NCBI RefSeq assembly: GCF_001425445.1
Contig: NZ_LMQU01000015.1
Span: forward strand, 62,001-126,000
Source: Devosia sp. Leaf420
GTDB taxonomy: Bacteria; Pseudomonadota; Alphaproteobacteria; Rhizobiales; Devosiaceae
Reading direction: 5' to 3'
DNA length: 64,000 bases
Below the pieces are notes generated by a model that did no database searches, was not told the origin of the DNA, and saw nothing but the letters and a program-made list of their open reading frames with translations. This document shows, piece after piece, positions 1-64,000 of the stretch (positions are counted from its first letter, which is position 1; the number at the start of each line of letters is the position of its first letter). The translations under genes and the position numbers were made by a program.

Positions 1-232
1 CGAGACGTTCGACGCCAAGCTCGTCGAAGCCCGCGCGCTTCTCGACAATGCGAAGCGCAAGGAAATCTACGCTGAGCTCCAGCAGCTGATCTCAGACGAT
101 GGTGGCGCGATGATCCCGATGTTCGGCGATTATCTCGATGCCGTCTCCACCAAGCTCGGCGGCGTCACCACTCACCCGATGTTCAACTTCATGGGCGCGC
201 GCCTCGCTGAAAAGGTTTGGCTCGAAGCATAA
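1..232 (+). CDS. C-terminal fragment of a family 5 (dipeptide-type) ABC substrate-binding protein
   Basis: The window opens inside this gene; only the last 76 codons are visible, read in the frame starting at base 2. The tail (…EIYAELQQLISDDGG…PMFGDY…) is typical of the C-terminal lobe of periplasmic peptide/nickel-type binding proteins, where a conserved helix precedes the short final strands. It would capture the substrate of the permeases and ATPase encoded directly downstream. Its stop codon overlaps the start of the first permease (TAATG, bases 230-234), so the genes are translationally coupled. Ligand unknown. Confidence 0.85.
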   Translation, partial: ETFDAKLVEARALLDNAKRKEIYAELQQLISDDGGAMIPMFGDYLDAVSTKLGGVTTHPMFNFMGARLAEKVWLEA

Positions 233-1179
233 TGATCGAACTCATCCTTAAGCGTGTCGCGCTGGGGATCCTGACGCTTCTGCTGGTGTCCGCGTTGATT
301 TTCGCGGGCACCCAGCTCCTGCCGGGTGACGTCGCCTCGGCAATTCTCGGACAGAATGCAACGCCGCAATCGCTTGCGGCGCTCCGACAGGACCTCGGCC
401 TCGATCTGCCTGCGTGGCAGCGTTACCTCACCTGGCTCCAGGGCTTCGCCACGGGCGATCTCGGCATGTCGCTGGCCAATCGCCAGCCCGTCGCCGATCT
501 CCTCTGGCCCCGCTTTGGCAATACCATGGCGCTTGCCGCCTATGCTGCCATTGTCTCGGTGCCGATTGCCGTCCTTCTCGGTCTTGCCGCTGCGGTCCGC
601 CGCGGCGGCATTTTCGATCGCGGCATCAACATCGTCGCGCTCGCCTTCGTGTCGCTGCCCGAATACTTCTTGGGCCTGTTGCTCATTCTCTTCCTGTCGG
701 TGCAGTTCAACCTCTTGCCGAGCCTTGCCGATACCTATGCGGGCATGAGCTTTCCCGATTGGCTTCGCGCCACGACCCTGCCGGCCCTGACGCTGGTTCT
801 GGTCACCGTGGCACAGATGATGCGCATGACGCGTACCGCCGTGCTCTCGGTCATGGATCAGGCCTATGTGGAAACTGCATTCCTCAAGGGCCTCCGCACC
901 AAGCGGGTCGTCCTTCGGCACGCACTGCCCAATGCCGCCGCGCCCATCGTCAATGTGGTGGCGTTCAACATCGCCTACCTCATCACCGGCGTCGTGCTCG
1001 TCGAAGCGATCTTCAATTATAACGGGCTCGGGCGCTTCATGGTCGATGCCGTCGCCAAGCGCGATCTGCCGCTGGTGCAGGCTGCGGCCATGGTTTTTGG
1101 GGCGGCCTATGTCATCCTCAATTCCATTGCCGATATCGCCGCCATCGCCCTCAATCCGCGTCTGAGGCATCCACGATGA
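232..1179 (+). CDS. ABC transporter permease, DppB/OppB type
   Basis: Inner-membrane permease of a dipeptide-type ABC importer, 315 residues, close to the usual length for DppB-like subunits. The N-terminus starts with a membrane segment, followed by the periplasmic stretch with the LPGD motif typical of DppB proteins. The cytoplasmic EAA loop that docks the ATPase is at about residues 211-235 (YVETAFLKGLR…RHALPN). I chose the ATG at 232, which overlaps the preceding stop, over an in-frame TTG at 217. Cotranscribed with the next permease (ATGA overlap). Family assignment is firm; the substrate (peptide, opine, sugar or other) cannot be read from sequence. Confidence 0.93.
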   Translation: MIELILKRVALGILTLLLVSALIFAGTQLLPGDVASAILGQNATPQSLAALRQDLGLDLPAWQRYLTWLQGFATGDLGMSLANRQPVADLLWPRFGNTMALAAYAAIVSVPIAVLLGLAAAVRRGGIFDRGINIVALAFVSLPEYFLGLLLILFLSVQFNLLPSLADTYAGMSFPDWLRATTLPALTLVLVTVAQMMRMTRTAVLSVMDQAYVETAFLKGLRTKRVVLRHALPNAAAPIVNVVAFNIAYLITGVVLVEAIFNYNGLGRFMVDAVAKRDLPLVQAAAMVFGAAYVILNSIADIAAIALNPRLRHPR

Positions 1180-2003
1180 CAGCCAAACTCAAGGCAATCC
1201 CCATCTCCGCCTGGCTGGGCCTCGCCATCGTGACGCTCAACCTCCTCGTCTTCATCCTTGGGCCGATCCTCGCGCCCTATGGGCAGAACGAAATCGTCGG
1301 CGCGCCATTCGATCCACCATCGGCCCAGTTCTGGTTCGGTCTCGATCAAAACGGCCGCGACATGTTCTCTCGGCTTCTGGCCGGCGCGCAGATGTCCATC
1401 GGCGTTTCGCTCGCCGCCTCGCTGATCTCCTTTTCGATCGGGATACCGCTCGGCTTCATCGCCGCGCTTTTCGGCGGCTGGGTCGATACGGTGCTGTCGC
1501 GCATCGTCGATACCGTCATGTGCATTCCGGTGCTGATCTCGGCTCTGGTGGTGTTGCAGGCGCTCGGCTCATCCGTGCCGGTGCTGATCTTCACCATCGC
1601 GCTGCTCGACAGCACCCGCGTGTTCCGTCTCGCCCGTGTCGTCGCCCAGGGCATTTCAGTCCTCGAATATGCCGAAACTGCGCGTCTCCGCGGTGAAAGC
1701 CTTTTCTGGCTGATCACTCGCGAAATCCTGCCCAATGCCCTGCCGCCGCTCATCGCCGAATTCGGCATGCGCTTCTGCTTCACCTTCCTCTTCGTCGCCG
1801 GCCTTTCTTTCCTCGGCCTCGGTATCCAGCCGCCCTTCGCGGATTGGGGTGGCATGGTGAAGGATAATCAGCAGGCCATTTTGTACGGCCTCTACGCGCC
1901 GCTCTTCCCGGCCGCCGCCATTGCGCTTCTCACCATCGGGGTCAATCTCGTGGTCGATTGGCTGCTCAATTCCGGCGCCGCAGTTCAGGGAGCCGATCGT
2001 TGA
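1176..2003 (+). CDS. ABC transporter permease, DppC/OppC type
   Basis: Second permease of the same importer, 275 residues, pairing with the DppB-like subunit as a heterodimer. The N-terminal helix is followed by the conserved DppC region ending in FGLDQNGRDMFSRLL, where most homologues read GTDxxGRD. The EAA loop lies near residues 163-196 (YAETARLRGES…REILPNALPP). A C-terminal FLGLGIQPP…WGGM segment is also characteristic. Start ATG overlaps the previous stop (ATGA), and the stop overlaps the next start (TTGA), which indicates one operon. Confidence 0.93.
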   Translation: MTAKLKAIPISAWLGLAIVTLNLLVFILGPILAPYGQNEIVGAPFDPPSAQFWFGLDQNGRDMFSRLLAGAQMSIGVSLAASLISFSIGIPLGFIAALFGGWVDTVLSRIVDTVMCIPVLISALVVLQALGSSVPVLIFTIALLDSTRVFRLARVVAQGISVLEYAETARLRGESLFWLITREILPNALPPLIAEFGMRFCFTFLFVAGLSFLGLGIQPPFADWGGMVKDNQQAILYGLYAPLFPAAAIALLTIGVNLVVDWLLNSGAAVQGADR

Positions 2004-3604
2004 GCAATATCCTGACTATTCGTGGCCTGAAGGTCGCGGCTCCTAACGGCGCCATCCTCGTCGATGGCATCGACCTCGATCTCGCCCCCGGCGAAGTCTT
2101 GGGGCTGATCGGTGAATCCGGCGCCGGCAAGTCCACCATCGGCCTTGCCGCCATGGGTTATGGCCGTGGTGGCTGCCGCATTGTCGGCGGCAGCATCACC
2201 ATTGGCGAAACCTCGCTGATGGACGGCTCGCGCGCCACCCGCGAAAAAATGCGTGGCGCCCGCATCGCCTATGTCGCCCAGTCGGCAGCGGCGGCTTTTA
2301 ACCCGGCCATCCGCATTGGCGAACAGATCGTCGAAGGCGCGCTCTACCACGCCAAGATGACAAGGCCGGAAGCGGAAGCCTGGAAGCTCGAGCTTCTCAA
2401 AACCCTGCAATTGCCCAATCCCGAAACTTTTGGCGATCGCTATCCCCATCAGGTCTCGGGCGGTCAGTTGCAGCGCGCCATGGTCGCCATGGCCATGTCC
2501 TGCCGCCCCCATGTGCTCGTCCTCGATGAACCCACCACGGCCCTCGACGTAACGACGCAGATCGAAGTGCTGGCGCTGCTTCGTAGCCTGATCCAGCGCT
2601 ACAAGACCTCGGCCCTCTACATCACCCATGACCTCGCCGTCGTCGCCCAGATTGCCAATCGCATCATGGTGCTGCGCCACGGCAAGCTCGTGGAAGAGGG
2701 CACCGCCGAACAGGTGCTCGAAGCCCCGCGCGAGGATTACACCCGTATGCTCGTCGCCGAGCGGCAGGGAAATCTCTCCAATGCCGTGACCGACCATCCG
2801 ATTGGCGAGGTGCTGCTCGACGTAAAGGCGATCGACGCCTATTATGGCAAGACCGCCGTCCTCGAGAACATCTCCTGCCAGCTCCGCCGCGGCGAAACCC
2901 TCGCTGTCGTCGGGGAATCCGGCTCAGGCAAATCGACCCTGGCGCGCTGCATCGCGGGGCTCCTGCCGACCTCGTCTGGCATGATCAGTTTCGACAAGAA
3001 CCGGCTTGAACGCTCCTACAAGAAGCGCTCGAAAGAAGAACTGCGGCGCATCCAGCTCGTCTATCAACTCCCCGACGTGGCGCTCAATCCGCGCCAGACC
3101 GTCGGCGAGATCATCGGCCGCCCGATGAAATTCTACTTCGGTATGCATGACGTGCCGCGGGAGAAGGAGGTCGCGCGCATGCTCGATCTCATCGGCCTGC
3201 CACAGGAGTTCGCCACGCGTCTCCCCGGCGCGCTTTCCGGCGGCCAGAAGCAACGCGTTTGCATCGCCCGCGCGCTGGCGGCCAAGCCCGATCTCATCAT
3301 TTGCGACGAGGTCACATCGGCCCTCGATCCGCTGGTGGCCGAGGAAATTCTAAAACTCCTCAAGAGCCTCCAGTCCGAGCTTGGCCTTTCCTATCTCTTC
3401 ATCACCCACGATCTCGGCGTCGTCCGCCGCCTTGCCGACCGCACGCTCGTCATGCAACGCGGCAAGATCGTGGAGCAGGGGGCAACGGCCGAAATCTTCC
3501 AGCCGCCCTTCCACCCCTATACCGAAGAGCTCGTCATCTCCGTCCCCGAACTCCGCCGCGACTGGCTGGACGACGTTCTCGCCAAGCGCAAGGTGGCGGT
3601 TTAG
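2000..3604 (+). CDS. ABC transporter ATP-binding protein with two fused nucleotide-binding domains (DppD-DppF type)
   Basis: Energy-coupling subunit of the importer, with both ATPase domains in one 534-residue chain. Domain 1 has Walker A GESGAGKST near residues 38-46 and signature VSGGQLQR near 151. Domain 2 has Walker [10 protein letters not shown] near 305 and signature LSGGQKQR near 412. Both have Walker B and H-loop sequences ([16 protein letters not shown] and [16 protein letters not shown]). The start is taken as TTG at 2000 because it overlaps the upstream stop and has an AGGGAG ribosome-binding site 7 bases upstream; the open frame extends a further 14 codons with no support. Confidence 0.92.
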   Translation: MSNILTIRGLKVAAPNGAILVDGIDLDLAPGEVLGLIGESGAGKSTIGLAAMGYGRGGCRIVGGSITIGETSLMDGSRATREKMRGARIAYVAQSAAAAFNPAIRIGEQIVEGALYHAKMTRPEAEAWKLELLKTLQLPNPETFGDRYPHQVSGGQLQRAMVAMAMSCRPHVLVLDEPTTALDVTTQIEVLALLRSLIQRYKTSALYITHDLAVVAQIANRIMVLRHGKLVEEGTAEQVLEAPREDYTRMLVAERQGNLSNAVTDHPIGEVLLDVKAIDAYYGKTAVLENISCQLRRGETLAVVGESGSGKSTLARCIAGLLPTSSGMISFDKNRLERSYKKRSKEELRRIQLVYQLPDVALNPRQTVGEIIGRPMKFYFGMHDVPREKEVARMLDLIGLPQEFATRLPGALSGGQKQRVCIARALAAKPDLIICDEVTSALDPLVAEEILKLLKSLQSELGLSYLFITHDLGVVRRLADRTLVMQRGKIVEQGATAEIFQPPFHPYTEELVISVPELRRDWLDDVLAKRKVAV

Positions 3605-3626
3605 CTCCAAGTTATCCTCACTCTCG

Positions 3627-3740
3627 ATGTCACCCCGGCCTTGAGCGGGGGGCATCACCCACACCGGCCGTCATCCCCGCGAAAGCGGGGATCCATCCTG
3701 AGATCTCAAGATGGGCCCCAGCCTTCGCCGGGGTGACAAC
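3627..3740. repeat. REP-like palindromic intergenic element, full copy plus a preceding half copy
   Basis: The gap between the ATPase and the hydrolase holds a structured repeat. The full copy at 3670-3740 has three parts: a GC hairpin (CCCCGCGAAAGCGGGG), a central perfect 10-bp palindrome TGAGATCTCA, and a second GC hairpin (CCCC…GGGG). A diverged half copy with the GTCACCCCGG…CGGGG hairpin lies just before it at about 3627-3658. A second full copy with an identical 24-bp core is at 58111-58182. Position between genes and hairpin content resemble bacterial REP/BIME elements, which can act in mRNA stability, termination or as transposon-related relics. Confidence 0.8.
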
Positions 3741-3786
3741 CGCAAATGGGCGAGCCCACGCCCCCAAAAAACACTCGGACCACCCC

Positions 3787-5781
3787 ATGACCATCCGCAT
3801 CACCGAACACATCTGCATCCCCCTCAGCGACGGCACGCGCCTCGGCGCGCGCCTCTGGCTCCCGGAAGATGATGCCAAGGTCCCGACTATCCTTGAATAC
3901 ATTCCCTATCGCAAGCGCGACGGCACCCGTGGCCGCGACGAGCCTATGCATGGCTTTTTCGCGCAAAACGGCTATGCCGCGATCCGCGTCGACATGCGCG
4001 GTTCGGGCGAAAGCGACGGCCACATGGCCGACGAATATCTCAAGCAAGAACAGGACGATGCGCTCGAAGTCATCGCCTGGATCGCCGCCCAGCCTTGGTG
4101 CGACGGCAATGTCGGCATGATGGGCAAGAGCTGGGGCGGTTTCAACGGCCTTCAGGTTGCCTCAAGGCGGCCGCCGGCTCTGAAAGCCATCATCACGGCC
4201 TATTCGACCGACAATCGCTATACCGACGATATCCACTATATGGGCGGCTTGCTGCTCAACGATAATCTCTGGTGGGGCACGATCATGTTGGCCTACCAAG
4301 CCCGCCCGCTCGACCCCGAAATCGTCGGCGAAGGCTGGCGCGACGCCTGGCTGAAGCGCGTCGAAGACCTGCCCTTCTTCCCCGCGCTCTGGCTCGAACA
4401 CCAGCGCTATGACGACTATTGGAAGCACGGCTCGGTCTGCGAGGATTTTTCCGATATCGAAGTCCCGGTCCTCGCCATCGGCGGCTGGGCCGACAGCTAC
4501 ACCAATGCCGTGCCGCGCCTCCTCGAAGGTCTCAAAACTCCGCGTAAGGCGATCATCGGGCCTTGGGGCCATATCTATCCGCAGGACGGCGTCCCCGGTC
4601 CGGCCATCGGTTTCCTCGAGGAAGCCGTGCGCTGGTGGGATCACTGGCTCAAGGGCCGCGACACGGGCGTCATGAACGAGCCCGATCTTCGCGCCTATAT
4701 CAATGACAGCGTCGCCCCCACCGGTACCCGCACCGACGCGCCCGGTCGCTGGGTCGGCGAAGCCAATTGGCCGTCGCCATCTATCGCGCCCAAGACCTTC
4801 ACCCTTGGCAGCGACCATGCCCTTCACACCGGCACGGCTCCTGCCGGCACGCTGACCATCTGCTCCCCCCAAAGCCACGGCAAAGCCGGCGGCGAATGGA
4901 TGGGCACCGGCTGCGTCGGCGAACACCCGACTGACCAGCGCCTCGACGATGGCGCCGCCCTTGTCTTCGACACGCCGGCCCTGACCGAAAGCTTCGACGT
5001 CCTCGGCGCTCCGCTGCTCAAGCTCCGCGTGGCCTCCGACAAGCCGGTCGCCCAGGTCTCGGTCCGTCTCTCCGACATCCGCCCCGACGGCACCGTCACC
5101 CGGATCAGCTATCAGGTCCTGAACCTCACCCATCGCGACAGCCACGAGAACCCCGAAGCGCTCGTCCCCGGCCAGTTCTACGACGTCACGGTAAAACTCA
5201 ACGACTGCGGCCACCGCTTCGCCGCCGGCCACGCGATCCGCGTCGCCATCGGCACATCCTATTGGCCCATGGTCTGGCCATCGCCAGAACTCGCGACCCT
5301 CACCATCGACACATCGAGCAGCACGCTCTCGCTGCCCGTCCGCTCGTCGAACGACGCGTCGGTCGTCCTCCCGCCGCCGGCCCACGGTCCCGCGACCACG
5401 ACCACCCAACTCGATCCCGGCACCGTCCGCCGCTGGTCGAGCCAGGACCATGTCGCAGGCACGACCACCTATGTCACCGAAGGCATCGGAGGTCTCTTCG
5501 GCGAGGGCATTTTGCGCTTCGATGATATCGGCACGGAGCTCAGCCACTCGCTGAAGCGCAATTTAACGATTTCGGACTACGAGCCGCTCAGTGCTAACTA
5601 TCTGCTAACGCAATCGTACCAGATGGGCCGCGACGGTTGGCGCATCGGCATCGACAGCACGACCGAAATGCGCGCGGACAAGGACACGTTCTATCTCACC
5701 GGAACCCTCTCGGTCAGCGAGAATGGCACGGTGGTCAAAACGCGGGAATGGAGCCAATCCTTCCCCCGCGATCTCATGTAA
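3787..5781 (+). CDS. CocE/NonD family serine hydrolase
   Basis: Alpha/beta-hydrolase of the CocE/NonD (X-Pro dipeptidyl-peptidase S15-like) family, 664 residues. These enzymes cleave esters or amides; CocE and glutaryl-7-ACA acylases are relatives. The nucleophile elbow is GKSWGG with Ser115, preceded by the oxyanion-region motif RDGTRGR…YAAIRVDMRGSGESDG. The C-terminal half matches the jelly-roll X-Pro/CocE C-terminal domain (RISYQVLNL…SYWPMVWPSPE). No signal peptide, so cytoplasmic. Start ATG at 3787 matches the family N-terminus (ITEHICIPLSDGTRLGARLW). It follows the ABC importer in the same direction, so it may process the imported compound. True substrate unknown. Confidence 0.9.
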   Translation: MTIRITEHICIPLSDGTRLGARLWLPEDDAKVPTILEYIPYRKRDGTRGRDEPMHGFFAQNGYAAIRVDMRGSGESDGHMADEYLKQEQDDALEVIAWIAAQPWCDGNVGMMGKSWGGFNGLQVASRRPPALKAIITAYSTDNRYTDDIHYMGGLLLNDNLWWGTIMLAYQARPLDPEIVGEGWRDAWLKRVEDLPFFPALWLEHQRYDDYWKHGSVCEDFSDIEVPVLAIGGWADSYTNAVPRLLEGLKTPRKAIIGPWGHIYPQDGVPGPAIGFLEEAVRWWDHWLKGRDTGVMNEPDLRAYINDSVAPTGTRTDAPGRWVGEANWPSPSIAPKTFTLGSDHALHTGTAPAGTLTICSPQSHGKAGGEWMGTGCVGEHPTDQRLDDGAALVFDTPALTESFDVLGAPLLKLRVASDKPVAQVSVRLSDIRPDGTVTRISYQVLNLTHRDSHENPEALVPGQFYDVTVKLNDCGHRFAAGHAIRVAIGTSYWPMVWPSPELATLTIDTSSSTLSLPVRSSNDASVVLPPPAHGPATTTTQLDPGTVRRWSSQDHVAGTTTYVTEGIGGLFGEGILRFDDIGTELSHSLKRNLTISDYEPLSANYLLTQSYQMGRDGWRIGIDSTTEMRADKDTFYLTGTLSVSENGTVVKTREWSQSFPRDLM

Positions 5782-5785
5782 AAAA

Positions 5786-5808
5786 GAGCCCGCCAACTTG
5801 GCGGGCTC
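5786..5808. terminator. Bidirectional rho-independent terminator
   Basis: GAGCCCGCC (5786-5794) pairs with GGCGGGCTC (5800-5808) around a 5-base centre. Six A residues at 5780-5785 give a good U-tract for the minus-strand transpeptidase gene. It lies between two convergent genes and probably serves both. Confidence 0.85.
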
Positions 5809-5815
5809 AATCATT

Positions 5816-6511
5816 TCAAGCCTTTAGCACGATGACCTTGGTATCAACCGGGGTCTTGGCATAGAGGTCCATCATATCTTGGGTCAGAAGGCCAACACAG
5901 CCGCTCGTCACGCCCTTGCCGATCGTTTCCGGCATGATGGTGCTATAGATCGTGAACAGCGTGTAGCGGCCGTCCTGATAGAGGTAAAGCGTTCTGGCGC
6001 CTAACGGATTTCCAAGGCCCGGCGGCATGCCACCCGCATATTTGGCGACCTCAGGCTGCCGCGCGATCATCTCCTTCGGCGGCGTCCAGGTCGGCCATTC
6101 CGCCTTGCGCCCGATATAGGCTTCGCCGCTCCAAAGGAAACCGGCGCGGCCGATATTGGCGCCATAGCGTGTCGCCATCCCGTCGCCTTCGATACGGTAG
6201 ACATAGTAATTCTTGGGGTCGACAATGATCGTCCCGACGGCTTCCTTACTGTCGTAACGCACTGTGCGGCGCATATATTTTGGGTTGAGCTTGTTGAGGT
6301 TGACCGCTGGAACCGGGAACCGCTCATTGGGCAGAGGGCCATAGATCCGCTCAGCTTCAGCCGTGCTCATGCCCGTGCCGGTCGAGGCGCATCCCGCCAT
6401 GCCGAGGACTGCAAGGCTCGCAGACCCCACGAGAAACATGCGCCGGCTCATCGAACTGGCCCCAAGGCCACCGGCCATGCTCTTCACCGCATCGGTCATA
6501 TCAGCGCTCAT
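5816..6511 (-). CDS. L,D-transpeptidase (YkuD) family protein with altered active site
   Basis: Envelope protein of 231 residues with a YkuD/L,D-transpeptidase domain in roughly residues 90-230. Such enzymes form 3-3 peptidoglycan cross-links or attach proteins to peptidoglycan. The N-terminus carries a twin-arginine-like SRRMFLVG at 22-29 and a possible lipobox MAGC ending at Cys41, implying export. The catalytic cysteine is kept (SGC205VGLL), but the family motif HGT is replaced by Tyr189-Ser-Thr (IYST), and the Arg that usually follows the Cys region is Gly. So either a divergent active subfamily or a reduced-activity enzyme. It is monocistronic and convergent with the hydrolase gene. Confidence 0.85.
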   Translation of the reverse strand: MSADMTDAVKSMAGGLGASSMSRRMFLVGSASLAVLGMAGCASTGTGMSTAEAERIYGPLPNERFPVPAVNLNKLNPKYMRRTVRYDSKEAVGTIIVDPKNYYVYRIEGDGMATRYGANIGRAGFLWSGEAYIGRKAEWPTWTPPKEMIARQPEVAKYAGGMPPGLGNPLGARTLYLYQDGRYTLFTIYSTIMPETIGKGVTSGCVGLLTQDMMDLYAKTPVDTKVIVLKA

Positions 6512-6579
6512 GCTTGAATTCTCCCTGCCGCCCGACCCGAGGTCTCTGCCTCTCCCAGGCTGGCAGCGGCGAGATTGGT

Positions 6580-6611
6580 CCCAAAGCCAAGGCTTGGCAA
6601 GGGACTTTGGG
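6580..6611 (-). other. Hairpin at the 3' end of the acid-sugar operon
   Basis: An inverted repeat CCCAAAG (6580-6586) / CTTTGGG (6605-6611) encloses a smaller GCCAA/TTGGC stem. It lies about 11 bases beyond the FadR-type regulator stop on the minus strand and could end or stabilise that transcript. No T-run follows, so a true intrinsic terminator is doubtful. Confidence 0.4.
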
Positions 6612-6622
6612 CAACAGTCGGC

Positions 6623-7321
6623 CTATTGCTTGGGCGCAAAAAGCCGATCGCGCGAGCCCATCAGATGGTTGCGCATCAGGGTTCGTGCCGTATCGCCGTC
6701 GCTGGTCGAGATCGCCTCGAAGATGGCTGTGTGTTCGACGAGGACATGGCTCAACCCGTCGCTGGTCCGCCGCAGCGACAGACCATGCAACCGCATGCCG
6801 ACCGCGATGTGCTCTTCGAGCGCCTGCATCGCCGTCACAAAATAGGGGTTCACCGAGGCTTGGGCGATGCTGAGATGAAACATGAAATCCGCATCGGCCC
6901 GGTGCGCCTGGCGATTGGTCGCGTCTCGCAAAAGGTTCAGCGCCGTCTTGATCTTGCCAAGCGCCTCGGGGCTGCGTCGCTGGGCCGCCATCGCTGCGGC
7001 TTCTGGCTCGATAGTCAGCCGGAAATCATAGCAATGCTGCAGGTCCGACAGGTTCTCCATCTGGCCAAAGCCAAGTGGCTCGCGGATGCCTTGCTCGCGC
7101 ACAAAGCTGCCGGCACCACGGCGGGAATAGATCATGCCCTGGTCGCGGAGGCGCTGGAGCGCGTCGCGGACAACGGGACGAGAAACCTGAAATTCGGCGG
7201 CGAGGGCATGCTCGGTCGGCAGGCGTTCGTCGACTGCGTAAGCGCCGGATTTGATCGAGCGCTGGATGCGGTCGAAAACCGTATCCGCGAGGTTGCGCCG
7301 CCCGGTGAGACTATCCGACAT
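6623..7321 (-). CDS. FadR-subfamily GntR transcriptional regulator
   Basis: Ligand-responsive DNA-binding repressor, 232 residues. The N-terminal winged helix-turn-helix occupies about residues 12-75 (LADTVFDRIQRSI…RLPTEHALAAEFQVSRPVVRDALQRL). A C-terminal FCD helical domain (about 95-220) keeps the metal/ligand residues seen as DFRLTIE, ADADFMFHLSIA and EHTAIFEA. FCD regulators commonly control sugar-acid catabolism. The start is MSDSLTG at 7321; it overlaps the kinase gene upstream by 11 bases, making it the last gene of the ABC/kinase operon. A FadR-type TNGTNNNACNA site lies in the divergent promoter region (13500-13510), so it probably controls both arms. Confidence 0.9.
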   Translation of the reverse strand: MSDSLTGRRNLADTVFDRIQRSIKSGAYAVDERLPTEHALAAEFQVSRPVVRDALQRLRDQGMIYSRRGAGSFVREQGIREPLGFGQMENLSDLQHCYDFRLTIEPEAAAMAAQRRSPEALGKIKTALNLLRDATNRQAHRADADFMFHLSIAQASVNPYFVTAMQALEEHIAVGMRLHGLSLRRTSDGLSHVLVEHTAIFEAISTSDGDTARTLMRNHLMGSRDRLFAPKQ

Positions 7322-8354
7322 GGCTATGCACTGGGCTCCCGGCGCTGAGATATGGGGCGAGTAGGGTGAACAAGGTGTCCGGATCGCCAAAACCGCCCGA
7401 TTTGGTGATGACAGTCAAGTCTCCGGCCCGGGCATTGGGCAGTCCAGGCAAGGCTTCCCCCAGGAGTTCGAGCACGGCGATGCCGAGTTGCTCGAGAATG
7501 ACCTGTGCCGTGGCGCCGCCCGAGAGAACCAGCAGTGAGCCCGGCGGCGGAGAAAGTGCGGCCAGGGTTTTGCCAAGGGTGGTGGCCACGGCCTTTCCAT
7601 CGGCCGGCGACGTGCCTGGCGTTGCCTGGATGATGGTGAGTTTTGAGGCGCCGACCAGCGGCGCGCCGTGCCCGTTTGGCGCGTCGATATAGCTGATTTT
7701 TTGGTCAGCGGCGCGCAGGCGATCGAGCTGGGCGAGAGTGATCGGATCGGTCGAGCCGATGACACAATAGGCCGGGCCTTTGGGAAAGGTGATCCTCGGC
7801 TCGGCAGCATCTGGTGCCATGGCTTTCGCCATCGCCTCGGCGAGCCCACGGGCGCCAATGGGCAGGTCGAATGCTCTGTTAAGCGCCTGGTCGATGTCCA
7901 CCTGCTCGGCGATATCGGGAACCACGGAAGCGAGCGCGTGGCGGCCGAGACGGTCGGCAACGATGATAGGTTCGGGGACGCCAAAACCTCGGATCGCGCC
8001 ATCTTTCACCAAGCGCCCAAAGGCCGGGATCGCAGGGATGACAAGACTCCTCTGATGCGGGATGGCATCGAGCTCGGCTTCGATGTTCCCCTTTAGGCGG
8101 GAGTCGACTTTCTTGAATAGTGGCGTCCCAGTCGGGAGTGCGGCAAGCGCATCGCGTACAGCGGCGTTTGCCGCTTGCGGCGAGATTTCGCGGCTATCGG
8201 TCGAGACGCTGACGATGCGCGCGCCTGTGGCGATTGCTTGGGGTAGGGCCGCCACATTGAGCGCCACGGCCGTTGAAATGCCGCGCATGGCAAAGGGCGC
8301 GGCTGCGTCCAATGCGCCGGTCAGATCGTCGGCTATGATCGCCCGTTCAAGCAT
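7311..8354 (-). CDS. DUF1537 four-carbon acid sugar kinase family protein
   Basis: Predicted cytoplasmic kinase that phosphorylates a C4 sugar acid such as threonate or erythronate, 347 residues, shorter than the roughly 420 common in the family. The N-terminal substrate-binding domain begins with the hallmark ADDLTGALDAA and contains DSR and FKKVDSRLKGN. The C-terminal nucleotide-binding domain has LVLSGGATAQ and TKSGGFGDPDTL near its end. DUF1537 kinases act with PdxA2 dehydrogenases in threonate/erythronate catabolism, and a PdxA2 homologue is encoded on the other arm of this cluster. It overlaps the ATPase gene by 8 bases, which ties it to the importer. Confidence 0.88.
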   Translation of the reverse strand: MLERAIIADDLTGALDAAAPFAMRGISTAVALNVAALPQAIATGARIVSVSTDSREISPQAANAAVRDALAALPTGTPLFKKVDSRLKGNIEAELDAIPHQRSLVIPAIPAFGRLVKDGAIRGFGVPEPIIVADRLGRHALASVVPDIAEQVDIDQALNRAFDLPIGARGLAEAMAKAMAPDAAEPRITFPKGPAYCVIGSTDPITLAQLDRLRAADQKISYIDAPNGHGAPLVGASKLTIIQATPGTSPADGKAVATTLGKTLAALSPPPGSLLVLSGGATAQVILEQLGIAVLELLGEALPGLPNARAGDLTVITKSGGFGDPDTLFTLLAPYLSAGSPVHSHVG

Positions 8355-9960
8355 GGATCAGAGCTGCTCGCCTTTGGGCCTGTACATCGGGATCGGGATC
8401 GAGGTTGGCAGCCAGCAGGCGCTGGGTATAGGGCTGCTGCGGTGCGTCAAAAATCTGCGCAGTCGGGCCGTACTCGACGATCTCGCCCGATTTCATGACG
8501 ATGACGGTATCGGCAAAGTCTCTGACAACGCCGAGATCATGCGCGATGAACAGGAATGAAATCCCGAGCCGCTGGCGCAGGCCATCGAGTAGAGCGATCA
8601 CCTGCGCCTGAATGGACACGTCGAGGGCTGACACCGCTTCGTCGCAGATGATCAATTCCGGCTCGAGCGCCAGCGCCCGGGCAATGGCGATGCGCTGCCG
8701 CTGACCACCGGAAAACTGGTGCGGATAGCGGTCGACATGTTCTGGCGAGAGGCCGACCTGTTCGAGCAGCTCGATCACCCGCGCCCGGCGTTTGCTCCGA
8801 TCGGGCATCAGCTTGTGGATGTCCCACCCTTCGGCAATGAGCTGATAGACCGACATGCGCGGATTAAGCGATTGCGTCGGATCCTGAAACACCATCTGGA
8901 TCTGCCGGCGCACGCCCAGGAGTTCGCTGCGGCCCATGGTGATGAGATCGCGACCCTTCCACAGCGCTTCCCCGCTATCGGCTTCTTCAAGCCGGAGCAG
9001 GGTGCGCGCCAAGGTCGATTTACCCGAGCCGCTTTCGCCGACAACGGCAAGGCTCTGGCCGCGCGCCAGTGTCAGCGACACGTCTTTGAGCGCGGCAAAC
9101 TTGCCATAGGTTTTGCAGAGTTTTTTGGCGTCGAGCAGCAGCGGCGCCGCCTTATCGAGTAGTTTGATCTCGCCCTTGCCGGGCGCCGCGTCGATCAGCT
9201 TTCGCGTGTAGGGATGCTGGGCATTGTGATAGACATCGCGGGTGACACCTTCCTCGACGATCTCACCTTTGTTCATGACCACGACGCGATCGGCGATTTC
9301 GGCGACGACCCCGAGGTCGTGGGTAATCAGCACCAGCGCCATGCCGGTTTCGGCCTGCAATTCCTTGAGCAGCGCCAGCACTTCGGCCTGAATGGTCACG
9401 TCGAGCGCGGTGGTCGGCTCGTCGGCAATCAGGATGTCGGGTTTTAGCATCAGCGCCATGGCGATCATCAGGCGCTGGCGCTGGCCACCGGAAAACTGAT
9501 GCGGATATTTGTGCATCGCCTTTTCAGGCTCAGGGATGCCGACGCGTGTCACCAGTTCCAGCGCCCTTGCCCGCGCCATGTCGGCCGGGCGGCCATGCGC
9601 GGTCATCATCTCGATGATCTGCCAGCCAACGGTATAGACCGGGTTGAGATGGCCGAGCGGGTCCTGAAAGATCATGGCGATCTTCTTGCCGTTCAGCGCC
9701 CGGTGCTTTTCGTAGGAGACCTTCAGAAGGTCTTCGCCCTCGTAAAAGATCTCGCCCGAAACGATCTCGGCCGGCGGAATGTCGAGAAGATTCATCACCG
9801 CATTGGCCGACACAGACTTGCCTGAGCCGCTTTCCCCGAGGATCGCCAGCGTTTCGCCGCGCCCGACGGACCAAGAGACGTTCTTCACCGCATTGACGGT
9901 GCCGCGGGCGGTGTGAAAATCGACCGAGAGGTTTTTTACCGTGAGCAGGGGTTCAGACAT
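8347..9960 (-). CDS. ABC transporter ATP-binding protein with two fused domains (DppD-DppF type)
   Basis: Double ATPase, 537 residues, powering the second dipeptide-type importer. Domain 1: Walker A GESGSGKS at residues 42-49, signature [15 protein letters not shown], Walker B DEPTTALD. Domain 2: Walker [10 protein letters not shown] near 320, signature [15 protein letters not shown], Walker B DEAVSALD. The start [13 protein letters not shown] at 9960 overlaps the upstream permease stop by 8 bases; the frame is open further upstream but inside that permease. The gene sits between the permease and acid-sugar kinase genes, so the cargo is likely the precursor of a sugar acid rather than a peptide (inference). 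Confidence 0.93.
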
Positions 9961-10876
9961 TCTTGGTCTTCCTTGCTTCGAGGCGCCAACGCTGGGCCGG
10001 GTCGAGCGCAATGCGCATCCAGTTCGACAGTAGGTTCAGCGATAGGGCGGTGATGACAATCATCAGGCCCGGCCAGAAGGCCAGCCACCAGGCGGTGTTC
10101 AGATATGGCCGGCCCTGCGCCACCATGAGACCCCAGGTGATATCGGGCGGCTGCACGCCGATGCCGAGGAAGGACAGCGAAGACTCGGCCAGCATGACGA
10201 AGGCGAAATCGAGCGTTGCGATGGTCACGAGCGTCGGCGCCACCACGGGCAGGATATGGCGCAGGATGATGCGCGCATGGCTTGCGCCCATCACCGTCGC
10301 CGCCTGCACGAACATGCGCTCGCGCACTTCAAGCACTTCGGCGCGGGTGGTGCGCAGATAGATCGGAATGCGGGTGATGGCGAGCACGAGGATCATGTTG
10401 GGGATCGATGGCCCCAACACATAAAGCACGACCACGGCGATCAGCAGCGAGGGGAAGGACATGATCACGTCGGCGAGGCGCATGATCACCTGCGAGGTGT
10501 TCTTGCCCATATAGCCGGCGACAAGGCCGAGTCCGGCGCCGATCGTCAACGCGGCAACCACGGTGCCGGCCGCGATCAACATGGTCGAGTGCGCCGCAAC
10601 AACGAGACGTGCCAGCATAGGGCGGCCCAGCGAATCACCACCGAGGAAGAAGGCCCAGCCGCGATCAAAGCTGAACGGCGGGAAATTGCGGCCACGCAGG
10701 TTTTGATCGCCCGCGAGTTCGCCGAGCAAGGTCGGACCAAGCAGCGCAAAGAGGACGATGATCAGCAGCACCACGGCTGAGATAAAGGCCAGCTTGTCCC
10801 GCCACAGCATCGAGAGCAGCGAGGGGCCGTGCGCAGTTGGCGCAGAGGTTTTGGCGAGCGACAGGTCTGCCATCAT
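9953..10876 (-). CDS. ABC transporter permease, DppC type
   Basis: Inner-membrane permease, about 307 residues, with an N-terminal membrane segment (LAFISAVVLLIIVLFALLGP) and the DppC region FFLGGDSLGRPMLARLVVAA. The EAA-like docking loop (VQAATVMGASHARIILRHILP) lies near residues 190-212. The final region FLGIGVQPPDITWGLMV is the usual DppC C-terminal motif. It lies 6 bases downstream of the DppB-like gene and overlaps the ATPase gene. A start 3 bases later (second Met) is equally possible. Confidence 0.92.
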   Translation of the reverse strand: MMADLSLAKTSAPTAHGPSLLSMLWRDKLAFISAVVLLIIVLFALLGPTLLGELAGDQNLRGRNFPPFSFDRGWAFFLGGDSLGRPMLARLVVAAHSTMLIAAGTVVAALTIGAGLGLVAGYMGKNTSQVIMRLADVIMSFPSLLIAVVVLYVLGPSIPNMILVLAITRIPIYLRTTRAEVLEVRERMFVQAATVMGASHARIILRHILPVVAPTLVTIATLDFAFVMLAESSLSFLGIGVQPPDITWGLMVAQGRPYLNTAWWLAFWPGLMIVITALSLNLLSNWMRIALDPAQRWRLEARKTKNV

Positions 10877-10882
10877 CGCCTC

Positions 10883-11797
10883 CTAGTTACGAATTCGCGG
10901 ATCGAGCAGGCCATAGGCGAGATCGATCAGGATGTTCATGATGAAAATGGCCACGGCGGTGACCATGATGGCCGCCAGCACCACGTTGAAATCGCGCTGC
11001 AGGATGGAGTCGATCATCAGCTTGCCGACTCCGGGGAAGCCAAAAATGGTCTCGACGATGACGGCGCCGTTGAGCAAGGCCGCAGCCTGGTCGCCGATGA
11101 CGGTAATCACCGGCAGCATGCCATTGCGCAGCGTATGGACGAAAATCAGCGGCAGGTTTTTGACGCCCTTGGCGCGGGCGGTCTTCACATAGGGCGCGCC
11201 GAGGGCCGAAATCATCGAGCCGCGCACCACCTGCACCACGAGCCCAAAGGGTCGAATGAACAGTACGGCGATCGGCAGCACCCAGTGCATCGGCGTGCCG
11301 ACGCCGGAGGTGGGCACCCAGCCAAGGCCAATGGAGAAGACGACGATCGCGACGATGGCGATCCAGAAATCGGGAGCCGAAGCGCCGATCAGCGAGACGA
11401 TCGACACCAGCCGGTCAAAGAACCCGCCGACATTAAAGGCGGCCAGCGAGCCGAGAATGATCGCCGAAGTGACGACTAGGCCCATAGTGATCAGCGCCAG
11501 CGGCAGCGTCCAGGCATAGGCCTCGAGCACAACATCGATGGCCGGCCGCGCCTTGCGCAGGCTCTCGCCGAAATCGAGCTGCAGGAGATCGAGCACATAG
11601 CGGCCAAACTGCTCGATGAGCGGCAGATCGAGCCCATGGAGCGCGCGGAACTGCTGCTTCATCTCCTCGGTCGCGTCGATGGGCAGGAAGAGAACTGCCG
11701 GGTCGCCGGTCAAGCGCGAAAGGAAGAACACCAGGATCATCAACCCCAGAAGGGAGAGAAGGCTGGCGATCGCTCGCTGTCCAATCATTTTGGTCAT
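10883..11797 (-). CDS. ABC transporter permease, DppB type
   Basis: Inner-membrane permease, 304 residues, pairing with the DppC-like subunit. It begins with a membrane helix (AIASLLSLLGLMILVFFLSRL), followed by TGDPAVLFLP, the short motif found in DppB proteins. The EAA loop is seen as YVKTARAKGVKNLPLIFVHTL with NGMLPV after it. The start is taken as MTKMIGQ at 11797; an upstream extension of 19 codons runs into the hairpin downstream of the binding-protein gene and is unlikely to be translated. Confidence 0.92.
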   Translation of the reverse strand: MTKMIGQRAIASLLSLLGLMILVFFLSRLTGDPAVLFLPIDATEEMKQQFRALHGLDLPLIEQFGRYVLDLLQLDFGESLRKARPAIDVVLEAYAWTLPLALITMGLVVTSAIILGSLAAFNVGGFFDRLVSIVSLIGASAPDFWIAIVAIVVFSIGLGWVPTSGVGTPMHWVLPIAVLFIRPFGLVVQVVRGSMISALGAPYVKTARAKGVKNLPLIFVHTLRNGMLPVITVIGDQAAALLNGAVIVETIFGFPGVGKLMIDSILQRDFNVVLAAIMVTAVAIFIMNILIDLAYGLLDPRIRN

Positions 11798-11823
11798 GCC
11801 GGTCACCCGTATTTTGAAAATTT

Positions 11824-11850
11824 GAGGTGCCGGGAAAGTCCCGGCACCTC
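11824..11850 (-). terminator. Strong hairpin between binding-protein and permease genes
   Basis: A perfect 12-bp stem, GAGGTGCCGGGA (11824-11835) with TCCCGGCACCTC (11839-11850), has a 3-base loop. On the minus strand it lies 23 bases after the binding-protein stop and is followed by an AT-rich AAATTTTC stretch. Such structures commonly stop most transcripts or protect the 3' end, giving excess binding protein over membrane subunits. Confidence 0.7.
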
Positions 11851-11873
11851 GCAATCAGACCCTGGGACAGGTC

Positions 11874-13379
11874 TTACTTGAAGCCGATTTCGCTCAGCTG
11901 CAGCTGCTGGTTGGTCGCGATGGTCGGCGTGAAGTCGAGGCGTTCGCTGACGCGGCTGAGGCCAACCATGTGGAACAGCAGGACGTCGGCAACAACTTCG
12001 TCGTGGAGGTAGGCGAAGAGCTCGGACCAGAGGCCGGCACGTTCGTCGCCGGTTGCGGCCGAGGCGCGGGCGATCAGGTCGTCGACCTTGGGATCGTTGA
12101 CGCCGGACTGGGTACCTTCGCTGTCATACTTGAAGAACATCGAGAAGACCGGGTCGCCGCGGCTATTGTCGTGCTGGGCAAGAACCAGACGCGTGCCTTC
12201 GCTTTCGGGGTAGGGCTTGGAGTAGAACTGCTCGTGCTCGGCCACTTCCACCATGCGCACGGTGGCGTTAAAGCCGACGTCCTTGAGCATGTCGGTGATC
12301 GCTTCAGCGACTTCCGTAACATTGGGGAAGTTTTCGGTACGGGCAATGATCTCGATGGGTAGGCTCGTATCGACGCCGTCAGCCTTGGCTTCTTCAAGCC
12401 ACTTCTTGGCCTGTTCTGGATCATAGGCCGGGACCTTGACGTCCGGATTCCAACCGAGCGTCGTCGGCGGCACCATGGCGACGGCGAGTTCAGTGCCTTC
12501 AGGCAGAACGGTGCCGATAAAGGCTTCGCGGTCGATCGCGGCATTCAGCGCCTTGCGAACGCGGATGTCGCTGGTTGGCGCATCCTGGTTGTCGACGCGG
12601 AGATAGACGGTTTCCGAATTGAGGTAGCTGAAGTCGGTTGCCGGGTTGTTGGCAACTTCGGCGGTGATCTGCGGCGCGATATCGGCTTCACCGGCTTCCA
12701 CCATGGCAGCGCGAACGGCTGGCTCCGAGCGGAATACATAAGTTGCCTTGGTCACGGCCGGGGCCTCACCCCAATAGTCGTCGCGGCGTTCGAGCACGAT
12801 CTGCTGGCCGGCGGTCCATTCGGTCAGCTTGTAAGGGCCGGTGCCGATGGGGTCGCGGACGAATTCCATCGGGGTTTCCGACGGAACGATGGTCACAAGG
12901 CTCATCAGTAGCGGCAGCACCGGCTGGGCGGGCTCGGCCTTGACGTTGATGGTCAGGTCGTCGACCACATCGAAGGTCAGCGCGGTGTCAGCGAAGTAAC
13001 GCTTGCTCTCGCAGGTGATCTGGTCGGAGAAAACCCGGTCGAACGAGTGCTTGACGTCAGCAGCATCAAAAGCCGAACCGTCCGAGAACTTTACGTCCGG
13101 GCGCAGCTTGAACTGCCACACGCCGTCGCCCTGGTCTTCCCAGCTTTCAGCCAGGCGCGAGGTGAGACCCTTGTCGCCACGCACGTCGAGTTCGGTCAGC
13201 GTTTCGCTGATATTCTGCAGAATAACGCGGCCGATATTGGAGCGGGTCGCCATGCAGGGCTCGACCAGATCAAGCTCTTCGCTCAGCACAACGGTGATAT
13301 CGGTATTGGCCTGCGCCAGGGCAGGGGCAATGGTCGTGGACGCCAAAAGGGCGCCGACCAGAATCGGCTTTAGCAACAA
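11874..13379 (-). CDS. Family 5 extracellular solute-binding protein of the acid-sugar cluster importer
   Basis: Periplasmic binding protein, 501 residues, of the peptide/nickel/opine (SBP_bac_5) family. A Sec signal peptide covers about residues 1-22 (LVGALLASTTIAPALAQA). The mature N-terminus has the family pattern with ISETLTELD, LAESWEDQGDGVWQFKLRPDVKFSDG and FDAADVKHSFDRV. The start is TTG at 13379, chosen because GGGAGG stands 5 bases upstream. First gene of an operon running through two permeases, the double ATPase, the acid-sugar kinase and the regulator. Ligand unknown; the operon suggests a sugar acid or a small glycoside rather than a peptide. Confidence 0.92.
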   Translation of the reverse strand: MLLKPILVGALLASTTIAPALAQANTDITVVLSEELDLVEPCMATRSNIGRVILQNISETLTELDVRGDKGLTSRLAESWEDQGDGVWQFKLRPDVKFSDGSAFDAADVKHSFDRVFSDQITCESKRYFADTALTFDVVDDLTINVKAEPAQPVLPLLMSLVTIVPSETPMEFVRDPIGTGPYKLTEWTAGQQIVLERRDDYWGEAPAVTKATYVFRSEPAVRAAMVEAGEADIAPQITAEVANNPATDFSYLNSETVYLRVDNQDAPTSDIRVRKALNAAIDREAFIGTVLPEGTELAVAMVPPTTLGWNPDVKVPAYDPEQAKKWLEEAKADGVDTSLPIEIIARTENFPNVTEVAEAITDMLKDVGFNATVRMVEVAEHEQFYSKPYPESEGTRLVLAQHDNSRGDPVFSMFFKYDSEGTQSGVNDPKVDDLIARASAATGDERAGLWSELFAYLHDEVVADVLLFHMVGLSRVSERLDFTPTIATNQQLQLSEIGFK

Positions 13380-13677
13380 GGTAACCTCCCATCGCAGCTT
13401 GACGGTGCCATGAGCGTCGCTGCGGGGCGCTCATGCATATTCCTCCGAGGACGGACGAGGTCCTTCCTTGTGGTTGAGCTAATTCCATTCGGACCTATGT
13501 TGTCAAACCAAAAATTATCGACATTACAACTTCATACTTTGTGCGTCTTTAAGACATTGAAAAGGCATAATAAAACGAGATACGGCTCTGGCAATGATTG
13601 CAAATTTTAAGAAACTCAAGATTGACAACATGTCTGCGAATGTGAAATTTGACCCAACCAAAGTGAAGGGGAGAGCT
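13380..13677. promoter_or_regulatory. AT-rich divergent promoter region of the acid-sugar cluster
   Basis: This 298-bp gap separates the start of the ABC/kinase operon (minus strand) from the start of the sialidase-like/dehydrogenase operon (plus strand). Bases 13500-13660 are clearly more AT-rich than the genes around them. TTGTCAAACCA at 13500-13510 matches the FadR-subfamily consensus TNGTNNNACNA. A TTGACA hexamer at 13622-13627 could be a -35 element for the plus strand, but no convincing -10 follows at the expected spacing. Confidence 0.6.
13500..13510. promoter_or_regulatory. Candidate FadR-type operator
   Basis: TTGTCAAACCA fits the TNGTNNNACNA half-palindrome recognised by many FadR-subfamily GntR proteins. 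The cluster encodes exactly such a regulator, and the site lies between its two divergent arms. Only six bases are fixed, so a chance match is possible. Confidence 0.45.
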
Positions 13678-14850
13678 ATGTCGCCGGAGGAAATTGCGGC
13701 CCGTATGGATGGTCGTCTGGTTTCTGGTGCCGATGGGCGGCTTGAGGCATTTCTGCCGTCGCCCATGGTGCAAAATCACGCCGCCTTCATCGAGCGCTTG
13801 GACGATGGCTCGCTGGCCTGCCTCTGGTTCGGCGGTACGCTCGAGGGCAAATCCGACATTTCCATCTATGGCACGACGCTCAGCGCAGGGGCCGAAAGCT
13901 GGACGCCGTCGGTGCGGTTCAGCCACGATCCCGATCGCTCCGAGCAGAACCCGGTGCTCTGGCGCAATGGTGCCGGCCAGTGGCAGCTTTTTCACACGGC
14001 CCAGCCCTCGGGCAATCAGGACGAGTGCCTGCTGCGCGCCCGCACCATTTCCGTCTCCGGTGGCACCCTGACCGGCGAAGAGCCGCGCACCATCGACTTG
14101 CCCCTCGGCAGCTTCATTCGCAGCCGTTTTGTCCGTCGCAATGATGGCGCCTGGATGATGCCGGTGTTCCGCTGCATCTCCCGCCCCGGCCAGCGCTGGA
14201 ACGGCAGCCACGACACCGCCGCCGTCGCCGTCAGTACGGACGATGGCCAGACCTGGGCCATGTCAGAAGTGCCCGGCTCGATCGGCTCTGTTCACATGAC
14301 CATCGTGCCGCTCGATGGCGATCACATGGTCGCCTTCTATCGCCGCCGCCAGTCCGACTTCGTCCATCGCTCGGAGAGTCTCGATGGCGGCCTGACCTGG
14401 TCCGCCCCCGCGCCGACCGATGTGCCGAACAACAATTCTTCGATCAATGTCATCCGTCTCGCCGATGGGCGTCTGGCCATGCTGTGCAATCCGACTTCGG
14501 CCGCCACCTCGTCGGACCGTCGCGTCTCGCTCTATGATGAAATCGAAGAGGGCGATGATCGCCCCGACGCCTCCGGCGGCTGCGCCCCAATCTGGGGCGT
14601 GCCACGCGCGCCGATGACACTTTGCGTGTCGAGCGATGGCGGAAAAACCTGGCCGCTGCGTCGCATTGTCGACGACAGCCCCGGCACCTGCCTTTCCAAC
14701 AATTCCGTCGATGGACGGAACAAGGAACTATCCTATCCCTATCTGCTGGAAGGCGAAGACGGCGCATTGCACGTCGCCTACACCTATTTCCGGCGCGCCA
14801 TCAAATATGTCCGTCTCCCCGCGGGATGGATCGACGGAGAAAACTCGTGA
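13678..14850 (+). CDS. Sialidase-like BNR-repeat protein (exo-sialidase/BNR_2 superfamily), cytoplasmic
   Basis: Predicted six-bladed beta-propeller of 390 residues. Three Asp-box repeats are visible: [16 protein letters not shown] and SSDGGKTW. The N-terminus ([27 protein letters not shown]) matches the BNR_2 family, which includes sialidases and also other glycan-active and lyase enzymes. No signal peptide, so it would act inside the cell on an imported molecule. The start is [10 protein letters not shown] at 13678 because GGGGAG lies just upstream; an earlier in-frame ATG would add a lysine-rich 28-residue leader read from promoter-like DNA. First gene of the right arm; the stop overlaps the next start (GTGA). 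Reaction not determined. Confidence 0.8.
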
Positions 14851-15797
14851 GCGACATCATCGGCATTACCATGGGCGACCCGGCTGGCGTCGGCCCCGAG
14901 ATTTCGGTGAAAGCCGTGGCGGAAATGAGCGCCGACGAACGCGCCCGCACCCGCATCTATGGCAATCGCGAAACTCTGGACAAAGCACGCACGGCCCTCG
15001 GCGTAGATCTCGATCTCGACGGCGTGGTCGTTGACCTCCCTATCGAAGGCGGGCCGCTCCCGTGGGGCAAGCTCGATCCACGCGGTGGCGACGCCGCCTT
15101 CCGCTTCATCGAAAAAGCCGTTCGCGATTCCGAAGCCGGCAATATCGGCTGCATCGTTACTGCCCCGATCAACAAGGAAGCGCTGAACCTTGCCGGCCAT
15201 CACTACGACGGCCACACCGGCATGCTGGCGCACCTGACTGGCCAGAAGACGGCCTGGATGCTCCTCGGCTCCGAGCGCCTAAAAGTCATCCACGTGTCGA
15301 CCCACGTGTCGCTGAAAACCGCCATCGATCGCGCCACGCCCGAACGTATCCTTGCGACCATTCGCACCGGCAACGAACACCTCAAGCGCATCGGCTACGA
15401 CAATCCGCGCATCGCCGTCGCCGGCATCAATCCGCATTGCGGCGAGAGCAGCCTTTTCGGCAATGAAGACGACCTGCAGGTTGTCCCTGCCGTCGCCATG
15501 GCCAAGGCCGAAGGCATCAATGTCGTCGGCCCGATCTCGGCCGATACTGTCTACCACCGCGCCTATACCGGCGCCTTCGATCTCGTCGTTGCCCAATATC
15601 ACGATCAGGGTCACATCCCGATCAAGCTCGTCGCCTTCGATACTGCCGTCAACGTTTCGCTCGGCCTTCCCATCGACCGCACCTCGGTCGATCACGGCAC
15701 TGCCTTCGACATTGCCGGCACCGGCAAGGCCAACCACACCAATATGCAGTCCGCCATCGCCTATGCGCGGCGACTCGTTTCGGGGAAGAAGCGATGA
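14847..15797 (+). CDS. pdxA2: PdxA2-type 4-phospho-sugar-acid dehydrogenase
   Basis: NAD-dependent dehydrogenase of the PdxA family, 316 residues. PdxA makes an intermediate of vitamin B6; PdxA2 paralogues oxidise 4-phosphothreonate or 4-phosphoerythronate, with decarboxylation to dihydroxyacetone phosphate. Visible motifs are [14 protein letters not shown] at the N-terminus, TAPINKEAL, metal-ligand histidines in GHTGML and YHDQGHIP, and [14 protein letters not shown] near the end. The start is GTG at 14847, overlapping the previous stop. Context with a DUF1537 kinase on the other arm favours the catabolic PdxA2 role over pyridoxine synthesis; sequence alone cannot separate the two. Confidence 0.85.
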
Positions 15798-16723
15798 ATC
15801 CGGCTAAAAATCTCCCCGTCTCCGGCGTCTTCTGCGCCTCCGCCACGCCCGTCCTTGAAAACGGTGCACCCGACCACGCCGCCTTCGCCGCCCATTGTAA
15901 GGCCCTGATCGAAGAGGGCTGCGACGGTGTCGCGCTCCTCGGCACCACCGGCGAAGCCAATTCCTTCAGTATCGCCCAACGTCAAGAATTGCTCGAAAAG
16001 GTCATCGACGCGGGCCTCGCTCCACAGCGCCTGCTCCCCGGCACCTCGCAAACCAACGTTCCCGACAGCATTACGCTCGTAAAACACGCGGTCGAAGCGG
16101 GTGTAAAAGCCTGCGTCGTCCTCCCGCCCTTCTATTACAAGGGCGTCAGCGACGAAGGCCTCTTCCGCTTCTATGCCGAACTGATCGAAGGCGTCGGCAG
16201 CAACGATCTGCGCGTCATCCTCTACCACATCCCGCCCATCGCCCAGATCGGCATCTCGCTCGACCTCACCGCGCGCCTCCGCGAAGCTTTTCCCGGCGTC
16301 ATCGTCGGCGTGAAGGATTCTTCAGGCAAAATCGAGAGCATGCAGGCCTTCGCTGGGGCATTCGAGAATTTTTCTGTCCTTGCCGGCGCCGACCCCTTCA
16401 TGCTGCCGCTGCTGCGCTCGGGCGGGGCAGGGTGCATCACCTCCAGCTCCAATCTCATCGGCAAGCATCTGCGCGTCGTCTTCGACAATTGGTTCGATCC
16501 CGCGCAGAACGATAAGGTCGATGCCGCCCAGGCCCGCATCAATGCCTGGCGCGATCTTTCCAACGCCTACGTGCAACTCCCCACCATCAAGGCCATGCTG
16601 GCCAAGCGTCGTAACCACGCCGGCTGGACCCGCGTCCGCCCGCCGCTGGTCGATCTGACCCCGGCCGAGCTCGACACCGTCTGGGCCAAGATGGCCGAGC
16701 TGGAGGCGCAGGAAAATGTCTGA
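15794..16723 (+). CDS. Dihydrodipicolinate synthase (DapA/NAL) family lyase
   Basis: Class I, Schiff-base-forming aldolase superfamily member, 309 residues, TIM barrel. Conserved features are GTTGEANS near residue 52, the catalytic-region Tyr in ILYHIPP, and the Schiff-base lysine in VGVKDSSG at about residue 175. The family includes DHDPS, N-acetylneuraminate lyase and 2-keto-3-deoxy sugar-acid aldolases. Placement among sugar-acid catabolic genes suggests a keto-acid aldolase or dehydratase rather than lysine synthesis. ATGA overlap with the dehydrogenase gene; the stop overlaps the next gene by 8 bases. Confidence 0.87.
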
Positions 16724-17852
16724 CGCCATCCTCTCCATGGCCCGCCAGATCACGCTGGTGCAGCCGTCCCGCCTCGAAATCGGCGCTGGCGCCGTTTCGC
16801 GCCTCGCCGAGTGGGCCGAAAGCTACAATCGCATCTTCGTCGTCGCCATGGCTCCAACCGTTGGTTTTGTCGATCGCATCGGCCTCAAGGGTGCTGTCGA
16901 AACTTTCACCGACATTCCGCCCGAGCCCGATCTGCCGGCGGTGGAAGCCGTCCTCGCCGCTGCTCGCGCCTTCAAGCCCGATCTAGTCATCGGTCTCGGC
17001 GGTGGTTCGGTCATGGACGTTGCAAAACTCGTCGCCGTTATTTGGGACAGCGAGCAATCCATTCTCGATGTCGTTGGCCCAAACAAGGTCCTCGGCCGCC
17101 GCACCGCCCTTGCCCAGGTGCCCACCACTTCCGGCACCGGCTCCGAAGCCGGCATCCGCTCGCTCGTCACCAATCCCGAAACCCTCGCCAAACTCGCGAT
17201 CGAAAGCCGGCACATGCTGGCCGATATCGCCGTCCTTGATCCCGAACTCACCTATTCTGTGCCCGCCGCCGTCACCGCCGCCACCGGCATCGATGCGCTG
17301 GCGCACTGCGTCGAAGCCTTCACCAATATCAAGTCACACCCGCTGATCGACGGCTACGCCACCTTGGGCATCGAACTCGTCGGAAAATACCTCGCCCGCG
17401 CCGTCGCCAACTGCTCCGATACCGAAGCCCGCGCCGGCATGATGCTCGCCTCGTATTACGGCGGCGTCTGCCTCGGACCCGTCAACACCGCTGGCGGCCA
17501 CGCTCTGGCCTACCCTCTAGGCACGCGCCTCAAACTGCCGCATGGCCTCGCCAATGCGATCATCTTCCCGCACGTCCTCGCCTTCAACGCGTCGGCACGC
17601 CCGGAAAAGACCGCCGCGGTGCTGACCGCCCTCGGCCTGCCCGCCCATGCCGACGAGCGCATCGTTCTCGCTGGTGCGCAGGATTATTGCAGCGCCCTCG
17701 GCGTCAATATGAGCCTCAAAAGCCACGGCGCGGATGAAGCCGACCTTCCGCTCTGGGCTGCAGAAGCCTTCGCCATCAAGCGGCTGATCGACAACAATCC
17801 GCGCCCCCTTGCCGAGGCCGATATCTTGGCGATCTACCAAAGCGCGTTCTAA
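16716..17852 (+). CDS. Iron-containing (group III) alcohol dehydrogenase
   Basis: NAD(P)-dependent dehydrogenase, 378 residues, of the iron-activated alcohol dehydrogenase family. The nucleotide-binding loop GLGGGSVMDVAK is at about residues 90-101. TTSGTGSEA follows, and metal ligands are visible as DALAHCVEAF and LPHGLANAIIFPH. In sugar-acid pathways such enzymes oxidise or reduce short aldehydes, for example lactaldehyde, glycolaldehyde or tartronate semialdehyde; an aldehyde from the neighbouring lyase is a reasonable guess. Last clear gene of the right arm of the cluster. Confidence 0.88.
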   Translation: MSDAILSMARQITLVQPSRLEIGAGAVSRLAEWAESYNRIFVVAMAPTVGFVDRIGLKGAVETFTDIPPEPDLPAVEAVLAAARAFKPDLVIGLGGGSVMDVAKLVAVIWDSEQSILDVVGPNKVLGRRTALAQVPTTSGTGSEAGIRSLVTNPETLAKLAIESRHMLADIAVLDPELTYSVPAAVTAATGIDALAHCVEAFTNIKSHPLIDGYATLGIELVGKYLARAVANCSDTEARAGMMLASYYGGVCLGPVNTAGGHALAYPLGTRLKLPHGLANAIIFPHVLAFNASARPEKTAAVLTALGLPAHADERIVLAGAQDYCSALGVNMSLKSHGADEADLPLWAAEAFAIKRLIDNNPRPLAEADILAIYQSAF

Positions 17853-17917
17853 CGACGTCCTTGACAGCGCAGCGACCCATGCTCACCACAGGCATGGTCG
17901 CTGTGCTGGAGGTTGTT

Positions 17918-18457
17918 TTGGGAAATCGTCTGTCGAAAATCGTCACCCGCACCGGCGACAATGGCACAACGGGCCTCACTGACGGCTCGCGCCTTCGTAA
18001 GGACGCGCCGCTGATCGAGGCTATGGGCACGGTCGATGAACTCAACAGCACCATAGGCTTTGCCGAGAGTCAGCAGACCGACGCCGCCATTATCGAGGTG
18101 CTGATCGACATCCAGCACGACCTCTTCGATCTCGGTGGTGCGCTCTCCATGCCCGGTCACCCGGTGCTGACCGAAGCCCATATCGAAGCGTTGGATCAGA
18201 TCGTCGCGGACTGGAACGCCGATCTGCCGCCGCTTAAGGAATTCATCCTGCCCGGCGGTTCTGCCGCCGTCGCGTCGCTGCACGTCGCGCGCACGGTCTG
18301 CCGACGTGCCGAACGCCGCCTGCTATCGCTCGACGAAGAGCGGACAACCCAAGGGCGGGTCTATCTCAATCGCCTCTCAGACCTGTTGTTCATCGCCGCC
18401 CGCGTCGCGTCGGGCGGCAATGAGCGCTATTGGAAACCTAGGCCGGCACGTAGTTGA
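17918..18457 (+). CDS. Cob(I)alamin adenosyltransferase, PduO type
   Basis: ATP:corrinoid adenosyltransferase that makes adenosylcobalamin, 179 residues, trimeric helical-bundle family. Motifs are [11 protein letters not shown] (ATP-binding N-terminal loop), [10 protein letters not shown] and the C-terminal CRRAERRLL…[12 protein letters not shown]. The start is TTG at 17918: GGAGG lies 5 bases upstream and the resulting N-terminus [14 protein letters not shown] matches the family, unlike the longer open frame from 17861. It lies 65 bases after the alcohol dehydrogenase but belongs functionally with the B12 genes that follow. Its 3' end overlaps the convergent methionine synthase gene by 20 bases. 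Confidence 0.92.
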
Positions 18458-21140
18458 GCACGGGCGCCAGCCAGCGTTCCACTTCGGCGATTTCCATGCC
18501 CTTTCGGCTTGCATAATCAAGCACTTGATCACGCTCGACCTTGGCGACGCCGAAGTAATAAGCATCGGGATGGCCGATATAAATGCCGGACACCGATGAA
18601 CCCGGCCACATGGCCATGCTCTCGGTCAGTTGCACGCCGGTATTGGCTTCTGCATCGAGCAGGCGGAACAGCGTCACCTTTTCGGTATGGTCCGGCTGGG
18701 CGGGATAGCCCGGGGCAGGGCGGATCCCGCGATAGGGCTCGCCGACCAGTTCATTGGGCGCAAAGGTCTCGTCTTCGGCATAGCCCCAGAATTCCTTGCG
18801 CACGCGCTGGTGCAACATCTCGGCCATGGCTTCGGCATAACGATCGGCCAGGGCCTTGACCATGATCGACCCGAAATCGTCGTTTGCTCTTTTGAAGCGT
18901 TCGGCAATCTCGTTTTCTTCGGGACCCGCCGTAACGACGAAACCGCCGAGATAGTCATGGGTGCCGATCGGTGCGACGAAATCGGCCAGCGCCACATTGG
19001 GGCTATCGCCGCGCTTCGAGGTCTGCTGTCGCAGCGTATAGAGCGTCGCGAGTTCCGCATTGCGGTCCTTGTCGGCAAAAAGTTTGATGTCGTCGCCGAC
19101 GGCATTGGCGGGCCAGAAGCCAACAACCGCCCGCGGCTTAAACCAGTTTTCGGCGATGATGCGCTTGAGCATATCCTGCGCATCGGCGAACAGCTGACGC
19201 GCCACTTCGCCTTGCTTTTCATCATCGAGAATGCGCGGATAGACGCCCTTCAGTTCCCAGGTCTGGAAGAACGGCGTCCAATCAATGTACCGCGCAATCT
19301 CGGCGAGATCCCAATCCTCGATGACCCGCGTGCCGAAAAACTGAGGCGCGTTGACCTTGTAGTCGGTCCAGTCGATCTTGAAATGGTTGGCGCGCGCCGA
19401 GGTCAGCGGCAGGCGCTGCTTGGCCAATTCCGCGCGCTCGTGCTTTTCAGCAACCTCGACATATTCGGCGCGAATGCCGGCGACATAATCCGGCTTCATC
19501 GTCTCAGAGAGCAACTGGCCAACCACACCCACGGCGCGGCTGGCATCGGTCACATAAATGGCCTGGCCCTTCGTATAGCGTGGCGCGATTTTCACAGCTG
19601 TGTGCACGCGCGACGTCGTGGCGCCGCCGATCAGCAGCGGAATATCAAAACCCTCGCGCTCCATTTCCGAGGCAAGATGCACCATTTCATCGAGCGAAGG
19701 CGTGATAAGACCCGAGAGACCGATAACATCGACCTTCTCTGCCCGCGCCGTTTCCAAAATCTTCTGCGGCGGCACCATGACGCCGAGGTCGACGATCTCG
19801 TAATTGTTGCAGGCGAGCACGACGCCGACGATGTTCTTGCCGATATCGTGGACGTCGCCCTTGACCGTCGCCATCAGAATCTTGCCGGCCGATTGCCGCT
19901 GATCGCCGCCGGTCAGGGCTTTTTCCTCTTCCATATAGGGGAGGAGCACCGCCACGGCCTGCTTCATCACGCGGGCCGATTTCACCACCTGCGGCAGGAA
20001 CATTTTCCCCGCGCCAAAGAGGTCGCCGACGACGTTCATGCCGGCCATCAACGGGCCTTCGATCACATGCAGCGGGCGCTCGGCATTCTGGCGCGCTTCT
20101 TCGGTATCGGCCTCAATGAATTCGGTGATGCCATTGACGAGCGCATGCTCGATCCGCTTGTCGATAGGCCATTCGCGCCAGGCAAGGTCACGGACCTTTT
20201 CTTCACGCGCGCCGCCCTTGAAGCGATCGGCAATTTCAAGCATTCGCTCGGTCGCCGTACCGCCGGTTTTCGGCTTGCGGTTGAGGACGACATCCTCGCA
20301 CGCTTCGCGCAGTTCCGGGTCGATCTGGTCATAGACGGCAAGCTGCCCGGCATTGACGATGCCCATGTCCATGCCCGCCTTGATGGCGTGGTAAAGGAAC
20401 ACGGCATGCATCGCTTCGCGCACCGGCTCATTGCCGCGGAAGCTGAATGAGAGATTGGAAACGCCGCCCGAAATATGGGCATAGGGCAGGTTCTGGCGGA
20501 TCCAGGCCGTCGCCTCGATGAAGTCGACGCCGTAATTGTCGTGCTCTTCGATGCCGGTGGCAACGGCGAAAACATTGGGGTCGAAGATGATGTCTTCGGG
20601 CGGAAAGCCCATTTCTTCGACTAGGATTTTATAGGCACGCGCGCAAATGTCGATCTTGCGCTGATAGGTATCGGCTTGGCCCTGTTCGTCAAAGGCCATG
20701 ACGACGACGGCGGCACCATAGGCCATGCAGAGACCAGCATAGTGCCGGAACTGCTCTTCGCCTTCCTTGAGCGAGATGGAATTGACGATCGGCTTGCCCT
20801 GCACGCATTGGAGGCCCGCCTCGATCACCTCCCATTTGGAAGAGTCGATCATCACCGGAACGCGGGCGATTTCCGGCTCCGAAGCGATGAGGTTGAGGAA
20901 CTCGACCATGGCGGCCTTGGAGTCGATCAGCCCCTCGTCCATGTTGATGTCGATGACCTGCGCGCCATTCTCGACCTGATCGCGCGCCACAGCGAGCGCC
21001 GCCGTATAATCCCGCGCCGTGATCAGCTTGCGAAAGCGCGCACTGCCCGTGACATTGGTCCGCTCGCCGATATTGACGAAGGGAATATCGGGCGTGAGGA
21101 CGAAAGGCTCGAGGCCGGAAAGGCGGAGATAGCGGCTCAA
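18438..21140 (-). CDS. metH: Cobalamin-dependent methionine synthase, folate/cobalamin/activation part
   Basis: C-terminal three modules of methionine synthase as a separate 900-residue protein. In order: the pterin-binding methyltetrahydrofolate domain ([16 protein letters not shown] onward), the cap and B12-binding domains with GDVHDIGKN (axial ligand His431), and the SAM-dependent reactivation domain with [15 protein letters not shown] near the C-terminus. It transfers the methyl group from methyltetrahydrofolate through cobalamin to homocysteine bound by the partner protein encoded upstream. ATGA overlap (21137-21140) with that gene. The two lengths add to 1242, as in single-chain MetH. 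Confidence 0.95.
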
Positions 21141-22165
21141 TGGACGACCCTCGGCGCAACGCCTGCAACGGCATCAGCGATGGCGCGGATATGGTCCGGC
21201 GTCGTACCACAGCAGCCGCCCACCACATTGACAATGCCTTCGCGCGCGAACTCGCCCACCTGTTTGGCGGTGTCCTCTGGGCCTTCATCATATTGGCCGA
21301 AGGCGTTAGGCAGGCCGGCATTGGGGTAGGCGCAGGTAAAGGTGTCGGCGACGCCCGAAATTTCGGTCATGTGCGGGCGCATTGCCTCGGCTCCTAGCGC
21401 ACAGTTTAGCCCGATGGTGAAGGGGCGCGAATGTTTGACCGAATGCCAGAAGGCAGTCGGCGTCTGCCCGGTCAGCGTCCGCCCCGAGGCATCGGTAATC
21501 GTACCCGAGATCATCATCGGCAGCGCCACGCCGGTCGCTTCGAAAGCTTCCATGCAGGCAAAGATCGCCGCCTTGGCATTGAGTGTATCGAAGATCGTTT
21601 CGATCAGGATGACGTCTGCGCCGCCCGCGATGAGGCCGTTGACCTGCTGCGAATAGGCCTTGCGCAGGTCTTCGAACGTCACCGCGCGAAAGCCGGGATT
21701 GTTTACATCGGGGCTGATTGATGCCGTGCGGTTGGTTGGTCCAACGGCGCCGGCCACAAAGCGCGGCTTGCCGTCGATAGCGGTCGCGCGATCAAGCGCG
21801 CGGCGCACGACACGCGCACCCTCCACATTTAGATCGTGCACCGCCGATTCCATGCCGTAATCGGCCTGCGCAATCGTCGTGGCTGAGAACGTGTTGGTTT
21901 CGACGATATCGGCACCAGCCATGGCGTATTTGAAGTGGATCTCTTCGATCGCTTCGGGCTGGGTCAGAATGAGCAGGTCGTTATTGCCCTTCTGCGGATG
22001 TTCGGAGTGATGCCGGCAGGCGTGGCCAGACCCGTGGCCCACGAAGTCATCCTCGGAAAGCCCCAATCCTTGGATTTGCGTGCCCATGGCGCCATCCAGA
22101 ACAAGGATGCGCTCACGCGCCAATTTTTCCAGGAGCTTACGGCTGGGGGATGGGTTTGCCGGCAT
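21137..22165 (-). CDS. metH: Methionine synthase homocysteine-binding subunit
   Basis: N-terminal module of MetH as a free 342-residue protein, a homocysteine S-methyltransferase barrel. The N-terminus has [10 protein letters not shown], and the zinc-binding cysteines are visible: C255 in GLNCALG and C318-C319 in [10 protein letters not shown]. It binds and activates homocysteine for methyl transfer from the cobalamin domain encoded by the next gene. A GAGGT-like ribosome-binding site precedes the ATG at 22165. No SAM or SAH riboswitch was recognised in the 100 bases upstream, although a hairpin is present there. Confidence 0.94.
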
Positions 22166-22182
22166 GATGACCTCGTCTTTCC

Positions 22183-22219
22183 TGGCCTTTTACCGAGGGT
22201 TTTTCGGAAAAGAAAGCCA
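22183..22219 (-). other. Imperfect hairpin between btuB and metH
   Basis: TGGCCTTTTACCGA pairs imperfectly with TCGGAAAAGAAAGCCA, giving a stem of about 13 pairs with small bulges. It lies 47 bases past the btuB stop and just before the methionine synthase start, so it may terminate btuB transcription or stabilise RNA. No U-tract was seen. Confidence 0.4.
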
Positions 22220-22265
22220 AGCCCGATGTGGTGCTCATGCCGGCAGATGTGAAGGCGCAGTCGCC

Positions 22266-24164
22266 TTAGAAGCTTGCCTTGGCGCCCGCATAGAAAGTCC
22301 GGCCCTGCGTGTTGTAGCCCAGAACCTCCTGGTACTTGGTGTCAAATAGGTTCTGCACGCGGCCATAGACCTCTACCTGATCATTGATCTTGTAGTTGAG
22401 CCCCGCGTTGACAACGGTGTAGGCCGGAAGCGTCACGTTGACGGCTGGGAACTGAGAAAAATCGGTATCGAGGTTCGGGCCGCTCAAAACCACCTCGCTA
22501 TGCAGCGTCAACGGAATTTCCGGCAGCGTATAGGCGATGTCGATCGCGCCAGAGTGCTCAGGACGACGGATCTCTCGTGCACCATTCGGCTGGCGAGCGT
22601 CGAGATAGGTGTAGGTCACCCCAGCCGTCAGACCTTCGACGATGTTGACGCGTGCGGATAGCTCGACGCCTTGGCGAGTGCTGGTGCCGAGCAGATTGAC
22701 GACCGTGCTGGGTGCAAAACCCTGCGTCTGGATCTGGTTTTCGAGAGTCTGGTTGAAATAGGTCGCGTCGAGAACCACCACACCGTCAAGCAGGCTCTGC
22801 TCGACCCCAATATCCCAGCCAAAACTCGATTCCGGCACCAGACCGGGATTGGGAATGAACAGGGCGGGATTGAAGCCGAACTGCTCGTAGAAGGTCGGAT
22901 TGGTCGAACCGGTCCCGAGCGAAGCGTGGAGGCGCGTTCCGGTATCCGGAACCTGCCATGCGCCGCTGAGGCTATAGGTGGTGACGTCGGCAAAGCCTTC
23001 GTTGAAATCGTGGCGCAGGGCTGCAGTCAGGAAAACCTGATCGAAATATGTGCCGCGATATTCCCCGGCGAGCGAATTGGTAACGCGCTTCTGCACATCG
23101 AGCTTGGTCGGCACGAGTTGCTGGAAGGTTTCGTAGACGACGTCATAGCCGAGCGTAACGGTATGCGTGCTGTCGAGGAAATCGGGCGTGTCGAAGTTGC
23201 GGCCGACCTGATAGGACGCCTTGTAGCGATCGTTGGTATTGAGCGACGCACCAAACTGATCGTTGGCGCCGCGCTCGATCGTCCCGGCGCTCACGCGGGC
23301 ATTTTGAAACCAAAGGCCATCTTCGCTCACCCAGCCAAGACCAAGAGCGCCCGAAAGCTCCTTGATGGTGGCGGTGTCCGGGGTGTCCTGAACGATCCCG
23401 GAAAAATCCTGGCCATCAGCGTCCGCATCGATGCGCGCATAACGGATGCTGCCATCAAGGGTAAGCTGCGGCGTGATATCGGCGGCAAATCGACCATTGG
23501 CATCGATGTGATTGGCTCCGTCGAGCTCGGTGCCAAACGAGGAGATATTGAAGCCGTCGGTGTGCCGCATGGTCAGCGAACCAGAAATGTCGAAATTGTT
23601 CTGGCCATAGGCCAGCGACCCGCTGGTCATCTTCGTGCCGTCTGTGCCCGTTTCACCCGCCAGAGTGCCGTGCAAACCGTCCTCGGATACCGATTTGGTC
23701 ACGATATTGATAACGCCTGCCATGGCATTGGCGCCCCAGAAGGCGCTTTGCGGACCGCGCAGAATTTCGATGCGTTCGACATTGGTCATCGCCAAACGCG
23801 CAAAGTCGAATTCACCGTCCGAGTTTTCGCTGACCGGCACGCCATCGATCAGCACGAGTACATGATTGGCTTCGGCGCCACGGACGCGGATCTGCGTCTT
23901 GTTGCCGAAGGAGCCCGTGCGAGACACCGCAAATCCGGGCACCTGACGCAGCACGTCCGCGATATAGGGCGTGCCGCTCAATGCAATCTGATCCCCATCG
24001 ATCACGGTATAGGACCGCCCGATTTCATTCTCTTCAAACGGGGTCAGGCCACCGGCATTGATGACGAGCTTGGGGAGGATCGTTTCCTGAGCCGTAACGG
24101 GAAGGGCTATCGCCAGAGTGGCAGTCAGCAGGGCGATGGACGAGGTGAGCGACTTGAAACGCAT
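22266..24164 (-). CDS. btuB: TonB-dependent vitamin B12 outer-membrane receptor
   Basis: Outer-membrane receptor, 632 residues, importing cobalamins with TonB energy. A signal peptide (residues 1-25, ending TAQ) is followed by a TonB-box-like ETILPKLVI, then the plug domain with VLRQVPGFAVSRTG, RVRGAEANHVLVLIDGVPV and RIEILRGPQSAFWGANAMAGVINIVTK. The rest is a 22-strand-type barrel ending in Phe (FYAGAKASF). BtuB identity is supported strongly by the cobalamin riboswitch about 200 bases upstream and by the flanking B12 uptake and use genes. Confidence 0.93.
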   Translation of the reverse strand: MRFKSLTSSIALLTATLAIALPVTAQETILPKLVINAGGLTPFEENEIGRSYTVIDGDQIALSGTPYIADVLRQVPGFAVSRTGSFGNKTQIRVRGAEANHVLVLIDGVPVSENSDGEFDFARLAMTNVERIEILRGPQSAFWGANAMAGVINIVTKSVSEDGLHGTLAGETGTDGTKMTSGSLAYGQNNFDISGSLTMRHTDGFNISSFGTELDGANHIDANGRFAADITPQLTLDGSIRYARIDADADGQDFSGIVQDTPDTATIKELSGALGLGWVSEDGLWFQNARVSAGTIERGANDQFGASLNTNDRYKASYQVGRNFDTPDFLDSTHTVTLGYDVVYETFQQLVPTKLDVQKRVTNSLAGEYRGTYFDQVFLTAALRHDFNEGFADVTTYSLSGAWQVPDTGTRLHASLGTGSTNPTFYEQFGFNPALFIPNPGLVPESSFGWDIGVEQSLLDGVVVLDATYFNQTLENQIQTQGFAPSTVVNLLGTSTRQGVELSARVNIVEGLTAGVTYTYLDARQPNGAREIRRPEHSGAIDIAYTLPEIPLTLHSEVVLSGPNLDTDFSQFPAVNVTLPAYTVVNAGLNYKINDQVEVYGRVQNLFDTKYQEVLGYNTQGRTFYAGAKASF

Positions 24165-24362
24165 AGGGCGTGGCTTTCGAGGTGGCGCGACGGCTCAGGC
24201 GGAAGCGTGAATGCTTCCCGCGCATGAGGCGCACAGAGATTGAAATGAGGTGGGGCGTGCGGCCGGATTAGCGGCGCGACGGCATCGGGGGACGATCGCT
24301 CATCGTCTGTCTTGTCCTCCGCCCGATCCGCCCGATCAGCCTGAAATGGATTCCGCTTCCAT

Positions 24363-24520
24363 GGCAGGTCTCCTGGCTCGCGGATCAAGCCGACGTTTCG
24401 CCTTCCCAGCCCAAAAGCCAGTGGACACTGAAACGTCGTCTCCGCTTACAGTTGCGGGGGCAGCGTCGGACTGGGGATCGCTCCTTGACCGGCTTCCCTA
24501 TTATCCCCTTGCGAGGACCA
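24363..24520 (-). promoter_or_regulatory. Cobalamin riboswitch (AdoCbl/B12 element)
   Basis: Read on the minus strand, the segment has the conserved pieces of the B12 riboswitch in order: GGGAAGCCGGT, the B12 box CTGCCCCCGCAACTGTAAGC, CCACTGG followed by GGGAAGGCG, and the 3' closing GAGCCAGGAGACCTGCC. It lies in the leader of btuB, whose start is about 200 bases downstream. Cobalamin binding normally shuts off translation or elongation of such uptake genes. A TTGACT hexamer at 24555-24560 (minus strand) could be part of its promoter, but the -10 is weak. Confidence 0.96.
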
Positions 24521-24601
24521 TGGACGGGCCGAAAATGAACAAAGCCTTAATTCAAGTCAACGGCGTAAGACCGTTCGCGAGGGGCTATCCACAGTGTCGC
24601 C

Positions 24602-25792
24602 TTAATCGATCGTGATCGCGCGATTGAACACGCGCTGGTAGCCCGGCAGTTTTTCTGGATAGAGGATCGAGATCAGATCCAGCAGCACCAGATCGGGGCG
24701 CATGGTGCCCAGTTCGTAGAACTGCACGCCGCCATTCGGCCCCTTCAATGCATCGGGTATCCATACCTCTCCTGCCTGGGCCGCGGGCAGCGCGGCGAGG
24801 CGGGGATTTTCTGCCGCGATATCGGCAAGGCTGCGATAGGTCATTGCCGCCTGGATCCAGACACTTGCCTCCCGCGCGCGGGTCACCAGCTGTTCGAGGT
24901 CATGGATTTCGAAGCTACCGGTGCTGGTATTATCAGCAAAGATATAGCGTCCGCCTGCATCGGCAATGAGCTGCGCAATGAATGACTTGCCGCCCGCCGC
25001 AAAGAACACGCCACCGAACGCCTGTCCGCTAAGGACAAACGGCTTATCGTCTTCCGCAACTCCTGAGACCAATGCCTCCGCTGCTGCATATCGCTTTGCG
25101 ACCTCTGCAAAGCTCTCTTCGGCCTTGGCCTCGGCATTGAAGAAAAGCCCGATGAACTTGACCCATTCGGCTCGGCCGAGCGGCGATGTGTCCTGCCAAT
25201 CGGCAAAGTTGACGACGGCAATGCCTGCCGCTGCGAGCCGCTGGATTTCGGCCTCGCCACCCCCGCCCGCCATGAACACGTCGGGCCGCGCCGCGACCAC
25301 GGCCTCGATATCGACGACACCAGAGGTTTCGTATTCGATCACCTGGGCCGTTGCCATCTGCGCAATCACTTCCGGCGTCGCGATGAAATCTCGCCGGGCC
25401 ACTCCGGTCAGCGCCTTCAATCCGCCGACGGCAACAAGGGCGGGGGCCTGTGCCGTGCTGCCGGAAAACAACGACTGAACCGGCACGGCAATCCGCGGCG
25501 CGCTGGCCATGTCGGGTCCGAGGTCCGGGCTCGGCGTGCCACATTGCACCAGCACATAGTGCTCGGGTTGGCCGCCCAGATAGGGCCGGTCGACGGTGAC
25601 GATTTTGTAATTCCCAAAATACGTGACGGAGAAATTGTCCGAGAATTCGATGCTCGACTTGGCTGCAAAATAGTCCTGCCCCGCCTCGTAAGCGGTGGCG
25701 CAGCCCTTCGCGTCGAGCGCCGGCGCCGCCACCGATGGCGACACGCTGAAGAGGGCTAGGAGAAGGCCGATAAAAACTCGATAGGAAATCAC
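24602..25792 (-). CDS. btuF: Periplasmic cobalamin-binding protein, BtuF-like
   Basis: Class III periplasmic binding protein (PF01497-type fold) of 396 residues for a B12 ABC importer. A Sec signal peptide covers about residues 1-22 (FIGLLLALFSVSPSVAA). The mature protein has the bilobed pattern with VVAARPDVFMAGGGG, WVKFIGLFFNAEAKAEE and a C-terminal LDLISILYPEK typical of siderophore/B12 binding proteins. The GTG start at 25792 overlaps the btuD stop (GTGA). Third gene of btuCDF; the riboswitch follows its stop and so belongs to btuB. A haem or siderophore ligand cannot be excluded from sequence, but the context favours cobalamin. Confidence 0.85.
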   Translation of the reverse strand: MISYRVFIGLLLALFSVSPSVAAPALDAKGCATAYEAGQDYFAAKSSIEFSDNFSVTYFGNYKIVTVDRPYLGGQPEHYVLVQCGTPSPDLGPDMASAPRIAVPVQSLFSGSTAQAPALVAVGGLKALTGVARRDFIATPEVIAQMATAQVIEYETSGVVDIEAVVAARPDVFMAGGGGEAEIQRLAAAGIAVVNFADWQDTSPLGRAEWVKFIGLFFNAEAKAEESFAEVAKRYAAAEALVSGVAEDDKPFVLSGQAFGGVFFAAGGKSFIAQLIADAGGRYIFADNTSTGSFEIHDLEQLVTRAREASVWIQAAMTYRSLADIAAENPRLAALPAAQAGEVWIPDALKGPNGGVQFYELGTMRPDLVLLDLISILYPEKLPGYQRVFNRAITID

Positions 25793-26796
25793 TGGACGCC
25801 TTCTCCCGTTCGCCGGGCAAAGCGGGCGAGGTCTGCAAAGCTTTGCCCCTCCGCCTGCGTGCCGTTTCCGTTGGCCGTCCACCCGTGTTCGCCAACGGTC
25901 ACCAGCAACTCGGCCATGGGCGAATCTGAGGGCGCAAATCCCTCCCGTTCGAGAACTGAACGCGCAAAATCTACTCGGCCTGCAAAACCGGAAACGAAGG
26001 CGCGACCGCGAGGATGCGTTCTGATCCTGAAGCTTCGATCGGTTACCGAAAAGGTAACGTTTGGCCCCGAAAACACCGCCGCAAATGTGTCATCGGCAAG
26101 CAGGTCTTCCGGCGCACCGATGTGGAGGTGGCGCTTGCCATCGATCAGCCAGATCGTGTCGGCGGTGCGCAGCGACAGGTCCAGATCATGGCTTGAGAGA
26201 ATGACCGCAATATTTTGATCGCGCGCCAAATGGCGGAGCATGGCGACCATCTCGACACGTCCTGAAACGTCAAGAAATGCCGATGGTTCATCGAGCAACA
26301 GAACGGATGGCTTTTGTGCGAGAGCCCGCGCGATCATGAAGCGCTGGCGTTCGCCGTCTGACAACTCGCTGATATCGCGATGCGCCAGATGCGCTGCACC
26401 GACGGAGACAATGGCCTCCCGTACAATCTCTCGATCCGCCTCGCCCAACTGTCCTGCCCAATTCACGTGTGGGTATCGGCCAAGCTCGACCAGCCGAAAA
26501 GCGGGCATGGCGCCGATGTTGATGCGCTCTGTGAGCACGACCCCAACGTGCCGGGCCAGCTCGGCAGGTGACATTCGGGCGGTATCACTGCCCGCGATAG
26601 CAACGGTTCCGGAGAGCGGCCGCAGGGCCCGCGCCAGGGTCCGCATCAGTGTCGATTTTCCCACTCCGTTGGGGCCCAATAGACAAACCATCTCGCTAGG
26701 TTGGACGGTCAGGTTGAGCCCGGTCAGAACCGTGCGCTTGTCGCGCCGACGGCCATAGCCGACCGCGAGATCCCTTGCCTCAAGCAGCGCCGTCAT
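25789..26796 (-). CDS. btuD: B12 ABC transporter ATPase, BtuD-like
   Basis: ATP-binding subunit of the FecCD/BtuCD class, 335 residues. Walker A is GPNGVGKST at about residues 39-47, the signature is LSDGERQRFMIARAL, Walker B is VLLLDEPSAFLD and the H-loop is ILSSHDLDL. A C-terminal extension of about 80 residues follows the ATPase core, longer than minimal BtuD. Start MTALLEARDLAVGYG at 26796, overlapping the btuC stop (ATGA). The open frame runs upstream to 27273 but only as an overlap with btuC. Confidence 0.9.
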   Translation of the reverse strand: MTALLEARDLAVGYGRRRDKRTVLTGLNLTVQPSEMVCLLGPNGVGKSTLMRTLARALRPLSGTVAIAGSDTARMSPAELARHVGVVLTERINIGAMPAFRLVELGRYPHVNWAGQLGEADREIVREAIVSVGAAHLAHRDISELSDGERQRFMIARALAQKPSVLLLDEPSAFLDVSGRVEMVAMLRHLARDQNIAVILSSHDLDLSLRTADTIWLIDGKRHLHIGAPEDLLADDTFAAVFSGPNVTFSVTDRSFRIRTHPRGRAFVSGFAGRVDFARSVLEREGFAPSDSPMAELLVTVGEHGWTANGNGTQAEGQSFADLARFARRTGEGVQ

Positions 26797-27878
26797 CCGA
26801 CAAAGCCCCCGTTTCGGGCGCGGAGGATCACGAGAACGACGACCGGCGCGCCGATCAGCGCCGTCACTGCATTGAGTGGCAAGACGCCGAATTGGCTGGG
26901 CAGCAGCGAAATCAATTGCGCGAGAAGGGCGAGGAGAGCGCCAAGCATGATCGAGGCTGGTACCAGAACGCGGTGGTCGGAGGATTTGAGCAGAGAGCGT
27001 GCGATGTGGGGCACTGCCACGCCGAGAAAGCCGATTGGTCCGCAAAAAGCGGTCACCGCGCCGGCGAGCATGGACGCTGTCCCCATGGTCACAAGATGCA
27101 TCGCCTTGGTGTTCAACCCCATTGATTGCGCGTAGGTCTCTCCGAGGAGCAGAGCGTTGAGTTGTTTGATGCTGAGGCACGCAATCAGGAGGCCGATGAT
27201 GACCACCGGCGCTAGCACCTGTAATTGCGTCCAGGTCACCGCGCTGAACGATCCAAACCCCCAGGCTACCCAACGCGCTAATTGATCCGGCGCCGCCCCC
27301 GCGACGAGGAGCGTCACAAAGGCGGAAACGGCGTAGCCCGTCATCAAACCAAAAACCAGAACAGTGGTTGGGTTTTGGAGGCGCGATGCAACAGCCAGCG
27401 TCGGCAGCAAAACCAGCAAGCCGCCCAGCGTGGCCGCAATGACGAGCGCAAAGCCGCTCCCGATGCCCAAGCCGCCCGTCAAGAACACGCCGATGGCGCT
27501 GCCTGAGGCGAGCACTACGAGCGCGACGCCAAGGCTTGCGCCCGAGGTAATGCCGAGAACGAAGGGATCGGCCAGTGGATTGCGCATCATCGTCTGCATC
27601 TGGAGCCCGGCAACGCTCAGCGCGGCTCCGGCAAGGCCTGCCGTCAAGGCGCGGGGCAGGCGTATGGAGAGGATGATGTCTGCGTCACCCGCGGCGGTGC
27701 TTGTCTGCCCGGTCAGAACTGAGACTACTGACTGGAGCGGTATGGAAGTGGAGCCGAGGCAGATCGCCAAAATGAACGCGATCAGCAAGAGGACTGATAT
27801 TACGGCCAATAGAAACCTGTGGCGGAGCCGAGCGGAGTGACCCAGATCGCCAAGAATAGTGCTGCGTTCCGAAGCCAA
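26793..27878 (-). CDS. btuC: B12 ABC transporter permease, BtuC-like
   Basis: Inner-membrane permease of the FecCD/BtuC family, about 361 residues and 10 predicted membrane helices. Family motifs are SIRLPRALTAGLAGAALSVAGLQMQTMMRNPLADPFVLGITSGAS near the N-terminus, ITFCGPIGFLGVAVPHIARSLL-like (AFCGPIGFLGVAVPH) in the C-terminal half, and a final LNAVTALIGAPVVVLVILR. The start is uncertain: the first in-frame start is a TTG at 27878 without a strong ribosome-binding site, and no Met lies before the first helix. No B12 box was found upstream, so btuCDF is not visibly under its own riboswitch. Confidence 0.88.
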   Translation of the reverse strand: MASERSTILGDLGHSARLRHRFLLAVISVLLLIAFILAICLGSTSIPLQSVVSVLTGQTSTAAGDADIILSIRLPRALTAGLAGAALSVAGLQMQTMMRNPLADPFVLGITSGASLGVALVVLASGSAIGVFLTGGLGIGSGFALVIAATLGGLLVLLPTLAVASRLQNPTTVLVFGLMTGYAVSAFVTLLVAGAAPDQLARWVAWGFGSFSAVTWTQLQVLAPVVIIGLLIACLSIKQLNALLLGETYAQSMGLNTKAMHLVTMGTASMLAGAVTAFCGPIGFLGVAVPHIARSLLKSSDHRVLVPASIMLGALLALLAQLISLLPSQFGVLPLNAVTALIGAPVVVLVILRARNGGFVG

Positions 27879-27986
27879 AACCGGGTCTCACAAGACGTCA
27901 CATCGACAGCGGCGAGTTCTAGCAGAGGGGCCGAGGGCTTGGCTGCAATTTTGTGCGGATAAGTTCGTCAGGCACAGCGCGATGGA

Positions 27987-28217
27987 CTAAATCGTCGGCC
28001 GAAATGTCATTTGAGCCGTGAACAAGGTTTGCCGTTCGGCATCTGTAACGGTGACGGTCAGGACCAATTCGCCATCCCTTGGAATTTCCTCGGCAGCGAT
28101 CTCGGCTAGTGCCTTCACTGCTTCCTTATGCGCCATATCTTCGTTTTCCAGCTCCTGGCCGATCGTGTCGACACTGACATCATCGTTGGACGCGAAATCG
28201 AAGTAAAACCGTGGCAT
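27987..28217 (-). CDS. DUF6894 family small protein
   Basis: Small protein of 76 residues beginning MPRFYFDFASNDDVSVDTIGQEL, a pattern common in short acidic proteins of Hyphomicrobiales annotated as DUF6894. No membrane segment or known motif; the C-terminus is a beta-rich stretch (ELVLTVTVTDAERQTLFTAQMTF). Function unknown. A GAGGAG ribosome-binding site precedes the ATG at 28217, which decides this start over a much longer open frame. It lies alone between btuC and a Crp/Fnr regulator gene. Confidence 0.8.
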   Translation of the reverse strand: MPRFYFDFASNDDVSVDTIGQELENEDMAHKEAVKALAEIAAEEIPRDGELVLTVTVTDAERQTLFTAQMTFRPTI

Positions 28218-28281
28218 CGAGCGAACTCCTCGGCAGTGAGAAGCGCACTCTAGTGGCTTGGGTTCCTTCAAAAATCCTTGG

Positions 28282-29034
28282 CTAGAGTTTTGCTGGATTA
28301 TCCCGGCCGACTCGGCCGTCGAGATAGTGCAGATAGGAGGGGTCAAACTGCCCAAGTTTGCGCAGCTCTTGCCAACGCAGAATAGAGACGATCTGCTGAT
28401 CGAAATCCATCACGCCCCGTCCACGCAGGTCCTGAAGGGTCCTATTGGCGTGCACCATCGAGATTCCCAATATATCGCCGAGGTCGGCCTGCGTCAGGGG
28501 CAGGGCAAAGGTGTTATTCTCGGTCAGCCCAGCCATGGCGGCACGAGTAAACAGCTCGCAGAAGAAGTGCGCCATGCGCGAAACCGCCTCGGCTTGGCCA
28601 AGCATGAGCATCCAAGCGCGAAACGCCGCTGAATCGATCAACGTGTCGCGCCAAAGTAGGGCATTCAGCGTTGGGGATCGGTCAAGTGCCTCATAGACCG
28701 CGTCATGCGGGATGCGCGCTATACGGCAATCGCTGATCGCGCTCAGACTGTGATCCATCATGTTTAGATGGAGACTGTGAAGGTCAGGAATGTCGCCCGC
28801 GGTGTGTAGCGAAAAGATTTGGCGATTGCCGTTCGGGAGCGTTTTAGATCGGCAGAGGTAGCCACTCACCACAAGACAGCAGCTCGAAGACACCTCGCCA
28901 TCAGCGACGATTTCGCTCCCCTTGGCGAGATCGCTCTCGCGTAATGGTAGGCGGCGCAGCTCCTCGCGGTCGGCATCGGTGAGTGTGCCGATCGTCTCAA
29001 GACGGTGGAGCAAGGGGTCAATAGCGCTGTTCAT
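28282..29034 (-). CDS. Crp/Fnr-family transcriptional regulator
   Basis: Cyclic-nucleotide-binding-fold regulator of 250 residues. The N-terminal beta-roll sensor domain occupies about residues 20-140 (DGEVSSSCCLVVSGYLCRSKTLPNGNRQIFSLHTAGDIPDLHSLHL). A long dimer helix follows, then a C-terminal winged helix (LTQADLGDILGISMVHANRTLQDLRGRGV, about 180-210). It lacks the Fnr cysteine cluster, so oxygen sensing through FeS is unlikely, and the beta-roll does not show the canonical cAMP-binding RE motif. Effector and targets unknown. Confidence 0.9.
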   Translation of the reverse strand: MNSAIDPLLHRLETIGTLTDADREELRRLPLRESDLAKGSEIVADGEVSSSCCLVVSGYLCRSKTLPNGNRQIFSLHTAGDIPDLHSLHLNMMDHSLSAISDCRIARIPHDAVYEALDRSPTLNALLWRDTLIDSAAFRAWMLMLGQAEAVSRMAHFFCELFTRAAMAGLTENNTFALPLTQADLGDILGISMVHANRTLQDLRGRGVMDFDQQIVSILRWQELRKLGQFDPSYLHYLDGRVGRDNPAKL

Positions 29035-29138
29035 AGCTTTCTGGTTTTCCCGTCACCATGGACCTAAACGCGCAAACGGCGAGTCGGCCTCAAGTGCAAT
29101 GAGCGCATCATCTTGATTGTTTCCTACGAGGGCAAGTC

Positions 29139-29873
29139 TCAAGCGTCTTCAGGCAAGCCTTGCTGAATGGTTCCGCGCCGCTGCAAGATGGTGGCGCACA
29201 TGACGCAAAACAGCGCCCACGCCGCACCAAGACACCAGCCGGCAAGCACGTCGCTGGGATAGTGCACACCCATGTAGAGCCGGCTGATGCCCACAATAAC
29301 GGTCAGGACGATCGCGGCGCTGATGCTGAAAATGCGCAGGGGTCGCGTTGGTGCAAGCCGCGCGAGCAGAGCGCCGATCGTCAAGAACGTCACTGCAGAA
29401 AGCATGGCATGTCCACTGGGGAAACTGGCGGTGAACTGGGTCGACATCGCGACAAGGTCCGGCCGCGGGCGGTTATACGACATCTTAAGAAAAGTACTCA
29501 GAAGCGTTCCACCGAGCACGGAGACGACGATCATCAGTGCTTCTGCACGCATGCGCGCGAGGAGGAGGTAACTGCAAACACCAAGCACCATAAGCCCGAG
29601 GATGGCAAAGCTTCCGAGCGCGGTGAGGTCCCGCACCATCTCATGGACCCATGCCGGTCCTATGATTTGATCAACATTGGTCGGGTCGCGGAAGACCATC
29701 AGGATAGCATGATCGAAGGCTTCCATTTCGCCTTCGATCATCTCGTCGGCAATTTTGAGGAATGCCAGAATCAGTCCCGAAACCAGGGCTATCCCGGTCA
29801 GGAGTTTGGCTTCCTTGGTCACGAAGCTATGGACGCGGCGGTAGTGCTTTGAACGGCTGAGTGTGTCGAACAT
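29139..29873 (-). CDS. PAP2-family membrane phosphatase
   Basis: Integral membrane lipid phosphatase, 244 residues with about six membrane helices. The three PAP2 signature motifs are present: KMSYNRPRPD, PSGHAM and SRLYMGVHYPSDV. Such enzymes dephosphorylate phosphatidic acid, undecaprenyl pyrophosphate or related lipids on the periplasmic side. The start is MFDTLSRSK at 29873 with AAGGAAA upstream. It is divergent from a lipid kinase gene (start 29952), suggesting opposing roles in the same lipid phosphate pool; this is inference. Confidence 0.9.
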   Translation of the reverse strand: MFDTLSRSKHYRRVHSFVTKEAKLLTGIALVSGLILAFLKIADEMIEGEMEAFDHAILMVFRDPTNVDQIIGPAWVHEMVRDLTALGSFAILGLMVLGVCSYLLLARMRAEALMIVVSVLGGTLLSTFLKMSYNRPRPDLVAMSTQFTASFPSGHAMLSAVTFLTIGALLARLAPTRPLRIFSISAAIVLTVIVGISRLYMGVHYPSDVLAGWCLGAAWALFCVMCATILQRRGTIQQGLPEDA

Positions 29874-29951
29874 GGATTTCCTTCGGCGCCATTGGCAACG
29901 CATGGGCTGCCCGCACGTTCCCATGCCAATGTCTTACCGGGGCCAGGCACC

Positions 29952-30884
29952 GTGACCAAGAAAACTTATTATGTTCTTTTTAATGCCAATGCCGGAACTG
30001 CCATCGCAACGGGAGTTTCTGCCGAGTCCATCAAGGATCTCTTCGCCTCGCACGAATTGCATGCAACCGTCGATGCACGAACCGACGTGACATTCACGTC
30101 TCGGCTTGCCGATGCCATGGCAAGTGATGCGTCCGTCATTGTCGCCGCCGGTGGCGATGGTACGATTACGGCCGTCGCGTCCGCCCTTGTTGGGTCTGAA
30201 AAATCTCTGGCTATCCTTCCGCTTGGCACAGTCAATGCGCTCGCCAAGGATCTTCATGTTCCGCTGAACTTGCCTGCGGCGATTGCGGCGTTGGCCACTG
30301 GCGTCGAGCACCGCATCGATGTCGGCGAGGTCAATGGTCAGATCTTTCTCCACAAGGTTGTCATTGGGCTTATTCCCGGACTTGCTGCCGGGCGCGAGCA
30401 TATCCGCGGCAAGCAGACATTCTCAGCCAAGATCGGCTTCGTGCGCTATTTCTTCCGTCGCCTCTCGCGTGCCAAGCGCCTTGCCATAGCCATCGAGCCG
30501 CTCGAAGGCGAGCGGCGGCTTGAGCGTGTGCAGGCGATCGCGGTGGCCAGTAATTCCTACGACGAGGGGCTTGGGCAATTCTTCTCGCGTGGCAGTCTCG
30601 ATCGCGGCGTGCTGACGCTTTATGTCCTTCGGCACCTCAATGCCGGCGATTTTTTCCGCCTTTCGACCAATATGCTGCTGGGTCGCTGGCGTAGCGATGA
30701 GGCGCTGTCGATGGAAAGCATCAATGGCGTCGTCATCACGACCAAAAAAGGGCTCGTCAAAGTCATGCTGGACGGCGAAGTCCAGGCGCTGCAGAGCCCG
30801 CTCAATTTCTCGATCCGACCGCGGGCGCTTTCAGTCATCGTCCCGACCGAAGTCGCCACCCAGCCTAATGTGGAAGCCGCATGA
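29952..30884 (+). CDS. Diacylglycerol kinase (DAGK catalytic domain) family lipid kinase
   Basis: Soluble lipid kinase of the DagK/YegS family, 310 residues. The N-terminal nucleotide-binding domain has [10 protein letters not shown] and the ATP motif GGDGT at residues 67-71, followed by [13 protein letters not shown]. The C-terminal beta-sandwich runs from about residue 120. The start is GTG at 29952, giving [15 protein letters not shown] as in homologues. ATGA overlap with the following phosphoesterase gene shows cotranscription. Substrate could be diacylglycerol or another lipid. Confidence 0.9.
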
Positions 30885-31708
30885 AGATACTGCATATCTC
30901 CGACCTGCATTTCGGCCATCACGATCCCAAGCTTGCAGAGGGATTTGCCGATGATATAAACGCCCAGAAGCCCGACCTGATCGTGGCGAGCGGCGATTTC
31001 ACGCAGATCGGCACCAAGGAAGAGTTCGAGCAAGCGCGTGAGTTTCTTGACAAGCTGACCGCCCCTGTCTTTGCCGTTCCCGGCAATCACGACGTGCCGG
31101 CCGTCAACATCCTGCGTCGTTTCTTCAATCCCTATGGGTTCTACAAAAAGTACATCTCGCCAGATCTCGAGCCGTTTCTCGAAATGGACGGCGTTGCCAT
31201 TGTCGGCATGCGCACGTCACGTCGGGCACGGCTCGAATGGAACTGGGGGCATGGATCCATCTCGCGCGGCCAGCTCGAGGATCTAGATGAACGTTTTGCC
31301 AAGGCTTCGCCCAATGCGGTGCGCGTCATTGTCGCCCATCATCCTTTGCTCTTTCCCACTGAGCCGATGATCCAGAAGACCAAGCGGGTTAAGCGGGCGG
31401 ACGATGCGCTCGAAACGTTTGCGAGCCTCGGCGTACGCCTTGTTCTGTCGGGTCACTTTCATCTGTCTTACGTGCGCAAACACGAACAGACCGACAAGAA
31501 GCGCGAGGGACAGCCGATGGGCCTCAGCAAGTCTGTCGTTGCGCCGATCCTGATTGCCCAGGCGTCCTCGGCGATCTCCACGCGCCTCCGTGGTGAGCCC
31601 AATGCCTATAACCTCATCGACATCAGCAATGAGCTGATCACCGTGACGGTGCGCGAGTGGCGTGATGGGGAATGGCATACCCGCGACCGCGCCACCGAAC
31701 CTGTCTGA
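30881..31708 (+). CDS. Calcineurin-like metallophosphoesterase
   Basis: Dinuclear-metal phosphoesterase of 275 residues. All family motifs are present: D8-x-H10 in [29 protein letters not shown] and SGHFHLSY. Homologues include cAMP phosphodiesterases (CpdA/Icc) and UDP-diacylglucosamine hydrolases; coupling to a lipid kinase favours a lipid or phosphodiester substrate. Soluble, no signal. It overlaps the kinase gene by ATGA and ends 4 bases before the convergent treY stop. Confidence 0.88.
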
Positions 31709-31712
31709 CCCC

Positions 31713-34352
31713 TCAGGCCAGCCGCAACACTGCGGCTGGCATCTCGCCCAGGATTTCGTCGAGCGAACCACTGTCGACCTCGCGGCTAGTGAATACATTC
31801 GTCCAGTCTGCCGCCGCCAGCTCGCTTGGCAATTGCACCTTTAGATCCGGTGTATCTTCCGGCAGCCCCAGCCACGCCAGAACCAGAATGGTCGCATCGC
31901 CATCGCGCCGCAGGAAGCCGACCGCGCGCGAATTTTCCTCGTCGAAAGCGATCGGCTCGTAACGGCCCTTGGCAAAGAGGTTTGGGATCTCCTTGCGAAG
32001 AGCCAAGAGCCGGCTGATCACGCCAAGCTTGGTCTTGCCGCTGGTCCAATCGGCCATGGTCTCGCTGAGATCATTGGGCAGCGCGTTCAGCAGTGCCGTG
32101 CGCTCGGCAAAATCGACTGGGCGACGGTTGTCAGGGTCGACCATGCTCTGCTCATAGAGCTCGGCGCCTTGATAGATGTCGGGCATGCCCGGCACGGTCA
32201 GCTTTAGCGTCGCGGCGATGATGCTGTTCCGCGCGCCAAGCGGCCCAATCTCGTCCGCAAAGGCGCGGAAATCGGCCAGGAACTCGCCATCTGGATCAAG
32301 TGTCTGATCGACCACCGCCATCAGTGCGCCTTCGTAGTCCTCCGAGTTTGCCGTCCAAGTCGTATGCCGCCGCGCTTCGCGAACAGCCTTGGTCATGGCG
32401 TCTCTTGTGCGCTCGCGGAATGTTTCCAGTTTGTCTGGGTCGATCGCGCCGGAGCGCGCAAATTCCGCCGGCCAGGCGCCAAGCAATTGCTGGAAGAAAT
32501 AATAAAGGTCGTTGGCGTCGATATCCTCGCCGAAATGGGCGCGCCATTCGGTGACCTTTGCTATCCATTCATCCGGTAGCAGCGACAGCGCGGCGATCCG
32601 GGCGCGGACATCTTCACCGCGCTTGGTGTCGTGGCTCGAACTCGTCAGCATGCCGCCGGGGAAATTTGCGGCGCGATCGCGGTTGAATGCGTGGAACTGA
32701 TCGGGACTGGCCGAGAACTGGTCCGGCCGCTCGCCAACATCCGACAAGGCAATGAGGCGATTGTAGCGATAGAGCGCCGTATCCTCGAGACCCTTGGCCA
32801 TGGCCGGGCCGGTAAATTGCTGCAGGCGCATCGCGGTTTCGAGCACGTCGTCTCCCTCGATATTGAGGAGCGCGACATCCCTGAGGAAATCAAACAGGGC
32901 CCCATCCAGCGTCGGGGCCATCGTCTGCGCTTCGGCCAGCGCCTCTTCGATATAATTTCGGTCGCTCGCCGTCGTGTCGCCGTCGACATAGGTCCGATAG
33001 ACCGAAAGGCAGGACAGGAAATGCCGCAGAGCGTTACGGATGCCGTTGCGCGTCAGGTCTGCCGATGTCCAGTGGCTTCCAGCAATCGCAGTAAGCCGGG
33101 TCGTCAGGGCGTCAAGCTCGGCCGACATTTCATAGTCGATGATTTCGAGCTTGGCTTCCCGCTCCAGCGCGTCGAGCGTGCCCGTTTCGCCGGTAAAATC
33201 GCGATAAAATTCGGTCAGCGTTTTTTCTGCCGCTGGGTCGACGAGCAATTGAGCCGTCACATTGGCAAATTCATAGCCCGTTGTGCCGTCGATATCCCAA
33301 TCCGCCCGCAGGGCCTCGCCGGGCGCGAGGATTTTTTCGACGACGAGATAGATCGGTCGTGGGCAAGCTTGCCGCAGCCGCAACGTATATTGCTTGGGGT
33401 CGTAGAGGCCATCGATATGGTCGATGCGCAAGCCCTCGACCAAGCCCTCTTCGACAAGCTGGAATATCAGCTTGTGGGCATGGTCGAAGACCTCCTGCCG
33501 CTCGATACGGATCGCCGCGAGATCGGAGACGATGAAGAAGCGACGATAATTGATTTCGTCCGCACCGACGGAGTAGCGCGCCGCGCGCCAGTTCTGCTTG
33601 GCGATCAGCTCCGCGAGATCCTGCCGCCCCGCTTCGCTGTTGAAGTGCTGAACTGCCATCTCGATGCCCGGGGCGCGAGCCTCTGCCAACCGCGTCTTGA
33701 GCTGTGCTGCGACATCCTGATCGACGCCCCAGCCGGAGAGCAGGGCCTCGTCTATGTCGCCTGCATGTTTGAGGATTTCCCCGTAGTGCCGTGGGTCGAT
33801 CGGCAATTTGTGCGTGTCTTCAGCCCAGATCGCAAAGCTACCTGTGGCATCATCAAACTTGAGGGACATGCGTCCCGTTTCAATTGCCTCGCCCAGCGCA
33901 GAGCCGAGGAATGGCATGAGAACCTTATCCTGCAGCGATGGTTCAGACGGCGCCCAGTTTATGTCGAACCAATAGGCATAGCGGCTATCGCGCCCCCATT
34001 CGAGCACGTTGAGCCAATAGGGGTTTTCCGCCCCGCCAATGCCCATGTGGTTGGGCACGATATCGAGGATGATGCCAATTCCCTCGCGCCGAAACGCCGC
34101 CGCCATTTGCCTGAGGCCGTCGAGCGTGCCGAGTTCTGGGTTGACGAGCGTATGGTCGACCGTGTCATAGCCATGCATGCTGCCGGGCCGCGCTTTGAGA
34201 ATTGGCGAGAGATAGGCGTGGCTGATGCCTAGCCGGCCAAGGTACGGCGCCAGTTTCTCGGCGTCTGAAAATCCAAAATCCTTGTTAAGCTGCAGACGAT
34301 AGCTGGCGCGGGGGACGGGACGCTCGTCCCGGTCAGAGGCGTAAACAGGCAT
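31713..34352 (-). CDS. treY: Malto-oligosyltrehalose synthase
   Basis: GH13-family enzyme, 879 residues, that turns the reducing end of maltodextrins into a trehalose unit; TreZ then releases trehalose. The N-terminus PRASYRLQLNKDFGFSDAEKLAPYLGRLGISHAYLSPI is diagnostic of TreY. Catalytic motifs are visible: the nucleophile in GLRIDHIDGLYDP, the acid/base in VVEKILAPGE and the third Asp in SSHDTKRGEDVRARI. The start is MPVYASDRDERPVPRASYRL at 34352; the open frame continues 56 codons upstream without family similarity. No treZ or glgX neighbour is in the window. Confidence 0.95.
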   Translation of the reverse strand: MPVYASDRDERPVPRASYRLQLNKDFGFSDAEKLAPYLGRLGISHAYLSPILKARPGSMHGYDTVDHTLVNPELGTLDGLRQMAAAFRREGIGIILDIVPNHMGIGGAENPYWLNVLEWGRDSRYAYWFDINWAPSEPSLQDKVLMPFLGSALGEAIETGRMSLKFDDATGSFAIWAEDTHKLPIDPRHYGEILKHAGDIDEALLSGWGVDQDVAAQLKTRLAEARAPGIEMAVQHFNSEAGRQDLAELIAKQNWRAARYSVGADEINYRRFFIVSDLAAIRIERQEVFDHAHKLIFQLVEEGLVEGLRIDHIDGLYDPKQYTLRLRQACPRPIYLVVEKILAPGEALRADWDIDGTTGYEFANVTAQLLVDPAAEKTLTEFYRDFTGETGTLDALEREAKLEIIDYEMSAELDALTTRLTAIAGSHWTSADLTRNGIRNALRHFLSCLSVYRTYVDGDTTASDRNYIEEALAEAQTMAPTLDGALFDFLRDVALLNIEGDDVLETAMRLQQFTGPAMAKGLEDTALYRYNRLIALSDVGERPDQFSASPDQFHAFNRDRAANFPGGMLTSSSHDTKRGEDVRARIAALSLLPDEWIAKVTEWRAHFGEDIDANDLYYFFQQLLGAWPAEFARSGAIDPDKLETFRERTRDAMTKAVREARRHTTWTANSEDYEGALMAVVDQTLDPDGEFLADFRAFADEIGPLGARNSIIAATLKLTVPGMPDIYQGAELYEQSMVDPDNRRPVDFAERTALLNALPNDLSETMADWTSGKTKLGVISRLLALRKEIPNLFAKGRYEPIAFDEENSRAVGFLRRDGDATILVLAWLGLPEDTPDLKVQLPSELAAADWTNVFTSREVDSGSLDEILGEMPAAVLRLA

Positions 34353-34765
34353 TGCAAAACCTTGGCTAACGCATGTGCCTACGGAAGCGAGAAGTCTCGT
34401 CCGCAAGAGCGTCATGCGCATAAACGACAGGCTGCGACAGGCAGCATACGACAATGGCAATCGAAGGAGCCGGGTTCCGGTCATGTGCATGGGAGGGGCA
34501 GCGCGTCTCGGAAAGCCCATCGGCGCCGCACTAATAATCCTGATAACTGAGCGGACGGACCGGTTATCGCCTTAATTTGTTTGGACAAAATCTATCCGCC
34601 CGAAGTTCATTGCCTCGGGTGGTCCGCAATTCCTGCCCCAATCCGTCGTTTCTCGCGACACGTGTCGGGCAAAGGGATAAGAACCTCTGGCCCTTGATGT
34701 GCATTCTCTGGCAGAACCGTCTTACTCGATCTGGCCCGGTCCATGATCCAACATTGGAGACTCTC
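34353..34765. other. Intergenic region between treY and the LOV protein gene
   Basis: This 413-base gap separates divergent genes and must hold both promoters. I see no repeat, RNA gene or strong operator in it. GGAGA at 34756-34760 is the ribosome-binding site for the LOV gene. The open frames crossing it lack family similarity. Confidence 0.5.
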
Positions 34766-35338
34766 GTGGCAGATCAGCAGATCACTCCGGAATTGGCCAA
34801 TTATATCAGCAGCGCCCGGGTCGCCCTGGCTCTCGCCGATGTCAACGACGACCATCGTCTGGTCATGGTCAATACGGCTTTCTGTGATCTGACGGGCTAT
34901 GGCAGCGACGAAGTCGTCGGGCAGAATTGCCGCTTCCTTCAGGTGTCGCGGTCGCGGGGTAAATCCGAAAATGTCGACGCGTTGACCGACATCCACCGTT
35001 TCCTCTCTGAACCAGACGTCCAGACGGTGCGTACACCCATCGTCAACTTCACCAAGGACGACAAGCCCTTTGTCAATTTGCTTTTCATGTCAAAACTCAA
35101 GGGACCGAGCGGAACGACGCGCTACATATTTGCCTCGCAGTTCGATGTGAGCCGGTCGCATCTCTCCATGCTCGACAGCTATGATCTGCAATTGTCGCAA
35201 GCCATTTCGGGTCTCTCACCCGTGCTGCAGGAAAGCGGCATGATCATCGAAGGTTCGCTCGCAACCATCGCCAATTCCGCCGCCATGATCGCTCAGGCCA
35301 AGATGATCCTTTCCCAGTTGGAGGCGTCCAACTCGTGA
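34766..35338 (+). CDS. Short LOV-domain blue-light sensor protein
   Basis: Protein of 190 residues with a PAS/LOV domain at about residues 10-130 and a C-terminal helical segment. The flavin-binding LOV signature is GQNCRFLQ with the photoactive Cys55. Other FMN-contacting positions are kept: N36, R56, Q59, N94, N104 and Q125. This predicts blue-light adduct formation. The C-terminal helix (SQAISGLSPVLQESGMIIEG…) could dimerise or signal. The start is GTG at 34766 with GGAGA 5 bases upstream. Its stop overlaps the kinase start (GTGA), so sensor and kinase are coupled. Confidence 0.85.
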   Translation: MADQQITPELANYISSARVALALADVNDDHRLVMVNTAFCDLTGYGSDEVVGQNCRFLQVSRSRGKSENVDALTDIHRFLSEPDVQTVRTPIVNFTKDDKPFVNLLFMSKLKGPSGTTRYIFASQFDVSRSHLSMLDSYDLQLSQAISGLSPVLQESGMIIEGSLATIANSAAMIAQAKMILSQLEASNS

Positions 35339-38300
35339 CCCTCAACCAACCGGCGGTGACGACAGACATCGAGGAAGACGCCACTGTGCCGGTTATCGGC
35401 ATCGGTGCATCAGCGGGCGGGTTGGAAGCGCTCCGCGACATGTTTGCAGCAGCAGGCACATCACCGGGCATGTGCTTTGTCGTGGTGCAGCATCTCGACC
35501 CCAACCACGAAAGCATGATGGCTCAGTTGATCGATCGGCACACCGAGCTGATCGTCAAGCAATGCGAGGGCGGTGAAAAGGTCGAGGCAGATACGGTCTA
35601 CATCATTCCGCCAGGCCACGGCCTTGCCATTATGGATGGTCACCTGACCCTGACCGATTTCGAGCAGCCGCGTGGCCTTCGGCGGCCGATCGATGACTTC
35701 TTCATTTCGCTTGCGCTCGACCAGACGACCAACGCGGCCTGCGTCATCCTCTCAGGCACGGGTGCCGACGGCACCACGGGTCTGCGCGCCATCAAGGAGC
35801 ATGGCGGCATCAGTGTTGTCCAGGAGCCCGGCACCGCGAAATATGATGGCATGCCGCTTTCGGCCGTGGGAACGGGCCTGGTCGATTTCGTTGCCGCACC
35901 CGCCGAGATCGTTGGCCGGCTCCAGTCTTTCTTCAATCGCCATAAAGTCGACAAACACGATCAGGCCGAAGTTGTCGCCGATCATGTCGATGAACTCTGC
36001 CGCGTCTTGAGGACTGCTGTCGGACACGATTTTTCCGGTTACAAGCGTTCGACCCTCGTGCGTCGCGTCGAACGGCGCATGCATGTCCTCGGCATAGCCA
36101 AAGGCCGGGATTATCTTGATCGGACGCGCACCGACCGCGCCGAATGCGAGGCATTGTTCCGCGACCTTCTGATCAATGTTACGCGCTTTTTCCGCGATGA
36201 GGCCATTTTCCGGCAGGTTGCCGAAGAGGCTATCAAGCCCCTTGTCTCAGCCGATGCCGACGAGGATGGTATCAGGGTCTGGATCCCGGGATGCTCGTCG
36301 GGCGAAGAAGCCTATTCCTATGCCATGCTCTTTGCCGAGGCTGCGGAAACCCTCAACCGGCCGTTGACGGTGCAGATCATCGCCACCGATATCGACGAGC
36401 AAATGCTTCAGATCGCGCGGGATGGCTCCTATCCCAATTCGGCCATGGCGGACATTCCGGCTCGATTGCGCGAAAAATACACGGTCCCCCACAAAGACCA
36501 CTTTACGATCGCCTCGCACATTCGCGATCTCATTCGCTTTTCCAATCATAGCGTCGTCAAGGATCCGCCATTCTCGCGCATCGATCTCGTGTCGTGCCGA
36601 AACCTGCTGATCTATTTCAACGACAAGCTGCAGCAGTCGGTCCTGCCGCTGCTGCACTATGCATTGAAGCCCGGTGGTTTTCTGGTGCTTGGTCCGTCCG
36701 AGACCGTCGGCCGCTTCGACAATCTCTTCCCAGCCGTCAACGCCCAGGCACGCATCTTCAAGCGCTCGAACGCGTCACCGAGCTATCCCATGGAGCTGCC
36801 TGGCGGACGCGGTGAGGCCGCTCCGCGTCGTGCAGATCGTGACACAAGCGAAGTGACACGGGTGGTCAAGGAAGGTGGCCTCGCCAAATCGCGGCTGATG
36901 GAGCGCTATGTTCCAGCAAGCCTTGTTGTCGATGGCGAAGGGCTAATCGTTGCTGCCTATGGCCGGTTAGGCCGCTTCTTCGATTTTCCCGTCACCCCGA
37001 TGGATACGGCGAGCGCGACGTCTTTGGCACGTCCCGGTCTTCGCAACACCATTACTCCGCTGCTGCGCCAGGCCAAAGAAGCCAAGCGCCGTGTCGTCAG
37101 CCGCGACGTCAAGGTGCAGTCCGACTTCGGCACGGTGACAGCTGAGGTCGTTTGCGATCCATTGGCTGATGGCACCTTCCTCTTCGTGTTCCAGGAATCC
37201 GCGCCCTTTGCCATGTTTACCGATGGCGACACGCTGGCTGAAAGCGATGGCGATGAACATCTCGAAGCCATCGAGAGCGAACTGCGTCTGACCCGTCATC
37301 GGCTCCGCTCCGCCGTGGAAGAGCTCGAAACGGCCAATGAGGAGCTCAAGAGCTCCAACGAAGAAATGATGTCGATGAACGAGGAGCTTCAATCGACCAA
37401 TGAAGAGCTCTCGACCGTCAACGACGAGCTCAAGACCAAGGTCGATCAGATTTCCGTCGTCAACGCCGACCTCCGAAATTTCCTGGATTCAACCGATCTC
37501 GCCGTTATCGTTCTCGATCGTGACCTGCGGGTCCGTAGTTTCACCAATGCCGCAACGACAGTCTTCCCGCTGCAAGCCGGCGACCGTGGCCGTTCGCTCT
37601 CCGAAGTCGCAAGCCGTCTGGCCTCGCCCGACTACTTGGACGATGCTCAGCGTGTCGCGGAAACGGGCGAGTCCATCCAACGTCGCGTGCTAAGCCAGGA
37701 CGGTCGTCGGACCTTCGCGCTCAAGATCCGCCCCTATCGCCTCGCATCCAATGAGATCGATGGGGCCATGCTGGTTCTCACCGAACTGACAGATCTCCTC
37801 TCCATGGAGCGCGAGCTCGAGCAGGGCCGTGAGCGCCTTGATATGGCGGTCCGCACCGCCGGAATTGGCGTCTGGGAATATAGCCCGCTAACGGGGCGAG
37901 CTATTCTAGACAATTTCGAATTGGCGAATTTCGGCATCTATGAGCGCGATGGCGCGGTCGATGACCTGATCAACTACGTTTTCCCCGCCGACCGCAGGGT
38001 GGTGAAGGAAAAGCTCCACGACGCCTCGCTCGGCCGCGGTGATTTCGAAGCGACCTTCCGTCTTCAATCGGCGACCGCTGGTCTTCGCTGGGTCCGCGCC
38101 TTTGGCCGCCTGATCGATGATAATGGTGAACGTCGCCTGATTGGTGTCACCATCGACGTCACGCCGGAGCACCAATTGGCCGAAACGCGCGACGTGATGC
38201 TGCGCGAAATGAACCACCGCGTAAAAAACCTCTTCGCGCTCATCGCGGGGATGATCCGCATCGCGTCGCGCCGGTACGAGAAGGTTGGCGACATGGCCGA

Positions 38301-38772
38301 GGACATCGGCTCGCGTATCGCCGCGCTTGGCCGGGCCCACTCCCTGTCGACCAGCGCGCAGGGCGAGCAGTCGGCCAATATCAAGGACCTCATTCTGGCG
38401 ACGCTTGCCCCCTATGAGGGGCATGCGCAGATCCATTCGTCAGGGCCAGTGCTGGAGGTCAAGGCATCGGCCATCTCGTCCTTTGCCCTCATCATCCACG
38501 AATGGGCCACCAATTCCGTCAAATATGGCGTCCTCGGGCCCGAGCCGGGGAACCTTTTGGTGGAATGGTCTGTTCATGACCACCGGCTGTCCCTAGAATG
38601 GACAGAGCAGCGGGTGACCGCTGTACCGCACATTGAGAGTTCCGGTTTCGGAACGATCCTTATGGAGACCTCGGCGCGACAATTGGCGGGCGAACTGATC
38701 ACCACAGTGGATGACAATCGCCTGAAACACGAGTTAAGCGTGCCGACTTCGGTAATTGAGTTAGATGAATAA
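35335..38772 (+). CDS. CheB-CheR-PAS-HWE histidine kinase fusion
   Basis: Cytoplasmic signalling protein of 1145 residues. In order: a CheB methylesterase-like domain (IGIGASAGG with Ser26, SGTGADGTTG, about 20-200), a CheR methyltransferase (GYKRSTLVRRVERRM, IPGCSSGEEAYSYAM, SCRNLLIYF, about 225-485), a coiled coil rich in ELETANEELKSSNEEM-like repeats (about 640-710), two PAS-like domains (about 710-945) and an HWE/HisKA_2 kinase with MNHRVKNLFALI (His961) and HEWATNSVKYG. HWE kinases often pair with LOV sensors and single-domain receivers. Stop overlaps the receiver gene by 8 bases. Confidence 0.92.
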   Translation: MTLNQPAVTTDIEEDATVPVIGIGASAGGLEALRDMFAAAGTSPGMCFVVVQHLDPNHESMMAQLIDRHTELIVKQCEGGEKVEADTVYIIPPGHGLAIMDGHLTLTDFEQPRGLRRPIDDFFISLALDQTTNAACVILSGTGADGTTGLRAIKEHGGISVVQEPGTAKYDGMPLSAVGTGLVDFVAAPAEIVGRLQSFFNRHKVDKHDQAEVVADHVDELCRVLRTAVGHDFSGYKRSTLVRRVERRMHVLGIAKGRDYLDRTRTDRAECEALFRDLLINVTRFFRDEAIFRQVAEEAIKPLVSADADEDGIRVWIPGCSSGEEAYSYAMLFAEAAETLNRPLTVQIIATDIDEQMLQIARDGSYPNSAMADIPARLREKYTVPHKDHFTIASHIRDLIRFSNHSVVKDPPFSRIDLVSCRNLLIYFNDKLQQSVLPLLHYALKPGGFLVLGPSETVGRFDNLFPAVNAQARIFKRSNASPSYPMELPGGRGEAAPRRADRDTSEVTRVVKEGGLAKSRLMERYVPASLVVDGEGLIVAAYGRLGRFFDFPVTPMDTASATSLARPGLRNTITPLLRQAKEAKRRVVSRDVKVQSDFGTVTAEVVCDPLADGTFLFVFQESAPFAMFTDGDTLAESDGDEHLEAIESELRLTRHRLRSAVEELETANEELKSSNEEMMSMNEELQSTNEELSTVNDELKTKVDQISVVNADLRNFLDSTDLAVIVLDRDLRVRSFTNAATTVFPLQAGDRGRSLSEVASRLASPDYLDDAQRVAETGESIQRRVLSQDGRRTFALKIRPYRLASNEIDGAMLVLTELTDLLSMERELEQGRERLDMAVRTAGIGVWEYSPLTGRAILDNFELANFGIYERDGAVDDLINYVFPADRRVVKEKLHDASLGRGDFEATFRLQSATAGLRWVRAFGRLIDDNGERRLIGVTIDVTPEHQLAETRDVMLREMNHRVKNLFALIAGMIRIASRRYEKVGDMAEDIGSRIAALGRAHSLSTSAQGEQSANIKDLILATLAPYEGHAQIHSSGPVLEVKASAISSFALIIHEWATNSVKYGVLGPEPGNLLVEWSVHDHRLSLEWTEQRVTAVPHIESSGFGTILMETSARQLAGELITTVDDNRLKHELSVPTSVIELDE

Positions 38773-39160
38773 CAAGATCTTGCTGGTCGAAGATGAGCTT
38801 CTTACAGCGATGGACGTTGAAGACACTCTGCGTGAAGCGGGCTGGGATGTAGACGGTCCGTTCTCCAGCGTTCGCAATACCCTTCGTTATCTCGAGAACA
38901 ATTTGCCGCTATGCGCGGTTCTCGACGTGCGTCTTGAAGACGGGGAAGTCCTGCCTGCCGCAGATGTGCTGGCAGAGGCGGGCGTCCCGATTGTTTTTCA
39001 CTCCGGCCATGCCAGCCACGACCAACTCTCGTCGCGCTATCCTGATGCCTCGTTTTGCGACAAGCCGGCTTTGCCGCAAATGCTTGCCCAAGCTGTCGAG
39101 CAGGCCATCGATCGCGTGCGTGGCAGTCTAGACGAGTTGCAGGCCGTCCGCGCCACTTGA
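38765..39160 (+). CDS. Single-domain response regulator
   Basis: CheY-like receiver of 131 residues with no output domain. The acidic pocket is in LLVEDELL, the phospho-acceptor is Asp54 in CAVLDVRLEDG, the conserved Ser/Thr position reads as Ser in FHSGH, and the lysine is in FCDKPAL. It overlaps the HWE kinase gene by 8 bases and is its likely partner, acting as phosphate sink or intermediate. The VRLEDG variant after the Asp is typical of receivers that partner HWE kinases. Confidence 0.9.
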   Translation: MNNKILLVEDELLTAMDVEDTLREAGWDVDGPFSSVRNTLRYLENNLPLCAVLDVRLEDGEVLPAADVLAEAGVPIVFHSGHASHDQLSSRYPDASFCDKPALPQMLAQAVEQAIDRVRGSLDELQAVRAT

Positions 39161-39165
39161 TCGCG

Positions 39166-39744
39166 TTAGCGCCCCTCAAAACTGAGCGTTGAAACCAGTG
39201 TCGCAATCCGTTGAGCCAGTTTTTCTGCTGGCTCCACAGGTTCGGTTCTGAGCCAGTTGATGGCGAGCCAGCTTAGTCCGCCCGCAAAGAAGCGGTTCAC
39301 TGTCTGGGCGTAGACCGGGCTCGCTTCCGAAGGTGCGATATGGCTGGGCACGAGGCGCGTTCCCGTCAGCGAAACCAGGTCATCGAAAAAGCTCGCATTT
39401 CCGGCCTCTTCCATGACCCGCACAAAGAAAGTGCGGTGTTGTGCGAGATAGGCGAAAATTTCCAGCGCCGCCTTTTCGATATGCGCCCGTAGCGCCTCGC
39501 CCGCCAATTCCTCATTTTCCTCTGAATGCGCCAGAGCCTCATCAAGGCGCATGAAGGCAGCCGCGCGCGCTGCGGCGGCGAGATCTGGAAAATGCTGGTA
39601 GAATGTGGGGCGCGTGACGGCAGCTTTTGTTGCGACCTGCGTAATAGAGAGGCCGGACAGAGGTCCTGCGTCCAGCAGTTCAATGACAGCGTCTAAAATG
39701 GCGCCGCGGGATCGTTCGAGACGAGCGTCCATGGGTCCTTGCAT
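39166..39744 (-). CDS. TetR/AcrR-family regulator of the RND pump
   Basis: Repressor of 192 residues. An N-terminal helix-turn-helix spans about residues 10-60 (RGAILDAVIELLDAGPLSGLSITQVATKAAVTRPTFYQHFPD), and the C-terminal helical domain would bind inducer. It is divergent from the efflux operon that starts 89 bases away, the classic arrangement for autoregulation plus pump control. Start at 39744 or at the internal ATG 39732 (AAGGA just before); undecided. Confidence 0.9.
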   Translation of the reverse strand: MQGPMDARLERSRGAILDAVIELLDAGPLSGLSITQVATKAAVTRPTFYQHFPDLAAAARAAAFMRLDEALAHSEENEELAGEALRAHIEKAALEIFAYLAQHRTFFVRVMEEAGNASFFDDLVSLTGTRLVPSHIAPSEASPVYAQTVNRFFAGGLSWLAINWLRTEPVEPAEKLAQRIATLVSTLSFEGR

Positions 39745-39751
39745 AACCTAC

Positions 39752-39783
39752 TTTACAATCGTAAATCTATGCCGTAATTTTAC
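39752..39783. promoter_or_regulatory. Candidate TetR operator
   Basis: Two palindromes lie between the divergent regulator and efflux genes: TTTACAATCGTAAA (39752-39765) and GTAATTTTAC (39774-39783). They share the TTAC/GTAA half-sites and overlap the likely promoters, as expected for a TetR-type operator pair. Confidence 0.6.
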
Positions 39784-39833
39784 ATCTGTCAAATAGGCGG
39801 CAGTATGGCCGCAGCCAGTCGGAGAGCTCGCAT

Positions 39834-40916
39834 ATGCGGTCCCGTTCATCATCAATCCTTCGATCCGCCACGGTAGTCGCGGTCATGGCGTCCCTTTCCG
39901 CGTGCTTTTCCAGCGCCACCCCGCCGGAAAAGCCGCTGGCGCTGGTGCAGGTTCAGTCTGTTGCACTTTCCGATGTTGCCAAGTCGCTCAAGATCACCGG
40001 AGCCGTTCAATCGCGTGCCGAGACGCCGGTCGCGTTTTTGACCGCGGGGCAACTGACCGAGCTTGGCGCCAAGATCGGCGAGGCTGTGACCAAAGGCCAG
40101 GTTCTCGCGCGCCTCTCCTCGCAGGAGCAGGAAGCGGACGTCGAAGCGGCCGCTGCCGGCCTTCAGGCCGCCGAAGTGCGGCTGAAGCAGGCCAACGCGA
40201 CGCTCGATCGTCAGAAATCGCTGTTCGACCAAGGGCTGACCACGAAGAGCGCCTTCGATGGTGCGCAGACCGCATTGGAAACCGCCAGCAATTCCCGTGA
40301 CAGCGCCCAGGCCCAGCTTGATCTGGCGCAGGAAAGCGCCGGCTATACCGAACTCAAGGCACCGGCCGATGGCGTCATCATCCGTCGACTGTACGAGATC
40401 GACGAGGTGGTCCAGGCCGGCTCCCCGGTTTACGTCATCGCTGAAAACGGCCCGCGCAAGGCGGCGCTCAATGTGCAGGAAACTGCGATTGCGCGTTGGG
40501 ACAGGTCGAGGCCGGTGCAGGTGTCGCTGGTCTCCAATCCTGCGATCTCGACGACCGGAACGGTAACAGAAGTAGCTCCCTCACTCGATGCGACCGGCAC
40601 GGTTCAGGTCAAGGTGACGCTCGACGACGGCTCGAAAATGCCTTTGGGATCAGCGGTAACGGCGGTGCTGTCCTGGCCTGCGGAAACCCGCATCGATCTC
40701 CCCGCGAGCGCCCTTTGGCAGACGGGCGAGGTGGCACAGGTCTGGGTGGTGGACGCGCAGAACATCGTCGCGCTCAAGCCCGTCGAAATCGAATCCTACG
40801 GCACCGACGATGTGGTGATCAGCAGCGGCCTCGAGCCCGGTGATCGCGTCGTCGTCTCCGGCACGCAATTCCTTTCACCCCAGCAAAAAGTCGATGTTCA
40901 GGACCTCGGCGCATGA
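39834..40916 (+). CDS. RND efflux periplasmic adaptor lipoprotein (first)
   Basis: Membrane fusion protein of 360 residues linking the RND pump to an outer-membrane channel. The signal peptide ends in a lipobox LSAC with Cys24, so it is lipid-anchored. Then come the lipoyl/barrel-sandwich halves (VAFLTAGQLTELGAKIGEAVTKGQVLARL), a helical hairpin with many Ala, Glu and Gln (about 100-165), and a beta-barrel domain (ETRIDLPASALWQTGEVAQVWVV). Overlaps the next adaptor gene by ATGA. Confidence 0.9.
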   Translation: MRSRSSSILRSATVVAVMASLSACFSSATPPEKPLALVQVQSVALSDVAKSLKITGAVQSRAETPVAFLTAGQLTELGAKIGEAVTKGQVLARLSSQEQEADVEAAAAGLQAAEVRLKQANATLDRQKSLFDQGLTTKSAFDGAQTALETASNSRDSAQAQLDLAQESAGYTELKAPADGVIIRRLYEIDEVVQAGSPVYVIAENGPRKAALNVQETAIARWDRSRPVQVSLVSNPAISTTGTVTEVAPSLDATGTVQVKVTLDDGSKMPLGSAVTAVLSWPAETRIDLPASALWQTGEVAQVWVVDAQNIVALKPVEIESYGTDDVVISSGLEPGDRVVVSGTQFLSPQQKVDVQDLGA

Positions 40917-41986
40917 ACAAGTTTTATTCCATCGCCCTTACCCTGGTGCTCGCCAGCACCTTGGCTGCCTGCAGTTCCGAGGCGCCACCAGAAGCGCCGA
41001 TCCGCCCGGTGCTCTCCATTGTCGCCGGGCCCAACAGCGCCGCGGTCGCTGGCTTTGTCGGGGTCATCGAGCCGCAAGTCTCGGTGGACCAATCCTTCCG
41101 TGTTGGGGGCACGCTCGTGACCCGCACAGCCGAAGTCGGCGATACCGTCAGCATCGGCGACCCCATCGCAACGCTCGACGCCACCACCTACGATCTTTCG
41201 CTCGAAACGGCGCGCGCCAATCTCCAGACCGCTCAGGCGCAATATGACAATGCCGCCGCCAGCGAAGGCCGGCTGCGCACGCTCAACCAGAGTGATGTCA
41301 TTTCGACGTCCAATCTTGAAGAATCCGAGCAACAGACGGAAGCCGCCCGTGCTGGTCTCGTCCAGGCCCAATCCCGCGTCAAACAGGCCGAGGAGCAATT
41401 GGCCTATACTGGCCTCAAAGCCTCGATCGACGGCGTCGTGACCGCCATTGGTGCCGAGCCCGGCGCGGTTGTCGCTGCCGGCCAGGCCGTGGTCACCATT
41501 GCCCAGCCGCAGGATCGCGATCTCGTCATCGATGTGCCCGAAGAAGTGGTGCAGGGCCTCTCGCTGGGCGATCGGTTCACGGTCGTGCCGCAGCTCGCAG
41601 CCGATGTCGCTGCCGATGGGACACTGCGCGAAATCGCGCCGCAGGCCGATCCCGTGACCCGCACTTGGCGCCTCCGCATCGGCCTTGAAAATCCATCGCA
41701 GGATTTCTGGCTCGGCACCACCGCAAGCGCTGTTCCGCAAGGTGGCGTGAGCGGGGCGATCGAACTCCCCCAGGTGGCCATCAAGACCGTCGATGGCGCG
41801 ACCAGCATTTTCGTCGTCAACGAAACTGATGCGACCGTCAGCCAACGCAACGTCACCGTTGCGCCGGCCGCCAACGGCTTCGTGACTATCCAATCCGGCT
41901 TGGAGTCAGGGGAGCGGGTCGTCATTGCCGGGGTCAATAGCCTTGCCGATGGCCAGAAGATCAAGCTCGAGCAGGAGAGCAAGTAA
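40913..41986 (+). CDS. RND efflux periplasmic adaptor lipoprotein (second)
   Basis: Second adaptor, 357 residues, lipobox LAAC with Cys20. The lipoyl-type motif is FRVGGTLVTRTAEVGDTVSIGDPIATLD, followed by a coiled hairpin (about 90-155), LKASIDGVVTAIGAEPGAVVAAGQ, and a C-terminal barrel (LPQVAIKTVDGATSIFVV). Two adaptors with one pump suggest a hetero-oligomeric ring, as known for some RND systems. The stop is directly followed by the pump gene. Confidence 0.9.
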   Translation: MNKFYSIALTLVLASTLAACSSEAPPEAPIRPVLSIVAGPNSAAVAGFVGVIEPQVSVDQSFRVGGTLVTRTAEVGDTVSIGDPIATLDATTYDLSLETARANLQTAQAQYDNAAASEGRLRTLNQSDVISTSNLEESEQQTEAARAGLVQAQSRVKQAEEQLAYTGLKASIDGVVTAIGAEPGAVVAAGQAVVTIAQPQDRDLVIDVPEEVVQGLSLGDRFTVVPQLAADVAADGTLREIAPQADPVTRTWRLRIGLENPSQDFWLGTTASAVPQGGVSGAIELPQVAIKTVDGATSIFVVNETDATVSQRNVTVAPAANGFVTIQSGLESGERVVIAGVNSLADGQKIKLEQESK

Positions 41987-44900
41987 ATGAAGGGCTTTAA
42001 CCTCTCCGATTGGGCGCTCCAGCATCGCTCGCTCGTCTGGTATTTCATGGCCGTAGCTCTGGTCGCCGGCGTCTTTTCCTATCTCCATCTCGGCCGCGAG
42101 GAAGATCCGGCCTTCACAATCCGCACCATGGTCATCGTTGCCCAATGGCCGGGCGCGTCGGCCGAGGAAGTGACCGATCAGGTCACCGAACGGATCGAGC
42201 GCGAACTCCAGGATTTGCAGACGCTCGATTATAGCCGCTCGGTGACAGTTGCCGGCAAGACGACAGTCTATGTCACGCTGCGCAATGAGACCCCTGCCGC
42301 TACCGTCCGTTCGGTGTGGGAAGAAGTGCGCTCGATGATTGGCGACATCGCCTACACCTTCCCCCAAGGCGTGCAGGGCCCGTTCTTCAACGACCGGTTT
42401 GGCGACGTCTATGGCAATATCTTCGCGTTCACCGGCGATGGGCTGACCCAGCGCCAATTGCGCGATTATGTCGAAGACGCCCGCTCGAAAATTCTGACGC
42501 TCCCCGAAGCCGGCAGCGTCGAACTCGTCGGCGCGCAGGATGAAAAGGTCTTCCTCGAATTTTCGACCCGCCAGCTTGCCGCCCTCGGCATCAGCGAGGC
42601 CGAGGTTATCGCGACGCTGCAAGATCAAAACGCGATCACCTCGTCCGGCGTCGTTCAGGCCGGGTCACAGCGCGTCGTTGTTCGCGTCGGTGGGCAGTTT
42701 ACCTCCGACGAGAGCCTCAAGAACATCAATCTCCGGCTCGGCGAGCGCTTCTTCCGCCTCGTTGACGTAGCCACCATCAGCCGGGGCTACACCGATCCCC
42801 CGACCGCGCTGTTCCGCTATAATGGCCAGCCGGCTATCGGCCTCGCCATCGGCATGAGGGCAGGGGGCAATTTGCTCGAATTCGGCGAAGGCCTCGAACA
42901 TGAGGTTGACCGGATCGTCGCGGAACTGCCCTATGGCGTCGAAATCCATCGCGTTTCCGACCAGCCGCATGTGGTCGAAGAAGCCGTCAACGGCTTCACC
43001 AAGGCGCTCTTTGAAGCCGTCGCCATCGTCCTGATCGTCAGCTTTGTCAGCCTTGGCCTCCGAGCGGGCATGGTTGTGGCCCTATCGATCCCGCTCGTCT
43101 TGGCGATCACCTTCCTCGCGATGTCCTATCTCGGCATCTCGCTCCAGCGTGTTTCGCTTGGTGCGCTGATCATTGCGCTGGGCCTCCTCGTCGACGACGC
43201 GATGATTGCGGTCGAGATGATGGTCTCAAAGCTCGAAGCGGGAGAGAGCCTCCGCAACGCGGCGACGGCCGTCTATACCTCGACCGCCTTCCCGATGCTG
43301 ACCGGGACGCTCGTGACCGTCGCGGGCTTTATCCCGATCGGCCTCAATCCGAGCCAAGCCGGTGAATTCACCTATACCCTCTTCGTGGTCCTCGCGATTT
43401 CGCTGATCGTGTCCTGGGTCGTTGCAGTGCTGTTTACGCCTCTGCTTGGTGTCACCATTCTGCCCAAGCAGATGAAGCACAAGGGGCATGGCAAGGGCCG
43501 CCTGATGACGGGCTTTTCCAATCTCATCGAAGGCGCCATGCGGCTCAAATGGCTGACCATAGCCTTCACCGTCGCGCTCTTCGGTGTCTCGGTCTATGGG
43601 CTCACCCATGTGCAGCAGCAATTCTTCCCGTCCTCGGACCGGCCCGAACTGATCGTCGATTGGCACCTGCCGCAGAATGCGTCGATCGCCGAAACCCAGG
43701 CGCAGATCGCCAAGTTCGAGAGCGAAGCGCTGATCGGCAATGCCAATATCGACCACTTCTCGAGCCATGTCGGGGAGGGCGCGCCGCGCTTCGTCCTGAC
43801 GCTCGACGTTCCCGCCGGCCGGCCCTCGCTGGGCCAGACCGTGATCGTCACCAAGAGCATCGAGGTCCGCGATCAGGTGAAGGAGGAGATCGAAGCCTAT
43901 CTCCGCACGACTTTCCCCGGCACCGATACCTATGTCGGCACGCTCTCGCTTGGCCCACCGGTATCCCGCCCGATCCAGTACCGCGTCAGTGGTCCCGATA
44001 TCGAAACCGTCCGCACGCTTTCCCAGCAGCTCTCGGCCAAGATCAGCGAAAATCCTAATCTCGGGCTCGTTCGCTATGATTGGATGGAGACCATGCGGGT
44101 CGTCGAAGTTGATGTGCTTCAGGACAAGGCGCGGCAATTAGGCATCACCAATGCCGATATCGCCAATGGTCTCAACGGTATTTCGAGCGGCCAACCGATC
44201 ACCCAGATCCGCGATAGCATTTACCTCGTCACGGTTGTAGGCCGGGCGGAAGCGGCCGAACGCGACTCGCTCGAAACGCTGCAGAACCTGCAGCTCTCGA
44301 CGGGTGACGGCCGTGCCATTCCGCTCTCGTCGGTCGCAACGCTTTCCTATACTCAGGAGCATCCGATGATCGTCCGGCGCAATCGCGTCCCGACGCTCAC
44401 CGTCAGTGCCGACGTGCTCGGCCATCTCCAGCCGGCAACCGTTGCTGCCGGTCTGAAGCCTGCAGTCGATGCTTTCAGCGAGACGCTGCCCGCCGGCTAT
44501 TCGATTGCCGTAGGCGGCACAGTCGAGAGCAGCGCCGAATCCACGGCACCGATCATCGCTGTCGTTCCCCTCATGCTCTTCGTCATGGCGACCGTGTTGA
44601 TGCTGCAATTGCAGAGCTTTTCGCGGCTCTTCCTCGTCGTCGCCGTGGCGCCGCTTGCTTTGATCGGTGTCGTCGCTGCGCTGCTGCCGTCGGGCAAGCC
44701 GCTTGGCTTTGTCGCCATTCTCGGCATTCTGGCGCTGATCGGCATTCTCGTGCGCAATTCGGTTATCCTGATCGTCCAGATCGAGCATTTGCGGAGCGAA
44801 GGCATGGCAGCCTGGAAAGCGGTGGTGGAAGCCACCGAGCATCGCGTCCGCCCGATCCTTCTCACCGCGTTGGCCGCAAGCCTTGGGCTGATCCCGATCG

Positions 44901-45064
44901 CAACCGAAGTGTTCTGGAGCCCCATGGCCTTTGCCATGATCGGCGGCATCCTCGTCGGCACTATGCTGACGCTGGTTTTCCTGCCGGCACTCTATGTCAC
45001 CTGGTTCAGGATCAAGCCCGAACCAGAGCCGCCGCGCGAAGACGTCGCGCCAGTCCAGGCGTGA
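41987..45064 (+). CDS. RND-family efflux pump inner-membrane transporter
   Basis: Proton-driven AcrB/CusA superfamily transporter of 1025 residues with two repeats of a helix plus large periplasmic domain. Features are the N-terminal YFMAVALVAGVFSYLHLGREEDPAF, the helix-4 region GLLVDDAMIAVEMM (Asp pair for proton relay), and the second-half GFVAILGILALIGILVRNSVILIVQIEHLR. It resembles hydrophobe/drug exporters rather than heavy-metal CusA (no MET-rich motif). Operon partners are the two adaptors; no outer-membrane factor gene is nearby, so a shared TolC-like channel is expected. Confidence 0.93.
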   Translation: MKGFNLSDWALQHRSLVWYFMAVALVAGVFSYLHLGREEDPAFTIRTMVIVAQWPGASAEEVTDQVTERIERELQDLQTLDYSRSVTVAGKTTVYVTLRNETPAATVRSVWEEVRSMIGDIAYTFPQGVQGPFFNDRFGDVYGNIFAFTGDGLTQRQLRDYVEDARSKILTLPEAGSVELVGAQDEKVFLEFSTRQLAALGISEAEVIATLQDQNAITSSGVVQAGSQRVVVRVGGQFTSDESLKNINLRLGERFFRLVDVATISRGYTDPPTALFRYNGQPAIGLAIGMRAGGNLLEFGEGLEHEVDRIVAELPYGVEIHRVSDQPHVVEEAVNGFTKALFEAVAIVLIVSFVSLGLRAGMVVALSIPLVLAITFLAMSYLGISLQRVSLGALIIALGLLVDDAMIAVEMMVSKLEAGESLRNAATAVYTSTAFPMLTGTLVTVAGFIPIGLNPSQAGEFTYTLFVVLAISLIVSWVVAVLFTPLLGVTILPKQMKHKGHGKGRLMTGFSNLIEGAMRLKWLTIAFTVALFGVSVYGLTHVQQQFFPSSDRPELIVDWHLPQNASIAETQAQIAKFESEALIGNANIDHFSSHVGEGAPRFVLTLDVPAGRPSLGQTVIVTKSIEVRDQVKEEIEAYLRTTFPGTDTYVGTLSLGPPVSRPIQYRVSGPDIETVRTLSQQLSAKISENPNLGLVRYDWMETMRVVEVDVLQDKARQLGITNADIANGLNGISSGQPITQIRDSIYLVTVVGRAEAAERDSLETLQNLQLSTGDGRAIPLSSVATLSYTQEHPMIVRRNRVPTLTVSADVLGHLQPATVAAGLKPAVDAFSETLPAGYSIAVGGTVESSAESTAPIIAVVPLMLFVMATVLMLQLQSFSRLFLVVAVAPLALIGVVAALLPSGKPLGFVAILGILALIGILVRNSVILIVQIEHLRSEGMAAWKAVVEATEHRVRPILLTALAASLGLIPIATEVFWSPMAFAMIGGILVGTMLTLVFLPALYVTWFRIKPEPEPPREDVAPVQA

Positions 45065-45070
45065 TCTTGA

Positions 45071-45103
45071 GAAGGCCCGCACATGATGCGGGCCTTCGCT
45101 TTT
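45071..45103 (+). terminator. Rho-independent terminator of the RND operon
   Basis: GAAGGCCCGCA (45071-45081) pairs perfectly with TGCGGGCCTTC (45087-45097) around a 5-base loop, followed by GCTTTT. It lies 6 bases after the pump stop and separates it from the kdp operon. Confidence 0.92.
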
Positions 45104-45192
45104 ATGCAATCTTTATACCGCCGCCATCCAATCCATATGGAAGCTTGAGGCGCCGCGGATGCAATGGAGAGGCTCCAGTCGGAGTTCTGTCC
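45104..45192 (+). promoter_or_regulatory. kdp operon promoter region with possible KdpE site
   Basis: This short leader lies between the terminator and the first kdp-associated gene. CTTTATACC at 45111-45119 resembles the TTTATA half-site of E. coli KdpE operators, but the second half-site is not obvious. Weak evidence. Confidence 0.3.
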
Positions 45193-45276
45193 ATGCTCGA
45201 TATTCTCTTCATCTTTCTTGGTGCCGCCATGCTCGCCGCTCTCGCGGGCTATGCGTTGGCGCTCGATCGGCTTTAG
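45193..45276 (+). CDS. 27-residue membrane peptide upstream of kdpF
   Basis: Small open frame encoding MLDILFIFLGAAMLAALAGY plus ALALDRL, one predicted membrane helix. GGAG at 45181-45184, 8 bases before the ATG, is a credible ribosome-binding site. It stops 7 bases before kdpF. I recall similar short peptides ending YAxxxxRL before kdpF in other proteobacteria, which supports a real gene; the function, perhaps an accessory to the Kdp complex, is unknown. Confidence 0.65.
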   Translation: MLDILFIFLGAAMLAALAGYALALDRL

Positions 45277-45283
45277 CCCTGCC

Positions 45284-45364
45284 ATGTTGCTTGTCTCATT
45301 CCTCGTCGCGCTGGTGCTTGCCATCTATCTTCTGGTGACGCTGCTGCGTCCCGAGCGGTTCTGA
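45284..45364 (+). CDS. kdpF: Potassium-transporting ATPase KdpF subunit
   Basis: Peptide of 26 residues, a single membrane helix ending with LLVTLLRPERF, matching the KdpF consensus (…YLxxALLRPEKF). It stabilises the KdpABC complex in the inner membrane. It sits just before kdpA, as in canonical operons. Confidence 0.88.
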   Translation: MLLVSFLVALVLAIYLLVTLLRPERF

Positions 45365-45382
45365 CCGGATCGGAGTTTTCAA

Positions 45383-47092
45383 ATGACCATCATCGGATGG
45401 GTGCAGATCGGCCTTGTGCTGATTGCAACGCTTTTGCTTGCCAAGCCGCTCGGGCTCTATATGGCGCGCGTTTTTTCGGGCGAGCGCACATGGCTCTCGC
45501 CGGTCCTGTCGCCGGTCGAAACCGGTTTCTACAAACTGGCCGGCGTTCGGCGCGAAGACGAACAGGGCTGTCTCAGCTACACCTTTTCGGTGCTCGCCTT
45601 CAGCCTTGCGGGTCTGCTGGCGCTCTTTGCCATCTTGCGTCTGCAGGGCGTGCTGCCTTTCAATCCGCAGGGCTTCGGGCCCGTCGCGCCAGACCTCGCC
45701 TTCAACACCGCGGTCAGTTTCGTGACCAATACCAACTGGCAGAACTATGCCGGCGAAAGCACGCTGAGCAATTTCAGTCAGATGGCTGGGCTGACGGTGC
45801 AGAATTTCCTGTCGGCTGCGACTGGTATCGCCGTTGCCATGGCTGTTACGCGGGCCTTCATCCGCTCGAAAACCTCGGCGCTGGGCAACTTTTGGGTCGA
45901 TATGACCCGCGCCACGCTCTATGTGCTGCTCCCCCTCGCCATCATCGTGGCGCTGGCCTTTGTTGCCCTGGGCCTACCGCAAAATCTCGATGCCAATTTC
46001 GTCGCAACGACGCTTGAAGGCGCGCAGCAGACGATTGCGACCGGGCCTGTAGCGAGCCAGGAAGCCATCAAGCAACTTGGCACCAATGGCGGCGGCTTCT
46101 TCAACGTCAATGCTGCTCATCCGTTCGAGAACCCCAACGCTTTCTCGAACTATCTCAATATCATTGCCATGCTCTCGATCTCGCTGGCACTGGTCTATTC
46201 ATTTGGCCAGATGGTCGGCAATCGCCGCCAGGGTTGGGCGCTGATTTCGGTGACAATCATCATGCTCGTCGTCGGCACGGGCGTCGTCTTTTGGGCCGAA
46301 ACGGCGGGCAATCCGCTGCTGCACGGCGCCGGTCTCGATGTCGCCATGGGCAATTTTGAGGGCAAGGAAGTCCGCTTCGGCCAGTCCATGAACGCGCTTT
46401 ATGCCGCGGTCACCACGGGTCTTTCCGATGGCGGCGTCAATGCCATGCATTCTTCGCTCACCCCGCTCGGTGGGCTCGTGCCAATGTTCCTGATGCAACT
46501 TGGCGAAGTTTTGCCGGGCGGTGTGGGTTCGGGGCTTTATGGCATGCTGGTCTTTGCCATCCTCGCGGTTTTCGTCGCGGGCTTGATGGTTGGCCGTACG
46601 CCGGAATTCATGGGTAAGAAGATCGAGGCGCGGGAAATGAAGCTGGCCATGCTGGCCATTCTCATCCTGCCCTTCGTGATCCTTGGGTTCACCGCCATTT
46701 CGGCCGTCGCCGAATTCGGGGTCAGCCCGATCCTGACGCCTGGACCGCATGGCCTCAGCGAAATCCTTTATGCCTTCACCTCGGCTGCGGGCAATAATGG
46801 CTCGGCCTTCGGCGGTCTCACCGGCAATACACCCTGGTACAATACGACCCTCGGCATTGCCATGATGCTTGGCCGCTTCGCCTATATCGTGCCGGTTCTG
46901 GCCATTGCCGGATCGCTCGCCGCCAAGCCACGCGTTCCGGCCTCCTCGGGCACTTTCCCGACCGACCGGCCGCTGTTTGTCGGCCTCATCATCGGCATCA
47001 TCCTCATCATGGGCGGGCTGCAGTTCTTCCCCGCTCTCGCTCTTGGCCCCATCGCCGAGCACTTCGCCATGCTCGCCGGCCAAAGCTTTTAG
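45383..47092 (+). CDS. kdpA: Potassium-transporting ATPase KdpA subunit
   Basis: Potassium-selective channel-like subunit, 569 residues with about ten membrane helices and four degenerate selectivity-filter loops. One is visible in [15 protein letters not shown], another in [18 protein letters not shown], and a third in [34 protein letters not shown] gives the fourth. A GGAG ribosome-binding site lies 9 bases upstream of the ATG at 45383. Confidence 0.97.
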
Positions 47093-47103
47093 GACCAACG
47101 CAA

Positions 47104-49161
47104 ATGTCCACGACGACAAAATCCATATCTGTCTTCAGCCCCGCCATCCTGGTGCCGGCCCTGCACGATGCCGTGATAAAGCTCGACCCGCGCCAGCTCG
47201 TGCGCAATCCGGTGATTTTTGTCACCGAGATTGTCGCCGTGGTGGTGACGGTCATCTTCATCCAGGACCTTCTGACCAGCAGCACGACCGCTGGTTTTTC
47301 CGGCCAGATCGCGCTCTGGCTCTGGTTCACCGTACTATTCGCCACCTTTGCCGAGGCCGTCGCCGAAGGGCGCGGCAAGGCACAGGCCGAAAGTCTGCGC
47401 CGCGCGAAGACCGATCTCTTCGCCAAAAAGCTGCTTTTCCCCGACAAGCCCGGCGACCGTTCCAGCGAAGTCATTCCATCGACGGCCCTCAAGATCGGCG
47501 ATGTCGTCATCGTCGAGGTCAACGACCTCATCCCAGGCGATGGCGAAGTCATTGAAGGCGTCGCCTCGGTCAATGAAAGCGCCATTACCGGTGAATCAGC
47601 ACCCGTGATCCGCGAAGCCGGCGGTGACCGGTCGGCTGTGACCGGCGGCACGCAGGTGATCTCGGATTGGCTCAAAATCCGGATCACGACGCGTCCCGGC
47701 GAAAGCTTCGTCGATCGCATGATCGGCCTCATCGAAGGTGCGAAGCGGCAGAAGACGCCGAACGAGATCGCCCTCTCGATCCTGCTGTCGGGCCTGACGC
47801 TGATCTTTCTGATTGCCGTCGTCACGCTCTATGGCCTGGCCGCCTATTCCGGCACCGATCTTTCGGCGGTCGTGCTGGCGGCGCTGCTCGTGACGCTGAT
47901 CCCGACCACGATCGGCGGGCTACTCTCGGCCATCGGCATTGCCGGCATGGATCGGCTGATCCGCTTCAACGTCATCGCCACTTCGGGCCGTGCCGTGGAA
48001 GCTGCAGGCGACGTTGATACGCTGCTCCTCGACAAGACCGGCACCATCACCTTCGGCAATCGCATGGCTTCGGAATTCATTCCGGTCGGTGGCGTCAGCG
48101 ACAAGGCGCTGGCCGAAGCCGTTCTGCTCTCAAGCCTCGCCGACGAAACAGCCGAAGGCCGCTCCATTGTCGCTCTCGCCCGCGACGAGTATCGCGTGAC
48201 CGAACCCCCACACGCCGCTATAGCAACGACGTTCATCCCCTTCTCCGCCCAGACCCGCCTCTCGGGCGTGGATGTCGAAGGCCGTCGCATCCGCAAGGGT
48301 TCAGTCGACGCCGTGCTCCGCTTCGTGGGTCTCGATCGCGATCAAGCCGGTGCCGAGTTCATCAAAGCGGTTGAATCCATCGCCCGTTCCGGCGGCACGC
48401 CGCTGGCCGTGGCCGAAGCCGATCGCCTGCTCGGCGTCGTCCATCTCAAGGACGTTGTCAAGCCCGGCATCAAGGAGCGCTTCGCCGCGCTGCGCGCCAT
48501 GGGCATCCGCACGGTCATGGTCACCGGCGATAACCCCATCACCGCCGCCGCCATCGCCTCTGAGGCTGGCGTCGACGACTTCCTCGCCGAAGCGACGCCC
48601 GAGCAGAAGCTCGACTTCATCCGCAAGGAGCAGACCGGCGGCCGGTTGATCGCCATGTGCGGCGATGGCACCAATGACGCGCCCGCCCTCGCCCAAGCAG
48701 ATGTCGGTGTTGCCATGCAGTCGGGCACGCAAGCCGCTCGCGAAGCCGGCAACATGGTCGATCTTGATTCTAGCCCCACAAAGCTCATCGAGATCGTCGA
48801 GATCGGGAAGCAAATCCTCATGACGCGCGGGGCGCTGACGACGTTCTCGATTGCCAACGATGTCGCGAAATATTTTGCCATCATCCCGGCGCTGTTCGTC
48901 GCGACCTATCCCGGCCTTGCTGCGCTCAACATCATGGGCCTCGCTTCGCCGCAATCGGCCATTCTCTCGGCCGTCATCTTCAATGCCTTGATCATCGTCG
49001 CCCTGATCCCGCTGGCTCTCCGCGGCGTCAAATATCGCCCGGTCGGCGCCGCCGCGCTGCTCTCGCGTAATCTGCTGATCTACGGCCTTGGCGGTCTCGT
49101 CGCGCCTTTCGTCGGCATCAAGCTCGTTGACATGATCGTCACCGGCCTTGGCATTATCTAG
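47104..49161 (+). CDS. kdpB: Potassium-transporting P-type ATPase KdpB subunit
   Basis: Catalytic P-type ATPase, 685 residues. The phosphorylation site is DKTGTITFG with Asp310; GESAPV in the actuator domain, [31 protein letters not shown] and [20 protein letters not shown] in the hinge are all intact. ATP hydrolysis here drives potassium uptake through KdpA at high affinity. Spacing of 11 bases to kdpA. Confidence 0.97.
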
Positions 49162-49170
49162 GAGTTTGCC

Positions 49171-49737
49171 ATGCTCAACCATATTCGCCCGGCCCTCGTA
49201 CTGACCGTCACGCTGACCCTCCTTCTTGGCGTCGCTTATCCGCTTGCCATTACCGGGGTCAGCCAGGCCGCTTTGCCCTACCAGGCCAATGGCAGCCGCA
49301 TCGAACGCGATGGCACCGTCATCGGCTCGACCCTGATCGGCCAGAATTTTACCGGCCCGACCTATTTCTGGCCGCGCCCATCGGCCACTGGTCCCGATCC
49401 CTACAATGCTGCGGCATCGAGCGGGTCCAACTATGGTCCGACCGACAAGCGGCTGGTGGACCGCGTTGCTGAGGCAAGCCAGCAACTGGGGGGCCAAAAT
49501 ATTCCTGCCGATGCCGTCACAACCTCGGCTTCGGGCCTTGATCCCGATATCACGCCGGCCAATGCACAGATGCAGGTGGCGCGGGTGGCGCAGGCGCGCG
49601 GGATTGAAGCGGGGCGTCTTGAAGAGCTCATTGCCAGCATGACGCAATTGCCGGTTTTGGGTATATTCGGCGAACCGCGTGTCAACGTTCTCGCCCTCAA
49701 TCTGGCGCTCGACGAATTGGCGCCCGAGGCGAGGTAA
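49171..49737 (+). CDS. kdpC: Potassium-transporting ATPase KdpC subunit
   Basis: Accessory subunit, 188 residues, with one N-terminal membrane helix (LVLTVTLTLLLGVAYPLAITGVSQ) and a periplasmic domain. Typical motifs are GSTLIGQNFTGPTYFWPRPSATG, YNAAASSGSNYGPTDKRLVDRV and ADAVTTSASGLDPDITPANAQMQVARVA. It assists potassium delivery to KdpA. AGGAG precedes the ATG. Confidence 0.97.
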   Translation: MLNHIRPALVLTVTLTLLLGVAYPLAITGVSQAALPYQANGSRIERDGTVIGSTLIGQNFTGPTYFWPRPSATGPDPYNAAASSGSNYGPTDKRLVDRVAEASQQLGGQNIPADAVTTSASGLDPDITPANAQMQVARVAQARGIEAGRLEELIASMTQLPVLGIFGEPRVNVLALNLALDELAPEAR

Positions 49738-49738
49738 A

Positions 49739-52399
49739 ATGGGCCAAGGCAGCGAGCAGAACCGGCCCGATCCGGACGCTCTTTTGCAGCTTGCCGCGCG
49801 TGAAAAGCGCGGCAAGCTTACGATTTTTCTCGGCATGGCGCCGGGCGTCGGCAAAACCTTTGCCATGCTCGAACGCGCTCAGGCGCTGAAGGAGCGCGGC
49901 GTCGATGTGGTCGTGGGGCTGGTCGAAACACATGGCCGCTCGGAGACCAGCGCCCTCGCTGAAGGTCTCGAAACCCTGCCGCGCCGGGACGCGCAGGGTG
50001 CCTATGGTGAATTCGATATCGACGCCGCCCTCAAGCGCCATCCGCAATTGCTGATCGTCGATGAACTCGCCCACACCAATCCCGACGGCGCCCGGCATCC
50101 CAAGCGCTACCAGGATATCGCAGAATTGATCGCCGCGGGGATCGACGTCTGGACCGCGCTCAACATCCAGCACCTCGAAAGCCTCTCCGAACTCGTCGGC
50201 CGCATCGCGGGCGTTCCCGTGCGCGAGACCGTGCCCGATATCGTCCTCAAGGGGGCCGATGAGGTTATTCTCGTCGATCTGCCACCGGCCGAGCTGATCG
50301 AGCGCCTCAAGGCGGGAAAGATCTATCTGCCCGACAATGCCGGTCGGGCGCTCGATGGGTTTTTCAAACCATCGACGCTTACGGCGCTACGCGAGCTCAG
50401 TCTCCGACGTGCCGCCGATCGGGTGGACGATCAGATGATCGATTTCCTCCGCCAGAGTGCCATCGAAGGCCCCTGGGCGACAGGTGAGCGGCTGCTTGTC
50501 TGCGTCGGGCCCGATGGCATGTCCGACACGGTGGTGCGTGAAGCCAGCCGGCTCGCCTCGGGTCTCAATGCCCGGTGGATCGTGCTATCGGTCTTCCGCC
50601 CGCATAGCCTGCCACCGAGTGGCGCCGCCAATGACACGCTTGAAGCAACGCTGCGCCTGGCGGAGCGTCTCGGCGCAGAAACCCGCCGCGAAAGTGCGCG
50701 CGATTTTGTTGACGCCATCCTCAGGATTGCCCGGCGCGAAAATATCACTCAGATCGTCATCGGCCGTAGCAGCAAGGCGCCCTTCTGGCGTCGCTCCCTT
50801 CCTGATGCGCTCCTCGCACGCGGCGGAGAAATCAGCGTTCATGTTGTGGCGACGCGAAAGGACAAAGGCCGGATCAGTCTCTCTCGGCGCAAGACGCCAC
50901 CCGAATGGGCGTTGACCCTCGGCGTGCCGATCCTCGCGGTGGGTGCGACGACGCTTCTGGGGCTTGGCGTGTCCGCGCTGGTGGCCCTTCAAAACCTTTC
51001 GATGCTGTACCTTGCGGCGGTGCTGATCTCGGCGGTCGTCGCGGGTCGCCTCTCGGCGCTGATCGCGTCGCTCCTTTCGTTTTTCGCCTACAATGTTTTC
51101 TTCATCGATCCGACGGGCCGCCTCACCGTCGCGCGACCCGAAGAATTGCTCTCACTTGCCATTTTCGTCGCCGTGGCGCTGGCGGCGGGCCAACTCGCGG
51201 CGAGCCTGCGGCTCAGCGTCGACCGCACCGCCCAACAGGCCCGACAGGCGCAAGCGCTTCTCGATTTCGCGCGGAAAATGACTGGAACCTTTGGCCGTGA
51301 TCAGGTGCTCGACACCATGGCGAGCCATTTCCACACGGCGCTCGGTCGTGGCGTCATCGTCCTTGCGCCAGATGAAACTGGCGAACTCGATGTCATTTCC
51401 GCTTGGCCACCCGACCAAACGTTTGATGCCACCGCGATGATCGCGGCGCGCTGGGCGCTCGACAAGCGCGAGCCTGCCGGCTTTCTCACGGGCACCCTGC
51501 CGCAAGTGCCCTATCTCCTGCGGCCCGTCATGGCCGGGCAACGGGTGCTCGCCGTCGCCGGCTTTGCCATGCGGCACGAGGATGGCGCTCCACGCGAGAG
51601 CGAACAACGCACGCTCGATGCGCTCCTTGAACAATCCGCGATCGCGCTCGATCGTGCCCGGCTTTCCCGCGAGAGTGCCCGCGCGACCGTCGCCCGCGAA
51701 AGCGAAAAGGTGCAAGCGGCGCTCCTCTCTTCGCTCTCGCATGATCTCAAGACCCCGCTCGCCAGCATCACCGGAGCCGTTACAAGCCTTCGCGAACTCG
51801 GCGATAGAATGCCTGTCGAAACACGTTCCGATCTGTTGCTCTCAATTGAAGAGGAAGCCGGGCGCTTGACGCGCTTTGTCGCCAATCTCTTCGAGATGAC
51901 CCGCATCGAAGCGGGAATGATCAAGGCGCGTCGCGATCCCATCGACCTTCGCGATGTCATCGCCTCCGCAGTGTCCCGCGCCCGGCGCATTCATCCCGGC
52001 GTCGATTTCGACGTCAGTCTCGCCGATGATCTGCCCGCCGCCGCCGCCGATGCTCCGCTTTTGGAACAGGTTCTCTTCAATCTTCTCGATAATGCGCGCA
52101 AATATGGTGGCGATGGGACGATTTCGGTCTATGCCCGTGGCGAGGGCCGCGAAGTTGTGCTCGCCGTGACCGACGAAGGCAAAGGCATCCCGGAGGCGGA
52201 TCTGGAACGCATCTTTGAAAAATTTTATCGCCGCACCAAGGGCGATGGGCGCGCCGCGGGCACGGGCCTTGGCCTTGCCATTGCGCGCGGGCTCATCATG
52301 GCCATGGGCGGAACGATCAAGGCTGAAAGCCCTGCCATACGTCGCCGCGGCACGCGTTTTGTCATCCGCCTGCCGCGCAGCGAGCGAGCAGCCTCGTGA
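49739..52399 (+). CDS. kdpD: Potassium-sensing histidine kinase KdpD
   Basis: Membrane sensor kinase of 886 residues. N-terminal KdpD domain with Walker-like GMAPGVGKT (about 33-41), a universal-stress-like domain (about 250-370), four membrane helices (about 395-500), GAF-like region, and a HisKA/HATPase core with the phospho-acceptor His668 in SSLSHDLKTPLASI and NLLDNARKYG, GTGLGLAIARG. It activates KdpE under potassium limitation. The start ATG at 49739 directly follows the kdpC stop; an alternative upstream frame overlaps kdpC. Confidence 0.96.
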   Translation: MGQGSEQNRPDPDALLQLAAREKRGKLTIFLGMAPGVGKTFAMLERAQALKERGVDVVVGLVETHGRSETSALAEGLETLPRRDAQGAYGEFDIDAALKRHPQLLIVDELAHTNPDGARHPKRYQDIAELIAAGIDVWTALNIQHLESLSELVGRIAGVPVRETVPDIVLKGADEVILVDLPPAELIERLKAGKIYLPDNAGRALDGFFKPSTLTALRELSLRRAADRVDDQMIDFLRQSAIEGPWATGERLLVCVGPDGMSDTVVREASRLASGLNARWIVLSVFRPHSLPPSGAANDTLEATLRLAERLGAETRRESARDFVDAILRIARRENITQIVIGRSSKAPFWRRSLPDALLARGGEISVHVVATRKDKGRISLSRRKTPPEWALTLGVPILAVGATTLLGLGVSALVALQNLSMLYLAAVLISAVVAGRLSALIASLLSFFAYNVFFIDPTGRLTVARPEELLSLAIFVAVALAAGQLAASLRLSVDRTAQQARQAQALLDFARKMTGTFGRDQVLDTMASHFHTALGRGVIVLAPDETGELDVISAWPPDQTFDATAMIAARWALDKREPAGFLTGTLPQVPYLLRPVMAGQRVLAVAGFAMRHEDGAPRESEQRTLDALLEQSAIALDRARLSRESARATVARESEKVQAALLSSLSHDLKTPLASITGAVTSLRELGDRMPVETRSDLLLSIEEEAGRLTRFVANLFEMTRIEAGMIKARRDPIDLRDVIASAVSRARRIHPGVDFDVSLADDLPAAAADAPLLEQVLFNLLDNARKYGGDGTISVYARGEGREVVLAVTDEGKGIPEADLERIFEKFYRRTKGDGRAAGTGLGLAIARGLIMAMGGTIKAESPAIRRRGTRFVIRLPRSERAAS

Positions 52400-53079
52400 A
52401 GCCGCGTATCCTCGTTGTCGATGATGAACCCCAGATCCAGCGCTTCTTGCGCGCAGCACTCGAAGCGACCGATTTCGAAGTCGAAAGCGCAGAAACCGTC
52501 GCCGCTGCAAAGCGCCTAGCCGCAACACGCTCGCCTGCCTTGATCGTCCTCGACCTAGGCCTTCCCGATGGGGATGGCAAGGAAGTCATTCAGACGGTGC
52601 GCGCCTTTTCGACCGTGCCGATCATCGTGTTGTCGGCCCGCGATCAGGAGGCCGAGAAGATCGCTGCGCTCGACGCGGGAGCGGACGACTATATCGAAAA
52701 GCCGTTCGGCATCGGCGAATTTCTCGCACGCCTCCGGGTCGCTCTCCGGCATCGCGAACCCGCAACGATACCGCATAAGCCGCAAGCCTTCGGCGATATC
52801 GTCCTCGATCGCGACAAGCGGCTCGTGCACCGGGCAGGGGACACCATCCACCTGACGCCCAAGGAATACGATCTCTTCGTGCTGTTGGCCGATAACGCCG
52901 GGCGCGTCGTGACCCATGCCATGGCGTTGCAACGGCTCTGGGGACCCGCTCACAAGGACGATGCGCAATATCTGCGGGTGCTCGTCGGCCAGTTGCGGGC
53001 AAAACTTGGCGCCGGAACGGGCCTCATCGAAAACGAAACCGGCGTCGGTTATCGTCTGCGCGAGGCCTCGGAGGCCTAG
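52396..53079 (+). CDS. kdpE: Response regulator KdpE
   Basis: OmpR/PhoB-type regulator of 227 residues. Receiver domain with acceptor Asp53 in LIVLDLGLPDGDG and conserved lysine in DDYIEKPFG; C-terminal winged helix (HLTPKEYDLFVLLADNAGRVVTHAMALQRLWG…YLRVLVGQLRAKL…TGVGYRL). It activates the kdp promoter. GTG start overlapping the kdpD stop (GTGA). Its stop codon shares CTAG with the stop of the convergent ABC ATPase gene. Confidence 0.96.
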   Translation: MKPRILVVDDEPQIQRFLRAALEATDFEVESAETVAAAKRLAATRSPALIVLDLGLPDGDGKEVIQTVRAFSTVPIIVLSARDQEAEKIAALDAGADDYIEKPFGIGEFLARLRVALRHREPATIPHKPQAFGDIVLDRDKRLVHRAGDTIHLTPKEYDLFVLLADNAGRVVTHAMALQRLWGPAHKDDAQYLRVLVGQLRAKLGAGTGLIENETGVGYRLREASEA

Positions 53080-54089
53080 GCGAAGACGTGACCTTTTCCT
53101 GCGACCTGCAGGAAAACCACGTCACCCGGCTGGTGCTCCACCGTCGCGGGCACATCGACGATTATCGAAGGGACATCCGCATCCGGCTTGATCTCAAGCC
53201 GCCACTGCGCGCCACGATAGGCGCGGTGCGTAATGACACCCTTCGCGCCGTCGGGACCCAAAACTATATGTTCTGGCCGCACGAGAATCTCGGCACGCCC
53301 CTGATCCGGATGGTTGACCGCGATCATGCCCAGAGGCGTGTGGGCGACACCGTTCTCAAGCGCCCCTGTGACCACGATGGCCTCGCCTAAGAACCGCGCA
53401 GTCTCGACATCGGCCGGCTGCGCGTAAAGCCGCTGCGGCGGGCCCGCATCGGCCACCGATCCGGCGCGCATGACGACGAGATGGTCGGCAAAAGCCAGTG
53501 CCTCGGCCTGATCATGGGTCACAAGTATAGTGGTGATCCCTGCCTCAGCGAGCAAATCGCCCACCATGTCGCGCATGGCCTCGCGGAGACCGGTGTCGAG
53601 CGCCGAGAATGGCTCATCGAGCAGCATCAAGTCCGGTTTCTGGGCGAGCGCGCGCGCAAGCGCCACGCGCTGCTGCTGGCCACCCGAAAGTTCGTGGGGG
53701 CGGCGCGCTATCATTTCCGGTGGCAGGCCGACGCGTTCAAGCAGTTCCCCGATCCGCGCGCTCCGGCCAGCATCGCTCTTGGGCACGGCAAAGCCGATAT
53801 TTTCCCCAATGCTCATATGGGGAAACAGCGCACCTTCCTGCGCCACATAAGCAATGTTGCGCCGATGGGGCGGCACGCTTTGCCCCGCCTTGCAGAGTGA
53901 CCGGTGCGAGAGTGTGAGGCTGCCGGCGTCGAGGTTCTCGAAGCCGGCGATCAGCCGCAATAGCGTTGTTTTGCCAGAGCCCGATGGGCCGACCACCACC
54001 GTCCGGCCGCCTCGCGGCGCCGTTAGGCTGACATCGCGCACGCCCGGCTGGCCGCCGTAAAGCTTCGTCACGCCGTCAAGCACGAGCAT
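53076..54089 (-). CDS. Ferric-iron ABC transporter ATPase, FbpC-like
   Basis: ATP-binding subunit, 337 residues, of a Fe3+ (Fbp/Afu/Fut-type) importer. Walker A GPSGSGKTT at about residues 35-43, signature LSGGQQQRVALARALAQ, Walker B LMLLDEPFSALD and H-loop LVTHDQAEAL. A C-terminal TOBE-like regulatory domain (about 240-337, with LVRPEHIVLG) is present. The ATG overlaps the permease stop as TGATG. Iron specificity is inferred from the two-domain permease and binding protein in the same operon. Confidence 0.9.
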   Translation of the reverse strand: MLVLDGVTKLYGGQPGVRDVSLTAPRGGRTVVVGPSGSGKTTLLRLIAGFENLDAGSLTLSHRSLCKAGQSVPPHRRNIAYVAQEGALFPHMSIGENIGFAVPKSDAGRSARIGELLERVGLPPEMIARRPHELSGGQQQRVALARALAQKPDLMLLDEPFSALDTGLREAMRDMVGDLLAEAGITTILVTHDQAEALAFADHLVVMRAGSVADAGPPQRLYAQPADVETARFLGEAIVVTGALENGVAHTPLGMIAVNHPDQGRAEILVRPEHIVLGPDGAKGVITHRAYRGAQWRLEIKPDADVPSIIVDVPATVEHQPGDVVFLQVAGKGHVFA

Positions 54090-55663
54090 CAGCCGCGCTC
54101 CGGGCGATCGGCTTGCAGTTGCAACAGGATGACGAGGGGACAGGAGAAGAGGATCATCAGCACCGCATAGGGTGCGGCGGAAGCAAAGTCGAGTTCGCTT
54201 GTATAAGACCAGAAGCGCATGGCCAGCGTCCGCGTGCCATTGGGCGCCAGCATCAGCGTCGCTGTCAGTTCCGTCGTGATCCCCAGCGCTACCAACGCCG
54301 CACTCGCCGCCGCGCCGGGTGCTGCAAGCCGGATCGTCGTATGCCAGACCGCAGCCAGCGGTTTGCGCCCAAGGCTTGCTGCTGCCCGTTCAAGCTCGAC
54401 CGGCGCCTGCGCAATGCTGGTCCGTAGGCCAACAAGCGCGCGAGGCATGAACATCAGCACATAGGCAAAAAGCAGTGTCGCGACGGTCTGATAGAGGGGC
54501 AGTGCGACCTGAACGGTGATCGTCACCAGCGCCAGCGCGATGATCACGCCTGGCAGAGCGCCGACATAGGTGTGGCTCCCCTCGAGCCAGCGCTGCACTT
54601 TGCTTGGGGCCCGAACGGCAAGCCAGGCCATTGGAATCGCGGCCAGCGTCGTGAGCAACGCCCCGCTGAGCGCCAAAACCGCCGTCTGGCTCAATGCCGG
54701 CAGAATGAACTCAAATTGCCAGATTTCCGCGCCGCCCGCCCAGAGCCAACGCCCGAGCGTCAGGATCGGCACGCCCAGCGATAAAGCCGCAAGACCGGCT
54801 GGCACAATAAGGACTATCCAGCGCCACTTGCCCAATGCCTGGACCATGCGCCCGCGTGCGGCGCCGCCGCCAACCCGCGCGTATCGCTCCTCCCCACGCA
54901 AGCCAGTCTCGAGCCCAAGCAGCATCAGACACAGCAAGACCAAGACGCCGCCCAGCAAATTCGCCGATGGCCCGCTATAGGCAGACTGGAACTGATCGAC
55001 GATCACGGTGGCGAAAGTGTCGAAGCGCGTCAGGACGAAGAGCCCATATTCGGCCATCAGATGCAGCCCGATCAGCAGCGCCCCGCCCATGATCGCCAGC
55101 CGCAATTGCGGCAGCACCACCTGCAGAAAAACCAGATGCGGCGGCTTTCCCATGGACTGCGCCATTTCTTCGAGCGCCGGATCGAGCCGCCGCAATTGCG
55201 CAGCGATAGGCAGGTAAACGAAGGGGAGATAGGCAAGGATCGAAACCAATACCGCCGCGCCAAGCCCATGAAAGCGCGGCATAAAGGCGCTCCAGGCGTA
55301 GGAATGGACGAAAGCCGGCAACGCCAGCGGCGCGACGACCAGCCAGGACCAGAAGCGGGCAAAGGGCAGGTCCGTCCGCTCGATCAACCACGCCAGCCCC
55401 AGCCCCAGCGCTACCGATAGCGGCAAGACCAGCCCAAGCAGCGCAAAAGTGTTGAGCAGCAGCGCGCCAACCTTGGGGCGGAGCACAAGGTCGGCGATCA
55501 CCTGCCAGCCGCTGGTTGCCGCGATATAGACGACGAACATAAGCGGCAGCAGGCAGAGTGCGCCGGTTAGCACAGCAAAAGCGGTGACGACGGGATGCGC
55601 CGGGCGCCACCGCAAGCGGCGCCGCGGGCCATCCGCCATAGCGATTTCCGTCACCGCGCTCAT
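54089..55663 (-). CDS. Ferric-iron ABC transporter permease, FbpB-like
   Basis: Fused permease of 524 residues containing two homologous halves of six helices, the arrangement of FbpB-type iron importers. Each half has an EAA loop: LEEMAQSMGKPPHLVFLQVVLPQLR in the first and LERAAASLGRKPLAAVWHTTIRLAAP in the second. Start at 55663, 7 bases after the binding-protein stop. It lets periplasmic ferric iron across the inner membrane. Confidence 0.92.
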   Translation of the reverse strand: MSAVTEIAMADGPRRRLRWRPAHPVVTAFAVLTGALCLLPLMFVVYIAATSGWQVIADLVLRPKVGALLLNTFALLGLVLPLSVALGLGLAWLIERTDLPFARFWSWLVVAPLALPAFVHSYAWSAFMPRFHGLGAAVLVSILAYLPFVYLPIAAQLRRLDPALEEMAQSMGKPPHLVFLQVVLPQLRLAIMGGALLIGLHLMAEYGLFVLTRFDTFATVIVDQFQSAYSGPSANLLGGVLVLLCLMLLGLETGLRGEERYARVGGGAARGRMVQALGKWRWIVLIVPAGLAALSLGVPILTLGRWLWAGGAEIWQFEFILPALSQTAVLALSGALLTTLAAIPMAWLAVRAPSKVQRWLEGSHTYVGALPGVIIALALVTITVQVALPLYQTVATLLFAYVLMFMPRALVGLRTSIAQAPVELERAAASLGRKPLAAVWHTTIRLAAPGAAASAALVALGITTELTATLMLAPNGTRTLAMRFWSYTSELDFASAAPYAVLMILFSCPLVILLQLQADRPERG

Positions 55664-55670
55664 GAGCTGA

Positions 55671-56672
55671 CTAGAGAAGCCCGGCTTCCGTCATCAAACG
55701 CGCCGCGCCGACGGTGTCGAGCTGGCTCGGATCGATCTTTGGCGCATCAAGGCTATCGAGGGCCGGGAGCGCCGGATTGGACGCGTGATCGACACCGACG
55801 GCATATTCGAACGAAGTGCCATCGCGCAGCACATCCTGGCCCTTGGCGCTGGTGATGAAGCGGAGAAAGGCTTCGGCCTCGTCCTTGTGCTTGCTGGTCT
55901 TGAGAATGCCGCCGCCCGAGATCGAGACGAACGCGCCCGGGTCCTCATTGCCGAAATAGTGGAGGGCGGTGCTGTTGCTGTTCTCGCCCGTGCCGGCCTG
56001 ATCGCCATACCAATAATAGTGGTAGATCAGTGCGCCATCGACTTCGCCATTGTTGGCTGCCGCCAGAGCAGCGCGATTGCCACGGACGATCACCGCGTTT
56101 TCTTGCATGCCCTTGAGCCAGGCCAGCGTGGCGTCCTCGCCTTCGAGCGCGAGATAGGCCGCGACGATCGCCTGGAAATCGGCGCCACTGGGCGAAGCGG
56201 CCCAGCGGCCCTGCCATTTGGCATCAGCCAGTTCCGCCATGGTCTTGGGCAGATCGGCTTCGGTCAGCTTGTCCTTGTTATAAGCAAAGACGGTCGAGCG
56301 GGCGGCGATGCCCATCCAATTACCATTGGTGGGGCGGAACTGCTCCGGCACCTGCGCCAGCAGATCCTCCGGCAGCGTTTCGAAGAGACCAGCTTTATCA
56401 ACCAGCACCATGGCTGGCGAATTCTCCGTCAAAAACACGTCAGCCGGCGAATTTTCGCCTTCTTGCACGATCTGGTTGCCAACTTCGAGGTCCGACCCCT
56501 GGCGCAGCACCACGGGAATGCCGGTCTCGTCGGTAAAAGCCGAGGCCCATTCCTGCGCCAGCGTTTCGTGCTGGGCATTGTAGACGATGAGCGGGTCCTG
56601 CTGGGCAAAAGCGGCGGTAGAGAGCGCGAGGGAGATGAACGTCCCGACGAAAAGCGGCAGTTTGCGGATCAT
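55671..56672 (-). CDS. Ferric-iron periplasmic binding protein, FbpA/FutA-like
   Basis: Periplasmic iron-binding protein of 333 residues with a Sec signal peptide (residues 1-23, ending AFAQQ). The mature start DPLIVYNAQHETLAQEWASAF fits the family. Iron-ligand-type tyrosines are visible in IYHYYWYGDQ (about residues 215-225), and YNAQHE carries the N-terminal ligand region. First gene of the iron importer operon; its promoter region is shared with the divergent imelysin operon and contains a RirA-type box. Confidence 0.92.
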   Translation of the reverse strand: MIRKLPLFVGTFISLALSTAAFAQQDPLIVYNAQHETLAQEWASAFTDETGIPVVLRQGSDLEVGNQIVQEGENSPADVFLTENSPAMVLVDKAGLFETLPEDLLAQVPEQFRPTNGNWMGIAARSTVFAYNKDKLTEADLPKTMAELADAKWQGRWAASPSGADFQAIVAAYLALEGEDATLAWLKGMQENAVIVRGNRAALAAANNGEVDGALIYHYYWYGDQAGTGENSNSTALHYFGNEDPGAFVSISGGGILKTSKHKDEAEAFLRFITSAKGQDVLRDGTSFEYAVGVDHASNPALPALDSLDAPKIDPSQLDTVGAARLMTEAGLL

Positions 56673-56769
56673 TCCGACTGTTCCATCGAAAAATGCCGCC
56701 CGCGGCGGCTAAAGATGATGCCCAGTGTCTAATTTGTAGCGCGGCGCTTGTCCATGCCAGTTGATTTCA

Positions 56770-56794
56770 AAAGGTGATGAGCCTAATCACCTTT
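56770..56794. promoter_or_regulatory. Perfect inverted repeat with RirA-type iron-responsive box
   Basis: AAAGGTGAT (56770-56778) and ATCACCTTT (56786-56794) form a perfect 9-bp inverted repeat around 7 bases. Its core is TGA-N9-TCA (56775-56789), the consensus of the iron-responsive operator bound by RirA in rhizobia. It lies 98 bases upstream of the ferric-iron importer and 26 bases upstream of the imelysin gene, so one site could repress both under iron sufficiency. Confidence 0.75.
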
Positions 56795-56819
56795 GCAGCT
56801 TTCATTGGAGAATGGCGCG

Positions 56820-58082
56820 ATGTTTTCGATTGGCAGGCGCTCGCTGCGCGGTTTGGCCTTGGTTCTGGCTCTGTCGGTTTCCCCGGTTGCGGTCATGGCC
56901 GAAGCGCCGAGCGAGGAAGCGGTTCTGCAAAACTATGCCGATCTCGCGCTTGCCGGCTATGAGGATGCGCTAAGCACCGCCAAGGCGCTCGAGGCTGCCG
57001 TCGATGCCCTGATCGCCAAGCCCAGCGAAGAGACCCTGGCCGCTGCCCGCTCCGCCTGGAAAGCCGCCCGCATTCCCTATCAGCAGACCGAAGCCTTCCG
57101 TTTCGGCAATCCGATCGTCGATGAATGGGAAGGCAAGGTGAACGCCTGGCCGCTCGACGAAGGCCTGATCGACTATGTCGATGCCAGCTACGGCACCGAA
57201 AGCGACAGCAACGCGCTCTATGTCGCCAATGTCATCGCCAACCCAAAGATCACGATCGACGGCACCGAGGTCGACGCCACCAATATCACGCCCGAACTCC
57301 TGCAGAACGAATTGCAGGAAGCCGCTGGCGTCGAGTCCAATGTCGCGACCGGCTATCACGCCATCGAGTTTCTCCTTTGGGGGCAGGATCTCAACGGCAC
57401 TGGCCCTGGCGCCGGCAATCGCCCCTATACCGATTATTCGACCGCCGAACATGCCGATCGCCGCGGAGCCTATCTCAAGGCCGCAACGACCCTCCTCGTC
57501 AGCGATCTCGAAGAAATGGTCGGCAACTGGACGGCCGATGGCGCAGCCCGCAAGGCCCTGCCGGAGCGTGGTCTTTCCGCCATTCTCACCGGCATGGGCT
57601 CGCTCAGCTTCGGCGAATTGGCCGGCGAACGTATGAAGCTCGGCCTCTTGCTGCACGATCCGGAAGAAGAGCACGATTGCTTCTCGGACAATACCCACGT
57701 GTCCCATCTTGAAGACGCCGTCGGCATCCAGAACGTCTATCTCGGCCGCTATGTGCGCGTTGATGGCTCCGTCGTCGAAGGCCCCTCCATTTCGGCCGTC
57801 ATCGCCGACAAGGACGCCGCTCTCGACACTGAGATCAAGGATCTGCTGGCCGATACCGTCGCCAAGATGAACGTCATGGCCAAGCGTGCCGAGACCGTCG
57901 AAGCCTATGACCAGCAGATCGCCGAGGGGAATACCGAAGGCAATGCCGTCGTTCAGGCCGCCATCGATGGGCTCATCGCCCAGACCCGCGGCATCGAACG
58001 CGCCGTGGCGCTTCTCGATCTTGCGGATGTGACCATCGAAGACAGCGACTCGCTCTCAAATCCAGATGCCGTGTTCGAGTAA
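56820..58082 (+). CDS. Imelysin-family periplasmic iron-uptake protein
   Basis: Secreted protein of 420 residues of the imelysin (peptidase M75 / IrpA / ICMP) family linked to iron uptake. A Sec signal peptide (about 1-26, ending VMA) is followed by two helical bundles. The family's GxHxxE metal motif is present as G178-Y-H180-A-I-E183 in GYHAIEFLLWGQD. Start ATG at 56820; an in-frame TTG 27 bases upstream overlaps the palindrome and is unlikely. First gene of a four-gene iron operon. Confidence 0.9.
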   Translation: MFSIGRRSLRGLALVLALSVSPVAVMAEAPSEEAVLQNYADLALAGYEDALSTAKALEAAVDALIAKPSEETLAAARSAWKAARIPYQQTEAFRFGNPIVDEWEGKVNAWPLDEGLIDYVDASYGTESDSNALYVANVIANPKITIDGTEVDATNITPELLQNELQEAAGVESNVATGYHAIEFLLWGQDLNGTGPGAGNRPYTDYSTAEHADRRGAYLKAATTLLVSDLEEMVGNWTADGAARKALPERGLSAILTGMGSLSFGELAGERMKLGLLLHDPEEEHDCFSDNTHVSHLEDAVGIQNVYLGRYVRVDGSVVEGPSISAVIADKDAALDTEIKDLLADTVAKMNVMAKRAETVEAYDQQIAEGNTEGNAVVQAAIDGLIAQTRGIERAVALLDLADVTIEDSDSLSNPDAVFE

Positions 58083-58110
58083 ATCTCGCATAAGTCTTCA
58101 ACCACCGGCT

Positions 58111-58182
58111 GTCATCCCGGCGAAGGCCGGGATCCATCCTGAGATCTCAAGATAGGCCCCGGCTTGAAGCCGGGGTGGCAAC
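58111..58182. repeat. REP-like palindromic element, second full copy
   Basis: Same three-part structure as the element at 3670-3740: GC hairpin, TGAGATCTCA palindrome, GC hairpin. The 24 bases around the core are identical in the two copies, while the flanking hairpins differ by compensating changes (CCCCGC…GCGGGG versus CCCGGC…GCCGGG). It lies between the imelysin and oxidoreductase genes. Confidence 0.85.
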
Positions 58183-58212
58183 CGGTGTGAAGGTTTCAGT
58201 TCGGTCTTTTCC

Positions 58213-59724
58213 ATGCACATCCGCCTGACATTCGCGCTCGTTGCCCTCCTTGGCACTGGTCTCGTCTTTGCCAATGACCTGACGCAGCGCACGGATATTT
58301 CCGGCGACGACCTCGCCCGTGTGGCGGCCGTTACGGCACCTGCGACCGATTTCTCCAAGCCCGAAAAGTTCGAAACCAATCCTGCCGGCAAGGCAACGAC
58401 CCGCTTTTCCGTCAACGCAGACTCGTTCAGCCATTTTCAGGCCAATCTCACGTTCGAGCAGGAAGAACAGTTCAAGCTCGGCAATGCGCTCTTTCGCAAG
58501 ATCTGGGTGAGTTCGCCGAGCTCCACGCAGGCCTCGGATGGCCTTGGCCCTCTCTTCAACGCTCGCGGCTGCCAGAGCTGCCACATCAAGGATGGTCGCG
58601 GCCGTCCGCCATTCCCCGGCCAGGCCGAAAACGTCTCAATGTTTCTGCGCCTTTCGGTGCCGCCGAAAGAGCCAGATACGCGCCTTGCCATGGATGGTGT
58701 CATCGCCGGTGAAGTCGGCGACCCTGTCTACGGAACTCAGCTTCAGGACTTTGCCGTTCCGGGCCTCAAGGCCGAAGGCCGCATGGTCATCGACTACAAG
58801 GACCTGCCGGTTACCCTTGGCGATGGCACCGTCGTCACGCTTCGCCAGCCAACCTATTCCGCTGCCGATCTTGCCTATGGGCCGCTCGCCGCTGACGTCC
58901 GCCTCTCGCCGCGCATCGCCAATCCCATGATCGGCCTTGGCCTCGTCGAGCAGATTCCGGCCGAAGACATCCTCGCCCATGCCGATCCCGAAGATCGCGA
59001 CGGCGATGGCATTTCCGGCCGACCGAACTGGACCATTGCGCCCGAAACCAAGACCGTTGCCCTAGGCCGTTTCGGCTGGAAAGCGGGGATGGCGACCATC
59101 CGCAGTCAATCCGCGGCCGCCTTTGCCGGCGACGTCGGGATTTCGACCCCGCTCGTCAATCTGCCCCATGGCGATTGCACCGAATTCCAGACCGCCTGCC
59201 TTGCCATGCTGACCGGCGAACAGCCACGTCTCGGCGTCAGCGAGGCGCCCGATCCGGTCCTCGATCTCGTTACCTTTTATGCCCAGACCCTCGGTGTCCC
59301 CGAGCGGCGCGACGTCGACGATCCCAAGGTGCTGGCCGGCAAGAAAGCCTTTTATAGCGCCGAGTGCGCGAGTTGCCACGTGCCCAAATTCGTCACCAGC
59401 AAGGCCGCCGAGAATCCAGCGCATCGCTTCCAGCTGATCTGGCCCTATTCCGATTTTCTCCTCCACGACATGGGCGAAGGCCTTGCCGATCATCGACCGG
59501 AAGGCCAAGCCGATGGCTATGAATGGCGCACGCCGCCGCTCTGGGGCATCGGCTTGACGCAGACGGTTTCGGGGCACACCTTCTTCCTCCACGATGGCCG
59601 CGCGCGTGACCTCACCGAAGCCATTCTCTGGCACGGCGGCGAAGCCCAAGCCTCGCGCGATGCCTTCGCGGCAATGAGTGCGGACGAGCGCGCCGATCTC
59701 GTGACCTTCCTGGAGTCGATGTGA
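58213..59724 (+). CDS. Di-heme c-type oxidoreductase (DUF1111/CcP-like)
   Basis: Periplasmic cytochrome of 503 residues, signal peptide about 1-21. Two haem-c motifs are clear: C120-QS-C123-H124 and C385-AS-C388-H389, as in DUF1111 'thiol oxidoreductase' proteins related to di-haem peroxidases. The region between them carries YGTQLQDFAVPGLKAEGRM and GDVGISTPLVNLPHGDC. In other bacteria it is found with imelysins, where it may handle iron redox state; this is inferred. TGATG overlap with the next gene. Confidence 0.9.
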   Translation: MHIRLTFALVALLGTGLVFANDLTQRTDISGDDLARVAAVTAPATDFSKPEKFETNPAGKATTRFSVNADSFSHFQANLTFEQEEQFKLGNALFRKIWVSSPSSTQASDGLGPLFNARGCQSCHIKDGRGRPPFPGQAENVSMFLRLSVPPKEPDTRLAMDGVIAGEVGDPVYGTQLQDFAVPGLKAEGRMVIDYKDLPVTLGDGTVVTLRQPTYSAADLAYGPLAADVRLSPRIANPMIGLGLVEQIPAEDILAHADPEDRDGDGISGRPNWTIAPETKTVALGRFGWKAGMATIRSQSAAAFAGDVGISTPLVNLPHGDCTEFQTACLAMLTGEQPRLGVSEAPDPVLDLVTFYAQTLGVPERRDVDDPKVLAGKKAFYSAECASCHVPKFVTSKAAENPAHRFQLIWPYSDFLLHDMGEGLADHRPEGQADGYEWRTPPLWGIGLTQTVSGHTFFLHDGRARDLTEAILWHGGEAQASRDAFAAMSADERADLVTFLESM

Positions 59725-60773
59725 TGCGGATTCTTTTTGGTGCGGTTCTTGCCCTTGCGCTTTCGGCTCCGGTTGCCGCTCAAACGACGACGCCTTCCGA
59801 GGTGCTGCGCTCGAGCGTCAGCAATTTCGTCCGCCCGCAGATGAATTCTTTTGCCCGCGAGGCCGAGACGCTCTCGTCGGCAGTGATGACGCTCTGCACC
59901 ACTCCGTCTGCCGAAACGCTTGCCGAGGCAAAGACCGCCTTTAGCGGCGCTGCCACGGCCTATGGTCGCGTCGAGTTTTTGCGCCTTGGCCCGCTGATGG
60001 AGGACAATCGCGCCGATCGGCTGCTATTCTGGCCCGATCGGCGCAGTATCGGTCTAAAGCAGGTGCAGGCCGTGCTCGCCGCATCCGAAACGCCGTCGCT
60101 CGAAGAGCTGACAGGCAAAAGTGTTGCCGTTCAGGGTTTCGGCGCTCTCGAATTCGTCCTTTTCGGCACCGGACAGGAAGCCCTGGCCTCAGCCGCCGGC
60201 CAAGCGCGTTGTGGTTATGGCAAGGCTATCGCGCAAAACATTGCCCAGATTGCCGCTGCCCTTGCCGACGGCTGGAGTGACCCGAACGGCATCGCCAAGC
60301 GCCTTACCCAGCCAGATCCGGCAAATACCGACTATCGCGATACGACGGAGGCGCTTGAGGCGCTGATCGGCGTCGTCGCGCACGGGATCGAAAATGTCCG
60401 CGATACCCGTATCAATCCCTTCTTGCCCAAGGACGATGCCAAGCCCAATCCGCGTCTCGCCCTGTTCTGGCGTTCAGAGCAGACGATCCCCATGCTCCGC
60501 GCCAATGTCAGCGGCTTGCGCCAACTCGTCGAACTTTCGGGCATGGTTTCGGATGGTGCGCTCGCTGCCAAAGTCACCGACGCCTTTGATCGTGCCGAGG
60601 CCGCCCTTGATCGGGTCACCGATCCGATCGACACAGCGCTCGCCGACCCCGCACAAACCGCGGCGCTTGGCGATCTCGTCGTTGCAACGCAGGACCTGCA
60701 GCAACTGATCGGCGAGGAACTCTCGTCCACGCTCGGCCTCAGCGTCGGCTTTTCCTCGCTCGACGGAGACTGA
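59724..60773 (+). CDS. Second imelysin-family protein, without the His of GxHxxE
   Basis: Periplasmic protein of 349 residues with a Sec signal (LFGAVLALALSAPVAAQ). It follows the imelysin fold (EAKTAFSGAATAYGRVEFLRLGP, DNRADRLLFWPDRRSIG), but the motif position reads G138-F-G140-A-L-E143, so the metal-ligand histidine is absent. Such second copies occur in known imelysin operons and may act as partner or scaffold. Start ATG at 59724; an overlapping GTG at 59721 is also possible. Confidence 0.87.
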   Translation: MRILFGAVLALALSAPVAAQTTTPSEVLRSSVSNFVRPQMNSFAREAETLSSAVMTLCTTPSAETLAEAKTAFSGAATAYGRVEFLRLGPLMEDNRADRLLFWPDRRSIGLKQVQAVLAASETPSLEELTGKSVAVQGFGALEFVLFGTGQEALASAAGQARCGYGKAIAQNIAQIAAALADGWSDPNGIAKRLTQPDPANTDYRDTTEALEALIGVVAHGIENVRDTRINPFLPKDDAKPNPRLALFWRSEQTIPMLRANVSGLRQLVELSGMVSDGALAAKVTDAFDRAEAALDRVTDPIDTALADPAQTAALGDLVVATQDLQQLIGEELSSTLGLSVGFSSLDGD

Positions 60774-60775
60774 TC

Positions 60776-61864
60776 ATGTGGCAGCGCCGCGCCTTTCTCA
60801 AAGCGACTGGCGCCGGCTTTGCCGCGAGCCTCCTGCCGCGTCAGGCCTTCGCGCTCGAGCGCAATGATCTGGTCTTTGCCAGCGCCATCCAGACCGCTTC
60901 CGGCGCCTATGGCGCGGTGCTGATGGGCGAGCGCGGCGACATCATTTCTACTCTGGATCTTCCGGATCGCGGCCACGACATCACCATCAGTCGCGAGGCG
61001 GGCAGGGGCGTCATCTTCGCCCGCCAACCCGGAACGTTCGCGGTGGTCTTTGATCCCGATGGTCAAGCCGCACCTCAAACGCTGACCAGCATCGACGGCC
61101 GCCACTTCTTCGGCCATGGCGTCTTCTCGCCCGATGGCAAACTGCTCTACGCGACCGAAAGCGATTATGAGGCCGCCCAAGGCGTTGTCGGCATCTATGA
61201 CGCGACCAATGGCTATCGCCGCATTGGCGAATTCCCCACCTATGGCACGGGCCCCCACGAAATGCTGCTGATGCCCGATGGCGTCACATTCGTCGTCGCC
61301 AATGGCGGCATTGAAACCCACCCCGATTTCGGCCGCGCCGAACTCAATATCGAGACCATGGACCCATCCGTCGTCTTCATCGACCGGCGCGACGGCCGGC
61401 TAGTCGGCCAGTTGCGCCTCGATGCCGGTCTCCACCAACTCTCCATCCGCCACATGGCCATCGATGCTCGTAGCCGCGTCTGGTTTGGCTGCCAATATAA
61501 GGGCAGTCCTTCGTATGCGCCCCAGCTCGTTGGCTACGCCACTATGGATGGCGACATTCGCCTCATCGAACTGCCCGCCGACACCATCCTCTCCCTGCGC
61601 AATTATGTGGGCTCCGTTGCCGTCTCCGCCGATGGCAGCAAGATCGGTGTTTCATCACCCGAAGGCGACCTGCTCGTCGCGATCGATGCCGAGGGCAGGC
61701 AGCCCGCGGTCGTTGAAACGCTCCGCAGCGGCTGCGGCCTCGCGGCCGATGGCGCGGGCTTCATCGCCACCAGCGGCATGGGCGACATGATCGGTATTGC
61801 CGGGGCCGAGCGTCCAACCCAAAGTTTCGATTTTCACTTCGATAATCACATGCTGCGGGTTTGA
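60776..61864 (+). CDS. DUF1513 protein, Tat-exported
   Basis: Protein of 362 residues with a twin-arginine signal (QRRAFLKATG…ASLLPRQAFA). The rest looks like a beta-propeller with repeating motifs such as GRHFFGHGVFSPDGKLLYATES and DGVTFVVANGGIETHPDFGR. DUF1513 genes regularly close imelysin/di-haem operons, which matches this place. Molecular function unknown. It starts 2 bases after the second imelysin stop. Confidence 0.88.
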   Translation: MWQRRAFLKATGAGFAASLLPRQAFALERNDLVFASAIQTASGAYGAVLMGERGDIISTLDLPDRGHDITISREAGRGVIFARQPGTFAVVFDPDGQAAPQTLTSIDGRHFFGHGVFSPDGKLLYATESDYEAAQGVVGIYDATNGYRRIGEFPTYGTGPHEMLLMPDGVTFVVANGGIETHPDFGRAELNIETMDPSVVFIDRRDGRLVGQLRLDAGLHQLSIRHMAIDARSRVWFGCQYKGSPSYAPQLVGYATMDGDIRLIELPADTILSLRNYVGSVAVSADGSKIGVSSPEGDLLVAIDAEGRQPAVVETLRSGCGLAADGAGFIATSGMGDMIGIAGAERPTQSFDFHFDNHMLRV

Positions 61865-61936
61865 GCCGCCTTTTTCATCAGCCAACCCTTGTTCCTGGGC
61901 ATCTGCCAGCCCATTGTTGAGCCAAGGAGTTTGCCG

Positions 61937-63985
61937 ATGACCAATCCCTTTTTAGAAGCCTGGACCACGCCCTTTGAGGCGCCGCCCTTTTCCGCGATCA
62001 AGACCGAGCATTTCGCCCCGGCCTATGATGCAGCCATCGCCGAACATGCCGCCGAAATCGCTGCGATCGCCGACAATGCCGAGGCGCCGAGCTTCGAAAA
62101 CACGGTTGTCGCGCTCGAACTGAGCGGCAAAAATCTCGATCGGCTCGATCTCGTCTTTTCCCAACTGACTTCGGCCAAGGCCGACGATGCTCTGCAGGCC
62201 GTCGAGCGCGATGTTGCGCCGCTCCTCGCCCGGCACTGGAACGCGATTTTCCTCAATCCAAAGCTCTTCGCCCGCGTCGATGCACTTTATACGCAGCGCG
62301 ATGCTCTGGGACTCTCGCCCGAAGCCCTTCGCGTCCTTGAGCGCTATCATCTCGATTTCGTCCGCGCGGGCGCGCAGCTTTCGGCCGACGAACGCCAGCG
62401 CTTTGCCGATATCGTCGAGCGCCTTGCCGTCCTTGGCACCACCTTCGGTCAAAAAGTGCTGGCCGATGAGCAGGATACGGTCTTCGCGCTCAGCGAAGCC
62501 GAGGCAGAGGGGCTGCCCGAATCCGCCCTTGCCGCCGCTGCCGAAACCGCGCGCGACCGGAAACTCAACGCCCCCTATGCGGTGACGACATCGCGGTCGA
62601 GCGTCGAGCCCGTGCTGCATTTCGCGCGCGATCGATCGGTGCGCGAAAAAGTCTGGCGCGCCTTCGTCAAGCGCGGCGCCAATGGCAATGCCAATGATAC
62701 CCACGCCGTCATCGCCGAAATCCTCGGCCTCCGCACCGAGCTCGCTAAACTTCTCGGCTATTCGACCTATGCCGAATTCAAGCTCGCCGACAGCATGGCA
62801 AAAACGCCGAAGGCCGCGCGTGATCTCCTGGAGCGCGTTTGGGCGCCGGGACGCGAACGGGCGCTGGCGGACAAGGAGGCGCTACAGCACTTGATTGACA
62901 GCGAAGGCGGAGATTTCAAGCTCGCCGCTTGGGACTGGCGCTACTACGCCGAAAAGCTGCGCCTTGCCCGCTACGATTTCGACGAAACCGCCATCAAACC
63001 CTATCTCGAACTCGATAAAGTCATCGAAGCCGCATTCTATACGGCCGAGCGCCTCTTCGGCGTCAGCTTCGTGCTGCGTCCCGATATCGAAGGCTATCAT
63101 GACGATGTCCGCGTCTGGGAAGTCCAGCGGGCAGGGCGCAGCATTGGCCTCTTCTATGGCGATTTCTTTGCCCGCCCCGGCAAGCGCAGCGGCGCGTGGA
63201 TGACGTCGTTCCGCAAGCAGTCCAAGCTCGATGGCGACGTGCTGCCGCTCATCGTCAACACCTGCAATTTCATGAAGCCGCCCGCCGGCCAACCAGCTCT
63301 GCTTTCGCTGGATGAAGCCCGCACCGTTTTCCACGAATTCGGCCACGGGCTCCATGGCCTTCTTTCCGATGTCACCTTCCCACGCATTTCCGGCACCAGC
63401 GTCGCGCGCGATTTCGTCGAACTGCCTTCGCAAATTTACGAGCACTGGCTGGAATCCAAACCCGTCCTTGAACGGCTCGTCCACTATCGTACGGGTGAGA
63501 CTATCCCACCGGACTTGCTCGAAAAGCTGAAGGCGGCGGGCAAGGCCAATTCAGGCTTTGAAACCGTCGAATTCGTTTCCTCGGCGCTGCTCGACATGGA
63601 TCTCCACTCCAAGCCGCTCGGCGACAATCCCGACATTGTAGCGCTCGAAGCCGAGACTCTCGCCGATATCGGCATGCCGGCCGAAATCGCCCTCCGCCAC
63701 GCCAGCACCCACTTCCTTCACCTGTTCTCCGGTGATGGCTATGCGGCCGGCTATTACAGCTATCTCTGGTCCGAAGTGCTCGATGCCGACGGATTCGACG
63801 CATTCGAGGAGGTCAGCGATCCCTTCGATACGGCGACGGCCGAACGGCTCTACCGCTATGTCTATTCGGCCGGCGGTTCGCGCGATTATGCCGAGGCCTA
63901 TCGCCTCTTCCGCGGCCGCGATCCCGATGTCGGGGGCCTTCTCAAGCACCGTGGCTTCGAAACCGAAGGCGGCGCCACCGGGTAA
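61937..63985 (+). CDS. M3-family zinc oligopeptidase (OpdA/Dcp-like)
   Basis: Cytoplasmic metallopeptidase of 682 residues. The zinc site H466-E-F-G-H470 lies in VFHEFGHGLHGLL, and the third ligand region is in SQIYEHWLES. N-terminal helical half includes FENTVVALELSGKNLDRLDLVFSQL, typical of oligopeptidase A/dipeptidyl carboxypeptidase. It degrades short peptides. Start MTNPFLEAW at 61937 with AAGGAG upstream; an earlier frame from 61889 has no support. It stands 72 bases after the DUF1513 gene and is probably a separate unit. Confidence 0.92.
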   Translation: MTNPFLEAWTTPFEAPPFSAIKTEHFAPAYDAAIAEHAAEIAAIADNAEAPSFENTVVALELSGKNLDRLDLVFSQLTSAKADDALQAVERDVAPLLARHWNAIFLNPKLFARVDALYTQRDALGLSPEALRVLERYHLDFVRAGAQLSADERQRFADIVERLAVLGTTFGQKVLADEQDTVFALSEAEAEGLPESALAAAAETARDRKLNAPYAVTTSRSSVEPVLHFARDRSVREKVWRAFVKRGANGNANDTHAVIAEILGLRTELAKLLGYSTYAEFKLADSMAKTPKAARDLLERVWAPGRERALADKEALQHLIDSEGGDFKLAAWDWRYYAEKLRLARYDFDETAIKPYLELDKVIEAAFYTAERLFGVSFVLRPDIEGYHDDVRVWEVQRAGRSIGLFYGDFFARPGKRSGAWMTSFRKQSKLDGDVLPLIVNTCNFMKPPAGQPALLSLDEARTVFHEFGHGLHGLLSDVTFPRISGTSVARDFVELPSQIYEHWLESKPVLERLVHYRTGETIPPDLLEKLKAAGKANSGFETVEFVSSALLDMDLHSKPLGDNPDIVALEAETLADIGMPAEIALRHASTHFLHLFSGDGYAAGYYSYLWSEVLDADGFDAFEEVSDPFDTATAERLYRYVYSAGGSRDYAEAYRLFRGRDPDVGGLLKHRGFETEGGATG

Positions 63986-64000
63986 GGCCACCGCGCCGCT

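Follow-up and report, generated by a model that had tools for sequence, protein, structure and literature searches.

The overlap between a gene for a short LOV protein and a gene for a large histidine kinase in Devosia sp. Leaf420 raises the question of whether a detached light sensor controls the kinase in trans. To answer it, we analysed the window, i.e., the whole stretch of 64,000 nucleotides, together with related loci from other genomes. The LOV, kinase, and receiver genes overlap by 4 nt (GTGA, LOV/kinase) and 8 nt (kinase/receiver) (Table 1). These coordinates bear out the preliminary description of a LOV protein, a 1145-residue kinase fusion, and a receiver with Asp54 as one overlapping unit, in which the light sensor is a separate subunit. 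A LOV coding start 5' of GTG 34766 was also considered, as the preceding L-E recur in two homologues. We rejected it and retained the GTG because the codons of these residues contain the GGAG site; TTGGAGA stands ahead of the same GTG in the LOV homologues G034 and L044. Compared with G034, dN is far below dS for the LOV, kinase, and receiver genes alike (dS is saturated).

Table 1. Features of the LOV-kinase-receiver locus (window positions).
Feature	Position	Strand	Details
Ribosome-binding site GGAG of LOV gene	34756..34759	+	Sequence; arrangement recurs in G034 and L044 homologues
Short LOV gene	34766..35338	+	GTG start, TGA stop, 190 aa
Cys55 codon	34928..34930	+	Sequence; Cys55 kept in 36/36 class I, 12/12 class II
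C-terminal two-helix extension of LOV (residues 133-189), RsLOV-like	35162..35332	+	AlphaFold2, hhalign, Foldseek
CheB-CheR-PAS-HWE histidine kinase gene	35335..38772	+	GTG start, TAA stop, 1145 aa
CheB methylesterase domain; triad Ser26 His53 Asp145	35395..35919	+	Pfam, residue check
CheR_N and CheR methyltransferase domains	35989..36750	+	Pfam, residue check
Cryptic PAS-like fold (residues ~515-625), after CheR and before the coiled coil	36877..37209	+	AlphaFold2, structure matches
Coiled coil (ETANEELKSSNEEMMSMNEELQSTNEEL)	37267..37449	+	Sequence; mean identity 86% within class I
PAS_10 domain	37471..37791	+	Pfam
PAS_3 domain	37951..38148	+	Pfam
HWE histidine kinase part; phospho-acceptor His961, Asn1060, Trp1089-x-Glu1091	38206..38754	+	Pfam, residue check
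Single-domain receiver gene	38765..39160	+	ATG start, TGA stop, 131 aa; Asp10, Asp54, Lys100 present

The LOV protein matches Pfam PAS_9 and has N54, C55, R56, Q59, N94, N104, and Q125, all of which are kept in the two classes of related loci described below (36/36 in class I, 12/12 in class II). Among them are the Cys of the NCRFLQ motif, which we take to be the flavin-adduct residue, and the Asn/Asn/Gln that presumably contact FMN, as in LOV photoreceptors. The photoactive Cys and FMN contacts had been recognised from the window alone, as had the lack of an output domain; what had been missed is a C-terminal extension of two helices (residues 133-156 and 172-189). It is seen in the AlphaFold2 model (mean pLDDT 86.8, with 71-76 over the final three blocks of ten residues), by hhalign to the class II LOVs (probability 100, E 4.9e-43, 175 columns), and by Foldseek, where ranks 1-13 are all entries of RsLOV. 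The window protein thus has the makeup of an RsLOV-type short LOV, i.e., an RsLOV-homologous two-helix extension in place of an output domain, and RsLOV of Rhodobacter sphaeroides is its nearest solved relative.

Pfam identifies in the kinase CheB (residues 21-195), CheR_N (219-267), CheR (281-472), PAS_10 (713-819), PAS_3 (873-938), and HWE_HK (PF07536, 958-1038; 59.1 bits, cut-off 22.8). AlphaFold2 adds a cryptic PAS-like fold (mean pLDDT 72.7), whose 50 listed PDB matches bear PAS-type titles, with modest TM-scores. The expected order of methylesterase, methyltransferase, coiled coil, PAS, and HWE kinase therefore stands, with two Pfam PAS domains and a third cryptic one in place of a single PAS. 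The His, N-box Asn, and WxE of HWE kinases are present here and in all 34 uncut class I kinases; the best NCBIfam matches of this part, PRK13559 and a blue-light kinase model, are both far under their cut-offs. The CheB triad and the CheR positions tested, to which we ascribe catalytic and SAM-site roles, are all present. Pfam finds no receiver in the window kinase, where CheB begins at residue 21, unlike the CheB chemotaxis response regulator, in which a receiver lies N-terminal to the methylesterase. The separate receiver has a weak Pfam match (23.8 bits, cut-off 30.2) and is related to PhyR-type receivers. FATGUY single-domain receivers carry a FATG-type motif; the window receiver has FHSGH, the class I motif varies, and class II shows FAxGY-like forms.

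Class I comprises 36 distinct loci from three alphaproteobacterial groups, picked solely by LOV similarity. A CheB-CheR fusion lies downstream of LOV on the same strand in 36/36 of them, HWE is found in 34/34 uncut kinase genes, and a receiver adjoins the kinase in 29 of 34 loci. The repetition of the arrangement in all distinct loci, together with dN far below dS, shows that it is not due to chance: LOV, CheB-CheR-HWE kinase, and receiver are a conserved unit. The module is rare. Its nearest named locus is in an uncultured Devosia metagenome-assembled genome (L044, 82%); a close LOV homologue occurs in two of the 37 genomes of the genus, counting our own, and a full-length kinase orthologue in these two alone. 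Among 385 genomes evenly sampled from the class, the class I LOV occurs only in our genome, and in viral contigs 66 pattern matches yielded no relatives by tblastn. Beyond LOV, kinase, and receiver, no further gene is conserved: the largest neighbour cluster spans 6 of the 36 loci and resembles an antisense frame, in a count by greedy ORF picking that undercounted even LOV and receiver. In five class I loci, a Crp/Fnr-type gene (identity confirmed by Pfam for the L260 protein) lies between LOV and kinase, and the receiver is absent. The motif GGAAC-N15..19-GTT, which we take to mark EcfG-type promoters, was not found in the scanned 300 nt 5' of the window LOV gene. Five of the 36 class I loci contain it, against 0.72 expected from shuffles, and these are exactly the five Crp/Fnr-interrupted loci (a post hoc match).

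A second arrangement emerged around RsLOV itself. One genome encodes a LOV identical to the RsLOV of the PDB (176/176), in a gene that diverges from those of a related CheB-CheR-HWE kinase and receiver. The same divergent layout, with an RsLOV-like LOV and a kinase of the related clade, is found in 12 loci (class II), i.e., the identical-LOV locus and 11 more, four of one genus. CheB-CheR is not beside four of the 13 RsLOV-like short LOVs examined in a Rhodobacteraceae-like sample (L226, L228, and L232 within the fetched flanks, L201 within 1.5 kb only). In L283, an RsLOV orthologue persists while the kinase is mostly gone. Since the genes adjoin across alphaproteobacteria, including the RsLOV-identical case, LOV and kinase probably act together.

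Distances in LOV and kinase trees are correlated in class I (r 0.887, 35 rows) and class II (r 0.887, 12 rows), and none of 2000 shuffles reached such values. The LOV tree was inferred by a quick search; one class I locus, L259, is absent from it and from the distance test because the motif filter missed NCRILQ (it keeps all residues), and five other loci were dropped at the same step. Agreeing trees are likewise expected from plain co-inheritance of linked genes.

The LOV is separate, keeps every photochemical residue tested, goes with a single kinase clade in different orders, and has a tree that agrees with that of the kinase. For these reasons control in trans, as proposed in the preliminary description, is the best reading of the sequences. 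We consider it somewhat probable that the locus encodes a three-gene blue-light two-component module with a split-off sensor, in which the LOV subunit controls the kinase. A precedent counts in favour of such control: in the accessible text of PMC9758184, the short LOV protein PmSB-LOV acts in trans on PmlR2, the product of the neighbouring gene. Operon linkage does not amount to interaction, and the genes might be co-transcribed or co-inherited while the proteins make no contact and LOV acts on another target. The Crp/Fnr-type regulator could be such a target in its five loci, the LOV gene outlasts most of the kinase gene in L283, and many genes are affected by RsLOV according to the available parts of PMC4335406 and PMC4844311. 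We nevertheless judge this explanation quite unlikely: the same pair is kept as a same-strand operon and as a divergent pair and is found across three alphaproteobacterial groups, and no other gene recurs to a similar extent, albeit by crude ORF picking.

Which half of the kinase LOV would address can be approached through kinases of the same type that have no LOV partner. HWE is present in 12 of the 29 CheB-CheR loci examined in a class-wide sample (some end before the gene end) and in G006 and G040. No LOV relative (BLAST E 0.001) was found in the fetched flanks of 13 of the 14 CheB-CheR-HWE kinases outside the LOV-linked clades; a larger LOV frame lies ~1.7 kb away in L254. Classes I and II are closer to each other than to these LOV-less kinases in CheB (50.9% identity, against 43.9 and 44.2%) and in coiled-coil sequence (69.6%, compared with 63.4 and 57.3%), with no such excess in CheR (45.0%, against 45.5 and 44.5%) or the HWE part (26.8 and 28.5%, against 26.9-38.0%). 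Residues on which the two LOV-linked classes agree, but which few LOV-less kinases have, occupy 9/175 columns in CheB, 5/61 in the coiled coil, 4/192 in CheR, 2/111 in PAS_3, and 0/194 in HWE. LOV might accordingly control the CheB-CheR half, while the kinase reads other signals through PAS and both are integrated in one protein. We regard this as unlikely, since shared ancestry alone can yield such residues: in the CheB-CheR tree, classes I and II, with the LOV-less L284, are on one side of a branch. Moreover, the LOV-less set is small (14), and support for grouping the two classes in the CheB-only tree is just 61. In the CheB-CheR tree, the position of L284 beside class I has a support of only 89, and two long LOV-less rows join, a grouping that is unsafe. 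These trees come from quick searches, as do the single-domain trees, which gave no decision on a domain swap (an HWE part of other origin than CheB).

The methylation domains, noted previously as being of chemotaxis type, are indeed present, and the genome has 26 chemoreceptor-domain (MCP-signal) matches. LOV-controlled CheB and CheR could thus methylate the cell's chemoreceptors, as an adaptation device for phototaxis. MCP matches exceed the family cut-off in 31 of the 38 module-bearing genomes, and chemotaxis genes are reportedly among those affected by RsLOV (accessible parts of PMC4335406 and PMC8508746). However, one more genome has a sub-cut-off match only and six of the 38 have none at E 0.001, so chemoreceptors do not always accompany the module. 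The CheB/CheR residues tested are still intact in these genomes; across the set they are complete in class I bar one contig-end gap, and in class II bar Glu324 replaced by Gln in 11 of 12. The chemotaxis hint is thereby weakened, and we hold this explanation to be highly improbable. Intact active-site residues where no chemoreceptor was found point instead to a use of methylation enzymes outside chemotaxis.

If LOV controls the kinase in trans, a plausible sequence of events would be as follows. The LOV protein would bind FMN and form a Cys55 adduct under blue light, as established for LOV domains. By way of its C-terminal helices, the protein may then change oligomeric state in the light, in analogy to the RsLOV dimer, which light dissociates (available text of PMC9614035). 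To judge from genome linkage and the agreeing trees, this would alter LOV docking on the CheB-CheR-PAS-HWE protein and change its kinase or phosphatase output. Phosphate would pass from His961 to Asp54 of the receiver, which would be a LovR-like sink or relay that probably feeds the general stress response. CheB and CheR would probably serve adaptation by methylating and demethylating a non-chemoreceptor substrate or the kinase itself. A bolder version, which we advance tentatively and think rather unlikely, makes RsLOV-family short LOVs the detachable photosensors of an entire CheB-CheR-PAS-HWE kinase clade, docking on CheB and the coiled coil, with CheB/CheR modifying a non-chemoreceptor substrate, possibly the kinase. 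If true, this would be a blue-light two-component system with its own built-in methylation-based adaptation.

The link to RsLOV and the breadth of conservation go beyond what was seen from the window alone. RsLOV has a solved structure and is used in several optogenetic tools (accessible text of PMC9614035). As of 2022, no binding partners had been identified for RsLOV, DsLOV, or the P. putida short LOVs, according to the accessible text of PMC9758184. In the accessible literature we found no account of a LOV gene adjoining a gene for a CheB-CheR-HWE kinase; Hendrischk 2009, Metz 2012, and Conrad 2013, the first papers on RsLOV and outside that scope, may mention the neighbour. The sequences make the CheB-CheR-PAS-HWE kinase with its receiver a specific candidate partner of RsLOV and its relatives, rendering the open partner question directly testable.

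Among known systems, RsLOV (PDB 4HJ3/4HJ4/4HNB) shares with the window LOV the core and the two-helix extension, and the gene for the identical protein also adjoins a CheB-CheR-PAS-HWE kinase and receiver. The differences are a protein identity of 24-30% in structure matches, a divergent rather than overlapping gene order, and a kinase in a related but separate clade. LovK, Brucella LOV-HK, and EL346 (LOV-HWE/HisKA2 kinases) likewise combine a LOV sensor with an HWE-type kinase and, in some, a single-domain receiver. In these proteins LOV is fused to the kinase, whereas in the window LOV and kinase are not in one polypeptide and the kinase has other PAS domains besides CheB and CheR. The window HWE part aligns under cut-off with the kinase portion of the NCBIfam blue-light model, and the model is far under cut-off for either protein. 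The LOV-less CheB-CheR-PAS-HWE kinases have the same chassis as the window kinase, often with a receiver. PmSB-LOV/PmlR2 of Pseudomonas mendocina resembles the proposed system in that the protein on which the short LOV acts in trans is encoded next to it (accessible text of PMC9758184), but its partner is a MerR-type DNA-binding protein, whereas the candidate partner in the window is a kinase.

We confirmed that the overlapping unit of a LOV gene, a CheB-CheR-PAS-HWE kinase gene and a receiver gene, whose coordinates and content in the preliminary description are accurate by gene calls and Pfam, is far more widespread than that description said. The LOV and kinase genes overlap by 4 nt, and the kinase and receiver genes by 8 nt. 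For each of the three genes, dN is much lower than dS in comparison with the same-genus homologue in G034, a second Devosia genome (dS is saturated). The structure model of the LOV protein has a two-helix extension at the C-terminal end. After CheR and before the coiled coil, the kinase has a stretch with no Pfam match that is predicted to adopt a PAS-like fold with moderate confidence (model mean pLDDT 72.7); the 50 PDB matches listed for it are all PAS-type by title, and their TM-scores are modest. Across the whole genome there are 3 CheB and 13 HWE_HK matches.

Genes of the module in the window, and kinase domains by residue (Pfam)
Feature	Position	Strand	Details
Short LOV gene	34766-35338	+	GTG start; GGAG at 34756-34759
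CheB-CheR-PAS-HWE kinase gene	35335-38772	+	1145 aa
Receiver gene	38765-39160	+	
Kinase domains (residues)	CheB 21-195; CheR_N 219-267; CheR 281-472; PAS_10 713-819; PAS_3 873-938; HWE 958-1038		

When named genomes were searched with a LOV alignment of two rows, 80 loci were kept. The CheB-CheR fusion is immediately 3' of the LOV gene in all of the best ten (L044-L053, from one Devosia MAG, two Sphingomonas, six Rhodobacterales, and one Qipengyuania). Among the weaker matches with context shown (L054-L086), which are mainly kinase-fused LOV domains or other LOV proteins, no such fusion directly follows the LOV gene. We call class I the loci arranged as in the window, with LOV followed by the kinase on the same strand. 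Searches with the LOV profile identified the class in 8 of 394 genomes of a Rhodobacteraceae-like sample (E <= 2.5e-44; next match 3.1e-34) and in 17 of 298 of a Sphingomonadaceae-like one (E <= 3.3e-44; next match 2.9e-34), both labels being inferred family names. In an even class-wide sample, it occurs in the Leaf420 genome only (1/385; next best E 1.7e-33), so the module is patchy. Within Devosia, a close LOV homologue is present in 2 of 37 genomes, Leaf420 included, and a full-length kinase orthologue is found only in these same two.

The class I set contains 36 distinct loci from 37 rows (L213 is on the same contig as L049, judged by the length of the contig and by matching hits, and was counted once). 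All 36 have the fusion 3' of LOV on the same strand, and an HWE match is present in each of the 34 uncut kinase genes (at L044 and L267 the contig ends within the gene). The receiver is more variable: across the 34 uncut loci it is on the same strand in 16, next to the kinase but on the opposite strand in 13, and absent in 5. In the five receiver-less loci (L218, L260, L261, L262, L265), a Crp/Fnr-type gene, an assignment checked by Pfam for the L260 protein only, sits between LOV and kinase, and they are the only ones of the 36 with an EcfG-like motif (GGAAC-N15..19-GTT) 5' of LOV. The window has a Crp/Fnr-like protein of its own, encoded on the minus strand at 28282-29034, about 5.7 kb from the module. 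It falls into one cluster with L218 and L262 frames, apparently the inserted Crp/Fnr genes of those loci, a grouping that may be chance in a large family.

In the PDB, the window LOV protein is matched best, both in sequence and in fold, by entries of RsLOV, the short LOV of Rhodobacter sphaeroides. Short LOVs resembling RsLOV make up a second class (class II) in the Rhodobacteraceae-like sample. In this class, the LOV gene is divergent from a related CheB-CheR-HWE kinase gene, followed by a receiver. The divergent kinase is present at 9 of the 13 RsLOV-like LOVs examined there; the fetched flanks of L226, L228, and L232 have no CheB-CheR or receiver match, and the kinase was not found in the 1.5 kb covered at L201. 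In the genus holding RsLOV, the arrangement is intact in 4 of 5 genomes, of which one is also counted in the 9. In the remaining locus (L283, G1131:C31), the RsLOV orthologue persists, and of the divergent kinase only an HWE remnant is left, together with the receiver. Class II totals 12 loci, with the L221 receiver detected by clustering only. The LOV protein of L280, from a genome listed as 83% complete, is identical in 176/176 residues to PDB 4HJ4/4HNB (titled as Rhodobacter sphaeroides LOV protein), and the kinase of this locus has CheB, CheR, PAS_10, PAS_4, and HWE domains. The LOV profiles of the two classes align over 175 columns, including the C-terminal helices (hhalign probability 100, E 4.9e-43). 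The available sections of the literature describe RsLOV as a dimer in the dark and a monomer when lit (PMC9614035), with effects on genes of photosynthesis, stress, carbohydrate or carbon metabolism, and chemotaxis (PMC4335406, PMC4844311, PMC8508746); those of PMC9758184 state that RsLOV had no known partner and present PmlR2, encoded beside PmSB-LOV, as the first partner reported for a bacterial short LOV. The CheB-CheR-HWE kinase is a testable candidate partner for RsLOV.

LOV residues N54, C55, R56, L58, Q59, N94, N104, and Q125 and CheB Ser26, His53, and Asp145 are kept in both classes (36/36 and 12/12). The tested CheR positions are also kept (two of them are missing from one truncated class I row), except that 11 of 12 class II kinases have Gln in place of Glu324. 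HWE residues His961, Glu1056, Asn1060, Trp1089, and Glu1091 are kept in 34/34 uncut class I and 12/12 class II kinases, and receiver Asp10, Asp54, and Lys100 in all aligned receivers (29/29 and 11/11). The Leaf420 genome has 26 MCP-signal matches, and 31 of the 38 module-bearing genomes searched have a match above the family cut-off. G591 has a single match below it, and six genomes have none at E 0.001 (G1089, G1009, G950, G1052, G923, G549; four are of one genus, and all are listed as at least 99% complete). The tested CheB and CheR residues are intact in these genomes, the class II Glu324 change aside, so at least there the methylation enzymes, if active, need another substrate.

Related kinases served as controls. 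At E 1e-60, kinase matches occur in 38 of 385 genomes of the class-wide sample, Leaf420 included, and an HWE domain lies in the sequence fetched for 12 of the 29 CheB-CheR loci examined there, some of the 29 stopping short of the gene end. With G006 and G040, these 12 make 14 kinases outside the two classes, 13 of which have no LOV relative in the fetched flanks (BLAST E 0.001), indicating that the LOV neighbour belongs to particular kinase clades. The exception is L254 (G040:C4), where a larger LOV frame of 575 aa (694-2421) lies about 1.7 kb from the distant kinase (4082-7813) and is divergent from it, with other frames between; this kinase has Asn where the CheB Asp would align. L254 is possibly another light-linked version.

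The kinase tree covers 62 rows and 720 residues, counted from CheB. In it, one branch separates class I (36) from all other rows, a second does so for class II (12), and a third for both classes plus the LOV-less L284, each with support 100. The LOV tree supports class I at 94 and class II at 63, and three unlinked short LOVs are placed close to class II. Path distances agree between the kinase and LOV trees (r 0.887 for 35 class I rows and 0.887 for 12 class II rows; 0/2000 shuffles as high), which points to a stable LOV-kinase pair and not to contact, because linked inheritance alone can produce such agreement.

Where LOV might act is suggested by the kinase domains themselves. The two LOV-linked classes share 50.9% identity in CheB, versus 43.9 and 44.2% with LOV-less kinases; for the coiled coil the values are 69.6% versus 63.4 and 57.3%. 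In the CheR, PAS_10, and HWE parts the LOV-linked classes are not closer to each other than to LOV-less kinases. Residues common to both classes and rare elsewhere number 9/175 in CheB, 5/61 in the coiled coil, 4/192 in CheR, and 2/111 in PAS_3, with none in the other kinase domains, HWE included. Reverse patterns, shared by one class and the LOV-less kinases, were looked for in CheB and none was seen. The likeness could come from shared ancestry; a CheB-only tree joins the two classes with support of only 61. These patterns hint at CheB and the coiled coil as a candidate docking surface for LOV. In the most likely scheme, a blue-light-driven change in the LOV subunit would alter its docking on the kinase, and this would change phosphate flow from kinase to receiver; beyond the presence of intact sites, we infer this scheme from sequence.

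The receiver resembles PhyR-type receivers, with a score below the model cut-off. In Caulobacter, LovK-LovR is described as a phosphate sink within the general stress response (PMC5964349, in the part available). LOV domains fused to HWE kinases are treated in PMC10359499 and PMC12148442, whose available sections do not mention CheB; general background is found in parts of PMC7083833 and PMC5812497. At L071 of Sulfitobacter mediterraneus (near 8195), a stop inside the LOV region apparently splits a LOV-HWE kinase gene, so that LOV and HWE stand in two frames. The module is a variant of LOV plus HWE two-component signalling.
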